A stretch of DNA of 64,000 nucleotides from contig JALBUN010000005.1 in assembly GCA_025174535.1 (NCBI GenBank), positions 434,001 through 498,000 of the forward strand. The letters run 5' to 3'. The stretch's first letter is position 1. The number at the start of each line of letters is the position of its first letter. Below are positions 1-64,000 of the stretch, piece after piece. A program made the translations under genes and the position numbers. The notes beneath the pieces are model-generated. The model saw only the letters and a program-made list of their open reading frames with translations, was not told where the DNA came from and made no database searches. The DNA is from Cantharellus purpuraceus. Its lineage: Eukaryota > Basidiomycota > Agaricomycetes > Cantharellales > Hydnaceae.

Positions 1-281
1 CTGACACATCTGTTCATACACCTCAGACATATTGAGTTTAGATTGATATGTACAGCAGGCAACATTGTGTCTAATGTTGTCCTGATTGGGAAAGGGTGTT
101 ATGTCCTTCACCGTATTATCATTCTGTTCATACAAGTTGAATATGGTGTGGAGCTTCCCATTTTTCTTGGGAATGCATAGCATTGGTACAGCCTGCTGGG
201 CTGTAGCTGATACCCACCATTTAGCAATGGTGTATTGCAGAACTTTCTTTGAAAGTTCTGCTCAGTAGTGCTCTGGACACT
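1..281 (-). CDS. Reverse transcriptase N-terminal part of A1 (runs off window)
   Basis: Reading the minus strand from about 281 to 1 gives an open frame through the RT fingers: a segment ending VPMLCIPKKNGK, then LHTIFNLYEQND, then DITPFPNQDNIRHNVA and YQSKLNMSEVYEQM. These match the order in Ty3/gypsy RT of the K-x-G-x-(L/W)-R-x-x-x-D-(Y/F) block, the 'P(F/L)P' block and the 'SK-D---Y-Q' block. The expected Arg-Asp of the second block reads as Ile-Asn and the expected Asp of the third as Asn, so the enzyme may be decayed. The catalytic YxDD motif lies outside the window. No start is expected because RT is made as part of Pol. Confidence 0.7.
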
Positions 282-830
282 TAATCAAGTGATAATGTAT
301 TCACTTGTCAGGATCCACAAGATTAATCTTGTGGTTAACTTCCCTAAATGGGGGAAGTTCTAAGGGTATGCTGCTGAATAGGTCAGCATACTTTTCTTTC
401 CATTGATGCCTCAAGTGAGGGATCTGACCAGCCATGTAAGTGGTTGGTCCTTCACAAGATGAAGCTATTCATGTTGTGCTCTTATTTGGATCCTCCATTG
501 GGGGTCCTTTACTGAGTCTAGTCCTTCTTCTAGGAAGGACTGTATTGTGGGTAGCTTGTGTTTAGAGTTACCCCCTTGGCATCATTTATTCCAATACTCC
601 TTCTTCATATTGAGTTTATACCCCGTGACAGGGTATGAAGAGCATTGGTATTATGCTCTTCATTGGTGGGGACTTCTTCAGTTCCTATCATGATTCAGCC
701 TGGGCCATTAAAGCCCAGGCATATTCCTAGCTTTTGTAGGAATGGGGTACTGAGTATTACATCGTAATACTCAATGTTTATACATAGGTTTGGCTGATCT
801 GTCAATGCTGACAGCAGCTATATGCAGCTG
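282..830 (-). other. A1 spacer between gag and RT, protease not identified
   Basis: This part of A1 should hold the aspartic protease and the start of RT. I could not find an intact D-(S/T)-G motif in a long open frame. The sequence is full of short inverted repeats, for example 315-334, 520-541, 635-663, 698-720 and 751-773. Confidence 0.4.
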
Positions 831-3034
831 TTATGATTCCCTGCTTCTTGGAAATCTTGTTGCACTACAGAAACGCACTGCATAGGTGTGTCTCAGTGGA
901 ATTTGATCATTGGGTTGAATTTGTATCACATTAGAGCGATACATTGGCATAGCCTCCTTTTCAGGGGCATCATCTTGGTCGTTCCATTCGTATGGGGTAA
1001 CCTCTTCATCCCATTCATTAGTTACTTCTATAGCTTGTATTTTTTCATCTAGATGGTCCTTGGGATCACCCATTCCTTCTTCATGTTCTCCCTCTATTGG
1101 GGAGAATATGTCTACATTGTCCTCCACTATGTGTGAGGACACATCCTTTTGGACTGCACCCAACCTTATGTTGCCCTTTAGTTTGGGGCAGCTGGGTTGC
1201 ATGTGACCTGTCTGGCCACATTCATAGCACACAATGTTACTAGTAACATTGTTCGATTGATCACCACTTGTGTGTGCTGGTGGCTTTGATTGATAATTAC
1301 CCTTGAAAAGGTAATTGTTGGAATTGGACCCAGAGCTTCCATTATGAGGTTCTAACCTTGACACACTTGCTTGTTATGAGTGTGTGTTGGGAGCCATATA
1401 CACATGTCCTTGAGGTGTGGGTCAACTCCCCATCCTCCTCAACCTATAGACCAGTAGTCAATAGAACTACTGGTCTATGGGTTGAGGAGGATGTGTTAGT
1501 CACGTTCTCTGGGTGTTGCATACCATGGTGGTATTGCATCACTTCCTCTATCATTTGAGCAGTTTTGTACAACTGCTCAATACTGCTAAACTCAGCAGTA
1601 AAGCCCTTCTTGAGGACTTCTTGTCTCAGAGGTTCACGCATTGCAGTTACAAACCTCTTCCTGTACATGTATGTGTCCAGCGGCATTATCATGTGACCCA
1701 CATACTTATCTAGGTCATTCATTAATTTGTTAATGGTCCTTTGACCCTGTATTACAGAGTCAAATTTATTTGACACATGATGATGCATCAGGGTGTGTAG
1801 GAATCTACACTGCAATCCTTGGATTGCAGTTTCCAGGGTCCAGTCTTGGACTGCCCTATTGCAGTGTTCTATATTCCTGTAGAACCATTCCTGGGCCTCG
1901 CCTTTAAGGCGAGTGCCTAAGTATGATAGCTGAAACTTTGTACTTGATGGCCCTAGGAGGTTATTCATCTTCAGCCATCATAGCATACCTGCTACAAAGA
2001 TCTCAAACTGTTCAAGATCTGTGCCTCCTGCATATTGCTCAGGAGGCAATACCTTAATGCCCACCTTGGCAGTACAGACTTCTCTGGGTCTGTATCTCTA
2101 TTATCGACTATGGCTACTTGCACCATATGAGTAATGCCATCAATAGGATCAATTGTGTCCAATTGATCTGGTATGCCTTGACCTTCTAGGGTCAATGGCA
2201 TTGATTGTTCCCTGTTATGGGGAACATCTTCTTGAGGTACCCATTGGGTATCTCATTGCTCATGGCAGGTGTCTCCTGAAAGGCCTGCCGCTTGTATGTG
2301 CTGATGACTGTTCAGCATATGTTGCGACTGTTGATTTAAATCAGCAGCCACATTGAGCTCTTGCTGGGGCTGCTGCTCTCTAAACAGCTGGCTGAGCTCC
2401 TGCTCTGCATGTTTAGCCTTCCATTTGAGGGCTAATCTATGTTTATGAGAAGCCTCAACTTCTTGTTGTTTCCATAGCTCAATCTCTTGATTGAGCTCCT
2501 TTGCCATAGATTGAGGAGTTTCCTCTTCAATCTGGATCAGTAATCCTTGCCTCACTGGGATTACTGGGTCTCTAATTCCCTCCATTGGGGGAGTTTCATT
2601 TCCTCTGTCTAACTGATCATTTGGTTGGATCCTCTTACCCCAGGGAGATTCAGACTCTCTGGATTCAGATTCCTGTCGAGAATCTGGTTTTCGATGACAT
2701 GACTTGCATTGCTCAGAGTTCTCTTGGAGCGATTTAACATTGTTCCTAGCTCTGCAATTTGCTGCCCCATAGTAGTGGCGGCATGCCCTGCTTTGGCAGC
2801 CATCTTAGCTGCCTGAGCACTAGCTTCGCTAATGCTTTTCATCTCATGTTGATTACACATGAGTTGTTCACTCAATCTTGCAATTGTCCTGTGGGTTTCA
2901 TGCCACTCTGTGCTGTGTGATTCCCTAGTAGAAGTATTGCTACTTCTACTTGTGCTCATATATTCAGCATGTTCCTTACCTTTAGGAATGTTGGAGACAG
3001 TGGATGACTGTCTCCTCCTTTCTTCTCTAATCAA
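831..3034 (-). pseudogene. A1 gag polyprotein, split by stops and shifts
   Basis: Structural protein that packages the element RNA. Five adjacent minus-strand open segments (2609-3034, 2253-2585, 1992-2201, 1444-1968, 831-1364) read as one decayed gag. The N-terminal part is Ser/Arg rich and then coiled-coil-like (EASAQAAKMAAKAGHAATT). The 1444-1968 segment carries the central capsid-like fold typical of Retrotrans_gag (LGTRLKGEAQEWFYRNIEH, later a Met/Arg-rich helix). The 831-1364 segment has a zinc knuckle CYECGQTGHMQPSC (CX2CX4HX4C), which binds RNA. The same gag, also broken, occurs at 43336-43911 and 49952-50335. The breaks are at different kinds of sites, so I treat it as inactive, though assembly errors cannot be excluded. 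Confidence 0.7.
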
Positions 3035-3351
3035 AGAACCACTTGATGAAGGGTTCTTGTTTGACAGATGATCTATTGTGTGATCGTCTGTGCAGTCTCA
3101 TGATCGTGGCAACCCTCTTCTATTGTTTTTCTTACAAGAAGTCCCTGTGAATTCTCTAGGGTCTAGCTCCCCTTCCTGGGAGCTTCTGCTGCTGGCTATG
3201 TGCCACCATTCATCATTTATGATGTCCTGTGTGCTGCCAGCATGACTCACTCTACTGCAAGTCATCATTATGATGACTCCTTTCTTTCTTCTATCTTTGT
3301 AGGCTAACTAAGTTAGTCTACTAGTTGCTCACTTATATGAGCGACCGGGGG

Positions 3352-3728
3352 TGTTGGTATACGTCTGTACACTAGCAACAGCCAGTTTTCTAGTATTGAC
3401 TAGAAAACTTCAATAATGAGGAAGAATCAATTGATTCTTCCTTTGGAAGTTCAAAAAAGTGTTAATGGGTGTCTTAGTTCACACTGTTACACAGAACTCA
3501 ACCAAGTGTATTGGTTGGGCCATGTGTTGTACAGTGTGGTAGTTAACTAAGTTCTATCTACTATAAGTGGACCCACACATGTACTGGGTCCACAGGCTTA
3601 CATAATAACTATACATATGCACCCATAGGGTGCATATATCTACCAAGAGGACAGCATTCTTTAAGAGAACGCTGCATATATTAATTATACTTATATATTA
3701 TAGTAAGTAAGTACCTTGGGTACTTACA
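3352..3728 (-). repeat. LTR of family A (5' LTR of A1)
   Basis: 377 bp. The minus strand starts TGTAAGTACC and ends ATACCAACA. Homologous LTRs lie at 50404-50775 (A2), 53999-54811 (A3, interrupted) and, inverted, 52681-52950 (A4) and 10199-10273. It contains perfect palindromes at 3384-3409, 3419-3442 and 3707-3727, the last forming the terminus. Confidence 0.85.
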
Positions 3729-6700
3729 CATCCCCAATGTCACCAGCAACTATAGGTGTGAAATTGTCTTCCACCTCTGCTGACTCTGCTCCAATAGATA
3801 CTCCATCTACATCTCTGTCTATGTTGATGGTGGATGCTATGGTCTTCACCAGACTAAGCAAACTGGATGGATCACAAACATTCCAGGTTCACCTCTCTGA
3901 TCCAATTTTTCTTGCCACCTACTCTGCTTGATCAGCTCTGCCAGACCTATCTATGGTTCTGAAGGAGTATCACAAGTTTGCCAATGTGTTCAGCAAGTCT
4001 AAAGCTGACTCTTTAGTAGAACACTGACCATAGTATCTTAAGATTGAGTTGGATGACAACTCCACCCCTCTGCTTGGCCCTATCTACTCACTATTTCAAA
4101 AAGAGCTGCTGGCTCTCTGAACATTCATAAACAAGAACTTAGCCACAGGCTTCATCTGCCCTTCCCTATCCCCTCACAGGGCTCCAGTCCTATTCATCTG
4201 CAAAAAGGACAGATCACTCTGTTTATGTGTCAACTTCCATGGACTCAACAAGATCACCAAGAAAGACTGGTACCCAATACCCTGCACTGTGGACCTGCTT
4301 GAGAGCCCATGAAAAGCTAAGATCTATTCCAAAATAGATCTCTGACATGCCAATCATCTAGTCCATATCTGAGAAGGCGATGAGTGGAAAACAACTTTCC
4401 ACACTTGATATGAATCTTTCAAATGGTGTGTCATGCCCTTTGGACTAAGCAATGCTCTGGCTACCTTCCAGTGGTTCATGAATGATACCCTTGCCAATCT
4501 CCTCAATGTTACTGTTCTCATTTACTTAGACAACATCTTGGTATATTCAGACAATGAAGATGAACATTGGATGCACATCTGAGAGGTACTCTGATGTCTC
4601 TGCCAACATGGCCTCTTTTCCCATGCTAACAAGTGTGAATTCCACTCTGACTCCATTGAGTACCTAGGCTATATCCCCTCCCCTGCAGGACTGACAATGT
4701 CTGATGTCAAAATCAAAGCCATACAGGAATGGCCAGAACTACAGAAAGTCAAAGATGTACAGTCATTCCTAGGGTTCACCAACTTCTACTGACACTTCAT
4801 CCACAACTACTCTGATATTACCATTCCACTCACCTGACTTACTAGGAAGGGTATCCAATGGAATTTCACTGACAAATGTAGACAGAGCTTTGAGACCTTG
4901 AAAAAGGCCTTTACCCCCACTCTGATACTGACTCATTGGGTTCCAGACATTCCTACCCTATTAGAGACTGATGCCTCTGACTATGCACTCACCACAATCC
5001 TGTCCATCATCTGGAGAGATGATGGACAAGTCCATCTGATCGCTTTTCACTTGCGTACATTTACACCCCCCAAACTGAACTATGATGTCCATGACAAAGA
5101 GCTCCTTGCCATATATGAAGCTTTCTGGATATGGAGACACTACCTTGAAGGCCCCTCTGATCCAGTTGATGTCATAACAGACCACAAGAACTTGGAATAC
5201 TTCTCCATGATAAAACCACTCACCCAGAGACAAGTCTGGACAAGTCTGGTGGTCCAAATACCTGTCTCAGTTCAACCTTGTTATCTGCTTCCATCCTGGT
5301 CAACTCAGAGCAAAGCCCGACACATTAACTAGACACTGGGACATCTACCCTAAAGAAGGGAGTAGTGACTATACCACTGTAAATCCACACAACTTTTGCC
5401 CTGTGTTCACTAATGAGCAGCTGGCATTGTCCCTATGAGCATCTACCCTCATGACTCCCACCCTCCAAGCTGTCACCATCATGGACATTGACCAACTCCA
5501 CTCCAACATCTGCTCATCACTCCAATCTGATCCTGTTGCAGTTAAACACTTGGATGACCCTTTCAATCCAAAGTGGTCGCTTGACCCTGAAGGACACCTC
5601 TGACACAATGACTGGATATACATCCCCAATGCCAACAGTCTCCAACTCTGAGTTTTGCAGTACTATCATGATCAACTGATTTCTGGCCACTTCAAGCAAA
5701 ACTGCACACAAGGGTTAATCCAATGAGACTGTGTATGGCCAAAAATGTGAGAGTATATTCAACACTACTGTAACTCTTGTACCATGTGTATGTACTCAAA
5801 ATTGCAAAGGCACAAACCCTATGGAACACTTAAGCAGCTTCCAGTTCTGGAGCAACTGTGGAATGCCATCTCCATCAATTTCATAGAGAAGCTCCCCTCA
5901 TCACTTGGATATGACACTATACTTGTGATTGTTGACAGGTTCACTAAACAGTCACTATTTATTCCAATGCATGACACCATCACCCCCACCTTACTAGCTA
6001 AGTTGTTCGTTCTCCATGTGTTCTCTAAACACAGAGTCCCATCACATGTCACATCTGATCAGAGCTTGGAGTTTGTGTCTTCCTTCTTCTGCACATTAGG
6101 AAAGGCTCTTGACATGAAGCTTCATTTTACCTTTAGATACCATCCTGAGGGAGATGGACAAAAGGAAGGAATGAATCAGTCCCCGGAGCAATATCTCCAA
6201 GTCTATTGTAACTATCAACAAGACAACTGGGCTGATCTACTTCCTATCACCAAGTTTGCCTACAACAATGCTCCAAATGTGACTACTGGCATCTCTCCCT
6301 TCTTCACTAATGAAGGCTACCATCTGAACACCTCCCTCCACCCCAAGAAGGAACTCACCAGCACCAAAGCTCATCAATTCATAACCAACCTCAACCAACT
6401 ACACCAACATCTCTGAGAAGCCATCTCTGATGCCCAGAAATGATACCAAGTCTCTGCAGACCAATGCCATACCCCAGCACCGGACTTACAGATTGGAGAC
6501 AAAGTATTCATCAAGGCTGAACACTTCCAGACCACCTGTCCATTGAAGAAACTCTCTGAGAAACACTTAGGTCCTTATGAGGACATCACTCATGTAGGCA
6601 GTAGGTCCTTCACCCTCTGACTCTCTGACCACTTCAGAGCAGTTCACCTGGTCTTCCATATATCAATGCTTGAACCTGCTACTACAAATGAGATCCCCAG

Positions 6701-6953
6701 CCACACCCAATCTCCGCCCCCTCCAATCATCATTGAGGGAGATAACAAATATGAGATATCCAAGATCCTGGACTTGAAGATTGATTGTTGATACAAGTGC
6801 AAGCTCCAGTACCTATTCAAATGGACTGGATATGAAGGCACAGATGAAGAGTCATCATGGATCTCTGCATCTGAACTCGATCATGCATCTGAATCTGTCT
6901 CTGATTTTCACTCTGCTTATCCAGACAAACCTGGTCCTCTTATGAATCTTTAA
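3729..6953 (+). pseudogene. Decayed gypsy pol, C/K family, copy K (PR-RT-RNaseH-IN-chromodomain)
   Basis: Plus-strand Pol relic. RT is recognisable around 4130-4560 (HRAPVLFICKKDRSLCLCVNF, then CVMPFGLSNALATFQ, then VLIYLDNILVYSDN where the family has YLDDIL). RNase H follows at about 4900-5260 (LLETDASDYALTTILS, YDVHDKELLAIYEAF), the integrase zinc region and core at 5640-6420 ([25 protein letters not shown]), and a C-terminal chromodomain at 6720-6950 (LQYLFKWTGYEGTDEESSWIS). The frame is otherwise continuous but is cut by many TGA codons where related copy C (43917-49946) has CGA or TGG. Its N-terminal part is missing because A1 inserted at 3728/3729. The element is clearly dead. Confidence 0.9.
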
Positions 6954-7108
6954 GTTCTATCACTGACTCTGATCCTATTGTTCCACATCATTGTTTATTA
7001 CATTTCACAGAGCAAAACTACAAGCTTACCCAACCTCCAAAAACCTCACTCCAATCTGTTTTTTTCTCCTTCAAAAATACAAGTCAAACTTCTGCTATTC
7101 TTAAGTCC
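6954..7108 (+). other. 3' untranslated remnant of element K
   Basis: Follows the K pol stop and resembles the sequence after the L pol at 51650-51800. No ORF. It stops where a family B LTR begins at 7109, so the antisense ORF that lies here in copies C, D2 and L is absent. Confidence 0.5.
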
Positions 7109-7339
7109 TGTTAAGTGCTGGATACTAGTGGTTCAATGGAGTAATTGGAGTTTGGATGCTAGTGAGGGAAAGGAGGGGAGTTCACTGTTCCAGTTTAACC
7201 AGAGACAGAGTGGGGACAATAACTGTTGAGTTGGATTGAGTGGACTTGGCTTCAACTTGTGTGTTGCACCCCCTTGGATTGTTGGTCCAATATTTTGGAG
7301 TTTGGAGTATGGAGTTGGATCAGGGATCTGGAGTTCAAC
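7109..7339. repeat. Family B LTR, partial (B1)
   Basis: Starts TGTTAAGTGCTGG and matches the first 230 bp of the B LTRs at 21249, 30148 and 53127, ending abruptly after GGAGTTCAAC. The distal part is replaced by the RT of element E. Confidence 0.8.
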
Positions 7340-8700
7340 TGAATGTCATGCATGAACACCACCATAACGCCATCATCAATGAGCTCCTTGAAAATGCCAT
7401 TCATCATAGTCTGGAAAGTTGCTGGGCTGTTTGTGAGACCAAAGAACATGACTAGGGATTCATATAACCCACAGTTGGTCTGAAAGGCTGCCTTCCACTC
7501 ATCACCCTCTTTAATGTGCACATTGTTATATCCCCATCGGATATCAAGCTTGGTGAAGTACTTGGCATTGGCGGCAGCAATTTTGTTCATGATATTAGGT
7601 ACCAGGGGTAGAGGATAGGCATTCTTAATTGTGATGTCATTCAGTTTGCGGTAGTCCTGCACAAACTGAAGGTTGCCATCCTTCTTCTTCATGAAGAAAA
7701 CAGGGGATGCCATTGGTGACTTGGAAGGGTGTATATGGTGATTCTGCAGGTTCTCTTCAAGGAAGGCATCTAACTCCTGCTCATTTGGGGACATAGGATA
7801 GATCTTTGTGCTGAAAGGTTGGGCTCCCAGAGTGAGTTCAATGGCATGGTCCCATGGTTTCCAAGGTGGAAGCTGATCAAATGACTCCTTTGAGAAAACA
7901 TCCTTAAATCCTCAATATGCCTTTGGAATGATATCTTCAAGGAGTTTGACAGGAGCAGATTCTGCAGCCTTCTGTGCAAGCTGTTGTGAGACTGTTGAGC
8001 CTGCATAGATCTTCTCCAAGTCTTCTTCCACAAAGATGACAAAGGTTTGGTCTCCCTCCTCAAGTAGGGGTTGCCTGTGTGGGTTCTTGCCATTCAATGG
8101 AGTGGTTCCAGTTAAGGGCTCTCTGTTTTCTGGTACTTCTCCACATGAATCAGGGCAACAAGTCATCTTTATCTCTCCTGTGTGCCAGTTCACCTCTGGA
8201 TTGTGTTTTACGAGCCAAGTGTGACCAATGATGATACCAAGGCTTCCCAAGCTTGTAACAGAGAATGTGGCATGTTCCATATGGATCCCATATGTGCAAA
8301 TGAGGTCAACTTCTTCCTTGATTGAACCAGCTTTGTTGGGGGTCCCATCAATGTTATAAACAGGTATGGCACATTGCAGGGGACGTGTTCAAAGTTTTTC
8401 TGCCTTGACATATTCTACATCAATGAACATCCCTGTAGCTCCACTGTCAAGAAGTGCATCCACTACTAGAGGGTATCCAGTGTCTACAGAGTGGATTTTC
8501 AGAGGAATTCTTGTACATCGATGGATGTCTGCAGATCAAACATAAATGCAGGGAGAGTCATCGTGTTCAGTTAGGAGTTGAGAAGAAGTTTTAGGCATGG
8601 CTGTTTTGGTTTCAGTCTGATCACAGGGGGGATATGAGTGTAGCATATTGCTTGTGAGCCCTATTGTACATGATTCAAGAACTGAAAATCGATCTGTCAA
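7340..8700 (-). pseudogene. Element E protease and reverse transcriptase (decayed gypsy)
   Basis: Minus-strand Pol of a gypsy family different from A, C and D. The protease has an active-site run DALLDSGATGMFID near 8440, followed by the linker GHTWLVKHNPEVNWHTGEIK near 8200, typical of basidiomycete gypsy elements. RT is open from 7794 to 7340: SPVFFMKKKDGNLQFVQDYRK, then YFTKLDIRWGYNNVHIKEGDEWK, then FFGLTNSPATFQTMMN. It ends at VVFMHDI, where the first Asp of the YxDD catalytic motif is His, and the next base is family B LTR sequence. Several frame breaks separate protease and RT. RNase H and integrase are missing. Confidence 0.85.
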
Positions 8701-8714
8701 GCAGGGCATGCTCT

Positions 8715-9843
8715 TCACTGCTGACTGGCCTGAAAACCCTGCTTTTCCTCTTGTGCTAGAGTGGATGCCTTCTGTGCTGTTTCTTTGGCATCCATTGCAG
8801 CTGTGACTGATTCAGAGACCATACTGTCAATGGCTGCTTTTGTCAGATCAGCTCGAATATGTTCTCTGCATGGTTCAGTGCATGCTGGGGAGATATGGCC
8901 ACACTTGCCACAATTATAGCACATTTGAGTTTCAATACAATGACGGCTGGAGTCAATGTCCATGGGTACAGCACCACTAAATGGTGCAGGAGTGGTTGGT
9001 GCAGCGATGGCAGGAGTGTTGGGAGCTTGAGATGGAGTAGAGTGAGAGGAGGTGTGGGGAGCCTGTGTCCATTTCACTTCTACGAGGCGATGGTAGTTGC
9101 GGTCAATTTGATGGGCTGCTTCCTTCCAGGCGTTGAGACCTAATGGGAGTACTGGCTGTGCATAGATCTTTTCAAGAATCATTGCAGGAGCCCTCATGTG
9201 TAGGCATCTTTGAGTGCTGCATCATTAAACCCTGTTCTTCCTGCCAGTGTCCCAAACCGTGTTGTGTATTCATCTGCTGATGTGCCAGCTGTCATCTTGA
9301 GATCATGTAACCTTGTTCATGCTGTTCAAGCGCGATTGGGGTCTCCAAAGGCATTCTCCACTTGTCTGATGAACTCTTCAAGAGTGGAGAGCAATGAAGT
9401 CCCATCAATGACCACTTGGGTCTCATTGTGGGCCCATACTTCAGCAGAACCTGCTGTCATGAAAGAGAGGCATACAGGATCTTGGTCTGCTCATCTGGGA
9501 AAGATGCAGGCTGGATTGCAATGGCAAGCCTGATAGCACGAATGAACCCATCTGTCTCTGTACGGTCTCCACTAAATTTCTCCAGTTCAGCTGCCTTTAT
9601 GGGATGAGCAGACAATGATGCAGGAGGAGATGTTGGAAGGGAGATGGTTTGTGCTGCAGTGACAGCAGCAGCTGTGGCAGCCTAAGCTAGGTTGTTCTGG
9701 ACATTGGCAAACTGGCCCTGGAGGTGCTGGTTCTGGAGTTGCAGCTGTTGGAGCTGCTGCACTTGACTGTCGAGCAAGGCTCACAAGAAAGCACCACTTT
9801 CTTCCAGAGTGTCCCAATAGGTTTCAGAAAGTTGATCAGTCAT
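8715..9843 (-). pseudogene. Element E gag (CCHC nucleocapsid)
   Basis: The minus-strand frame opens at an ATG at 9843 (MTDQLSETYWDTLEESGAF), runs through a Gln/Leu-rich coiled segment, a capsid-like region (FIRAIRLAIAIQPASF, later EEFIRQVENAFGDPNRA) and ends with the 8715-9197 segment, which holds one zinc knuckle CYNCGKCGHISPAC. Stops near 9680 and 9330 and a frame change near 9197 break it. Downstream is the element's protease. This is the ordinary gag of a gypsy element; nothing suggests host use. Confidence 0.8.
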
Positions 9844-9889
9844 GATTGGTGTAGAGGGTAATAGGGAAAAGTGTTTATAAAGTGTGGGG

Positions 9890-10198
9890 TCATCTTATGA
9901 GCTTGATCTTCTGTGAGGGCTATGCTGAATGATGAGGTCACAACAACAAGATACTCAATAAGTGAGAGCCAATAAGAGATAATGCCAGCTGATACAGCAG
10001 ATATCCTCAGAGATCAAGCTGAGGAAACCGTGCTGCACCAGGCAAACTCTTTATACTAGATGATGCAAGGAATAGGGGAACCAAGATAGGGGAACAATAG
10101 GAGAGAGATAGGAGAGCGCACCCTAACAGGCTGTGCTGATAGGGGCGATAAGAAAGGTACTAAAAATAGAAACTGAGTTGTATGAACCCTGACACTAC
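9890..10198 (-). repeat. Putative 5' LTR and leader of element E
   Basis: Non-coding stretch just upstream of the E gag start. The minus strand begins TGGTAGTGTCAGGG next to an unrelated LTR fragment. No second copy is present in the window, so the borders are inferred from position only. Confidence 0.4.
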
Positions 10199-10357
10199 CA
10201 CACTGTACAGCACATCGCCCAACCAATACACTTGGTTGAGTTCTGTGCAACAGTGTGAACTAAGACACCCATTAACAAGTAAAGTCCCCTCACCTTCTTC
10301 ACTAGCAGCCAAACTCCAGTTATTCCATTTGAACCCCAAGCTTTCCAGCCCTTAACA
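10199..10357. repeat. Joined LTR fragments: inverted A (10199-10273) and inverted B (10274-10357)
   Basis: The first part is the reverse complement of A1 LTR positions about 3465-3535. The second is the reverse complement of the B LTR start and ends CCCTTAACA. They separate element E from the D1 protease fragment. Confidence 0.75.
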
Positions 10358-10609
10358 GGAGATGGAGTTACAGAGTTGAGTGGAGCTGATGCTACTGACT
10401 TGGATGGTGCCAAGGATTTAGTCTCTATTGGAGTTCAGAATGAGATACTGCCCAATACCCAGTCAATCAATGGATTGTAGCAGGTGAGCCAGTTGTGTCC
10501 CAGAACTGCCAAGCAACTATCCAATGGAGTTACATAAAAAGTAATGGAGTGGGTTTCTCCCATAGGAAAATGGAGTGGCAAGTCAATTGTGGATTTAATA
10601 ACAGAGTTA
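10358..10609 (-). pseudogene. Family D protease fragment (copy D1, part 1)
   Basis: The minus frame reads [20 protein letters not shown], then [18 protein letters not shown], the flap and C-terminal half of an aspartic protease, nearly identical to D2 at 28500-28740. It is interrupted at a TTA by the 7.2 kb transposon and continues at 17799. Confidence 0.8.
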
Positions 10610-11174
10610 GACGCTTGTTCAGAAATACAACAAATACGTATGTACAACCTATTTTCCTCAAATTTTATACAATACACTTCAATTCAAACTTATTTTCATA
10701 TTTCAACATGATTCTCAAATTTTACACAATATACTAGATTAAAACATATTTTGATATTTTGGCATAATTCTCAAAAATAATTGTTTTTTCCCCATTTAGT
10801 GGTGGCAACTCCCTTGAGGGAACATCCAAATATCATTGATTCTTTCTTATACAATACTTGTAACATAATTTGAACTATCTTTAATCCCCACCTGGTATTT
10901 GTATATCTAAATACCCTATATAATACCAATTATATTCATATATACATTCCTATTATATCCATGTAAATAATTATGTTCATCTCAACCAAATATCTTATCT
11001 TTTAAAGTTTATTAAAATATAGAATATATGTTTATATTTATGAAAATTTCACACATCCGAAATCTTTTAAGATATCCAAATTGTAACTCCCTGGCTTTAT
11101 GTATCATTGAAATCCTGATGTATATCTCCTATACATCAGAATATTGTATACTGACATGATTCCGAACAAGCGTC
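10610..11174 (+). repeat. Left 565-bp terminal repeat (TDR-L)
   Basis: AT-rich, starts GACGCTTGTTC and ends GAACAAGCGTC, so it is itself a perfect short-TIR unit. Near its right end a 10-bp arm hairpin (CTGATGTATA / TATACATCAG, around 11118-11142) is present. No ORF of note. Confidence 0.9.
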
Positions 11175-11253
11175 TAGGGAGGTCATTTTAAAAACAAAAA
11201 TCATCACCTTATATCATCAACAAGCTTCTTTCTCCATAGATTTAGACATGCCA

Positions 11254-11751
11254 TTATGAATTCTTATCTTCATTGGTATGTCTGGACACTGTCCAACACA
11301 GCAAAGCCAATAGTATACCAATACTAGTTATGTAGATCATGTGCACTGTACGGCCAAGATATAGTTTCTGCCTATTTATATCTGGGCCTGGCTGTCTAAC
11401 AAACGCCTGATTCACATGTGTGGTTATAATGTGTGCATATCCAGAGGTTGGATCAGAACCACTTACAAATCTGTTGGTTTTATTCAGAAAACCTGCAAAT
11501 TCTGCTACAAAAATAGGATCACTTTCATTATAGCCTATTTTATCAGGTTGTAGACCAAGAAATACATATTTGATATGAGGATACTTTGAAAGCTGGAACA
11601 CTTCACCTTCAGCATATGAACGGTCCAGATACTGCCCAAAGGGGTACCAGTCACACGTTGTACAATTAGCTAGCCGGTGTGGATTGCTGTGAAAAGGCTT
11701 TTGGTAAAACTGTTGATTGAGACGCTGTTTCAGTAATGGATCAGTCTCCAT
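11254..11751 (-). CDS. Unknown 165-aa protein with C-terminal membrane segment
   Basis: Opens at ATG 11751 and ends at a stop at 11254, just inside the left terminal repeat. The first 110 residues are hydrophilic with a CTTCDW motif near residue 32; residues about 137-155 (MIYITSIGILLALLCWTV) form one hydrophobic helix, followed by a short charged tail. This predicts a tail-anchored or single-pass membrane protein. It lies downstream of the transposase on the same strand with about 60 bp between the chromodomain frame stop and its ATG. I recognise no family. Base composition matches the rest of the element. Confidence 0.6.
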   Translation of the reverse strand: METDPLLKQRLNQQFYQKPFHSNPHRLANCTTCDWYPFGQYLDRSYAEGEVFQLSKYPHIKYVFLGLQPDKIGYNESDPIFVAEFAGFLNKTNRFVSGSDPTSGYAHIITTHVNQAFVRQPGPDINRQKLYLGRTVHMIYITSIGILLALLCWTVSRHTNEDKNS

Positions 11752-11808
11752 AGATACCTATAAGTATAAAACATACAAATATTCAATTTTATTCTGGGAA
11801 AAAAAAAT

Positions 11809-11990
11809 TTACAGTTGAATGTAGCATAGGTATACAATAATACTATTACTATTGTCTTTCCAATACTCTTTAATACATTCTGTAGATTTAAAGCTTGATG
11901 TTGCTTCCCAAGTTTTCTCTGCATAACATTTCCATTTAACTAAATATTCTACGTACTTTCCTTTTTCTTTGCCTTATTATTTGTTCTACT
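11809..11990 (-). CDS. Chromodomain tail of the transposase in a shifted frame
   Basis: In a frame one base away from the transposase the minus strand reads GKYVEYLVKWKCYAEKTWEA, then SSFKSTECIKEYWKDN, and stops at 11809. This is a classic chromodomain: VEYLVKWKxY strand, TWE, terminal helix. The transposase frame just before it reads NEVEQIIRQRK, the expected first strand. Dropping one base of an A5 run (11962-11966 on plus) would join the two. Chromodomains bind methylated histone H3 and target some elements to heterochromatin. Whether the extra base is a true mutation, a recoding site or a sequencing error cannot be told here. Confidence 0.75.
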
Positions 11991-13147
11991 TCATTTTCAG
12001 TCTCATAATGCATCTCCACATCATACTCACATCTTTCTAATAGTCGTTGTTGAGATAGAGTCATCTTGTCAACATCTTCTGCTCTTTCCAGTAATGATCT
12101 GGGTGGCTCAATATCTGGGTCCTCTTCCTCAGGGTAATCAAAATATTGTTCACACCATTTTTCATGATAAGGGGATGGTTTGATCTTACGTAGTTCTACA
12201 AATTTCTTAATATTCCATAATAGACATGCTACCTTTAATTCCAGATTAAAGACAGCAGGATTTGTAGTTCTAATAGATCTCTTATTATCAAATTTTTCAA
12301 ACAATATTGCAAACCCTCCAAAGAATGCTTCTACTGTTGAACGAAAGGCACCAAACTTCTTATTAAAAACCTTTTCTTCAGGTTTAAGTTCAACATTTTT
12401 TGGCTTCCGAAAAGGATAAAAGAAGTTCTTAGGCTTTAATATACTTGCCTTTACTACTTCTGGAATAGCAGATGGATAAGCTCCATCAAAGCCTATCTGA
12501 TCATTCTTATCTATTTTATTCCATACAGCCATCTCTACAAACATTTTTGCATCAGGATTTAGTTTACATGCCAATGAAGGTGAGGTGAATAGAACCATTT
12601 GATTAATGTCAATGCATACTTGAGTACGAAATCCTGCCTTTTTAAATTTATGTGAGTACCCCTCTTCAGATGTCGATCCAATCAAAATTCCTCTTGTATC
12701 ATGACCATCAAGAAGTAATGTCACTGATTCCATTTTTGGAGGATTCTTTATAAGAGCTGATAATATCCTTATTATTATATTTGAGAACATTGTACGCAGT
12801 GAATCAGTAACTTGTTTATCTAGATCAAAGTTAAGATGATGCAGACGACCATAAAATTCCTTATGAACATCATAAAAGCTACTTGATGGCATGAAATTTC
12901 CTATTTCTTCATAAGTAGGACCTTTGAGTAGATGATATAGTACTAACAAGCCTTTTTCTATCTCTCTATAAGGTGTAGAATGTTCTTCAACTGAAAACAA
13001 TACCACAAGAAAGAAAAATACTGGTATTGGTCCAAGCTTGTTATATACTACTTTTTTTACATCATCCATGTCATTCATATCTTTTAGTTTTGTTCTATGA
13101 TATTTTTGTGTTCTAAGACAGGCCACTTTGTGTATAGAAAATTCCAA
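11936..13147 (-). CDS. DDE transposase, Harbinger/HARBI1 (DDE_Tnp_4) type
   Basis: Cuts and joins the element ends. The catalytic triad is visible in order: LLLDGHDTRG (first Asp), then IGFDGAYPS (second Asp), then FGAFRSTVEAFFGGF (Glu after the R-x-x-V helix), the arrangement of DDE_Tnp_4 proteins. Residues 55-100 upstream are helical (PYREIEKGLLVLYHLLKGPTY), a likely helix-turn-helix as in IS5/Harbinger enzymes. The frame has no ATG at its 5' edge; the first in-frame ATG is at 13078 (MNDMDDVKKVV), or an upstream ORF (13084-13299) feeds in through a shift. The C terminus is cut off by a frame change that separates it from a chromodomain (next entry). Confidence 0.85.
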   Translation of the reverse strand: MEFSIHKVACLRTQKYHRTKLKDMNDMDDVKKVVYNKLGPIPVFFFLVVLFSVEEHSTPYREIEKGLLVLYHLLKGPTYEEIGNFMPSSSFYDVHKEFYGRLHHLNFDLDKQVTDSLRTMFSNIIIRILSALIKNPPKMESVTLLLDGHDTRGILIGSTSEEGYSHKFKKAGFRTQVCIDINQMVLFTSPSLACKLNPDAKMFVEMAVWNKIDKNDQIGFDGAYPSAIPEVVKASILKPKNFFYPFRKPKNVELKPEEKVFNKKFGAFRSTVEAFFGGFAILFEKFDNKRSIRTTNPAVFNLELKVACLLWNIKKFVELRKIKPSPYHEKWCEQYFDYPEEEDPDIEPPRSLLERAEDVDKMTLSQQRLLERCEYDVEMHYETENEVEQIIRQRKRKVRRIFS

Positions 13148-13299
13148 TGATTGTCCATCAACTTATTATATGCTCTGTCCCTTTGATCATTCCACATTTT
13201 AAGTTGCTGAAGCTCTTTTTCTTCTTTCTCTTTTTGCTCTTTCTCTTTTTGCTCTTTCTCTTTTTGCTCCTTTGTGTGTTTTTGCTGGTCTGAGGGCAT
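13084..13299 (-). CDS. Short charged ORF at the 5' end of the transposase gene
   Basis: Begins at ATG 13299. The first 30 residues are a Lys/Glu repeat (EQKEKEQKEKEQKEKEEKE), followed by MWNDQRDRAYNKLMDNHWNF. It overlaps the transposase frame by 64 bp and is offset by one base. It is probably the true N-terminus of the transposase, joined by a frameshift or a sequence error; no intron of usable length fits the overlap. Alternatively it is a separate small protein. Confidence 0.45.
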   Translation of the reverse strand: MPSDQQKHTKEQKEKEQKEKEQKEKEEKELQQLKMWNDQRDRAYNKLMDNHWNFLYTKWPVLEHKNIIEQN

Positions 13300-13395
13300 T
13301 TTGACTAAGATACTCTTATATTACAGTAAAACAAAAATATGTTCATTTTTTTGATAATTGAATTTTAAATTAAATAATATTTATTCTATGAAGCT

Positions 13396-14046
13396 ATGTT
13401 GTCTGTCTCTAAGCAAGTTGTTAGTAAAATATCTACTGTCTTTGTTAAAAAAGAACCAGAGGATGATGAAAATCCTTTGTATATAGACTCTGACACCATC
13501 TACATAAAATTCAGATTAAGAAATCCCCCAAAGGACTTCTTTCCAGCTGGATTGGTTTCTCAGGAAAGAGATAAAACACCAGAAGCACTGTACAATAAGA
13601 TGATTGAAAAGGGCAATGAAATAAGTAATTCAACCTGGATTCAACAAAATCATTGTATGTCAAGTCTGCAAACCATGCAACAGGATAATCTGCCTAGTTG
13701 TAATATTTCTATTGCTAGAGAAACTGGCAAGAAGTGTGATATTTCTATTGCTGGGGAAACTTGTAAGAACTGTGATGTGTATAACAATTTGGTTACATCA
13801 ATGGTTGTTGCATTGAAACAACAGCAGAGAGTTTTCAAGAAAAGTAAAATCACAATCTATGGTATGATCATAACTAAGGATGGTAGGTTAAAATTATATG
13901 AAACCACCAATAACAATCAGGGTGTTTCAATTGTTGTATATCCTTCCTCTGGATACAGCATAGAAGCTCAGTTTGAAGAGTGTTCTAATGCTATTGACAT
14001 TATATTCCAAAGTATAAGAAATCAGATGTTCAAAGAATCCTCATAA
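13396..14046 (+). CDS. Unknown 216-aa protein divergent from the transposase
   Basis: Opens at ATG 13396 and stops at 14046. About 100 bp separate its start from that of the transposase ORF group, so the two probably share a bidirectional promoter. Two short repeats in the middle (CNISIARETGKKC and CDISIAGETCKNC, about residues 102-125) carry paired cysteines. The C-terminal 80 residues look like a compact alpha/beta domain (KSKITIYGMIITKDGRLKLYE). Autonomous Harbinger elements usually carry a second, Myb-like protein that assists transposition, but I see no Myb tryptophan pattern here. Function unknown. Confidence 0.6.
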   Translation: MLSVSKQVVSKISTVFVKKEPEDDENPLYIDSDTIYIKFRLRNPPKDFFPAGLVSQERDKTPEALYNKMIEKGNEISNSTWIQQNHCMSSLQTMQQDNLPSCNISIARETGKKCDISIAGETCKNCDVYNNLVTSMVVALKQQQRVFKKSKITIYGMIITKDGRLKLYETTNNNQGVSIVVYPSSGYSIEAQFEECSNAIDIIFQSIRNQMFKESS

Positions 14047-14064
14047 GGAGTTGATTTAAAAGTC

Positions 14065-14289
14065 CTAGTTTCTACACTCACAACATTTTTCATCTATTTT
14101 CACTTGGATAATTTCAAGATTTGAACTTTTGTTCACACAACAATAAGTACCATTAGTATCATGATGAGTATTTTTTGAATGTTCAGAGCTCTTAGGACAT
14201 TTAATATCCTTACAATCTGTAACTACAGATGTAGTAGTTATATGATTGCACTTCCAAGTAATTTGAATTTTTTCACTATCACCACACAT
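14065..14289 (-). CDS. Small cysteine-rich protein, 74 aa
   Basis: ATG at 14289. Eight cysteines and several histidines are spaced through the protein: MCG, WKCNH, DCKDIKCP, YCCV, and the end KCCECRN, suggesting a small zinc-binding or disulfide fold. There is no signal peptide, which argues for an intracellular zinc-binding role. Tail-to-tail with the 216-aa gene, 18 bp apart. No family recognised. Confidence 0.5.
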   Translation of the reverse strand: MCGDSEKIQITWKCNHITTTSVVTDCKDIKCPKSSEHSKNTHHDTNGTYCCVNKSSNLEIIQVKIDEKCCECRN

Positions 14290-14340
14290 GCCTTCATTTG
14301 AGTGAATAAAAATATTGCATATTCACTTATCTGATTTATC

Positions 14341-14520
14341 TTATACTTGTTGTAGTGCACGTAGTGGTAGCTGAATCTCATTGTCATCATAAGTAACAGT
14401 TATTAGCAAAGTGTCATCTGACAAAGTGCCAGTTACTAATGTAACAATACCTGTCACTGTCATTTGTGTTCTTGCATTGATAAATGATACCTTATCACCA
14501 ATCTCAGGTATATTCAACAT
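14341..14520 (-). CDS. Small 59-aa ORF, beta-rich
   Basis: Starts at ATG 14520 (MLNIPEIGDKVSFINARTQM) and ends at TAA 14341. The alternating pattern GDKVSF, MTVTGIVTLVTG, TLLITVTYDDNEIQLPL suggests a small all-beta barrel of SH3 or Tudor type, which often reads chromatin or nucleic acid; this is inference from pattern only. It lies between two other minus-strand small genes. Confidence 0.45.
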   Translation of the reverse strand: MLNIPEIGDKVSFINARTQMTVTGIVTLVTGTLSDDTLLITVTYDDNEIQLPLRALQQV

Positions 14521-14558
14521 GATGTCTCTGGTTATTATATATTAATTTTCAAAACTCA

Positions 14559-15049
14559 TTATTTCTCATCTAATTTCCTATCAAGTATATCTACAAACTT
14601 CTTAAATGCTTCAAAACACTGTAGAACATTCTTTCTACTATTAATATGTTTCATACCTGTTACTGTTACAGGGAAACAACACCTTACATTTGTTATCACT
14701 TCTGAAAACAACCCTTCTGTGATAGCATGATCAAGCTCTCTTGTAACAGTTACTAGGTAAACTGGGGGACTTTTCTTGATGTTTGAATGCAAGGTATTGT
14801 CATTTCCTCTAAAGCACTTTTTCCCTTATTCTTCCTTATCTAAGTATGTAAAAAATTTTCTTGAAGACTCCTTTAAACATTTCACATCATCTTTTTGTAA
14901 TCAAAACTGAGGATCTCATCATCAGTATCTAAAGTAATATCTCTAAAATCTGTCTCAAAAAACTGTTTAGTCCATTGTGTGTCAACCATTATACCATAAT
15001 CCCAAAGATCATGAGAACTCCAATCATTGCACTTCTTATCTTTACCCAT
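14559..15049 (-). CDS. Predicted two-exon gene, about 137 aa, unknown
   Basis: Exon 1 is 15049-14886 (MGKDKKCNDWSSHDLWDYG...) and exon 2 is 14808-14559, which has no ATG of its own. Removing a 77-nt stretch (14885-14809) with GT...AG ends joins the two in one frame (KKMIGNDNTLHSNIK). The donor GTGAAA is not a strong match, so the splice is a prediction. The second half contains a hydrophobic beta-like stretch (PPVYLVTVTRELDHAI) and a C-terminal helix (CFEAFKKFVDILDRKLDEK). No family recognised. Confidence 0.45.
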
Positions 15050-15130
15050 GATGTCAATAAAGAAGGATATATAAAATTTATTTACTAGATATGTGCATAG
15101 TTCTGAAGAGCAGAATGTCCATATTTTTAT

Positions 15131-15292
15131 CTAATATTTATAAATTGAATTATATATATTTTCTAAAGTTGTCAATAGCCAGATGCATGCACTCGTTCTG
15201 AATACTACAACAAAGTCCCATACAGAATTCCCTGTCCTTTCATCTATCATTCTTCTACCAGTTCCTTGTTTCCTATCTTGCCAGTCTTTCAT
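15131..15292 (-). CDS. Possible small ORF, 53 aa
   Basis: ATG at 15292 (MKDWQDRKQGTGRRMIDERT), stop at 15131. Hydrophilic start and a hydrophobic middle (VWDFVVVFRTSACIWLLTTL). Same strand and spacing as the neighbouring small genes. It may be an exon of a larger gene; evidence is limited to an open frame with plausible composition. Confidence 0.3.
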   Translation of the reverse strand: MKDWQDRKQGTGRRMIDERTGNSVWDFVVVFRTSACIWLLTTLENIYNSIYKY

Positions 15293-15700
15293 TCCAAATT
15301 CTTTGCTGCATAGCTAAATAGGTGTACCAGCCGATTGGATATTATCATATCATGATAATGACATCGGATGGAAGGTCACCTTGTCAGGAGCAGTTTGATC
15401 ACATTATCAAAGGACAGCCTTTTGGCTGTGAGGGTTGATAATGATGCACTTACTGAGCAGACAGTAGGTGAGACTTTGCAGCGGCATGGTGTACCAGATA
15501 ATTGAATCGTTGTCCTTGAGCAGTCTAATGATGTGATCCGAGTGCTCATGGACAGCCATTCACTCCAAGGTGACCTTGTCAGAAGCATGGAATGCCTTGT
15601 ATCCTACGTCTTCGGAGGCTTACATTACTGGGTTCTACCTCTACATCTTTTTCTTGAACTAGGAATTTGAGATTGATCAGAGTCTGAATCAGATCGTTCC
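15293..15700. other. Intergenic part of the transposon with degenerate repeats
   Basis: No convincing gene. A block of about 20 bp including AGGTCACCTTGTCAG near 15372 recurs as AGGTGACCTTGTCAG near 15570. The segment is richer in CpG and GC than the rest of the element, which may indicate a different origin. Confidence 0.4.
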
Positions 15701-16696
15701 TTAGACCTTTTTCTTGATGCCTTGAACTAGGAGTTTGAGATCGTTCCTTAGACCTTTTTCTTGATGCCTTGAACCTTGAGTCATTCCTTGCTTCCATGTT
15801 TGAAAATTAATCCTATTACCATCTACGTCATATGATGACATTTCATTCTTCCTAGTATATATTGTAGATAGTTTTCTAGGCTCACCATTTATGAATAATT
15901 CCATTCTATTTAGTCTACAAGACTGATCTGAGTCTATAAGTATATAGTCTACACCTCTTTTCACTATCTTAAATGTCACCTTTCTGGTACCATTTTCCTG
16001 TAACCTTGTTACCTCCTGTTCTTGTTTTCCAGCCCAGTGATTCATATCAAATTTCCAGTCAACAATCTCAGATATTATTGCTTTATATTTATCACCCTGT
16101 TTCTGAAGTTTATTAATGTCTGTTCCAAGTTCCACTACAGTATCATCTGTTTCTACAATCCACTCATGCACTTCAGATTTCCATTCCACAATGTCTGATA
16201 TTGTTGCAATACATCTATTAACCTGTTTCTGAAGTTTATGAATATCTGTTCTATGGTCCAATATAGGATTCTCTGCATTATGTGTATTGACCTGTTGATG
16301 AATATCTGTTCCATGGTCTGATATTGTGGCAACACACCTATTAACCTGTCTCTGAAGTTTATGAATATCTGTTCCAAATCCTGATACAATATCATTCATT
16401 TCACTCATCCATTCATCTAAATTCTCTTTCCTGTCTGTCAAAGTAGTTATAATTGTATTTTTTTCCTCAACCTGTTTCTTAAGCACCTGAATTTCCTGAC
16501 TCTGGGAATTAACCTGTTGTTCAAGCATAGTGATCTGCCTATCCTTTTCACTCATCCAAGACTTGACATTTATAAGATCAGATATTAATTCATCTTTTAC
16601 TTCCATTTGACTTGCCATAGCTTTTATCAGTGCATCATTGTCACTTATCCAGCCTTTGATTGCTTTTATATCTTCAAAGATTTGTGGCATTTTCAA
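15701..16696 (-). CDS. Coiled-coil protein, 331 aa, with repeated segments
   Basis: Probable start is the ATG at 16690 (MPQIFEDIKAIKGWISDND). Residues 1-235 are almost entirely heptad coiled coil. A 25-30 residue unit recurs: GTDIHKLQRQVNRCVATISD, HRTDIHKLQKQVNRCIATISD, GTDINKLQKQGDKYKAIISE. After it comes a small non-coiled domain (RKVTFKIVKRGVDYILIDSD, then LFINGEPRKLS) and a basic Lys/Arg tail built from a short tandem duplication (15690-15790). Long trimeric or dimeric coils with a C-terminal head are typical of structural or scaffold proteins. It could hold transposase complexes together or be unrelated cargo; I recognise no family. Confidence 0.65.
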   Translation of the reverse strand: MKMPQIFEDIKAIKGWISDNDALIKAMASQMEVKDELISDLINVKSWMSEKDRQITMLEQQVNSQSQEIQVLKKQVEEKNTIITTLTDRKENLDEWMSEMNDIVSGFGTDIHKLQRQVNRCVATISDHGTDIHQQVNTHNAENPILDHRTDIHKLQKQVNRCIATISDIVEWKSEVHEWIVETDDTVVELGTDINKLQKQGDKYKAIISEIVDWKFDMNHWAGKQEQEVTRLQENGTRKVTFKIVKRGVDYILIDSDQSCRLNRMELFINGEPRKLSTIYTRKNEMSSYDVDGNRINFQTWKQGMTQGSRHQEKGLRNDLKLLVQGIKKKV

Positions 16697-16837
16697 ATCC
16701 CTCTCTGCTTATAAAACAGAAATGAAAAAATATAAAAATCATTTTTTTCTGAACATTTGATATTTTGTATAGGCAGTAGATATATACATCTTGCTTTCTT
16801 AATAAAATGATTATTATGTTTTTATGTTATAAGCATT

Positions 16838-17164
16838 ATGAAGATGCTCTCTTTTATGCTTCAATGCAAGATAGAGTTTGATAGAAGAGTTAATGATTGG
16901 TATATATCTCGGATAGGATCCCTCCATGATTTGTTTCTGAGGTAAGTTCCTTTATAAATATCAAGGTTCCAATCACTGACTTTATACAGATGTACTGATG
17001 GCACACTTCTGGAACAGAAATTAACAGAGTTATATACTAGTATGGAGCAGGATCATTATTTTCCACCACTTTGGATGGAAAATCTGATGGTATTGCACCC
17101 TAAAGTACGAGGGATAGTCATACGGTCTTATGTTAGAACAAGATTATCTACCACTATGCCCTAA
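16838..17164 (+). CDS. Predicted two-exon gene, 92 aa, unknown
   Basis: Exon 1 16838-16941 (MKMLSFMLQCKIEFDRRVND) and exon 2 16990-17164 are joined across a 48-nt intron with a consensus GTAAGT donor and a TACAG acceptor; the join codes LFLRCTDGTLLEQKLTEL and the frame closes at a TAA. The clean intron is the best evidence that this is a real gene. The product is basic and amphipathic, ends RSYVRTRLSTTMP and has no motif I know. It reads towards the right terminal repeat, 66 bp away. Confidence 0.55.
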
Positions 17165-17230
17165 CTAAGTTACTTTGTTTTAAAAATAGCTTCACTGCAT
17201 TAAAGGTGTTTGTTTCCAAGACTTTCCTAA

Positions 17231-17795
17231 GACGCTTGTTCAGAAATACAACAAATACGTATGTACAACCTATTTTCCTCAAATTTTATACAATACACTT
17301 CAATTCAAACTTATTTTCATATTTCAACATGATTCTCAAATTTTACACAATATACTAGATTAAAACATATTTTGATATTTTGGCATAATTCTCAAAAATA
17401 ATTGTTTTTTCCCCATTTAGTGGTGGCAACTCCCTTGAGGGAACATCCAAATATCATTGATTCTTTCTTATACAATACTTGTAACATAATTTGAACTATC
17501 TTTAATCCCCACCTGGTATTTGTATATCTAAATACCCTATATAATACCAATTATATTCATATATACATTCCTATTATATCCATGTAAATAATTATGTTCA
17601 TCTCAACCAAATATCTTATCTTTTAAAGTTTATTAAAATATAGAATATATGTTTATATTTATGAAAATTTCACACATCCGAAATCTTTTAAGATATCCAA
17701 ATTGTAACTCCCTGGCTTTATGTATCATTGAAATCCTGATGTATATCTCCTATACATCAGAATATTGTATACTGACATGATTCCGAACAAGCGTC
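17231..17795 (+). repeat. Right 565-bp terminal repeat (TDR-R)
   Basis: Same length and, by eye, same sequence as 10610-11174, in the same orientation, ending GAACAAGCGTC followed by the TTA duplication. Confidence 0.9.
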
Positions 17796-17798
17796 TTA

Positions 17799-18127
17799 GA
17801 GGATCCATTGAAGAGCTGTAATGGAATCAGAGTAATGTCTTCAGTCTAGAGATGATGTCCAGAGACAAATGAAGAGTCAAGGAAACAATGAGTGGAGTCC
17901 ACTAGGGTTGGGATTGGAGTTGAGGGGATGAGATCGGAGATGAGTCAGAGTGTCAAGGAGTTAGGATATGAAAGAGCAGATGTGTTGAGATGTGGCTCTG
18001 CAAAGGCACCAATGAGTTCAATGCAACCCCTGTCCAGTGCTGGAGCCGGAGGGTTGCTGATTTTTTTTTGGCTCCATAGCCTTGGCTTTGGAGCTCTTGT
18101 CAGACTTGTTGTCCATTGTAGCAGCAC
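17799..18127 (-). pseudogene. Family D gag/protease fragment (D1, part 2)
   Basis: Resumes the D1 protease directly after the transposon and matches D2 28735-29045: around the protease active site, then the Lys/Ser-rich end of gag. Interrupted after the target AGCAC by solo LTR G1. Confidence 0.75.
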
Positions 18128-18429
18128 TGTTTTGGAACCCACAAAATTATGGTGTTAGGGCAAACTCTAAATCACCACAATTCCGTGAATGAACAGCTGA
18201 GAAGAATATCAAACCCTGCTGCAGCACAACTCCAGAAACGATTTAACGTTTGTACTTTGGTTACAATCCTTTGTATTGATCAATGCAGACTATATGCAGA
18301 AAAGTAATACATTTCTTAGCAGCAAGGAATAAGACTTCCAGAGTCTAGAGTTCACAGACACTTAGGGGTCCAGATATTCTGAAAAGAGGGGAATGCACTT
18401 AGAGGCTAAAGGAAGTAGGTGGATGAATC

Positions 18430-19825
18430 TGTTTTGGAACCATGAACTTCAACCTAAACTGTGGTGTTAATCACAATCTAAGTTTAGCCCGAGGATGTAT
18501 GACCTTTCAAGGCTAGCAATAAGCTTGAAACTATTTTAACGGAGAACCCAATTAAGAAATTATACTCCGGTGAGCAATCACAATCAATGTTGCCACAGGA
18601 AGTGAAGCAATAGAGATTTATGCTTGTCACGTGTAGTTCACACTTTACTGCTGATGCAATGTAAAGTCAAAGATTGACAGGCGTTCAAGGGTTCAGATAC
18701 TTCAAAGGGGGAAGTAACCTAGTGCCTTAGTACCGCGGGTTGAGTGGATTAAAGCTAACAATAATCCCTTCAACGTAAAAAGATAGATATGCACTTGAAC
18801 ACTTCCTTCTGAACAAGCGTATTCACTGTACGTGTTTATCCGTGATAGAATCAACAGTCAAGGGATATTAATCTTGTCTCAAAGAGGTGAGTTAATAGAC
18901 TGTGTTGTTGATTTATTGAAATGCCCACAATTGAACCAACCGATCAATAGCAAAGTACGTGTTAACCTGACTAACCTCAGAGTCTCAATTAAACGTGCAG
19001 TATTCTTGACCAATCAATAGCCTAGTACGTATTAACCTGACTAACCTCAGAGTCTCAATTAAACGTGCAAGATTCTTGATTATAACCAATAGCCCAATAC
19101 GTGATAATTTGGCTAACCTCAGAGTCTCAATTACACGTGTAAGGTTCTTGATCAATGAATAACAATTAATACACTTCAAGTTACTGCTCCGAGTGGGCTT
19201 GTAGTGTGTTAATTACTAATCAGTTACTCTGTATTAACCTCTTCTCCAAGTTTGATTAATATTAGAGCCTGCTGCGCTTGTAATATAATAACTTCTGGCT
19301 TCTCTGAGAGTCAATCAAAGTTAATATACACTAAGAGTAGCTGATATAAGCGTGATGCTTATGTGATGATTACTCAATGCTTGAGTAGACACTGCTCTGT
19401 GTGTGTGGTAAAAAGATATTATTTATTGCACTGCTGTTGCAGCCCTTTTTATATACATGGACTATCTAGCTTATGTAACTAATCAGAGAACATTCCTGGT
19501 GCTTAGGGAAGCCCCTGGAAGGAAAGAGATGGCTGGGGAACCTTGTGGAAGGTCCAGGAAGGTGTCAGAACCTTCTGTGGCCACTTTTGGCTGAAGTGCG
19601 TGAACTCCGATGATTATGTAATGCGCACGTCGTTCGCTCGCGCGCGAGTGCTCGTCGGAGTTGAATGACAGATTATATCAGCAACCGACCCCTTGTGTAC
19701 ACTTGTGGGCTCAAATACACAAAAAAGCGAAATATAAGTACATTCAATAGAACATTTGAAATACCTTTAAACTACTAAATGATAGTCCCTATTTGAAGTA
19801 GTTTAGAACTGCATATACCCCAACA
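18430..19825 (+). mobile_element. Solo LTR of family J nested in G1
   Basis: TGTTTTGGAACCATG ... ATACCCCAACA, 1396 bp, with target duplication GAATC on both sides (18425-18429 and 19826-19830). G2 shows the empty site at about 26791. No internal coding region. The first 12 bases are shared with family G. Confidence 0.85.
18930..19150. repeat. Three tandem copies of a 70-72 bp unit inside LTR J
   Basis: The block CTAACCTCAGAGTCTCAATT recurs at 18971, 19041 and 19113, each preceded by CAATAG...TACGT and followed by ACGTG. Such repeats in an LTR often are enhancers; here that is inference. Confidence 0.85.
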
Positions 19826-20965
19826 GAATCCAACCATCCAACCAGTGGCACTCAGAAGCAGGTAACAGCAATGTGTGAAGTAGTCTAGCAACTGCTTCAC
19901 ATGAGTTCAAGCTTCTAATGCTCTGCAAAGGCAGTACACACTAGTAACTTAAACAAGAGCACTAATGGCAGGAATATCGACAGACAATCTCACCCTGTAG
20001 ATTTGTAGTCATGTGAGGCAGATACTACACTCATGCCCAAAGCAGGAATATCACTACTTCGAGTGCAATAAAGTACAGTTACACAACTGTAAAAGATCCT
20101 TGAACTGGTAATCAACAGTTACTGAGATATAGAGGATGACACTGTATGTCACTCTAGTCACACTGGTGTGCAGAAGATGGGTAGAAGTGGTAGAATATGT
20201 TACTATTTCAGAGGCAGAATGACCTCCTTATATATTGTATTTACAGGAGCTGAGTAATGCTTCTGGAATATTCTACCTATTAATAGATGGAAACTACTGG
20301 AAGGTTGTGGAAGGTGGAAGAAAGGGGTAGAATATTCCAAGCCAATCACAGGATCTGATCACTGCGTTAACACTGATCAGGAGCTGAATAATGGTTCTGG
20401 AAAGTTCTATCTAATAATAGAAGGAAACAGCTAGAATGTTATGGAAAGGGGTAGAATATTCCAAGGCAATCACCTGATTTGATCACCCATCAGCTGATCT
20501 GATCCCTGAACTAGGCACTGATCAGGCAAAAAGAAAGGTGTCCACCCTGTTTTCTGCACTGGTTTGGACAGCCATGGATAGCCACATCTCATGTGATGAT
20601 CTCCATGGAAAATAGTGCCCTGAGAGGCTGTGGTTGTCAAGTTAGAGAATATTTATTGATCAGAGACATCTGAGCTTGAATTCAGGCCAAATGTCTGGTC
20701 CAAAGGTGGATAGCCAGCTGTGCGAAGGTTTGTGGGTGCCTATGGGTCCACAACTGTAGCACAGCAGAAATAAATCATTCTGGGCCAAGTTCTGCATGGA
20801 ATATTCCCAAAAAAAATATGAAAAATTAGAGAATATTTGAATAAGTCCATTCCAGGTACAAGCACCAAATATATGCTGATATTTAGGAATGGAAAAGCAA
20901 AGAATAGCACATTGGTGCTGCATAAATGGAATTTGATAGGGAAAAGGTGGTTCCCATACAAGCAC

Positions 20966-21248
20966 AAGCCTTCATAGCTGCTGAGGTGGTCTTTGGACAA
21001 TCCTTGGCAATATGACCTACTTGTCCACAAAAGAGACAGAGGTTCTGCTTCATATGATGCTGTTGTTCCTGTGAAGTAAGTTTACCATCTTTACCAAGCT
21101 TGGTAGAGAGGTCAGGGGTCTGCTTTGGAGTTCCAGAGGTAGAGGCTGTAGGGGGGTTGGATCTGGGGTTACTGAATTTACTGGAGTTGGGCTGCTTCTT
21201 GTTGTTGCTACCTCATCCTTAATTTGGGATGGAAGGCCATTGTATAAC
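20966..21248 (-). pseudogene. Family D gag fragment (D1, part 3)
   Basis: Matches D2 gag 29045-29500 with a deletion. Contains the coding sequence of the CCHC knuckle (minus strand C-L-F-C-G-Q-V-G-H-I-A-K-x-C). Ends at the B2 LTR. Confidence 0.7.
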
Positions 21249-21538
21249 TGTTAAGGGCTGGAAAACTTGGGGGTCAAAGGGAATAACCAGAGTCCAGCTG
21301 CTAGTGGTGAAAGGGAGGGGACTTTACTGTTTCAGTTCAACCGGAGACAGAGTGAGGACAATAACTATTGAGCTGGATTGAGTGGACTTGGCTTCAACTT
21401 GTGTGTTGCACCCCTCAGATCGTCAGTCCAATATTTCAGGGTTTGGAGTACGGAGTTGGATCAAGGATCTGGAGTTCAACTTGTCAAGAAGGTACTTATC
21501 AAGAAGCTAGCAACCAAGAAGTTGATGGGGCAAATCTT

Positions 21539-22375
21539 GTCAAAAATTTACTTAAATAAAACTAAAGGAGCTGCTGGAGTAAAAGATGGGGAGATATGAT
21601 AAGGAAAAGGTGTAGAAGACTCAGGCATTTCTGGTCAATGGATGGGGATAGGATCATTTTTGAATTTATCTTGTGAGCCTTCTCTTCATTCTATGGGAGT
21701 GGTTTCTACTCAAAATGGGAGATATTATGATGATTAATACTCGTCATAAATCCCAAGTCAAACAGATAAAATCTCCTTCCTCTGTAAAATGTTTGTTTCT
21801 TGTGACATCATATATTACAATTTACTGTATCATTTGTTTTCTCATATGTTTCATCCTGACTAAAAAACAGTCTTTCATGTGAATATCAAATTGTATATTA
21901 TGGCTGTAGCTACATATCAAAATGAGATCAGATTGATTATATTCATCCCTCCCAAGTTGAAAAACAAACAACTTGTATTGTCTTCTGTCGTTCCTGGAAT
22001 AGCTCATAAGCGACCCAATCAATTTCTAATATTTTGCATATCCTATTAGGATATTGCAACATCTATTTCTATCCCAAATTACAAAGGATTTGGACCACAG
22101 GATCTATTTCTATTGCACATACACTTGCATAAAGTGTCTTTGTTCCCTATCACCACTTAAAATCCCTCATAGCAGCTGCAATTCTTGGTTGATTTCCTTG
22201 ATATTTGATCACTGAGTTCCAGTCAAGTACATCTACAAATTGACTATGCATACATTCCTCTCCACAACCTAGCCCTACCTCTATTTAATATCTACTTTGC
22301 CACATATACTTCCTATACACACACACACATACTCAATCTTCTCACTGTTGCCTACCTCCCTCCTCTATTCCTTAC
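21539..22375. mobile_element. Unclassified 837-bp insertion with AAATCTT duplication
   Basis: Bounded by AAATCTT at 21532-21538 and 22376-22382; the empty site is seen in B3. Begins GTCAAAAATTTAC and ends CTATTCCTTAC. I see no terminal inverted repeat beyond GT/AC, no poly-A tail, and no ORF longer than about 70 codons. AT-rich. Confidence 0.75.
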
Positions 22376-22610
22376 AAATCTTAGTTGATATATGAACTAC
22401 TGTAATAGACAGAGAGTAGCCTGTATAAGTATGTGGAGAATTGAATGCTGAAACTAAAACAATAAGACAATAAGATGGATATGGAGTACAACATGGAAAG
22501 GAGTTTGGAGTTTGGACCCAAGTCCAAACTGAAACTAAACAATATAAAAGAAGGAGGTTTGTTGTAACCCATAAGAAGAAACCGCTTATAAAGAGAACAA
22601 TAATGGAGTT

Positions 22611-22745
22611 TGGGGTTGATGGAGGTGGAGTTGATGGAGGTGGAATTGATGGAGGTGGAGTTGATGGAGGTGGAGTTGATGGAGGTGGAGTTGATGAAGG
22701 TGGAGTTGATGGAGGTGGAGTTGATGGAGGTGGAGTTGATGGAGA
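22611..22745. repeat. 15-bp minisatellite GGAGTTGATGGAGGT, about nine units
   Basis: Purine-rich tandem array near the end of LTR B2. B3 has a shorter, degenerate version at 30668-30735 and B4 at 53637-53690, so copy number varies among LTRs. Confidence 0.95.
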
Positions 22746-22924
22746 TCTGGAGTTTGGACTTGGTGTTACAGGATGTAACAGTATCTCCCTTCTAGATTGA
22801 GCCCATGAGATCTTAGTCAGCATCATGGGAAAATTGGCGGTATATGTGTTTGAGTTGGCACATGAGGCTGGCCAAATTATTAAACACGTGTTACCTCTCT
22901 CCTTACCTCTTACCACCATCTGAC

Positions 22925-23899
22925 ATGCCCTCTGCCAAAGAACTTCATCAGCAATGCACCACATTGGATAAGTTGATTGCTGAGGCTGATGCTGCAGAGA
23001 AGAAGAAGGCGGAGGAGGAGAAGAGGATCGCGAGGGAGGCAGCAGCTTGTGAGAGGGCCACTGAGGCAGCTCAAGTCAGGGCAGAGGCTGCGAAGAAAAG
23101 GGCATTATTGAGGGTAGTTGCAAAAGGCAAGGAGGTGGATAAGGATTCGGATGAAGAATCTGAATTGGACCTTGTATGCAATATGTGCATCAAGTGCGAC
23201 GACATGTGCAAGTGGGCAACAGTGAGTGGAATAGTGACTGGATGTCAAAATATCATACTGATTATTACTTTTGTTTCCTAGACCGGGAAATCTCCCTCTT
23301 GCCTCACATGCCAGACAAACCAGCTGAAATGTAAGGTAAAAGGGAGTGCTCCTCCTTGACAGAAATGTGATCATGAGGAGGGCAGTAGCATGGTGGATCC
23401 TTCTCCCAAACATCGATGGACTAGGGCCACAAGTACAGGTCCTGCCATGGAAACCATGCCTCCTGCATTGGTCGAAGCTGTGCAGGATGTCAGTATTAAC
23501 ACAGCTGTGATGGCCTGTCAATTGATTGAGGTTTCTGAGCACACCAAAAGGATGAATGCAGCTCTCCAGGGCATTGAGACCTATATGGGTGAGCTTGCAG
23601 GGATGTTCCATCATTATATGATGGGACAGAGGTGGGGTCTGCTCCAACAGGAGTTGGATGCACTGGAGTTGGAAGCTCTGGGCACTGTATATGACATGGA
23701 CTTGAACTCCTCAGGATCTTGGGACTCTTTTTTCAGAGAATCTCAATAGGTTGGATGATGAGAGGTGGTGGTCATGGGAGGAGATAGATAGGATGCTCAG
23801 GGAGCAGGAGTTAGAATCGGAGAATCTGGAGAAGGAGGGAACAGTGGATGGGGAATCAGAGGAGTCAGGTGTAGGAGAATCAGAGATAGAGGAGAAGTG
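22925..23899 (+). pseudogene. Antisense accessory ORF of element D2, Zn2Cys6 type
   Basis: Lies between the D2 3' LTR and the D2 pol, on the opposite strand. ATG 22925 (MPSAKELHQQCTTLDKLIAE) leads an Ala/Glu/Lys coiled coil, then CNMCIKCDDMC. Excising a predicted intron 23222-23281 (GTGAGT...CTAG, 60 nt) joins it to SCLTCQTNQLKCK, giving CX2CX6CX10CX2CX6C, the GAL4-type binuclear zinc cluster. A TGA at about 23357 and a frame change at a T6 run near 23728 break the reading; the frame then continues as LDDERWWSWEEIDRMLREQE to 23899. Homologous ORFs occur in C (44598-46505) and L (51833-52650). Probably once a DNA-binding or Gag-associated protein; dead in this copy. Confidence 0.65.
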
Positions 23900-23999
23900 A
23901 TGTATCTAGAGAACATGATGACTAGTGAATGACTGAGTTTCTTGGATAAAACTGGAGTGAATCAAAACAATATGGGGCTGGATTTATGAGGATAAGCCT

Positions 24000-26487
24000 G
24001 GTGGAAATCAGAGATAATCTCCATCACATGTCCTAATTCCAAGGCTGGTAGCCAGGAGGTTTCTTCATCTGTTCCTTCATATCCTGTCCACTTGACAAGG
24101 TATTGCAATTTACATTTTCATCTCTTGTCGATCCTGGAGTCCAATATCTCTTCTCATACTCTGGTTCTCCATTTATGACAACAGGAGGGACTGGAGTTGG
24201 TTCTCAACCAGAGAATGGATCTGGAGTTGAAGGTTCAAGCATGGAAACATGGAAGATGGGATGAATGGAGCACATGTTTTCTTGTAGATGGAGGGTGAAA
24301 GAGTTAGAGCCTGCTTGAGCAATGATTTCAAAAGGACCAAGGTATTTTTCTGATAGTTTCTTGGAAGGTCTTGTGGTATGGATATTGTCAGATTTGACAA
24401 AAACCTTGTCTCCAACCTTGAAGTCTGGGGCCAGAGATTGGCAATGGTCAGTGGAGGTGGAGTATCGGAGTTGGGCATCGGAGATGGTCTTTTGGAGATG
24501 CTGATGGAGTTCATGGAGGTCCACAGTGAAATTTCAAGCTCTTGAGGAAGCAAGGTCTCATTTGGGATGTACAGAGATGTTTGGGTGGTAACCCTTGTTG
24601 GCAAAGAATGGTGATAAGCCAGTAGTGGTGTTTGGAGCATCATTATATGCAAATTCTGCAAGTGGAAGTAAGTCAGACCAGTTGTCCTGTTGGTAGTTGC
24701 AATAGACTCGGAGGTACTATTCCAGAGTCTGGTTTATTCGTTCAGTTTGTCCATTAGCTTCCAGATGGTATCCAGGGGTGAAATGGAGTTTGATGTCCAA
24801 AGCCTTTCCAAAGGTTTGGAAAAAAGAGGACATGAACTCCATACCATGGTCAGAGGTAATGTGTGATGGAACTCCATGCTTGGAAAAGACATGGAGCACA
24901 AATAGTTTGCAAGCATAGGAGCTGTGATGGTATCAATCATAGGAATAAAAATGGACTGCTTGGTGAGGCGATCCACAATAACTAAGATGGTGTCATAACC
25001 AGAGGATGCTGGGAGCTTCTCAATGAAGTCCATGGATATGGAGTTCCATGGACTCTCCAGAATGGGGAGTTACTTGAGTAGTCCATAAGGACAATGTCTC
25101 TGTGACTTTGAGTGCATACAAGTGGTACAAGACTTGATGTAGGACTTAGCGGAACCATGGAGTTCAGGCCAGACATAGTCCCACCTGACTAGATCTATAG
25201 TTTGGTTCCATCCAAAATGACCAGAGATCGGATGGTCATGTTTGTTCTGGAGTACATGGAGTCGGAGATTGTTTACATCAGGGATGTAGATGTGGTTGTC
25301 AAGATAGAGTAAGCCTTCCGGGTCAATGGACCAGTGATTGGTCAGTTTAATGAGATGTCCAGAGATGGCTGGATCTGATTGGAGTGCAGATTGGATATTG
25401 GAGTGGAGTGTATCAACATCCATAGTGATGGCTGCTTGGAGGACTGGAGAATAGAACGTCATTGCTTGGAGGGAAGCAGTTAACTGTTCATTAGTAAACA
25501 CAGGCCTAAGATTATGTGGATTTACTGCTGCATAATCATTTCCTCCCTCTTTAGGATAGATGTCCCATTGTCTAGTTAATGAGTCTGGTTTTGTGCCAAG
25601 TTTGCCGGGACAGAAATAGATTACCAGATTAAACTGGGACAGGAATTTGGACCAGTGGGCTTGCTGCCTAGTAAGGAGTTTGGTAGTTGAGGTTCTTGTG
25701 GTCTGTAATGACATCAACCAGAGTTGGAGATCCTTTGAGGTAATGTCACCAGGACTTGAAAGCTTCAAAGATTGCGAGTAGTTCTTTATCATGGACATCA
25801 TAGTTGAGTACTGCCGGAGTGAAAGTCCAGGAATGGAAAGCTATTGGATGAACCTCATTGTCTGTCAGAGAGACAGTTGATAGAATGGCTGCCAGTGTGT
25901 AGTCAGAGGCATCAGTTTCTACAATGATTGGAGATCCTGGGTTCCATTGTGATAAGACCGGAGCTGTGGTAAAAGCTCTTTTTAACATTTCGAAGGATGT
26001 CTGGCAGGAGTCTGAGAACTCCCACAGAGTTCCTTTACAAGTCAGACAAGTCAGTGGAACTGTGAGGTTGGAGTAGTTGAATATGAAATGCCTATAGAAA
26101 TTGGCAAATCCTAAGAAGGATTGCACATCTTTGACTTTGTGGGGTTCTGGCCAATCTTGTATTACCTGGACTTTGCTGGAGTCCATAGTAAGTCCGTTTG
26201 GAGACAATATATATCCAAGGTACTCGACCGTGCTTTCATGGAAAGAACATTTGTTGGCTCGAGCATACAGCTTGTGTTTCCAGAGTCAGAGAAGGACTTC
26301 ATGGACATGGTTGCTGTGTTCTTCAGAGTTGTCAGAGTATATCAGGATATCATCCAAGTACACGAGGATGCATATATCCAGGAGGTCAGAGAAGATGTCA
26401 TTCATAAGAGGCTGGAATGCTGCCAGAGCATTGGTAAGTCCAAAGGGCATAACACACCACTCGAATGAGCCATAGCAAGTGTGAAAT
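24000..26487 (-). pseudogene. Element D2 pol, C-terminal part (RT end, RNase H, IN, chromodomain)
   Basis: Minus-strand Pol. RT palm at 26286-26480 has [15 protein letters not shown] and [12 protein letters not shown], with the catalytic YLDD intact. RNase H follows at 25746-26207 (IVETDASDYTLAAILS), then the integrase zinc finger (HDHPISGHFGWN with a later CTTCMHSK), the core at 24717-25033 ([26 protein letters not shown]) and the integrase C-terminus at 24204-24524 (GDKVFVKSDNIHTTRPSKKL). Below 24180 a degraded chromodomain can be read. Several frame breaks make it a pseudogene. The 5' part continues beyond the G2 insertion at 27899. Confidence 0.9.
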
Positions 26488-27893
26488 TGTTTTGGAACCC
26501 GCAAAATTATGGTGTTAGGGCAAACTCTAAATCACCACAATTCCGTGAATGAACAGCTGAGAAGAATATCAAATCCTACTGCAGCACAACTCCAGAAATG
26601 ATTTAACGTTTGTACTTTGGTTACAATCCGTTGTAATGGTCAATGCAGACGATACGCAGGAAGGTAATACGTTTCTTAGCAGTAGGGAATGAATAAGACT
26701 TCCAGAGTCTAGAGTTCACGGACGCTTAGGGGTCCAGATATTCCAAAAGAGGGGAATGCACTTAGAGGCTAGAGGAAGTAGGTGGATGAATCCGACCGTC
26801 CAACCAGTGACACTCTGAAGCGGGTAACAGCGATGTGTGAAGTAGTCTAGCAACTGCTTCACACGAGTTCAAGCTTCTAATGCTCTGCAAAGGCAGTACA
26901 CACTAGTAACTTAAACAAAGAGCACTAATGGCAGGACTATCGACAGACAATCTCACCCTGTAGATTCGTAGTCACGCAAGGTAGATACTACACTCACGCC
27001 CAAAGCAGGACAATCACTACTTCGAGTGTAATCAAATACAGTTACACAACTGTAAGCGACCCTTGAACTGGACAATCAACAGTTACTGAGATATAGAGGA
27101 TGACACTGTATGTCACTCTAGTCACACTGATGTGCAAATGATGGGGTAGAAAATGGTTATTTATTTCAGAGGCAGAATGGGCTCCTTTTATATTGTATTT
27201 ACAGGAGCTGACTAATACTACTGGAAACTTCTACCTATTAATAGATGGAAACTACTGGAAGCTAGTGGAATATGTGAGAAGGGGGTGGGAGTTTCCTAGC
27301 CAATGAGCTGCTTGGATTTGCTCTGACTCATGGCATGAGTCATGGATGGAGTCATAGTGTGACTCAGAGCAGGAGTCATAGTATGAATAATCACAGGAGT
27401 CATTGCATGAGTCACCATTACTCAAATAACTCGGTCAATACTTCATTTCCCAGGCTGATTAGCACAGCTATGGGTAGGCACGGCTTCTATTGAACTCTCC
27501 ACCAAAAATGGAGTCAGGAGGTGCAGTGGTTGCAAAGATATTGAGCATTTACTGGCAGTGGTGACCAGATTGAGTCAGAGATTGAAATGAGTCATGTGAT
27601 TGAAAATGAGTCAGTTGTCCAGGTGACTCCGGCTGACTTTGAGGCTGGTGACATCTGCGAAGGTTTGTGGGTCCATGTGGGTCCCAAAACTTCGCCCAGC
27701 AGAACAATAAGTTTGTAGACTCATTTCTGCATGGAAAATTCCCAAAAAAATATGAAAAAATAGAGAATATTTGAATGGCCCTGAATCAAGAGAAAGCAGC
27801 AGATATATGCTGATATTTTAAGGCCATCAAGTGGAATTGTACAGTTTCGGGACTTTAAACAAGATCTTTTAAGGGAAAACCAGTTTCCATACA
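26488..27893 (+). mobile_element. Solo LTR of family G (G2) inside D2 RT
   Basis: TGTTTTGGAACCC ... GTTTCCATACA, 1406 bp, flanked by GAAAT at 26483-26487 and 27894-27898. The RT reading frame is restored when it is removed (KWKPAF / [11 protein letters not shown]). No coding content. Confidence 0.95.
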
Positions 27894-27898
27894 GAAAT

Positions 27899-28830
27899 GC
27901 AGGTTTCCATTTGTCACCTTCGTGAATCCAGACAAGATGGTAAGCATGCCGGAGATTGATTTTGGTGAAGAATTGAGCCTTCCTAGGACTGTCAAGAAGA
28001 TCAGAGATGCAAGGAAGTGGGTAATGGTCTTTTTTGGTGATTTTATTGAGGCCCCTGAAATCAACACAGAGTTGGAGGGAGCCATCTTTTTTCCAAATGA
28101 AAAGGAGTGGAGTGCCACCTGGAGATCAGGTTGGCCAGATGAAACCGTAAGATAGATGCTCATCGATGAATTCTCAAAGAGCCTGGAGTTCACTCTGAGA
28201 CAAGGAGTAGATCAGACCAAAAGGAGGAGATGTTCCATCTTCCATTTTGATTCTCAAATTGTATGGCTTGTGAGTGGGTAGGGTATCAGCATGGGTTTTG
28301 TTAAAGACATCCATGAATTTGTGATATTCAGTCGGAATGTTCCTCATGTCAACCAGAGGGTCCTCAGAGTTCCTTGGAACTGTGGAGGAGATGAACAACT
28401 TGAATGTTTGCATGTCAGCTTGGAAGGAGTCATGGGCAAAGGTTGCCACATTGATGAAAGCAATTTTCAGAGCAACAAGTGGAGACAGAGTTATGGAGTT
28501 GAGTGGAGCTGATGCTACCAACTTGGATGGTGCCAAGGATTTAGTCTCTATTGGAGTTCAGAATGAGATACTGCCCAATACCCAGTCAATCAATGGATTG
28601 TAGCAGGTGAGCCAGTTGTGTCCCAGAACTGCCAAGCAACTAACATCCAATGGAGTTACATAAAAAGTAATGGAGTGGGTTTCTCCCATAGGAAAATGGA
28701 GTGGCAAGTCAATTGTGGATTTAATAACAGAGTTGGAAGATCCATCGAAGAGCCATAACGGAATCAGAGTGATGTCTTCAGTCCAGAGGTGATGTCTGGA
28801 GACAAAATGAGTGGAACCAGAGTCCACTAG
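27899..28830 (-). pseudogene. Element D2 protease and RT N-terminal part
   Basis: The protease opens [18 protein letters not shown] near 28827 with active-site DSGS, then [20 protein letters not shown] and [20 protein letters not shown]. The frame continues through the linker into RT (EYHKFMDVFNKTHADTLPTH, then YNLRIKMEDGTSPPFG, the RT N-terminus). Ends at the G2 insertion. Small shifts separate the pieces. Confidence 0.8.
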
Positions 28831-28989
28831 GGTTGGAATCAGAGTTGAGAGGAGAGGTGAGTCAGAGTGTCAAGGAGTTAGGATATGAAAGAGCAGATGC
28901 ATTGAGATGTAGCTCCACAAAGGCACCAGTGAGTTCAATGCAACCCTTGTCCAGTGCTGGAGCCAGAGGGTTGCTGATTATTTTTTTGG

Positions 28990-30123
28990 CTCCATAGCCT
29001 TGGCTTCAGAGCTCTTGTCAGACTTGTTGTCCATTGTAGCAGCATGAGCCTTTGTAGCTGCTGAGGTGGTCTTTCAGACAATCCTTGGCAATGTGACCTA
29101 CTTGTCCACAAAAGAGACAGAGGTTCTGTTCAATACACTGCTGTCATTCCTGTGGAGTAAGTTTACCATCTTTACCAAGCTTGGTAGAGAGGTCAGGGGT
29201 CTGCTTTGGAGTTCTGGAGGCAGAGGCTGCAGGGGGGTTGGATCTGGGGTTACTGGATTTACTGGAGTTGGACTGCTTCTTGTTGTTGCTGCCCTGGGTG
29301 TTGGAGGATGAAGTGGACTTGCCCTTGTTGTGGGACTTGTCCTGATTCTTGCCCAAGGAGATCTCTCGAGCTACTTTGGAGCGTCATTCCCAATACCAAG
29401 CATCAATGGACTGTACTAAAGTCCTGAGTTTGGATAGGGTGACTGGTTTGCCTACTCTGGCAACTTCATCCTTAATTCAGGATGGAAGGCCATTGTATAA
29501 TTGGCATCAGAGTGCAGCATTTCCCCATTGGACATGAGTAGCTAGTTGATTGAACTCAACCAGATACTTAGTGATCTGCTGGTTATCATGCATTTGGAGA
29601 TTCTTGAGTTCAGCCTTGGCTTTGGCCTCTGGGTCATGAGGTCTGAAATTGGTCTTCAATTCAGACACAAACTCGGAGTAGTCATCTAGCCAAGAGGCTC
29701 TGGAATCAGAGGTCAGGGTGGGTTCAAACCAATCGAGTGCAGTCCCCTTTAAATCAGATAGAGCATAAGTAACTTTAGCACTACCATTGGAGAATCCATC
29801 AGGATGGTCATGGAAGTTGAGGGTGCATTGCATAAGGAAGGGTTGGAGTTTGCAGGAATTGGATCCGTTGAAGGTATCTGGTTCTCGGACCTTGGTCCGA
29901 GTGGAGGACTTCTTCAGAGATGATATGGAGTTAGCCAACATACTGAGGGCTTCCACAAGGTTAGGGATGGGGATGGATGAGGGGTTGGCTGGAGGAGTGC
30001 CTTCCTGGAGTTCAGCCTCGAGCTCCTGATTGGATACCAGAGCTTCTCCAGGGACTTCCTCAATAGTGGTGGGTAGTACTCTTGCTCAGATGGAGGTTTG
30101 GGTGCTTCAGGGGGGCATGACAA
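28990..30123 (-). pseudogene. Element D2 gag
   Basis: First ATG at 30123 (MSCPPEAPKPPSEQEYYPP), 25 bp from the LTR. The 29507-29956 segment is the capsid-like core (REPDTFNGSNSCKLQPFLMQ, then ALSDLKGTALDWFEPTL, then KTNFRPHDPEAKAKAELKNL). The Ser/Asn/Lys-rich nucleocapsid follows, and a CCHC knuckle CLFCGQVGHIAKDC is encoded near 29080-29125. Frame changes at about 29950 and 29500 and stop codons break it. Same gag as the D1 fragments. Confidence 0.8.
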
Positions 30124-30147
30124 TTGAGGGTAGTAGTTTGTATATAG

Positions 30148-30769
30148 TGTTAAGAGTCTGGGACAACTCAGGGTTCAATGGAAAAAGGCCAGAGTTTGGC
30201 TGCTAGTAAAGAGGGAGATGGGATTTTACTGTTCCAGTTCAACCGGAGACAGAGTGGGAGCAATACTATTGAGTCGGATCGAGTGGACTTGGCTTCAACT
30301 TGTGTGTTGCGCCCTCTTGGATCATCGGTCCAATATTTCAGAGTTTGGAGTATGGAGTTGGATCAGGGATCTGGAGTTCAACTTGTCAAGAAGGTACTTG
30401 TCTAAGAAGCTAGCAACCAAGAAGTTAATGGGGCAAATTTTAGTTGATATATGAACTACTGTAATAGACAGAGAGTAGCCCATATCAGTATGTGGAGAAT
30501 TGAATGCTGAAACCAAAACAAAAAGACAATAAGATGGATATGGAGTACAACACAGAAAGGAGTTTGGAGTTTGGACCCAAGTCCAAACTGAAACTAAACA
30601 ATATAAAGAAGGAGGTTTGTTGTAACCCATGGGGGGAAACTACTTATAAAGCAAACAATAATGGAGTTTGGGGTTGACAGAGGTGGAGTTGATGGAGGTG
30701 GAGTTGACAGGGATGGAGATGAAGGAGATGGAGGTCCGGAGTTTGGACTTGGTGTTGTGGGATGTAACA
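30148..30769. repeat. Family B LTR (B3), 5' LTR of D2
   Basis: TGTTAAGAGTCTGG ... GGATGTAACA, 622 bp, intact, no insertion. Defines the full B LTR. Confidence 0.9.
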
Positions 30770-30873
30770 ACCTCCCTGCCTCCAGTTGAACTGGAAACAG
30801 TAAAGTCCTCTCCCATCAACTCTAGCATCCAAACTCTGGTTATGTCCTTGAACCCCATTTGCAGCACTTAACA
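30770..30873. repeat. Inverted family B LTR fragment (B5)
   Basis: Reverse complement of the first about 95 bp of LTR B, ending CACTTAACA. Directly abuts B3. Confidence 0.7.
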
Positions 30874-31774
30874 AACCCCCTAGCCCCAACTCTGAAGCTC
30901 CACCCCAATGCATTTGTTGTGTAATAATATGTCACATTACACACAGGCTAACAATTCATACACCCAAGTCACATGGATTTTTCAGAGAATCAATACTACA
31001 ATACAGTGGATTGAACGGATGGAATTTTGCATGCACAAAAGTATGTTTTTCTGAGGAGCCATTACACCTGGGTTGTGAATTTCAACACTGTTACAAGGGA
31101 ATGGAAGGCCTGGCTGCTATCTATCTCATCGGTTGAACAATGCTTGGCATCAACTGCACGTCTGCGAGATACCCCCAGAGCTGGTCCCATTTGGATGTGA
31201 CTGCATATCTAGGTGGTACATACCAAGTTACCATGGGAGTTGAGATAGTATCCTAAGTCGATGACAGCATCACATGACGGAGCTGCGTTGGGTGAGGACG
31301 CCGGTACCTGGCGAGAGGCCTCCAGATGCGCTGAAGCCAAGTGTAGTGTGCGGTGTAGACATGCAGACCTGGATTGGACGGTGATCCTTTGGCAAGTGCA
31401 CGTCGGGTCCGAGGTCGGGAGGGAAGGAAGGTGATTGGCTGAAGGTGCGATTTATGATTAAGTTAGGCTGGATGTGGGGTGATGGGGCAGGGATGAGCGT
31501 GATGTACAAGGGGCGGCTGGTGGGGAATCTGGAGGGCGGGTTCGAGAGACCGCATTGGAGATGGGGGAGGGAGAGGTGGAGTAGCCGTGTCGTCCGTGGC
31601 AGAGTGCCAGCGGCCAAGGCCACGTGGACGGGGCCAAGCATGGCCGATGCGATGCTCTGGTTCGGGCACCCAATAGCCGTCAACAAAGGCGGGCCGGGTA
31701 CACCCGAGTGCCGCCAGGCAAACAAATAAATACATAAGTGTGCCTCGTCCTCCCTCTTTCCGCCGACGTCGAAC
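30874..31774. promoter_or_regulatory. Upstream region of SFP1, with CACGTG and CCAAT
   Basis: No gene seen. GC and CpG content rise sharply from about 31270, marking the change from repeats to host DNA. A CACGTG E-box lies at 31621-31626 and a CCAAT box at 31670-31674, about 100 bp before the SFP1 ATG, with an AT-rich stretch at 31723-31735. The promoter role is inferred from position. Confidence 0.4.
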
Positions 31775-34091
31775 ATGTTTGCTTCTCAGCCCATCGCTGT
31801 TGCCAACAGCGCTCACAACGACGCTCGCTCAGCACTCCCCGCTGGCTCCCCCATGTCCCTCACCACCGGCTCCTTTCAGCATCGTTTCTACCCCGGCGGA
31901 AGCCCAGGACAGTCTTTGGGCCCCATTGCGTACGTCTCCCTTCCTCATCCCTCCCGCCCACCGCTCACCGCCCTCCTTCAGCATGCCAGATGCAAGCTCA
32001 TGGCCACGCCCCACCCCCTCCTCGTTCCCGGACCACGATCTCGTAAGTGGCTCACCCCCCCCCCCCCACCCAATCCCCGGCTCATTTGAATCTCAGTGCC
32101 GCAACTATACCTGCTGTGGTGTGGCACTCCCCGATCTCCACGCACTGGTAGACCACTTTGAATCCTGCCACGTCGAGGTCTTTCCTCCAGACCCCGTTCC
32201 CCAATTCGACGCTCCCGATGCGCCCGATGTGCATCCTGTCGACGCACCTGCCTTTGATGCAGACGACATGGACATTTCAGAGCCGTCTCCATCACCACCG
32301 GCTACCCCTTCGCCAGTGTTGCACCACCCCAGCGCTTTCGAGCCCATCCGTGTCATGGCGCTTTCCGCGTCCCAGTCTTCCGCATCCGCCCGACTCTTCC
32401 GTCCGGCCCATTATTCGTCCTATTCCAGCCTTGCTGGGGCCAACGGCGCACCTACACATGCTCGCTCCTCCGCCGGAGGCCCAGCGCCCAGCGCGTTCAA
32501 CCGCTATGCAGGATACTCGGACTATTCGAGCGACCTCCCCGGAACAGATCCGTCCCCTACCTACACGTATACAGAGGCAGACGCCGAGGCACTTGCCCTC
32601 GCCACGTGTGTCAGTCCCTTCCGTGACTCGTACCACTTTGGTTCCTTTGCCGACAGCGACGGCTTTGCCTATCCCGACAAGTCCAGCGCCGCGTACGCAT
32701 ACGACAGCAGCGCAAGCATGGGCGCTGGCGGTGCGGGCGGCACTGGTGGGGACATGGGCGCTATGCGCTGTGTCCCTCCCGCGCTTCTCTGCAGCCAGAG
32801 TGCGGCCCCGTCCCCACTCAACACCCCCGGGAGCTCCCGTGCGCCTTCTCCAGCGCTTGGCGGCCCTGTGTACACCCCTCCATCTCAGGGTGTGCAGCCC
32901 AGCGGCTCCACCCTCGCGCTGAACCCCAAGTCATCCTCCAATAGCGTCTCGAGCGTGTCGCGCTCCAGTGCCACCTCCCAGGGTCCGTTTTCGCGTCTGG
33001 TCAAGTCCACACCGTCGTCGTCTTCCTCGTCGCCGCGCGGTGCGAACGGCCATGCGCCCAAGCCGTTCCACTGTCCCAAGCCCGGGTGCAACAAGGCGTA
33101 CAAGCAGCAGAATGGGCTCAAGTACCACCTTGCCCATGGGGCTTGTAATTATGCGCCGCGGGACCCCGAGGTGGAGCGATTGAGTGAGGGGGAACGGGAG
33201 CGGCGGGAGCGGCCGTGGGTGTGTGCGGTGGGGAGTGTGGGGCTTGAGGGGGGGGAGGGGGGCCAGGCTCCCGTGTGTGGGAGGCGGTATAAGAATATGA
33301 ATGGTTTGAGTGCGTGTCGTGTTCGTGGTGCTTAATGAGCGTGGCTGACGGGTGTTGGTGTGGTCTGTGGCTCAGGGTATCATTATACGCACACAGGTGC
33401 GCATGGTGCCGTGGGGTTGGAGCTCCTCGCACAAGGGCGTCATCCGCTGCCTGAATCGCTCAACGCGAACCGTGCGGGAAAGACAACATCGGCTGGCGTA
33501 GCGGCCAGCACGGCTGCGAATGGCGTGGCGCGGTCGCAGGGGCAGGCGAGTCCGACGCAGAGTCAAGTGGGGTCGCCCGTGGGTCAGGCAAGTCGCGTGC
33601 CGTCGCCGCAGCAGACCCAGGCCCAGATCCAGTCGCAATCACCCGCTCCACTGCAGGGCCAGGTGCAGACGGGCTCGGGGCAGACGACAACCGGGACGAC
33701 GACCGGGACCGTGGGTACGGCGCTGGGATCGGGTGCGGGGTACTTCCCTGCAGGCCAGCCGACGCGTGCTGCCCCATTGCCACCTGTGGTGTCGATGCCA
33801 GCTCAGACGATGGCGCCGTCTATCACTTCTTCCTTGATAGGCGCCATGGGGACACCGTCGATGATGACGGTGCCTGTGCCGCGGCCTGTTGCGGTGCCTG
33901 TGCGGCTTCGCTCGGGGGGGAAGGATGTGCGGACGGTGGTGGAGGGTGAGGTGGATGTTCCGGATGTGGAGATGGAAATGGAGGGGCGGGTGCGGGCGCG
34001 GGCGGTGCGGGGGGAGGGGCAGAAGGAGCAAAAGTCGCCTGCGCCGTCGCCCATGTCGCCGTTTTTGGGTGTGCCGTGGGGGGGGGAGTGA
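31775..34091 (+). CDS. SFP1: Sfp1-like split C2H2 zinc-finger transcription regulator
   Basis: Four exons: 31775-31929, 31982-32042, 32097-33309, 33376-34091; introns 52, 54 and 66 nt, all GT-AG and phase-consistent; 714 aa. An N-terminal finger-like motif (CRNYTCCGVALPDLHALVDHF...H) follows exon 2. Residues about 425-500 hold the paired fingers FHCPKPGCNKAYKQQNGLKY (with HLAHG) and, across intron 3, CGRRYKNMNGLRYHYTHTG. This 'NGLKYH' pair is the hallmark of Sfp1, which in yeast controls ribosomal-protein and ribosome-biogenesis genes downstream of nutrient signalling. The linkers are Ser/Pro/Ala-rich and probably disordered; the C-terminal exon is Gln/Thr/Gly-rich with an acidic patch (VPDVEMEME). 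Ordinary host gene, likely intact. Confidence 0.85.
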
Positions 34092-37000
34092 GGCGTCCTC
34101 GTCAATATAGGCTTCGCTCTCGTTTCTTGGTGAAGACTCGACACTCGGGGCTTGGGACTCGGCCTACGACAAAAGTAGACTCGATATCGATATTTACACC
34201 ACAAAACGGGAGGGGGAGGGGACCTAGAAAACGGAGCGCTTCGCCTCGCAAAGAACACGGACGCTGAATCTAGACTGTGAGGTTTAGACGATGAAGAATC
34301 ACCAAAAAACCAAAACCAAAAAAATGTGTTCCCCTCCACCCCATTCCTCTCCATGTTCGTATTATCTTCCTCCCATCATACAGTTTAACCCACTACTCGT
34401 CTTTTTTGTCCCTCATATCATCCCTATCTGACACGTATATTTTACTACTTCCTCTATATTTCTGTCTCATTTTCTGTCTCATTTTCGGTATCATTTCTGG
34501 CTCGGCTACTTACTCCAAGGACCATCATACACATACAACACACCTAGTACACCTCCTACCTACTTGCTCCGTTTTATTTCATTTCCTTTTCTTCCTTGTT
34601 CCCTATTGTATGACTGGCTCTTTTTGGTGTTTTTGTGCGTGTGGTTTTACAGTTTACATTACACTTTTTTTTGTGGGTGGCTCAGTTCTCGCTGTGCTTG
34701 GACTTGTGGCGCACCTCTTTTTTTCATCACTAATAGCTGGTTTTTTTGGTTCATTTGGGTTGTAGTGTTGTTGTTGGTTGAGCTTGAAGCTCATAGAGTA
34801 GAAAATACAGATAAACGCCACTCTTCTGTGTAATTTGGATGTGATGGCTGAGTTTGCGTTGGGTTGAGTTTGAAGTTGGCTGTTGACTGGGTGGAGTGGT
34901 GTATATTTATGTGGAGGCAATGACAGGACTCGTGTACGAAATATGAGCTAGTGCGGGGTGTATGAGAGTGTGCTCCGTACACCGTAACTCATCGCTAGCT
35001 ATGTCTTCCCCCGCAGTCTATAGTTCGTGCGCTGTGTCTCTTTCTCCGTCTTCGGAATGTATCACCCCCGCTCTCCTTGGGCCGTATGTTTATGCGCTTG
35101 CGCTGGGTGGTTTCCCGCGTGTTCCAGCACCGCTGTCTTGAGGTCAGTCGGGAGGTGACGTCTCCGCGATTCGTGGCAGCGCATGACGACAAGGTGTTTC
35201 ATGCTGCGTGAGGGGTTAGGGTCTTGGGGCACTGGTTGTTTGTGCACTCCCTCGATCTTCTTGTGGTGATTGCCATTTGGACTGCTAGGGTTGTCTTTCT
35301 TCCGATGATACACACAAAGTCTTGGGATGGGGTTTTTCTTAGAATTTGTGTATTTGTGCTACTCCCTTCTACTTCTTGTGAGAATGTTTGTCGCACATTT
35401 GGCACCAAATGTTTTCCCCCTTCTGATGATCCACATATGCATTAGCAATGGTGTTATGTAACAGAGCTCAGGTTGTCCCTTTTTAGCTCATGGGCACACT
35501 CTTAATATCAGGGGCGCAGTTGAGAAGGGCAGCTATCTACCTCGACATGGAAGCACTTCTCTCGGAGGGTCCCAGACAGCGTGTCCTTTCCCCGCAAATG
35601 TTTCGACCCTGCGTCCTCCATGTCGATGTCATGGTGTTGACAGATGCAGGGGACATTTGTGGGTCGTTGCGAAGCGAGAAGACAGAGAAGCATTTTGGAG
35701 GTGAAGAGATGAATATGAACGGGAGCAGTTGAGGAGGGCGTGATAGATAGCTGTGAACATTTGAGTGATTGTGGATGCAATCGAGTCCATCATTTGAATG
35801 ATAGCGTCAGGACCACCGAGCCAGAGAGTGTGGAGCGAGCGACAAGTAGGATCTTTGCTTTCGGGAGTTGTACGCTCGTTTGTATCATTCCGTCGGCTCC
35901 GGAGGCTATGAAGCATGGTGATTGGCTGATCTTAATTAGCATGGCAGAAACGTGTCGCAGGATCCCGGGGTAATCTTTGCCCTTGAAAGCACGTCAGATC
36001 GGCTCGGAACTTCTCACTCCATCCCTGCCAGCATCTAATGCTATCTGTATCAGCGTAACAGGCACTGAGCGCCCAAAAAACGCCCAGAAAGAATGAGTGG
36101 CCAAATGGGCGAAGACGACCACCCTCAATGATTGAGCGACCTCCACCCTACAGCACGGAACCCCCTGGGCGAACCAGGGCGTTCCTTCACACTCATTACA
36201 TCATCAGTGCCCATTGAGACGCGGTGTGTGGTTCGTCGATTCGATTGGCTTGCGCGCCTACGACGGTGATGGCAACAAAGGCGCATTCCGGGTACCGTGT
36301 GCGCCATTCGGGTGCTGCCAACACGTGTAGTATAGCTTTGCCGCGACATAAGCTGCCGGCCCACATGCTTTTCATAAACTTTCAATGTCGTCACTCGAAG
36401 CACACGCTTGCGCTCGCCGCTGTTGCGCACATCCACATTTCTCCGAGGACAATCGGGGAGCCACGGCCACCACTCGGGTGCTCCAAGCATCGTGCTGCAC
36501 AGCATGATCTGCGTTGTGTGTGCGCAACCTCCACGCTCACCGCGTTATGCTACTACTAAATGAAATCCCAGGTACGCCGTGCGGCACCGAATGGCCCTCC
36601 CCACAAAAAGCTAACGTTTTAGGAAGCGACGCGGCTATCCCCGTGGCTCCGCGCAACTCCGTGTAGCCGTGCAGGTGTTGGGTTTCTGGGTTGCTCCGCA
36701 GAGCCACGGTCTCTTCGCGTTCAGGCGCCCCTGCGGGAGATCCATCCATTTCAAGCCACCGATCTTGCACGTGGCCCTCACATGGCCCTCACATATCCCC
36801 GTTGCGGGACGTCCGTATGTACCATTTATGTCATAGTATTCACCGCGGCAACGCTGGCCAGCTTTCCGATTGGTCGTCACTCCGATTAGTCGTCACGGCC
36901 GTCCTTCGAGTGGTTCAGCTGAAGCCGACACCGAGCTCTGGACATCACGGCGCATCTGTAACGTCCGAGGTGAAGCATTCATCGACGGGCAACATAGACC

Positions 37001-39921
37001 TCGCCGTGTAACCACCACAACGCCTCGGTAACCGAACAAGGCGTACAACCGTGTTTCAGTGACAAAAATGCGCAGTACGGCAGGGACGTTGTGCTGGAAC
37101 GCGTTTCCGAATAGCGTGCTTTAGCGTGATGCGGCACTCAACCTCAGGTTCAATACATCCGTGGACAAGAGCTGAGGTGACGCGTTGCGACGCTAGTAGG
37201 GAGCCTCTAAGTACGCACAATGGAACGCGTGCTGTGTAAGAGTGGATTGTAGGGAGTACGTGACGCGTGGTGCCACGCCGTGAATTCATGGTAGTATTTC
37301 CAACATCACGTATATCCCCCACTCCCCACAGCCCCACCATTCGGTCGCTCCGCGTTTCGGTAACAGGTCGCAGCGTAAGACGATGCGGAGATCTCTGCAG
37401 CCTTTAATATCGCCTGTGATAGCAATCCTCAAGTCGCTTCCAAGAATTTGGCACGTCGGCACGCGCATGACGTATTATTCGCGCAGCGACCGGTACGCGA
37501 CGCGCCGTGTCGTCGCCAAGCCAGTACCACTTCGGGAGATGAGACTCGGTATTCAACTTTGAACTTCCATCTCCTGAAATAGAGAATGTGCTTGACAACG
37601 TCCTTGACACGGTACGCCAGTGCACCCTATAGTGCACTACGAAGCAGACAGGGACGCCGGCGTACAGCCCGGGTCTCCTTGGCATGCTGCTGGATCTTGG
37701 CTTGTCAATACGCGACGCGCGGCGGTGTCGTCGCCACGCTCAGTTCTATGGGGTAGAGCGTATGACACTTGATGCCAGTCTGCAGCTGCGGCCGCCCACC
37801 ATCCCTAGCATGTGGAATGCAGCATATTTAGTTGTCTGTACGCGACGCGTGATATCGTCGTTATCCTCGGTAGAAGAGACAATCCTGTGGAGACGTGGAG
37901 ATCTTCCACGGCTCAACAGTTGCACGCACGTCATATGATCCATGGAGCACAGTCGCAAGTCGGCGAGGATTGTGATCCACGCTGACTCCATCCTGGAGGG
38001 CTTTATCAGAACTAGGGCATCCGCATCTGGATATGTTACTGTGTAAGTATCATCGAGCCGTCAAGACATTCTGAGCTAGTCCTGCCGTCCCGTTTACAAT
38101 GTGATGTGTAGTACCGTCGTCATGCCATATATCCTTCCGGCGGAAAGCAGATTCAAGACTCGGGATTCGCATACACTGCCTACCTGGGTGGGTGCATAGG
38201 TTGGTGCATATGGTGTATGGCATGTCGCATGGCAACTCCTTACACAGAACACCTCAATGGAGCAGCACCTATGCAAGGTCCGGTACGAGCCTTCACTCGA
38301 TACTATGCAGCACCCAAGACAACTCGCAGTGGACACAACGTATGTACGCGTGCACATATGGTGTGACCAATGGTACCAACGCGGGATTTCAGATAGGGAA
38401 ATAGCCACCGTGTGCTACAGCATTCGGGACTCGGATTCGAGCCATGCAGCCATCCCGCATCATCGGTGGCCGTCGAGAAGCCCGTGGTAATGACCAGCCT
38501 CCAGAACCTCGACGTTGAAACAGGCCTGGAAGATATCCCTGGTCCCCACCCTGTTCTCCCGCACCCACCCATGCGCGGACTGTTTTGCCGCCGATGCCTC
38601 AGCAATAACAGCACCTCGACACGAGGCGCAATGGGAATGCAGTACCGGTAGATAGTCCCCCTTGAACGTTTGGCTCACCCTCGCGCTCCATACGTGTCTA
38701 CCTGTTTGTTTGATCAATGACCTATACATTCCTGTTTCCTGCCACCATCCTTTCCGATCTATCCTCTCCTCAATAATCATGGTCCATGGCAGCTATCCAT
38801 GCCTACACCTTTGTGGCCTGCAAGCTACGATATCACCCGCGAGTGCTACCACAGGATCACACTTCCTGCTGGACTTCCGATCCCGCAAATCCTTTATTCC
38901 TATCACACCCCCTTCTGCATCACGCCCGTGATGGGTGTGACTGTAGGTGAGTGATTGTTGCGGGAAAGATAGAAGCAGAAGGTGAGATGTGAATTTTCGG
39001 GAGTGGGTAAGTCGGCTGGTCTGTGGCTCTGTAGGACGGTATTTTCAATTCGACCAGGTTAGGTGAAGGCCTGAGGGAGGAGAGCCTGTGCGTATGGTGG
39101 AGATTAACTTGATGCTAATCATGTGCACGATGCATGCTGACGATGCCTAGGGCATGGAGGGAGCTGAGTTTTGATTTGTTGAACTTCGAGTAAACGGGTG
39201 TTAAATACACTCTAGCATGCACAGGGATTAACCCACTCCTTTGCCTCGCAGCTTTTGTACGCATCATGTGTCATGTTCTTTATTCTCATCTATTGAATAT
39301 ATTTCTTTTCTTCCTTTCATTTTCGTATCTTTCCGCCTCCTTTATCCTTGCACTAACTTTCAAGGGCAATTTCCCACACCTTCCTGGGCTTTCCATCACA
39401 TTCCACATTCAACAGACCTACAAGAAGTCGGGCCTACGCTCAACTGACCTACCATATTACCCGTCACCATTGAAGGCCAGAATTTCCCAACGGAGCATCA
39501 TTGCACACATTGATATCACGTTTCGTGCACTTGACAGACCCATAGGAAGATGTAGAAGAGATGTAACTAGATACCATATATCAGACAAATCGGGATCCAG
39601 CTAGAGGTATCTGTGCGAGTTTACAGTGGCAACTTCTCACGTCATTGCACGGTCCTTCAACGACTTGCTACCATTCGAACATCCACAAGAGCTCGTTCCA
39701 CTTTTTTCTAGAACGTCAGATTAAACCCCAATCTTGCCTAGATCACTGAATACGATCATCTCCAAATCAAGCAAAAATCAGCACTCTTCATCCAATGAGT
39801 TCATCGTTTGAAAGTCAGCCAAAAGGTCCGCTACACCAAGATCATTGCCGCCGCGGATGCGGAAACAGCGCGCCGCGTATATGACTGTATACCTGACCTC
39901 CTACCTGCCTTCCCCTAATAT
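34092..39921. other. 5.8 kb between SFP1 and DPB4 without a supported gene
   Basis: The first kilobase is T-rich and probably the SFP1 3' region. From 35,000 to 39,900 GC and CpG are host-like, but no frame shows domain motifs, and open frames are short on all strands. A cluster of ACGCGT sites occurs at 37099-37850. Small unannotated or non-coding genes cannot be excluded. Confidence 0.5.
37099..37850. promoter_or_regulatory. Cluster of five ACGCGT (MCB-like) sites
   Basis: ACGCGT at 37099-37104, 37180-37185, 37225-37230, 37263-37268 and 37845-37850. A longer degenerate block TACGCGACGCG...TCGTCG recurs near 37493, 37709 and 37840. ACGCGT is the binding site of the MBF (Mbp1/Swi6) cell-cycle regulator in fungi; use here is inferred. 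Confidence 0.4.
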
Positions 39922-40815
39922 ATGGCACCACGCAAAGACGCCACAGGCGCTGCGCCCTCTGCGTCTCAAACGCAGCAGGACGCCAGTTCGGAGGGTATTG
40001 AGGGCTTTGAGCTGCCACGGTTGCTGGTCACACAGCTTGCAAAAGCCGCAGTGCGTCGCAACACCACGAATTTCTTCCATGACCTCAAAAGGGCTCACTG
40101 TATATGATCTTGTCCTTTTTGTTTTCGTGAGCAGCTTCCTCCAGATGCAAAGCTGGAAGACGATACGATTACAGCCCTAGTAAAAGGCTCGACCGTGTTT
40201 ATCAATTATCTAAGTCCGTCAGGCTATATCTATTATTTTGGGAAATACGCCTGACTAACATTTGGTACCTTTCGAACAGCCTCAGCGTGAGCCCACATCG
40301 TGTGTCATTCGCAGGAATTCTCCTTTAACCCGTGTCCCCAGTGCGCATGATATCGCCGCGGGGCGGGCACACAAGACCATCTCTGGCGCTGATGTCTTGA
40401 AAGCTCTCGAAGCGCTCCAATTTGGCGATTTTGTGCCGATGTTTCTAGAGGATTTGGAAGGTGACTTTACTATTATATTTATCATATTGTTTCTCGACGG
40501 ATCGTACTGATTGATGGTAATGTGTTATTTTTAGTGTTTCGACAGGGATATAAGAACAGGACCAAGACGGCAACGGATGCCAAAGCAAAGGGCAGAGATT
40601 CGCCGATTGGTACCAAGTCCGCCTCGACACGCATGAGCTCTACCAGTACTCCCCCTGCCCCTCCTGCGCCGCCCTCAGTTGTTCCCTCAGAGGACCTACA
40701 AGAGCTGCCGAAGCACACTCAGAACGGGATTTCTGTTGTTGATGTAGAAATGCGTGACGCGAGTCAAGAAGATACAGACCATCACGAGGCCGAAGTTACG
40801 CTCCCAGTCAAGTAA
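39922..40815 (+). CDS. DPB4: DNA polymerase epsilon histone-fold subunit (Dpb4/POLE3)
   Basis: Five exons: 39922-40050, 40135-40213, 40280-40286 (7 nt), 40342-40460, 40535-40815; 204 aa. The histone fold occupies residues about 30-125: ELPRLLVTQLAKAA, LPPDAKLEDDTITALVKGST, VFINYL, AHDIAAGRAHKTISGADVLK, ALEALQFGDF. This is the H2B-like fold of Dpb4/POLE3, which pairs with Dpb3 in polymerase epsilon and with chromatin-remodelling complexes. The acidic/Ser-Pro-rich C-terminus (DVEMRDASQEDTDHHEAE) is typical. All four introns are GT-AG and 55-84 nt. The reading frame needs the 7-nt exon (codes T-S-A across two junctions). Start is the only ATG before the fold. Host gene, likely functional. Confidence 0.85.
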
Positions 40816-41540
40816 AACTGCTGGTAACGGGTAGGAATATCGGAGTGGGGCGATTTTGTGCCATATAATTTTGACATCGGGTCTTGTTTCCACTGATTAA
40901 TATCATAGTGTACACTTAATTCTTTGCTTTACTATCACGAAATGACAACCGTTCCTTTCTTCATGCCTTGGGCATGATGTCAGTTATTTGGTCTGACAGT
41001 TCGTCAGCGGTGTAAGCTACAGTACTTCCTATCATATAGCCAAGGTGAGACAAGATTCCGACTGTCACGACAGGCTATTCCACAATATTCCTTCGTGCTC
41101 CCTTAAATTCACCTTGCAGCACAATACTTTATCCCTTCACAGGAGTATCTCTGGTCGTCACCGTGAGCCGTGTTTACGGCAACTCTTCCGGATATTGTCT
41201 GCCCCGCCTCACAAGTCTCCCCAAGCTGGAAAACTACCTATCTCTTCACAACTTTAAAAGAAGATGCAAAACATGATTTCTTTAACATGATACACCAGAT
41301 GTGCACTGAAGCATTGGTAACTCAATCCAATTGAGGACTTTGGGTGGATTGTTCAGTGATGCCATCTTGCCTAGAGGGGAGACCTGTAGACAATGGGCTT
41401 AAGTTGATGGAATTCCAGGATATGTGAGTTCATATTTATCATGAAAAGTAGCAAGTTTGCTATACCTCTTGTCTCTCTGGAAACTGACCTTTGGAAATTT
41501 CATCATCATCCTATATAGGTGGCACCAAGTCTGTTTGTTA
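40816..41540. other. Downstream of DPB4, no gene seen
   Basis: CpG content falls towards 41,280, where repeat-derived sequence begins. No open frame with recognisable features. Confidence 0.5.
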
Positions 41541-41755
41541 TGGCCTCATTCATTATGTCTAGATACCCATCTCCATGCACATGAAATCTATACTCCTTAT
41601 GGGAACCCACACCATCTGAATATTCCTGTAGGGACTCAGACATCAATCCCCATTGGACTTGGACATCTATTCCCATTGGCCATCAGCCTCAGACCATCAC
41701 CAAAGTAATTATTATTAGATTTTGGGTATGTATTTAAGCTGCATTACTGGGGACT
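41541..41755 (-). repeat. Inverted family C LTR fragment (C'')
   Basis: Decayed reverse complement of LTR C (GAAATCTATACTCC, then AGTAATTATTATTAGATTT), ending GGGGACTTA where a Tc1-like tip begins. Confidence 0.75.
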
Positions 41756-41966
41756 TACAGTGGCTCAAAAAGCTGTCCCAATGTTTTGGACATTGCAGCT
41801 ATATGCTTAATATAATTAGGGATAAATTATGTAATATTCTGAGAATATTCTCCTGAAAACTAAAACATTAACTACAAACTGAGATAAGTATTATGTAATT
41901 TGGGTAAAATTTGATGAAATGGTCAGTACTTTCAAATGGCAACTCATTGGGACAGTTTTTTGACCC

Positions 41967-42983
41967 TGTTATAACCATATTCATTAATGCCCAGATCCCT
42001 GTCTGATCTATGCAGATCCCCATGCAAATGAAATCTATACTCCATATGGGAACCATCATGTCCCACCTGTCCATCTGATCATCATCACTGTCCCTGCCCA
42101 TCCATCTCCAGTTCCAATTGATGCATCAGCACCACCATAGGAACCTGGACATTTGTCCCCATTAGACTTGGACATAATCATGTAAGGCCATAGGCCTTGG
42201 AGACCCATCACTGGAGTAATTATTATTAGATTTCAAATATGTATTTAAGTTGTACAATTGGGGACTTCATTCCCCAGTTTGAATCACATATAGGTCCTAA
42301 GTCTGTTTCAACTATTTACTCATACTCTGTCTCTGAAGTCTTGGACACTAGTATTAGTGAAGGCACAGCACAAAAGCTGAAGCCAGGTCTGTTCTGACCA
42401 CCACAACTCTGATTCCAACCTGTTACGCACTAGGTCTGATTGGGGGTTGGAGGTTGGGTTGGAGATTGGGTCAGAGTCAGAGTGGGAATTGGGGTGCATT
42501 GTGGGGGTCAGAACGGACTTGGCTTCAGCTTATGTGCTGTGCCCTCACTAATACTGGTGTCTGAGATTTCAGAGACAGAGTACGACTTAGATAATTAGGA
42601 TTGGACTTAGGAACTAGGTGTGATTCAATATTCGAACTGGGGAATGAAGTCCCCAGTCAGGCAACTTAAATACATATTTGAAATCTAATAATAATTACTC
42701 TGGTGATGGGTCTCCGAGGCCAATGGTCTTACATGAGTATGTCCAAGTCTGATGGGGACAGATGTCCAGGTTCCTATGGTGATGCTGATGCATCAATCGG
42801 AACTGGAGACGGATGGGCAAGATCAGACAGATAATTGGAGATGTGATGGTTTCCAAATGGAGTATAGATTTCATATGCATGGGGATCTGAGTGGATTGGA
42901 TGGGGATCTGGGCATTAATGATATAGTCATAACACAACCCCAACTCAGAATACTTGACCCCCCAATGGATCCAGAGCATAACA
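41967..42983 (-). repeat. Inverted family C solo LTR (C'), interrupted by solo LTR C1
   Basis: Starts TGTTATAACCATATTC, the reverse complement of the LTR C end, and finishes CAGAGCATAACA after a 514-bp insert. Flanks GACCC (41962-41966) and GTCCC (42984-42988) are probably a mutated 5-bp duplication. Confidence 0.8.
42421..42934 (+). repeat. Family C solo LTR (C1)
   Basis: TGTTACGCACTAGG ... ATAGTCATAACA, 514 bp, with perfect duplication CAACC at 42416-42420 and 42935-42939. Inserted in C'. Confidence 0.95.
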
Positions 42984-43124
42984 GTCCCACTATTTCCTAA
43001 CTTTTGTTACTCCATAATATGTAATGGGGATGATGAAATTTTCTGGAAAACATCATGTGACATCTTGCCATTTTTCACAAAAGGTTTCTGTGTTCACACT
43101 CTGCTTTTATCTGCTTCTTTCACC

Positions 43125-43335
43125 ATGAAAGCCATTTCTTTTGCTGACAAGGCAAATGCCATGTCTCTCATCTTATCAGGTCATTCAATCAGAAAAGTGG
43201 AGTCTATTACAGGCCTAGGGAAGTCAAATATTGGCAGAATATACCAGAGATTAGAAATGGATAAGGAGAACCATCAAGGAGGCAGGCCATCCAAGCTCTC
43301 TCTAACTGACCTGAGGAGGATTGTTGATCAAATTG
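43125..43335 (+). pseudogene. Tc1/mariner transposase, N-terminal DNA-binding part
   Basis: ATG 43125 opens MKAISFADKANAMSLILSGH, then SIRKVESITGLGKSNIGRIYQRL, then GGRPSKLSLTDLRRIVDQI. This is the paired-like helix-turn-helix with the GRPSKL linker that binds Tc1/mariner inverted repeats. The catalytic DDE/D domain is absent, as the sequence passes into family A gag after residue 70. Non-functional. Confidence 0.8.
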
Positions 43336-43911
43336 CCCATTGGGTATCTTGCTACTCATGGTGGGTGTCTCCTGAGAGATCCCCTGCTCATACATGCTGA
43401 TAACTATTCAGTGCATTTTGCAACTGTCAATTTAAGTTGACAGTGATGTTGAGCTCCTGTTGAGGCTGCTGCTCTTTAAAGAGCTGGCTGAGCTCTTGTT
43501 CCCCATGTTTAGCCTTTCATTCAAGGGCTAGTCTATGTTTGTAAGAAGCCTCCCGTATCAGTAATCCTCACCTTACAGGGATTACTGGATTTCTGATTCT
43601 CTCCATCGGGGGAATCCCATTTCCTCTATCCAGCCAATCACTCAGTTGGATTCTCTCACTCCAGGGAGACCTAGACTCTCTGGAACCAGACCCTCATTGA
43701 GGATCTGATCATTGGTGATGCAACTTGCATCACTCAGAGCTTTCTTGGAGTGATTTTATCATTGTTTCCAGCTCTGTGATTTGCTGTTCCATAGTTGCAG
43801 CAGCATGTTCTGCTATAGCAGCCATCTTGGCTGCCTGAGCACTAGCATCACTAATGCTCTTCATCTCATGCTGATTGTGCATGAGTTGCTTGGTCAATCT
43901 TGTGATTGACC
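43336..43911 (-). pseudogene. Family A gag, copy A2, left part
   Basis: Similar to A1 positions about 2240-2880, with multiple frame breaks. Interrupted by element C at AGTGG and continued at 49952. Confidence 0.85.
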
Positions 43912-43916
43912 AGTGG

Positions 43917-44456
43917 TGTTACGCACTAGGTCCGATTTGGGGTTGGAGATTGGATCGGAGGTTGGGTCAGAGGTTGGGTCAGAGGTTGGGTTGGAATTGG
44001 AGTACGTCGTGGGGGTCGGAATGGACTTGGCTTCAGCTTATGTGCTGCGCCCTCACTAATACCGGTGTCCAAGATTTCGGAGATGGAGTATGACTTATAG
44101 AGTTAGGATCGGACTTAGGAGCTAGGCATGATTCGATATTCAAACTGGGGAATGAAGTCCCCAGTCAGGCAACTTAAATACATATTTGAAATCTAATAAT
44201 AATTACTCCGGTGATGGGTCTCCGAGGCCAACGGCCTTATGTGAGTATGTCCGAGTCCGATGGGGACGGATGTCCGGGTTCCTATGGTGATGCTGATGCA
44301 TCAATCGGAACCGGAGACGGATGGGCAGAATCGGCGGTGACAATTGGACAGGAAAATGGAGACGTAGCGGTTTCCAAATGGAGTATAGATTTCATATGCG
44401 CGGGGATCTGAGGGGATCGGACGGGGATCTGGGCGTTAATGAATATAGTCATAACA
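43917..44456 (-). repeat. Family C LTR (3' LTR of element C)
   Basis: 540 bp. Contains three to four copies of a GGTTGGGTC(A/G)GA unit at 43960-43998. Confidence 0.95.
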
Positions 44457-44597
44457 GTATCTCTCCATTTAAGGCCGAGCCCCTGAGGCCTCATGTCCAT
44501 GGATTGAATAGGTGAGATGATTGGGCACAGTCGGAGTTATACTGGGGGTCTGGAGACATATAAAAGGAGGGGCATGATTGAGGTCTTATCCTCAACA

Positions 44598-46505
44598 ATG
44601 TCAAACCCTTTGGCAAGCATGAGCGTGGCCGAGCTGGAGCAGTTGCTGGCCTGACGGAAGGAAGAGGAGCAGAAATGGAAAGAGGAGGAGGAAGCAGAAT
44701 GGAGACGGAAGGAGGAGGAGGAGGCAGAACGGAGATGGAAGGAGGAGGAGGAGGCGGAACGGAGACGGAAGGAGGAGGAGGAGGCGGAACGGAGACGGAA
44801 GGAGGAGGAGGAGGCGGAACGGAGACAGAAGGAGGAGGAGGAGGAGGCGGAACGGAGACGGAAGGAGGAGGAGGAGGCGGAACGGAGACGGAAGGAGGAG
44901 GAGGAGGAGGCGGAACAGAGACGGAAGGAGGAGGAGGTGGTGGAATGGAGACGGAAGGAGGAGGAGGAGGCGGAATGGAGATGGAAGGAGGAGGAGGAGG
45001 CGGAACGGAGATGGAAGGAGGAGGAAGAGGCGGAACGGAGACAGAAGGAGGAGGAAGAGCAGCGGCGGAAAGAGGCGGCGAAAACAGAATGGAGAAGGAA
45101 AGAGGAGGAAGCGAAAGTCGAGAGGGCCCGCATGGTGAAGGAACCTGCGGCAGCGATGGAGGCTGCAAGACTGAAAGAAGTGGAGGAGCAGGCGCACGAG
45201 TTAGAGGCCACCATGGAGGTAGAGGAGGAGGTGACCGGGGCAGGGGGAACCAGCCACCCAGGAAGTCCGAGTGTGCCAATACGGCCAGGGACTCCGGAAG
45301 TGGCCATCATCTCCGTTACATGGACGGAGACGACTCGTTCGAGGACTGTCACTGTGGAGGGCTCGCCGTTACATCCACGGGCATGGCCCCTATTTGAGTT
45401 GGGGGCAGCTGAGGAAGATGATGTGGCAGAGACGGAGAGGGTGGAGGTGGAGGTGGATCCCAATGCCAATGTGGATCTCGGTGCGAATGCGGAGCCCGAG
45501 GTGGATGTTGGGATGGATGCGGAGCCGGATCCCACTTCGAATTCCTACAAGGAGATGGCTTGGGTAGCTGCGGTCGAGGCTTGCAAAAGAGCAGAGCTCT
45601 ATGCCACTACCACCAAGAAGAATCTCGATGTCGTGGTCTTTTCATTGAAGGCCTACCCGAGTGCTGATATGGAGAAGCGAGAGGCAGACCGGAGGGTCAT
45701 ATGGGGCAAGGCGGAGAGTTGCGTGTTGGCGACCCATAAGAAGGAGCTGTGTGTCACGAGGTCGGCGATCCAGCTTCGCAAGCGTGAGATGGAGAAGGCG
45801 GCAGCAGAACAGCAGGACAAGGAGGAGGAGAGGGAACGCTTGGAGGCCGCAGTGAGAAGGGGCGGACCACCCAAGTCTCTGGCTCCAACGGAGCCATTTG
45901 GCAGACCCGGCGTAACTTGCAACTTATGTCGTGATGCGGGTGTGGAGTGCGTGTGGCCTACTGGCCCAACTCGCCGACTTCGGTCCTGCAATCGTTGTCA
46001 GGGTCGGAAAGGAGGGTGTAGGATCAATGGGAAGTTCGATCCCCGGAGTCGGAGCGTCAAGCCCCGACTAGTGGTACAAGGAGGGGCAGAGAAGGAATCG
46101 GAGGGTCGTCCGACCAAAAAGAGGCGGACGGAGACGGGTGCTGTGGCAGCCGGGGGTAGCGGTGTCGGATCAGAAGGGGCGATGACCGGCGCAGGTATGG
46201 GGCACGTTTCAGCGCCCAATAGCACTGTGGGCCAGCTTATCCAGCTGGTTAACCTGCAGTTGGAGCACCTTCGGCGGATGGAGGGGTTGTTAGTAGACTT
46301 GGTGAGGACGATGAAATGGAAGGAGGTTCTGGAGGGTCATTGGACAGCTGAGTTACGTCGGTTGCGGAAGTTCATGGCCCCATTGGACAAGGATTTGGAC
46401 ATGGGAGATGAGAAGGATTGGGTGTCGGATGTAGAGAGTGATGATGAGTTGGAGATGGAGCTTGAGGTAGATAAGGGAAAGGGAAAAAGGAAACGCGATG
46501 TATAA
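44598..46505 (+). CDS. Antisense accessory ORF of element C: coiled coil plus Zn2Cys6 cluster
   Basis: Opposite strand to pol, between pol and the 3' LTR. The frame runs 44598-46505 (635 codons) with a single TGA at 44652-44654, where CGA (Arg) fits the repeat. Residues 25-150 are a Glu/Lys/Arg coiled coil of about twelve 10-residue repeats (AERRRKEEEE). An acidic middle follows. At 45918-46019 lies CNLCRDAGVEC, 12 residues, CNRCQGRKGGC: the CX2CX6CX12CX2CX6C signature of fungal GAL4-type zinc clusters. Then come basic segments (RPTKKRRTE), a helix HLRRMEGLLVDLVRTMKWKEV and a nuclear-signal-like end KGKGKRKRDV. Likely a nuclear DNA-binding protein; role in the element unknown. Homologues at 22925 and 51833. 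Confidence 0.75.
44690..45060 (+). repeat. 30-bp purine-rich coding repeat, about 12 units
   Basis: Unit CGGAACGGAGACGGAAGG plus GGA-rich remainder, coding AERRRKEEEE. Nearly all purines on plus. Open in several frames on both strands only because of the repeat. Confidence 0.95.
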
Positions 46506-46652
46506 AATAAGAATGAAAATGATTATAAATTTTGGAATGGAGAAAAATGAGGCGGAGTGATTCCTTTGGAGCTTTTGGGCAGGCATGCAATTTCCCTTGA
46601 CTTGTAATAAAATGATGATGCCAAATAATAGCATTAGCATTAGTAATTGAAC

Positions 46653-48348
46653 TTAAAGGTTCGTAAGGGGGCCAGGTTTGTCTGGATAAGCAGAGTGAAA
46701 GTCAGAGACGGATTCAGATGCGTGATCGAGTTCGGACGCGGAGATCCATGAGGATTCTTCATCGGTGCCTTCGTATCCAGTCCATTTGACTAAGTACTGG
46801 AGCTTGCACTTGTATTGACAGTTGATCTTCGAGTCCAGGATCTCCGAGATCTCATATTCATTGTCTCCTTTGATGATGATTGGGGGAGGTGGAGGTTGCG
46901 TGCGACCAGAGATCTCGTTTGTAGTGGCAGGTTCGAGCATTGATATATGGAAGACCGGATGAACTGCTCGGAAGTGGTCCAGGAGGCGGAGGGTGAAAGA
47001 CCTGCTGCCCACGTGAGCAATGACCTCATAAGGACCTAAGTATTTCTCAGAGAGTTTCTTTGATGGATGGGTGGTCCGGAAGTGTTCAGCCTTAACGAAT
47101 ACTTTGTCTCCGATTTGCAGGTCCGGAGCTGGAATGCGGCGTCGGTCTGTGGAGACTTGATATTGTTTCTGAGCATCGGAGATGGTCTCTCGGAGATGTT
47201 GGTGTAGTTGATCGAGGTCGGTTACGAATTGGCAGGCTTTGGTGGAGGCAAGTTCTTTTTCAGGGTGGATGGAGATGTTCGGATGGTAGCCTTTATTAGC
47301 AAAGAACGGAGAGATGCCGGTAGTCGCGTTTGGAGCGTTGTTGTAGGCAAACTCTGTGATCGGAAGTAGATCAGCCCAGTTGTCTTGTTGATAGTTACAA
47401 TAAATTTGGAGATATTGTTCTAGGGACTGATTCATTTGTTCTGTTGTCCATCTCCTTCAGGGTGGTATTTGGAGGTGAAATGGGGCTTCATGTCGAGAGC
47501 CTTTCCTAATGTGCGGAAGAAGGAGGATATGAACTCCGAGCCCCGATTGGACGTGACATGCGATGGGACTCCGTGTTTAGAGAATATGTGGAGAACAAAC
47601 AATTTAGCTAGTGAGGCGGAGGTGATGGTGTCATGCGTCGGAATGAATAGGGACTGTTTGGTGAACCTGTCGACAACCACAAGTATGGTGTCATATCCGA
47701 GCAATGGGGGGAGCTTCTCTATGAAATCCATGGAGATGGAGTTCCATGGTTGCTCCAGGATCAGAAGTTGCTTAAGCATTCCGTAGGGTTTGTGCCTTTG
47801 CAATTTTGAGCGCATACACGTGGTACAGGAGTTACAGTAGTGTTGAATGTATTCCCGCATTTTTGGCCATACGTAGTCTCGTTGGATTAATCCTTGTGTG
47901 CGATTTTGCCCGAAGTGGCCGGAGATCGGGTGATCATGATAATACTGCAAAATTCAGAGTCGGAGGCCATTGGCATCGGGGATGTATATCCGGTTGTTGT
48001 GTCGGAGGTGCCCTTCAGGGTCAAGTGACCATTTCGGATCGGAAGGGTTGTCCAAGTGTTTAACTGCAACAGGATCAGATTGGAGTGATGAGCGGATGTC
48101 GGAGTGGAGTTGGTTGATGTCCATAATGGTGACAGCTCGGAGGGTGGGAGTCATGAGGGTGGATGCTCGTAGGGATGATGCCAGCTGCTCATTAGTGGAT
48201 GAAAGTTGTGTGGGTTTACATTGGCATAGTCGCTACTCCCCTCTTTAGGGTAGACGTCCCAGCGTCTAGTTAACGTGTCGGGCTTTGCTCTGAGTCGACC
48301 TGGATAGAAACGGATAATGAGATTGAACTGAGATAGGTATTTGTACCA
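46653..48348 (-). pseudogene. Element C pol: integrase and chromodomain
   Basis: Integrase segments are 47432-47950 (zinc region HDHPISGHFGQN and CTTCMRSK; core [20 protein letters not shown]) and 46653-47435 (QDNWADLLPITEFAYNNAPN; GDKVFVKAEHFRTTHPSKKL; chromodomain LQYLVKWTGYEGTDEESSWI; end PDKPGPLTNL). Breaks: a TGA near 48349 where W is expected, a frame change near 47952, and a shift near 47435. Each is a single small lesion, so this copy was recently active or can nearly be read through. The pol stop at 46653 faces the antisense ORF stop at 46505, 147 bp apart. Confidence 0.9.
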
Positions 48349-49338
48349 TCAGACCTGTCTCCGGGTGAGCAGTTTTGTTGTGGAGAAGTATTCCAAGTTC
48401 TTGTGGTCAGTTATGACATCCACTGGATCGGAGGGACCCTCAAGGTAGTGTCTCCATATCCGGAAGGCTTCATATATGGCAAGGAGCTCTTTGTCATGGA
48501 CGTCATAGTTCAGTTCGGGGGGCGTAAATGTATGCGAGTGAAAAGCGATCGGGTGGACTTGTCCATCGTCCAGAGAGATGATGGACAGGATCGCGGCAAG
48601 TGCATAGTCGGAGGTGTCGGTCTCTAATAGGATGGGAACGTCTGGAACCCAATGAGTCAGTATCGGAGCGGAAGTAAAGGCCTTTTTCAAGGTCTCAAAA
48701 CTCTGTCTACATTTGTCAGTGAAATTCCATTGGATACCCTTCCTAGTGAGTCGGGTGAGCAGAACAGTGATATTGGAGTAACCGTGAATAAAGCGGTGGT
48801 GGAAGTTGGCGAACCCAAGGAAGGACTGTACATCCTTGACTTTCCAGGGTTCTGGCCATTCCTGTATGGCTTTGATTTTGTCATCGGACATTGTCAATCC
48901 TGCCGGGGAGAGGATATAGCCTAGGTATTCGACCGAGTCGGAGTGGAATTCACATTTGTCAGCACGGGCGAAGAGGCCATGCTTTTGGAGACGTCGGAAG
49001 GTGACCTTCGCCCGATCGGATGTGAATGCGTCGGGGTGGTTGCGGAAATTCAACCGGCATTGCACCAAGAACGACTGGAGTTTGTGTGGATCGGAGCCAT
49101 CGAATGGGTCGGGTTCTCGGACCTTGGTCCGGGACTTAGGGGCTTGTGGGTTACGGATGCTGCTAGCGAGCAGGGAGATGGCTTGCGCCAGATTTGGAGA
49201 GGGCAGGGTGTCGTCTTCTTCATTGACAGCCTCTATGTGGTCCGTCGGTTCCTCGACGACCTCAGGGATGGTGTCAATGCTGGGGGCAGGTACCTCGACG
49301 ATTCGTGCACGTTCAGAATTGGTGGTGGATCGTGGCAT
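48349..49338 (-). CDS. Element C gag-RT fusion (internal deletion), RNase H
   Basis: ATG 49338 (MPRSTTNSERARIVEVPAP), 33 bp inside the 5' LTR border. About the first 115 residues are gag (REPDPFDGSDPHKLQSFLVQ, CRLNFRNHPDAFTSDRAKVT), then at about 49000 the frame passes without interruption into the end of RT (RRLQKHGLFARADKCEFHSD, VEYLGYILSP) and RNase H (LLETDTSDYALAAILS, YDVHDKELLAIYEAF). D2 gag continues at this point with ALSDLKGTALDWFEP, so the rest of gag, the protease and the RT catalytic half (YLDD) are deleted. The fusion is in frame for about 330 codons. Confidence 0.9.
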   Translation of the reverse strand: MPRSTTNSERARIVEVPAPSIDTIPEVVEEPTDHIEAVNEEDDTLPSPNLAQAISLLASSIRNPQAPKSRTKVREPDPFDGSDPHKLQSFLVQCRLNFRNHPDAFTSDRAKVTFRRLQKHGLFARADKCEFHSDSVEYLGYILSPAGLTMSDDKIKAIQEWPEPWKVKDVQSFLGFANFHHRFIHGYSNITVLLTRLTRKGIQWNFTDKCRQSFETLKKAFTSAPILTHWVPDVPILLETDTSDYALAAILSIISLDDGQVHPIAFHSHTFTPPELNYDVHDKELLAIYEAFRIWRHYLEGPSDPVDVITDHKNLEYFSTTKLLTRRQV

Positions 49339-49370
49339 TGGTAGGAGTGAGTATGGCAGTTTGAATATAC

Positions 49371-49946
49371 TGTTACGCACTAGGTCCAATTTGGCGTCAG
49401 AGATTGGATTGGAGGTTGGGTTGGAGGTTGGGTTGGAGGTTGGGTTGGAGGTTGGGTTGGAGGTTGGGTTGGAGGTTGGGTTGGAGTCGGAGTACGTCGT
49501 GGGGGTCGGAACAGACTTGGCTTCAGCTTATGTGCTGCGCCCTCACTAATACCGGTGTCTGAGATTTTGGAGACGGAGTACGACTTAGAGAGTTAGGATC
49601 GGACTTAGGAGCTAGGTGTGATTCGATATTCGAACTGGGGAATGAAGTCCCCAGTCAGGCAACTTAAATACATATTTGAAATCTAATAATAATTACTCCG
49701 GTGATGGGTCTCCGAGGCCAACGGCCTTACGTGAGTATGTCCGAGTCCAATGGGGACGGATGTCCGGGTTCCTATGGTGATGCTGATGCATCAATCGGAA
49801 CCGGAGATGGATGGGCGGAATCGGCGGTGACAATTGGACAGGAAAATGGAGACGTAGCGGTTTCCAAATGGAGTATAGATTTCATATGTGCGGGGATCTG
49901 AGAGGATCAGACGGGGATCTGGGCATTAATGAATATAGTCATAACA
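49371..49946 (-). repeat. Family C LTR (5' LTR of element C)
   Basis: 576 bp. Differs from the partner LTR mainly by an expanded GGTTGGGTTGGA array at 49408-49487. Confidence 0.95.
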
Positions 49947-49951
49947 AGTGG

Positions 49952-50403
49952 GTTTCATGCTGCTCTGTGCTGCACAATGCCCTGGTAGGTATTGCTACTT
50001 CTACTTGTGCTTGTTTCTTGAGCACATTTCTTCCCTTTAGGAACATTAGAGGCAGTTACTGACTGTCTCCTTCTTTCTTTTCTTATCAAAGAACCACTCA
50101 ATGAGGGGTTCTTGTTTGACAGATGATCTATTGTATGATCATCTGTGTGGTCTTGTGACTGTGATGACTCTCTCCTAGAGTCTTCCTTATGAGAAGTCCC
50201 TACAACTTCTCTAGGATCTAGCTCCCCTTCATGGGAGCTTCTACTGCTGGCTATGTGCTGCTGTTCATCATTTATGATGTCCTGGGCACTGCCAGCATGA
50301 CTCACTCTACTTTGAGTCATCATTATGATGACTCCTTCTCTTCTACTTCTGTAGACTAACTAGGTTAGTCTACTAGTTGCTCACTTGTGTGAGCAACTGG
50401 GGG
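49952..50403 (-). pseudogene. Family A gag, copy A2, right part, and leader
   Basis: Matches A1 2905-3351. The segment ending at 50323 codes the Ser/Arg-rich gag start. 50355-50400 is the leader with two hairpins. Confidence 0.8.
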
Positions 50404-50775
50404 AATTGGTATATGTCTGTACACCAGCAACAGCTGGTTTTCTAGCACTGGCTAAAAAACTTCAATAAGGAGGAAGAATCAACTGGATTCTTCCTCTGGA
50501 AGTTCAAAAATGTGTAAGGTTGTGACTTAGTTCACACTGACACAGAACTCAACCAGATTTTATTGGTTGTGCTATGAGCAATGTGAGTTACTTCTAACTA
50601 CATGTGGACCCACACATATACTAGGGTCCACTGATTATATAATAACTGTATATATGCACCCCATGGGCATACATAGCTACCAAGAAAGCAGCATTCCTTA
50701 AGGTAATACTATAGACACTAATACACTCATATATTTATATTATTCCACCATGAGTAAGTACCTAGAGTACTTACA
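50404..50775 (-). repeat. Family A LTR (A2)
   Basis: Collinear with 3352-3728; its distal TG is mutated to AA. Right end TTACTTACA-like (TAGAGTACTTACA) abuts element L. Confidence 0.85.
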
Positions 50776-51650
50776 CTCAGAGTTCATGTCCTCTTTTTTT
50801 CTGAACATTAGGAAAGGTCTTCAACATGAAGCTTCCCTTCACCTTCAGTTATCATCCCAAAGGAGACAGACAAATAGAACACATGAATCAGTCCCTGGAA
50901 CAATATCTCTGTGTCTATTGTAACTATCAACAAGACAACTGGGCTGATCTACTTCCAATCACAGAGTTTGCCTACAGCAATGCTCCAAATGCAACTACTG
51001 GCATCTCACTCTTCTTTGCTAACAAAGGCTACTACCCAAACATCTCCATTCACCCTAAGAAGGAACTCACCTCTACCAAAGCCTGCCAATTCATGACCAA
51101 CCTCAACCAACTACACCAACATCTCTGAAACCATCTCCAATGCCCAGAAATGATACTGAGTCTTTGCAGACTGACACTGTGCCTCAGCTCCAGAAATGCA
51201 GATCAGAAACAAGGTATTTGTCAAGGCTGAACATTTCTGGAGCATCCATCTATCCAAGAAACTCTCCAAGAAATTCTCAGGTCCTTATGAGGTCATCACC
51301 TGTGCCAGTAGTAGGTCTTTCACCCTCCAACTTCTTGACCACTTCCAAGCAGTTCATCTGGTTTTTCACATATCAATGCTTGAATCTGCTATCATGAACA
51401 AGATTCCCAGTCACACCCAATCTTCACCTCCAATCATCATTGAAGGAGACAACAAATATGAGATATCCAAGATTCTCAACTTGAAGATTGATTGTCAATA
51501 CCAGTACCTAGTCAAATGGACTAGATATGAAGGCACCAATGAAGAGTCTTCATAGATCTCCACATCCAAACCTTATCATGCATCCAAATCTGTCTCTGAT
51601 TTTGATTCTGCTTATCCAAATAAACCAGGTCTGCTCACAAATCTTTAAGT
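50776..51650 (+). pseudogene. Element L integrase C-terminus and chromodomain (C/K family)
   Basis: 50826-51128 is the integrase C-terminal part (MNQSLEQYLCVYCNYQQDNW, LPITEFAYSNAPNATTGISL). After a shift, 51196-51555 gives NKVFVKAEHFWSIHLSKKLS and the chromodomain start (YQYLVKWTRYEGTNEESS), ending with a stop in place of Trp. The rest of L was displaced when A2 inserted at 50775. CpG-poor and inactive. Confidence 0.9.
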
Positions 51651-51832
51651 TTATAATCAACTCCAATCCTATTATTTTGCATTATCCTTTTTTATGACAT
51701 TGACAGAAAAAACCACAAGTCAATCTGATCTCCAAAAACACTGCCCTAAATGAACTTCATCTTTAAAATTTATAAGCCCATCTCATTATTTTGTAGTCCA
51801 CCCCAAAATTATTTTCAAAACCCATTTTATTT

Positions 51833-52650
51833 CTACAAGTTATACATCCCACTTCTGTTTTCCCTTCCCCTTGTCCACCTCAGCTTCTGTCTCCAACTCA
51901 CTATCATCTTACACATCTGACACCCAGTCCTTTTCATCCTCCATATATGAATCAATGTGCATAAGGGAAAAGTGCTTATGCAATCAGTGCAGCTCTGCGG
52001 TCCATCATCCTTCAAGGACCTCTCTCCACTTCATGGACTTCACTAAGTCCACCAGCAACCCCTCAGTCTGCCAGAGGTGCTCTGACTGCAGACTGACCGG
52101 CTTTATAAGCTGGACTAAGGTATTGTTGGGTGCTGTAACACACTCCATACCTGCACTGATTGTCACCCCTTCTAAGCCAATACCACTCCCTTCAGCTGCA
52201 ATGGCACTCCTCTCTGTCTGCTGTCTTTTTGTCAGATGCTCCCCTGACTCCTTCTCCATCTCTCCTTGTGCCACTGGCTGGGGTTTCACACTCTGGCTCT
52301 GAGGGTCAAACTTCCCTTTGATCCTGCACCCTTCTTTCCAATCCCAACATCACTTGCAGGATTGAAGTCACCAGGTTGGGCCAGTAGGCCACATACATTG
52401 AATGCCCACATCATGACACAAGTTGTATACAACACAGGGTCCACCAAATGGCTCCACCAGAGCTGGAGCCTTGGGTTGTCCACTTCTTTTCAATACAGCC
52501 TCCAAGTTTTCCCTCTCCTCCTCCTTGTCCTGTTGTTCCACCACAGCCTTCTCTATCTTGTGCTCATAGAGCCTAATTGCCAACCTGGCAACATGCAACT
52601 CCTTACAAGTTGCTACTAGTTGGTCTTCCACCTTATGTCATATCACCCTC
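51833..52650 (-). pseudogene. Antisense accessory ORF of element L (Zn2Cys6 type)
   Basis: Opposite strand to the L pol, 180 bp beyond its end, the same arrangement as in C and D2. The 52368-52631 segment (LVATCKELHVARLAIRLYEH, VEQQDKEEERENLEAV, VVYNLCHDVGIQCMWPTGPT) and 52005-52289 (HLTKRQQTE, HLWQTEGLLVDLVKSMKWRE) align along their whole length with C. The first Cys of the cluster is Tyr, and stops and shifts separate the pieces. Inactive. Confidence 0.75.
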
Positions 52651-52680
52651 CACTCCTCTTCACACTTCACTGTGGCCTCA

Positions 52681-52950
52681 TGTAAGTACCCTAGGTATTT
52701 ACTTATGGTAAAATATTATAGATATATATATATATATATGCATGTATTTGTATCTACAGCATTCCCTTAAGGAGTGCTGCTTCTTGGTAGCTATATGCAC
52801 CCATGGGGTACATATATACAGTTATTATATAATCAGTGGACCCAAGTATATGTGTGGGTCCATGTGTAGTTAGAAGAACTTAGATTTTGCACATAGCACA
52901 ACCAATATATCTTGGTTGAGTTCTGTGTCAGTGTGAACTAAGTCCAACCT
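52681..52950 (+). repeat. Inverted family A LTR fragment (A4)
   Basis: Starts TGTAAGTACCCTAGG, follows A LTR in reverse orientation to about GTCCAACC. Includes an (AT)n run at about 52722-52740. Confidence 0.85.
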
Positions 52951-53998
52951 TACAGTAGTCTTTGTTAGCAAAGAAGGGCAAGATACCAGTAGTTGCATTT
53001 GGAGCATTGTTGTAGACAAACTCTGTAATTGAAGGTAGATCAGCCTAGTGGTCTTGTTGATAGTTACAATAGACTCAGAGATATTGTTCCAGGGATGGAT
53101 TCATGTGTTCCATTTGTCTGTCTCCTTGTTAAGTGCTGGTACACAGGGTTCAAAGGAGTAACTGGAGTTTAGATGCTAGTGATAAGAGGAGGGGACTTTA
53201 CTGTTCTAGTTCAACTGGAGACAGAGGGGAGCAATAACTATTGAGTTGGATCGAGTGGACTTGGCTTCAACTTGTGTGTTGCACTCCCTTGGATTGTCAG
53301 TCGAATATTTCAGATTTCAGAGGTATGGAGTTGGATCAAGGATCTGGAGTTCAACTTGTCAAGAAGTGTCCTGTCAAGAAACTAGCAACCAGAATGAAAC
53401 TTAGTCAATATATGAACTGCTGTAACATACAGAGTAGCCTGTATAAGTGTGTAAAGAATTGAATGATAAAACTAAAAATGATAGGACAATAAGATGGATA
53501 TGGAATACAACATAGAGAGGAGTTTGGAGTCCAGACTCAAGTCCAAACTAATACTAATCAATATAAAAGTAATGGTTATTGTAACCCATATTAAGGAAAC
53601 TACTTATTAAGAGAACAATAAATGGAGTTCAGGGTTGCTGGAGGTGGAGTAGATAGGGGTGGAGTAGATGGAGTTGGAGATGGAGTCTGGAGATCAGACT
53701 TGGTGTTACAGAATATAACACTCCTTTGGGATGATAACTGGAGGTGAAGTGAAGCTTCATGTTGAGGGCCTTTTCTAATGTTCAGAAGAAGGAGGACATG
53801 AACTTCAAGCCCCAGATGTCAGAGTGGAGTTGGTCAATGTCCATGATGGTGATAGCTCAGAGTGTAGGAGTCATGAGGGTGGATGCTCATAGAGATGATG
53901 CCAGCTGCTCATTAGTGAACACAGGGCAAACATTATGTAGGTTTACAGTGGCATAGTTGCTACTTCCCTCTTTAGGGCAGATGTCCCAGTGTAAGTTG
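52951..53998 (-). pseudogene. Gypsy integrase relic M (C/K family), split by LTR B4
   Basis: 52953-53126 and 53721-53998 read on minus as integrase parts matching element C (47280-47480 and 48080-48250), with an internal deletion at about 53812. Heavily CpG-depleted. Confidence 0.75.
53127..53720. repeat. Family B solo LTR (B4)
   Basis: TGTTAAGTGCTGG ... AATATAACA, 594 bp, with perfect target duplication CTCCT at 53122-53126 and 53721-53725. Confidence 0.95.
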
Positions 53999-54811
53999 GT
54001 GTCTTAGTTCACACTGTTACACAGAACTCAACCAAGTTTATTGATTGTATAGTATGGTAGTTTACTACGTTCTGCCTACTATATGTGGACCCACATGTGT
54101 ACTTGGGTCCACTGGCTTACATAATAACTATACATATGCACCCATAGGGTGCATATATCTATTAAGAAGACAGCATTCATTAATGGATTAATTATAACTA
54201 TATAATTATATACTATAGTAAGTAAGCACCTTGGATGCTTGTTCAGAAATACATCAAATATGTATATACAACCCATTTCCTCAAATTTTATATAATATAC
54301 TTATATTAAAACATATTTTGATATTTCATACATGATTCTCAAAAATAATTCTTTTTTTTCATTCACCAGTGGCAACTGCTTCAAGGGAACATTCTACTCC
54401 TGCTACACTTGATTTCTTTCACTCATTCTTTCTTGTACTATACTGGTCAAATAATCTAATGTACCTTCAATCCTCACCTGGCATTTGTCTAAATATTCTC
54501 TATTATACCAATAATATTAATATATATATCACTGTTATATTCATATAAATAATTATGTTCATCCATAACAAACATCTTATCTTTTAAAGTTTATTAAAAT
54601 ATGAAATATATATTTATATTTATAAAAATTTAAGATATCCAAAAAAAACTCAGATATCCAAAATCTTTAAAGATATCCAGATTGTAACTCCCTATTTTTA
54701 TGATCATTATTAAAATTCTGATGTATTTCTCATATATTCTGATGTACATCTTGTATACATCAGAATATTGTATAACAGCATCATTCTGAACAAGTGTCTT
54801 GGGTACTTACA
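53999..54811 (-). repeat. Family A LTR (3' LTR of A3), interrupted by solo terminal repeat
   Basis: Left-truncated LTR from about 53999 to 54233, resuming 54799-54811 (GGGTACTTACA). The insertion sits in the terminal palindrome of the LTR. Confidence 0.85.
54234..54798 (+). mobile_element. Solo 565-bp copy of the transposon terminal repeat
   Basis: Starts GATGCTTGTTC, ends GAACAAGTGTC, flanked by TTG at 54231-54233 and 54799-54801. Same length as TDR-L and TDR-R but diverged at many sites. Either an independent MITE or the product of recombination between two terminal repeats. Confidence 0.9.
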
Positions 54812-54825
54812 CCCTCCCTTTTTTG
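54812..54825 (-). promoter_or_regulatory. Polypurine tract of A3
   Basis: The minus strand reads CAAAAAAGGGAGGG directly before the LTR start TGTAAG, the expected primer for plus-strand DNA synthesis. This fixes the orientation of A3. Confidence 0.7.
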
Positions 54826-55057
54826 AATGAGGCACAATCTCATTGAGTACCTTTTTAATCATACAGCTCCTTATGAAGCTGCTCTGATGAGTTGGTGTCC
54901 ATATGATCATCTTGATCATATGGCTCTGGAGGGGGATGGCTCTCAGTTGTCCCTGATGTGGTTGTGGTATCCTCATCCACTTGAATGGATGAGGAGGATG
55001 CAATTGCTACTGCAGCATCCCAATTGAGTTCATGATTGAGTTGATTGTGACCTAAAT

Positions 55058-55868
55058 TGTTGAAAAAATTTCGCCTTGCTGGGGGTGTGTGGAGAGTAGA
55101 TTTTGAATAGTGACAGAGGGAGTGATGGGAACTGGGTGTATGCATAGTCTAATTGAAGATATACTTGAGTAGTATCTTCCTATGAAGTTTGATGAAATTT
55201 GGTGTGATCTTTGTCTAGATATTGACAATTTGAGCAGGGATCAGGAGCAGATGACTCGAATGAGAGTAAATGCTTAATAGAAAATCAACCAGTGGAGCTT
55301 AGGCTTCAAAAACTAGGATTCGAATATATGTTGCAATACCCTGGAAGAGTATGCAAAATATTGTATAAATACACGTTTGTTCTGGAGTTATTCCAGAAAT
55401 GGATAGTTCAGACACAGTCAACAAAAACAAGTGAGAGCAAATTCTCTAGTCCATTGCATATCTAGCTAGGCATGTTTTATACAAGATATGCATGCTAATA
55501 ACTCGTGATAAAAGTTCTGTGTCATGTGGATAAAGGGAAAGTGATTTATGATAAAAACAAAATGGGGGGTGATGTCAAATAGGGAAAAATGACAAAATAA
55601 ATCAAAAGAAAAATTAGGGTGAATGTTCAGATTATTGTGGAGCTTACAGGGGCTCCTCCTTTCCCCTCTCAGTCATTTCCCCTCATCTCCTTATCCCATC
55701 CTGAGCTCCTGAGCCTTCTATATGCTCCTATCCCTCCTATCCCCTCTGTTCCTCCCTCTCCTTTTTCTCCCCAGAAGTCTGGTTTTCCAAATAACATAAA
55801 TGCTCAGCAAGAGAGTATTTAGTAGCTTTATGAGCTGCTTGGGAGACTCCCTGAGTCTCCTGCTTTCA
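55058..55868 (+). repeat. Family H LTR (H1), probably solo
   Basis: Starts TGTTGAAAAAATTTCGCC; homologous to the start of the copia LTRs at 58370 and 61319. The right end is placed at CTGCTTTCA, but no target duplication is visible, so that border is uncertain. Confidence 0.65.
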
Positions 55869-56563
55869 CTTACCAACCCTGGTGGGCTGGTTAAATGCTG
55901 CTCCAGAGGCAATGCACTTAGCAAACTCCTCTAAAATAGTAGCACGATCAGGGGTGATGCCTCCCAATTGCCCAAACCAGAGTGCAAGCTCTAGTTCAGT
56001 ATGTTCTTTGGGGGAGTGATTCCCCCAATCATATGCTCCAGTGACTGAAGCACAAAAGGTGTCACCAAGAGTTAGTGAGAACTTTTGGTCACTGGTTAAT
56101 AATTCCCAGTGGCTGGGATTCTGGAACATAGTCCAGAGGTTCTTCTTGAATGCAGAAGAACCCTTTTTAGAAGTGGCCTTTTGCAGCCACATCCATATGT
56201 CCACATCAGACAAGTTCATGGTGCCATCCAACTCCTGTTGGATGGCCAGGGGGACCCCATTAGGGTTTGCTTGCCACCCCTGTATGAAGGCAAGTGTGTC
56301 TACCAGCATGGTCAGTAGAGTGACGATAAGACTCACATTATCAGTGTGAGCCAGCAGAGTTATTCTCTTGATTACTCTGCGCATTGGTATGGTCTGTTCT
56401 GTGAATAGCATGGCCAATGCCTTTTTATGGAGCGATACAAACTCTGGAGTGTCCATATTGCAGATGTCTCCATATTGCAGATGTCAAACCAGTCTGCCCT
56501 GATAGGGGCAGACCCCAGAGGTCACAGCAGGTGGCCAGTGACTGCTTGGGGGGGAGGGGGGGG

Positions 56564-57995
56564 TGTATGGGAACCACCTTTTCCCTATCAAATTCCATTT
56601 ATGCAGCACCAATGTGCTATTCTTTGCTTTTCCATTCCTAAATATCAGCATATATTTGATGCTTGTACCTGGAATGGACTTATTCAAATATTCTCTATTT
56701 TTCCATATTTTTTCGGGAATATTCCATGCAGAACTCAGCTCAGAATCATTTATTTCTGCTGTGCTACAGTTGTGGACCCATAGGCGCCCACAAACCTTCG
56801 CGCAGCCACCTCTCCCCTTTTGGACCAGGCATTTGGCCTGAATTCAAGCTCAGATGTCTCTGATCAATAAATATTCTCTAACTTAACAACCACAGCCTCT
56901 CAGGGCACTATTTTCCGTGGAGATCATCACATGACATGTGGCTATCCATGGCTGTCCAAACCAGTGCAGAAAACAGGGTGGACACCCTTCTTTTTGCCTG
57001 ATCAGTGCCTAGTTCAGGGATCAGATCAGCTGATGGGTGATCAAATCAGGTGATTGCCTTGGAATATTCTACCCCTTTCCATAACATTCTAGCTGTTTCC
57101 CTCTATTATTAGATAGAACTTTCCAGAACCATTATTCAGCTCCTGATCAGTGTTAGTGCTGTGATCAGATCCTGTGATTGGCTTGGAATATTCTACCCCT
57201 TTCTTCCACCTTCCACAACCTTCCAGTAGTTTCCATCTATTAATAGGTAGAATATTCCAGAAGCATTAGTCAGCCCCTGTAAATACAATATATAAGGAGG
57301 CCATTCTGCCTCTGAAAGAATAACATATCATCATATTCTACCCATCTTCTGCACACCAGTGTGACTAGAGTGACATACAGTGTCATCCTCTATCTCATTA
57401 ACTGTTGATTACCAGTTCAAGGATCTTTTACAGTTGTGTAACTGTACTTGATTGCACTCGAAGTAGTGATATTCCTGCTTTGGGTGTGAGTGTAGTATCT
57501 GCCTCACGTGACTACGAATCTACAGGGTGAGATTGTCTGTCAATAGTCCTGCCATTAGTGCTCTTGTTTAAGTAACTAGTGTGTACTGCCTTTGCAGAGC
57601 ATTAGAAGCTTGAACTCGTGTGAAGCAGTTGCTAGACTACTTCACACATTGCTGTTACCCGCTTCTGAGTGCCACTGGTTGGACGGTTGGATTCATCCAC
57701 CTACTTCCTTTAGCCTCTAAGTGCATTCCCCTCTTTTTGGAATATCTGGACCCCTAAGCGTCCGTGAACTCTAGACTCTGGAAGTCTTATTCATTTCTTG
57801 CTGCTAAGAAACGTATTACCTTTCTGTGTATAGTCTGCATTGACCAATACAAAGGATTGTAACCAAAGTACAAACGTTAAATCGTTTCTGGAGTTGTGCT
57901 GCAGCAGGGTTTGATATTCTTCTCAGCTGTTCATTCACGGAATTGTGGTGATTTAGAGTTTGCCCTAACACCATAATTTTGCGGGTTCCAAAACA
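56564..57995 (-). mobile_element. Solo LTR of family G, inverted (G3)
   Basis: TGTATGGGAACCACC ... GGTTCCAAAACA, 1432 bp, flanked by GGGGG on both sides. Splits ORF3 of A3. No coding content. Confidence 0.9.
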
Positions 57996-58369
57996 GGGGG
58001 GGGTCAGCTGCAGTCATGAACCATGGTGCCCATTTGGGGAATGATTTCCCCACATTGGCATGCTTGAGAGCATGCCTAAAATTGTCCCAGCATTTGTGAT
58101 AATTTGCATGCTGGGCTTCTTCCAGTGTCTTCAACACTGGGTCTTCTAATGTATGGCTGGCATCACCAGCCATATATTCCTTTTAAAGCTGATCAATCTC
58201 AGCTTTGATTTTGGATAAGGCAAACTCAAAGAGTTTTCCTGGTTGCTTAGCACCCTTGGGAATGCTAGCCAGGAGGAGACCATGATCATGGTCATATCCC
58301 TCCCAGATTGGGTCAGTGTTGTCCCAATCTTGACCCTTAAACCCTCAAGGGTTGACCTGAGGCAATTTG

Positions 58370-59583
58370 TGTTGAAAAATTTGCCTTGCTGGGGGTGTAT
58401 GGGAACTGGTTTTCCCTTAAAAAGATCTTGTTTAAAGTCCCGAAACTGTACAATTTCGCTTCATGACCTTAAAATATCAGCATATATGTGCTGCTTCCTC
58501 TTGATTCAAGGCCATTCAAATATTCTCTATTTTTTTCATATTTTTTTTCAGGAATTTTCCATGCAGAAATGAGTCTACAAACTTATTGTTCTGCTGGGCA
58601 AAGTTTTGGGACCCACATGGACCCACAAACCTTCGCAGATGTCAGCAGCTTTAAAGTCAGCTGGAGTCACCTGGACAACTGACTCATTTTCAATCACATG
58701 ACTCATTTCAATCTCCAACTCAATCTGGTCACCACTGCCAGTAAATGCTCAATATCTTCGCAACTACTGCACCTCCTGACTCCATTTTCAGTGGAGAGTT
58801 CAATAAAAGCTGTGCCTACCCATAGCTGTGCTGATCAGCCCAGGAAACAAAGTTTCACACATTGCTGTTACCTGCTTCAGAGTGTCACTGGTTGGATGGT
58901 CAGATTCATCCACCTACTTCCTTTAGCCTCTAAGTGCATTCCCCTCTTTTTGGAATATCTGGACCCCTAAGTGTCCGTGAGCTCTAGACTCTGGAAGTCT
59001 TATTCATTCCCTGCTGCTAAGAAACGTATTACCTTCCTGTGTATTGTCTGCATTGACCATTACAACGGATTGTAACCAAAGTACAAATGTTAAATTGTTT
59101 CTGGAGTTGTGCTGCAGTAGGATTTGATATTCTTCTCAGCTGTTCATTCATGGAATTGTGGTGATTTAGAGTTTTCCCTAACACCATAATTTTGTAGGTT
59201 CCATAACAGGGGGGGGGGGGGTGGAGAGTAGATTTCAAATAGTGACAGAGGGAGTGATGGGAACTGGGTGTATGCATAGTCGAATTGAAGATATGTCTTG
59301 GGAGTATCCTCGTACAAAGTTTGATGAGATTTGGTGTAGTCTTCGTCTAGATATGGACAATTTAAGTATGCAGCAGGGACTGATACTTTGAAATTGAGTA
59401 AATGCTCAATATAAAATCAACCAGTGGAGCTTAGGCTTCGCAAACTGGGATTCGAATAGATGTTGCTATATCCTAGTAGAATATGCAACAGATTGTAGAA
59501 AGACGCGTTCGTTCTGGAGTTATTCCAGATACAAATAGTTCAGATACAAGACAACAAAACAAAGTGAGAGGAAATTCTCTCCT
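58370..59583 (+). repeat. 5' LTR of copia element H (H2), with nested G4
   Basis: Starts TGTTGAAAAATTTGCC after ATTTG. Interrupted at 58396-59208 by a shortened inverted G LTR in a GGGGG target, then runs to about 59583, where gag sequence begins without the LTR 3' part. Confidence 0.75.
58396..59208 (-). mobile_element. Solo LTR of family G, inverted, internally deleted (G4)
   Basis: TGTATGGGAACTGG ... GTTCCATAACA, 813 bp, with GGGGG on each side. Lacks about 600 bp of the middle present in G2. Confidence 0.85.
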
Positions 59584-60540
59584 TCAGGCGATCAAGGAAT
59601 GGCATGACCAAAATAACTCATCATACAACCAAATCCTCCTAATGATCTCATCTGAATACCAAACTGCTATTGACATGACAGATTTGGCAGCAGCAGCATG
59701 GGTGATCCTCAGGAATGAGTTCAAGTCTAGAGACCCAAGCAAGATTAGCATCGTTCGGATGAGATACAAACATTACCACATGCTCAAATGACAGTCCATT
59801 AATCTTATCTGACAATGATGAGGGAATACAGAAATCAGCTCTATCAGATGGGAGAAGCTATTCTGGACTCAACTTACACTGCCACCATACTGCATCACAT
59901 ACTGGAGTCATGGAAATCAATAGCACTGACCATTCAACTTATGCATACAGACCTTAACAAGATTGAACAGAAGCTGAAAGCATACAAGGCCAACATGAGT
60001 GCCAGGGATCTATTGAGCCAAACTTCCACTGCATTTTCTGCAAAGCTCTCACCTCAGGGCCGAGTCAATCCTACATTCCCTTCCAATCAGCAATCTATTT
60101 CAAATTTTACAGCTTCACATCCAGCAAATCCAATATCAAACTTTCATTGCATGAATTGTGGTAGACAAGGCCACACTATTATCAACTGTTATGCATGAGG
60201 AGCCGGTATGGAGGGCAGAGCACCATGGAGCAACCAATCTGAATCACATGTTACTTCAAACAGAAACTCACCATCAGCCTCCCCATTCAGAAATCATCCA
60301 ACTCCCCCTACCATACCAAAGCCTATGAAATCAGTCAAATTTGCAGAAGAGACAAAGCCAAACATCGTTCTTATGGCTTACATATCTGAAACCGAAGCTG
60401 AAGAGGCCAAGGTACATGTATCAACAAATACGACTGGATTCTCATTGATGGAAGAAACTTCTCACCTCTGGTTCATGGATTTGGCCGCTTCCAGCCACAT
60501 ATGTGGAAACAAGAACATCTTTGATACAATGTACATGGTG
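59584..60540 (+). pseudogene. Ty1/copia gag and protease remnant (element H)
   Basis: Gag begins within its coding region (IKEWHDQNNSSYNQILLMIS, AAWVILRNEFKSRDPSKISI), passes a stop cluster near 59790 and resumes in the 59815-60198 ORF (MREYRNQLYQMGEAILDSTY), ending with zinc knuckle FHCMNCGRQGHTIINC. The following frame contains WFMDLAASSHICGNKNIF, the copia protease active-site block, where the usual D-S-G-A-S reads D-L-A-A-S, so the enzyme is dead. Integrase, RT and RNase H are missing: sequence changes at 60538 to unrelated DNA. Confidence 0.8.
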
Positions 60541-61318
60541 TCGGTTTGCTTATGGAATAGATCCTATAAGCCTGCACGCAACGGTCCTAGCAAACAGACG
60601 GTGTGTAACGCAGTTGTTCAGCATGCTGAAGAACAATCGGGTCAAGGGGTAGGAGCAGCACTGGGTAACAGGAAAGTGGGATAGTGCTCTGTGGTTGGAT
60701 GAGGATGGGAGCAAAAGGTTGGTCTAGATGGCTGATCATGCTCTGTGACTGGATGACAATGGGTAGCCTGGTTGGGAGGTACGCAAAAGCTGGTTTCAGG
60801 AGAAGCAACCTCTCGGTGGCAGAGGGAAATCTGATCATTGAACCAAGGTGCTTTACCTCAGTGTAGAGATGATGGATTGTGATGTAGAGCATAGAGCGTA
60901 GACTTAGAGTGTAGACTTTGACTTTAGAGCGTTGGCTGAAAACTTGTTGATTTATTCCAAAGGCAAAAACTAGCACCCTTTTATATACAAATCCCCAGGG
61001 CACAATGACACAATATGAGGAGCAAATGATGCAATATGATCCAAGAAATGCTGATCAAGCCAGCTGATCAAGCATGTGAAGTTGAACTACTAATGGGGAA
61101 ATCATGGAGAAATGAAGTGACAGATAGGGGTAATCTTTGTAAGAATAGGGGTTGATGAGTAATAAAAGAACCAAAAATAGAACAAGGATGAGTAAGTTGT
61201 GTATGAATGAATTAAAAGATGAAACAGGGGTAAGTCATATAAAAGAACAATAGAAATGTCCACCAATACCATCTTCCCTATGGCTCCAAAGGTAAGTTGA
61301 CCCTTGTTATTTAAATAT
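60538..61318. other. Unclassified, possibly LTR-like sequence between copia protease and 3' LTR
   Basis: Starts TGTCGGTTTGC after CATGG and fades into ACCAATACCA... near 61270. No coding potential beyond chance frames. It contains a run of short degenerate repeats near 60885-60945 (TAGAGCATAGAGCGTAGA...). Borders are unclear. Confidence 0.35.
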
Positions 61319-62140
61319 TGTGAATAATTGCCTTGCTGGAGTGTAGTAATGAGTAGATTTCGAATAGAAAATGGAGCAGTGGTGGGAACATGATGTATGC
61401 ACAGTCGTGTGAGAGACAGGATTGAATAGTATCTTTGTGTGAAGTTTGGAGTGATTTGGATAAGTCCTTGTCTGGATACAAGCTAATTCAGCAGGTAGCA
61501 GGAGTAGGTGATTCGATTTGAAGTAAATGCTTAATAAAAAAATAGCCAGTGATTGTATGGCTTCGTAATTCGAGATTCGAGTGGAATATGCAAATGCTAA
61601 TAGAAATATGCGTTCGTTCTGGAGATATTCCAGATACGAATAGATTCAGACACACAGATAGAATATGTGAGAGATAATTACTCTGTCTTTTCAAGTGCAT
61701 TACAGACGTGATTTATATATGATACTAAGTCCTATGAATGAATGAAGTCATTTGTAAATGTCCTGAGTCAATGATGGGATGGATGATGAGATGATGATGG
61801 GGGGAAGTGTCCATGATGATGAAATGATGAATATAAAAGCGAAATAATGTCCAGGAAGTTCTGGAACTCACAGAGGCTTCTCCTGTTCCCTATTCCATCC
61901 TCCTTTACCCCCTTCGTCCCTCAAAACCTCCTGAGCCTCCTATGTGCTCCTGTTCCTCCCCTGTCCCCTCTAATCCCCCTCTCCTCTCCTTTCTCCCCAG
62001 AAGTCTGGCAGCTAGACATCTGGCAGCTGGAACAACAACCCTGAGTCACATGAGGACTTCAGTCAGCATCCACAATAAATACTCCTTATTTTCTGCATAT
62101 AGTATACCATTCCAAGGGTATTTGGTCCCTTTGCCTGACA
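61319..62140 (+). repeat. 3' LTR of copia element H (H3)
   Basis: TGTGAATAATTGCCTTGC onwards follows H1 and H2 up to CCAGAAGTCTGG, then diverges; ends near GCCTGACA. The border is approximate. Confidence 0.6.
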
Positions 62141-62582
62141 TGATGTAACCTGAGTCAGATTGAAGTGGGAGGATAGGTCAGTGATGGTGACTGGAACTCT
62201 ACCTCATGTTTGACTCTTTTATCTATATTATGATATAGAGGCAAAATGCCAAGGAATGTATATGGTTCAACAGAATTGTGAAAGAATATGGGATCACCAA
62301 TGGCATAAGAGAGACATGGTGGGGATCTTGGATGTTGAAAGAGTTTTGGAAGTATTTTGACACGTGGAGGTGGCTTAACATGCCCATGGAGCTTGGCATA
62401 TTTTTGGTAGTCCTCTGTGTCCAGTGACCAGTGTGATGTATTATTAGAAGAGGTGTTGAAGAGAGGAATAGAAGGCTGATAATGATTGATGGTGATGAAA
62501 CACGAGTGACAATCAATGGCTAGAAATAGAGACTGAGGTGGAAAGGGAGTTGCGGTGCTATTTAAGCTTGATACGAAAGACA
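62141..62582 (-). other. Open minus-strand frame of unknown origin between H3 and A3 ORF3
   Basis: 142 codons open (NTSHWSLDTEDYQKYAKLHG, VKPPPRVKILPKLF, YTFLGILPLYHNIDKRVKHE) without an ATG. The A3 flank at 62583 (GTTTG) resembles the flank before H2 (ATTTG), so this segment probably arrived with the copia insertion. Function unknown. Confidence 0.3.
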
Positions 62583-62921
62583 CTAGCAGAGTTTGACCAT
62601 CAAAGTGGTTTGATATATGTCCTCAATGTGTCCTGGCTCATCAGCACTGCTGTGCCATCTGCCAATTTTCCAGGTCATCTCATCTTGATGACCTCTGATC
62701 ATATCTGCAGCACTGATTGCCAGTGCTGCCACTGTGGGAGTTTGTTCAACTTCCATTGGATGCTCATCTTGAGCATCCATCATCTCCCTTCTGAGAGATG
62801 ACATTTTGATGGAGGGGGGGTTGTGGTGGTTTGAAGAAGCACTGCTAGCCTTTTATGGCTGAGCTTGAAAATTCTTTATTGAGAATTTTTCCAGTGACTA
62901 TGTCACATGGGTGTAACATGA

Positions 62922-63915
62922 TTATTTATCACTTACATGCTCATAATGCACATACAGTTGAATGAGACTGATGTGGAACATAGGCATAATGCACCTACTA
63001 GTCAGTTCTGGTGGGAGTTCTAGTGTCACCGTCAAAGCTTTATTATGGGCTTTGATTACTTTATAGGGCCTGATATACTTGGGCACTAGTTTGCTGGTTC
63101 TACCCTTAGGTAGAGTCAAGTTTTTTGTTGAGAGGTAGACTTTGTCACCTTTCTGGAAGGTTGAACCTTCCTGACATTTCTTATTGGCATGAAATGTCTG
63201 AACAATGTGACTTTCTATAATTGCATTGTGTGCTGCTAGCAAGTTCGCTTGAGCCTGCTGTGCCAATCATTTGACACCCTTGAACTTGGTGTCATTGTTC
63301 ATGGGCATGCCTATTCTAGGCATATACCCATAGCTAAGCCCAAATGGAGTAAACCCTGTTGTTGAGCTTATATTGGAGTTTAGTGTAACTCCACCATTGG
63401 ACACTTATGTGCCCAATATTTCTGATCACTTTGTACAACTGTATGAAATATTTGGTGAATGGAACAATTTGCTCATTCCATTGCTCCATCTGTTTGCAGA
63501 TGGAATGCTGTGGACATGAGGAGTTTCACCCCCATTATCTGCTGTAGTTCACACCAAAAGATAGATGTGAATTTGAATCTCAATCAGACATGATCAAGTC
63601 TGGTATACTGTGAAGGTGTACAACTTCTTTAAGGAATAGCCATGCTACTCCTTTTGCTGTTACATGTGTATCCATAGGTATTATATGTACCTGCAATGTG
63701 AAGCAATCTATGACTACCAGTTGGTAGTCATAGTCATTAGATTTTGGTAATGGACCCATAAAGTCTATACCTATCAATTGCCAGGGCCATTCTGGTACTG
63801 GCAAGCTATGAAGAAGCCCTATGAGTTTCTTTGTACTGTCTTTATTCATTTGGCACTTCATGCATGAAGTGCAGAATGATTTGACATTGGTGATCATGCC
63901 TGGCCACCAGTACAA
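62922..63915 (-). pseudogene. Family A (A3) integrase
   Basis: Minus-strand integrase, continuing beyond the window. 63580-63915 holds the zinc-finger end (SCMKCQMNK) and core (WPWQLIGIDFMGPLPKSNDY, then QLVVIDCFTLQVHIIPMDTH) with the first catalytic Asp; the second Asp block is frameshifted near 63580. 62922-63266 is the C-terminal domain (GDKVYLSTKNLTLPKGRTSK, IRPYKVIKAHNKALTVTLEL), of the GPF/Y type without a chromodomain. It is followed by a gap of about 115 bp and then ORF3. This integrase differs clearly from those of C, D and L. Confidence 0.85.
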
Positions 63916-64000
63916 CCGTCAAATGTAATTCACAGTCTTTAGTTGACCAAAATGGCCAACTACTTGGTATGCATGGTTGATTATTATCTTGATCAGCCTC

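What the first reader, a model, noticed from the sequence alone, without database searches (positions are those of the whole stretch)
1..3728. Family A retrotransposon is saturated with short palindromes
Throughout A1, in coding and non-coding parts alike, inverted repeats with arms of 8-11 bp and loops of 0-10 occur every 50-100 bp. Examples: 237-261 (arm GCAGAACTTTC, loop 3), 315-334 (perfect 20-mer), 520-541, 635-663 (arm 11), 698-720, 751-773 (arm 10), 1232-1251 (perfect 20-mer), 1555-1580 (arm 10), 1809-1830 (arm 10), 2022-2048, 2476-2497, 3260-3278, 3384-3409, 3419-3442 (perfect 24-mer), 3707-3727. By chance an arm of 9 with loop up to 10 is expected about once in 24 kb. The same density is seen in A3: 54899-54923, 54970-54995, 56223-56246, 58057-58076, 62707-62729, 62757-62779, 63155-63171. 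Families B, C and D show nothing similar. In A1 versus A2 some arms are kept while the loop changed (GTAATCC...GGATTAC at about 2545 and 43560; GAAGAATC...GATTCTTC in the LTR; TGGACCCA...TGGGTCCA in three LTRs). This suggests selected RNA or DNA hairpins, or a mutational process creating micro-inversions in this lineage.
Basis: partly seen in the sequence, partly recalled or inferred. Interest (0 to 1): 0.88.

Follow-up and report, generated by a model that had tools for sequence, protein, structure and literature searches.

The report
Retrotransposon packed with perfect hairpins
One family of jumping genes in this genome is filled along its length with short perfect mirror-image DNA palindromes, about one every 50 to 70 letters; they look as if one half was copied from the other, and they are an unusual natural record of that copying error.

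Summary
Window 1-3728 holds 24 perfect inverted repeats (arm >=8, loop <=10) against 0.64 expected (maximum 4 in 500 shuffles). They belong to one old Ty3/Tf2-like LTR family. They cover LTR, gag, pol and 3' region, are few in nested elements, and are near background at 13 loci of other retroelements (0.28 per kb against 6.3-7.6).

Stems are strictly Watson-Crick and end sharply; pairing beyond them is random (0.23-0.28). Neither G.U nor A.C bridges stems, so selection for RNA folding is poorly supported. Apparent covariation is CpG decay, independent in the two arms (363 matched pairs, 352 expected).

In several copies the loop is the exact reverse complement of the usual one. In A1 (1434-1490) one event inverted the loop and lengthened the arm from 9 to about 25 bp. 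This is the footprint of polymerase template switching.

Arms vary less than spacers only among shared variants, and the 10 hairpins of subfamily A2 sit at sites known in A, so something holds them.

Best reading: palindromes written by fold-back copying during the element's replication, then retained. Origin is inferred; why they are retained is open. My literature searches found no such retrotransposon.

The parts
3298..3728 (-). 5' LTR of copy A1 (431 bp, TG...CA)
   Evidence: LTR ends; 40 candidates scored, other full matches 89-94% identical
1..3297 (-). internal part of A1 (5' leader, gag, start of pol); continues left of the window
1447..1977 (-). gag frame fragment, weak Ty3_capsid match (20.4 bits, cut-off 29.1)
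834..1373 (-). gag frame fragment with CCHC zinc knuckle PF00098 (25 bits, cut-off 20.8)
1434..1490 (-). fold-back event private to A1: loop 1459-1465 is the reverse complement of the loop in 25 of the 28 sister copies that cover it, and the arm grew from 9 to about 25 bp (one mismatch), 9 bases being replaced by 16
237..261 (.). perfect hairpin, arm 11, loop 3
315..334 (.). perfect palindrome, arm 10, loop 0
635..663 (.). perfect hairpin, arm 11, loop 7
751..773 (.). perfect hairpin, arm 10, loop 3
1231..1252 (.). perfect palindrome, arm 11, loop 0
1555..1580 (.). perfect hairpin, arm 10, loop 6
1809..1830 (.). perfect hairpin, arm 10, loop 2 (sense-strand loop AA in the other copies shown, TT in L019)
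2476..2497 (.). perfect hairpin, arm 9, loop 4; loop inverted in L034, and in L024/L035 with altered arms
3384..3409 (.). LTR hairpin, arm 11, loop 4
3419..3442 (.). LTR palindrome, arm 12, loop 0
3567..3593 (.). LTR hairpin, arm 9, loop 9; arms kept, loop varies among copies (partly CpG decay)
3615..3637 (.). LTR hairpin, arm 10, loop 3, in the inverted-loop state (TAT on the sense strand)
3707..3727 (.). hairpin at the 5' edge of the LTR, arm 9, loop 3; loop inverted in L018 and L026
43336..43916 (-). A2, gag pieces of a divergent subfamily (about 78% to A1), with hairpins
49948..50776 (-). A2, LTR and 5' gag piece
53988..54240 (-). further partial A LTR
54792..58369 (-). A3: patches of the A 3' region carrying hairpins (54792-55057, 55794-56554, 57997-58369), interrupted by other repeats
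62642..64000 (-). A3: RT-integrase part; integrase match at 63583-63915, 80% identical to the L044 integrase piece
63708..63733 (.). 12-bp-arm palindrome lying on the integrase coding stretch

Best explanation
Family A is an old Ty3/Tf2-like LTR retrotransposon whose sequence was palindromised. During its replication cycle the polymerase, most plausibly the element's own reverse transcriptase (inferred), repeatedly folded back or jumped to the complementary strand at short chance inverted repeats. It copied about 8-11 nt of one arm onto the other and sometimes flipped the loop. This produced short, strictly Watson-Crick, sharp-ended hairpins across LTR, coding and non-coding parts alike, bounded by the transposed unit. 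The arms are now held in the replicating lineage by purifying selection or by rare correction, and decay freely after insertion. Shown: element-bounded saturation, perfect sharp-ended stems, loop inversions, one fold-back extension, no clear arm correction after integration. Inferred: that the same process made the other hairpins, that RT is the polymerase, and why they are retained.
For: Element-bound and lineage-specific: L047 has 51 hairpins in 6.7 kb of element and 2 in the 2.7 kb outside; the 1 kb foreign insert in L045 has none and the short repeat nested in many A copies has 0 to about 2 per kb; other loci 0.28 per kb. Fairly uniform density: 14-19 sites per kb in LTR, gag and PR-RT, pooled over copies. 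Copy-like stems: the first unpaired position is G.T in 114 of 855 (13.3%; 13.8% expected), the next positions pair at random (0.23-0.28), and the longest arm is 8-11 bp at 64 of 67 sites, a few counted twice because alignments overlap. Strand-switch footprints: of loop states differing at 3 or more bases, 16 of 75 are exact inversions (overlapping loop definitions; 11 distinct copy-by-site cases) against 4 of 2035 in spacers, three of those CpG-type (Fisher 5e-21 on these non-independent rows). Inverted states are scattered on the tree. A1's event. Stems are not one repeated unit: 10 shared 7-mers among 54 sites against 5.1 (max 18) in shuffles; two neighbouring pairs of hairpins share an arm. 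Yeast precedent for arm homogenisation plus spacer inversion (PMC8604942, passages).
Against: No block-copied new hairpin was caught except A1's extension. Of five hairpins seen in one or few copies that I looked at, two (prrt 1067 in L061, LTR 394 in L005) are completed by one base change in that copy, one (g1 398) is CpG decay in the others, one (prrt 1166, L072/L074) varies at non-CpG bases and may be a subfamily gain or loss, and one (g5 338) could not be judged. All 10 A2 hairpins are at sites also found in core copies, though two of them in only one core copy: no turnover seen since the split. Non-CpG double changes are rare: 3 events among core copies against 452 non-pairing cells, fewer than continuing arm-to-arm conversion would leave. 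Shared variants are depleted in arms (37 in 999 columns against 133 in 2081 spacer columns, p 0.002) while singletons are not (208 against 478); the contrast itself p 0.029, which points to selection. No closely related element without hairpins was available. It is not shown whether the loop inversions happened in the RT cycle or after insertion.
Confidence: 0.45

Rival explanations
1. Genome-scale ordered RNA structure: the hairpins are selected in the genomic RNA (packaging, stability, escape from RNA silencing).
For: Predicted folding is far stronger than mononucleotide-shuffled sequence (L047 -34.9 vs -22.8 kcal/mol per 120 nt). Arms are more conserved than spacers and loops between one A2 LTR and A (13 of 192 vs 43 of 196 and 5 of 23; p 2e-5 arm vs spacer) and among shared variants. 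In that A2 LTR stem changes are 8 G.T to 2 A.C.
Against: No G.U preference: one-mismatch stems G.T 16, A.C 25, other 14; shared unpaired states G.T 12, A.C 21, other 1; no pairing beyond a G.U (0.266). The antisense strand folds as well or better (also so in control loci). Over the five A2-type rows G.T 14 vs A.C 10. Non-CpG covariation is nearly absent.
Confidence: 0.18
2. Selection for hairpins in single-stranded cDNA or in duplex DNA (cruciform-like), which would demand strict Watson-Crick arms on both strands alike.
For: Strand symmetry and strict Watson-Crick arms; constraint on arms only among shared variants; A.C and G.T tolerated alike. Two hairpins completed by single base changes fit stepwise gain.
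Against: Selection normally leaves graded, imperfect stems; pairing past the first mismatch is random. I know of no need for such structures every 50-70 bp through coding sequence (recalled knowledge).
Confidence: 0.18
3. A host chromosomal replication or repair process that keeps making micro-inversions and perfecting palindromes at these loci.
For: Loop inversions are known at inverted repeats in yeast (PMC8604942, passages) and, from listings only, in chloroplast DNA. Some inversions here are in single copies. Pooled CpG-decay states lean towards matching (odds ratio 1.33, p 0.075).
Against: Site by site the two arms decay independently: 363 matched CpG-decay pairs against 352.0 expected. 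Foreign elements nested in A copies and other families lack the feature or nearly so. Singleton rates do not differ between arms and spacers.
Confidence: 0.08
4. Chance, composition, low complexity, or insertion of one mobile palindromic unit many times.
For: None found.
Against: 24 vs 0.64 in shuffles; codon shuffles exceeded in 4 of 6 A frames; arms of different sites do not form one sequence family; the sites recur across the roughly 30 aligned copies of each region.
Confidence: 0.01

Closest known systems
Coding palindromes of nematomorph mitochondrial genes (Mikhailov et al. 2019, PMC6649704; abstract and discussion read)
   Same: Many perfect inverted repeats inside coding sequence, no excess of imperfect ones, both arms coding; those authors also consider template switching or conversion.
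   Different: Mitochondrial, repeats up to 284 bp, gains and losses between species. Here a nuclear LTR retrotransposon, arms 8-11 bp, coding and non-coding alike, no turnover seen between two subfamilies.
Template-switch mutations at short inverted repeats in yeast (Abraham and Hazkani-Covo 2021, PMC8604942; passages)
   Same: Arm homogenisation and exact spacer inversion; the REG2 case (5 to 16 bp arm plus inverted spacer) resembles A1's event.
   Different: There scattered events in genes; here a whole element carries about one hairpin per 50-70 bp.
Template switching creating RNA hairpins (Monttinen and Loytynoja 2022, PMC8794818; passages)
   Same: Perfect stems created in one event, stem extension, loop inversion.
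   Different: There RNA genes; here a protein-coding mobile element without G.U stems.
Genome-scale ordered RNA structure of RNA viruses (recalled; only a listing)
   Same: Structure spread over a whole genome and strong predicted folding energy.
   Different: Here no G.U use, no strand preference, strict short perfect arms.
Ty3 of yeast, SHAPE map (PMC11381356; passages)
   Same: Same superfamily; a short palindrome near the 5' end serves RNA dimerisation.
   Different: There six 6-nt palindromes were examined in the 5' RNA; no saturation is mentioned in the passages seen.

Membership tests
Ty3/gypsy (Metaviridae-like) LTR retrotransposon | Gag with CCHC zinc knuckle | tested here: met
   window 834-1373 minus, PF00098 25 bits over cut-off 20.8
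Ty3/gypsy (Metaviridae-like) LTR retrotransposon | Ty3-type capsid | tested here: inconclusive
   PF19259 20.4 and 25.6 bits, cut-off 29.1
Ty3/gypsy (Metaviridae-like) LTR retrotransposon | Integrase with H2C2 zinc domain and Tf2-1-like SH3 tail | tested here: met
   PF17921 30.7 bits (cut-off 25.5) in L044, PF24626 56.1 bits (cut-off 30) in L045; the core PF00665 is below its cut-off (18.5 vs 32.6)
Ty3/gypsy (Metaviridae-like) LTR retrotransposon | Reverse transcriptase before integrase | tested here: inconclusive
   the piece L044:4986-5348 gave no Pfam match; frames are broken and were not joined
Ty3/gypsy (Metaviridae-like) LTR retrotransposon | LTRs starting TG and ending CA | tested here: met
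   LTR 3298-3728; a second, partial LTR copy 7.5 kb on in L045
Genome-scale ordered RNA structure | Folding energy well below shuffled controls | tested here: met
   (mononucleotide shuffles, three per sequence)
Genome-scale ordered RNA structure | G.U-tolerant, strand-specific stems | tested here: not met
Genome-scale ordered RNA structure | Compensatory covariation | tested here: not met
   CpG decay: 363 observed vs 352 expected; 3 non-CpG double events among core copies
Template-switch-made palindromes | Exact loop inversion with arms kept | tested here: met
Template-switch-made palindromes | Arm extended by reverse-complement copying | tested here: met
   one event, A1 1434-1490
Template-switch-made palindromes | Perfect stems without an excess of imperfect ones | tested here: met
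Template-switch-made palindromes | Continuing gain and loss of hairpins | tested here: not met
   10 of 10 A2 hairpins at sites shared with at least one core copy
Template-switch-made palindromes | Arm-to-arm correction in integrated copies | tested here: not met
   (site-wise 363 vs 352.0; pooled odds ratio 1.33, p 0.075)
Template-switch-made palindromes | Reverse transcriptase is the switching polymerase | not testable with these tools
   needs per-cycle events or a close outgroup

The most novel reading that the evidence does not exclude
A retrotransposon lineage whose reverse transcription was so prone to fold-back copying that it rewrote its whole genome, coding and non-coding alike, into closely spaced short perfect hairpins while still encoding its proteins, and whose replication then came to depend on that hairpin-saturated state, so that arms are conserved while loops flip and drift.
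Probability: 0.25. Interest if true: 0.88.

Novelty: new variant of a known kind. Interest (0 to 1): 0.7.

Why it matters
If right, this is a natural, element-bounded record of template switching with dozens of sites per copy and many copies in one genome. It makes testable how perfect hairpins arise and persist, a question raised for RNA genes and for nematomorph mitochondria. It also shows how far coding sequence can bend to palindromes, and warns that CpG decay in palindromes mimics compensatory covariation.

Tried and rejected
Covariation as evidence of structure: first counts showed compensatory pairs, but they sit in CpG dinucleotides present in both arms and the two arms decay independently site by site. 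Rejected.

An early count mixed orientations, because loci come in contig orientation; it was discarded and redone.

Hairpins in one or few copies as new gains: I first wrote that they were all CpG decay; on rechecking only g1 398 is. prrt 1067 (L061) and LTR 394 (L005) are completed by one base change, prrt 1166 is open, g5 338 could not be judged. For this I lowered the best reading from 0.48 to 0.45 and raised three rivals by 0.01 each. Loop differences such as TGTG/CACA were set aside as CpG-type, and flips in a repeat nested within the A copies (loops ATGAAG/CTTCAT) as an orientation artefact.

Outside relatives: two collection scans with the L044 gag piece found none; the protein database was unavailable. 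No Rfam family reaches its cut-off in window 1-4200. Self-priming of the Tf1 kind: no exact complement longer than 7 nt between the 35 nt after the LTR and the LTR. Codon-phase bias of hairpins: 18, 15 and 7 in the three classes, suggestive only.

Upstream LTR flanks as a boundary control (42 hairpins in 14,263 bases, 24 flanks, 2.94 per kb) look against a sharp boundary. I did not use them, because some flanks contain other A sequence (for example the inverted A piece beside L025, L027, L028 and L029); the boundary claim rests.

Rows dropped: divergent A2-type rows and W:54240 were left out of core counts; CpG columns were left out of non-CpG counts; g3 was left out because it overlaps prrt; stem sites needed 3 or more intact copies (2). 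'comp' cells whose majority is a gap or a mismatch (most of the 205) were not counted as double changes. The alignments g5/g1/g2/prrt overlap somewhat, so some sites are counted twice.
Full report
WHAT IS THERE. The window is C5:434001-498000 of a 40.15 Mb genome in 50 contigs. Its first 3728 bases are the 5' end of an LTR retrotransposon on the minus strand: LTR 3298-3728, then gag, with pol running off the left edge. The zinc knuckle, the H2C2 integrase domain and a Tf2-1-like SH3 tail place it in the Ty3/gypsy group, though capsid and integrase core stay below their cut-offs and RT was not identified by profile in the piece tested. LTR and gag searches each scored only 40 candidates, so copy counts are lower bounds; a gag protein piece gave 153 matches. 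Integrase matches of the family go down to 72% amino-acid identity and the next are at 39-45%, with nothing between in the 150 candidates scored.

All listed hairpins exist. There are 24 in 1-3728 against 0.64 in shuffles, and four of six open A frames exceed all 300 synonymous-codon shuffles. The feature covers the element: 51 hairpins in 6.7 kb of L047 with 2 in the 2.7 kb outside; 51 in 7.75 kb of L045, although about 1 kb of that is a foreign insert with none. Thirteen loci of other retroelements (28.6 kb, picked from RT matches or 41-44% integrase matches) are near background. Pooled over copies, sites seen in at least three copies occur at 14-19 per kb in LTR, gag and PR-RT, and 34-43% of alignment columns lie within a hairpin.

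WHAT THE STEMS LOOK LIKE. The longest arm is 8-11 bp at 64 of 67 sites and loops are mostly 0-11 nt. Immediately outside a stem, pairing is random (0.23-0.28), and the first unpaired position shows no excess of G.T (114 of 855; 13.8% expected). A.C is somewhat above expectation (225, 26%; 18.6% expected), but neither is followed by more pairing (0.266 and 0.237). One-mismatch stems are G.T 16, A.C 25, other 14. Folded RNA selected for structure would be expected to use G.U and leave graded stems. Mikhailov et al. used the same absence of imperfect repeats to argue for conversion in nematomorph mitochondria (PMC6649704, abstract and discussion read). Two neighbouring pairs of hairpins share an arm, as if one stretch had been copied to both sides; otherwise sites share no more 7-mers than shuffles (10; mean 5.1, max 18).

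THE COPIES ARE OLD AND DECAY FREELY. At 32 stem CpG pairs only 11 of 858 cells keep CG on both sides. Site by site the two arms decay independently: matched states 363, expected 352.0; the pooled table leans slightly towards matching (odds ratio 1.33, p 0.075). So the compensatory look of these stems is largely an artefact of CpG in palindromes, and no clear arm-to-arm correction acts in integrated copies.

STRAND-SWITCH FOOTPRINTS. At several hairpins the loop in some copies is the exact reverse complement of the loop in others: LTR CAA to TTG (L018, L026); LTR ATA to TAT (A1, L043, L032, L018 and the partial LTR W:54240); gag AAGA to TCTT (L034, and L024/L035 with altered arms); gag CGCAAG to CTTGCG (L022) and CACAAG to CTTGTG (L026); gag CAATAGA to TCTATTG (A1). 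Of loop states differing at three or more bases, 16 of 75 are exact inversions (11 distinct copy-by-site cases), against 4 of 2035 in spacers, three of which are CpG-type. On a star-like tree of 31 copies the inverted states are scattered. In A1 one event inverted the loop, which is CAATAGA in 25 of the 28 sister copies that cover the site, and replaced nine bases by sixteen that are the reverse complement of the left arm's outer flank with one mismatch, turning a 9-bp arm into about 25 bp. The same pair of effects is described for yeast REG2 (PMC8604942, passages), and template switching as a maker of stems in PMC8794818 (passages).

EVIDENCE FOR CONSTRAINT. Among variants shared by at least three copies, arms carry 37 in 999 columns, spacers 133 in 2081, loops 25 in 311 (arm against spacer p 0.002). 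Singletons do not differ (208 and 478) (shared against singleton contrast p 0.029). Shared variants can also arise by repeated hits at hot spots, which weakens this contrast. Between A and one A2 LTR, arms differ at 13 of 192 sites and spacers at 43 of 196; two further partial A2-type LTRs give 5 of 70 against 20 of 125 and 8 of 81 against 30 of 151; the two A2 gag pieces show smaller differences (5 of 134 against 15 of 220; 11 of 115 against 28 of 227). All ten A2 hairpins sit at sites where 1 to 26 core copies also show one (two of the ten in a single core copy). So the hairpins predate the subfamilies and have been kept, not continually renewed.

READING. Copying explains strict pairing, sharp ends, even spread, element boundaries and the visible footprints. 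It does not by itself explain low turnover and conserved arms, and two hairpins found in single copies were completed by one base change, not by a block. I therefore favour, at 0.45, an origin by fold-back template switching in the replication cycle, probably by reverse transcriptase (inferred), with later retention by selection of unknown target. RNA-structure selection and DNA-hairpin selection remain live at about 0.18 each; continuing chromosomal micro-inversion as the source of the arms is contradicted by the site-wise CpG test.

KNOWN OR NEW. Ingredients are known: template-switch mutations, loop inversions, nematomorph coding palindromes. A palindrome-saturated LTR retrotransposon did not turn up in my searches of the open-access library (listings seen). 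That is not proof of absence from print.

Noticed in passing
L045:6000-7000: A different repeat of about 1 kb, with at least 40 places at about 91-93% identity, is inserted inside an A copy and carries no hairpins, a built-in control.
   Followed up: partly
window 41965-42934; L044:3157-3683: A short repeat nested in many A copies; the window stretch 41967-42934 aligns to its own reverse complement at 78%.
   Followed up: no
window 44653-45109: Tandem-like self-matches of roughly 60 bp period lie within a 616-aa open frame (44655-46505) without a Pfam match.
   Followed up: no
window 4320-4341; L048, L049, L054, L055, L056: A palindrome AGATCTATT(4 nt)AATAGATCT is shared by 5 of the 13 control loci of other retroelements and the window.
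   Followed up: no
G000 C2:387700-389900 and C12:937799-939999; C35, C37 (two places) and C1:3862305: Nearly identical A copies on different contigs suggest large duplications or haplotype contigs in the assembly.
   Followed up: no
whole family A: CpG sites in stems are almost completely decayed (11 of 858 cells keep CG on both sides), pointing to old, probably methylated and silent copies.
   Followed up: yes
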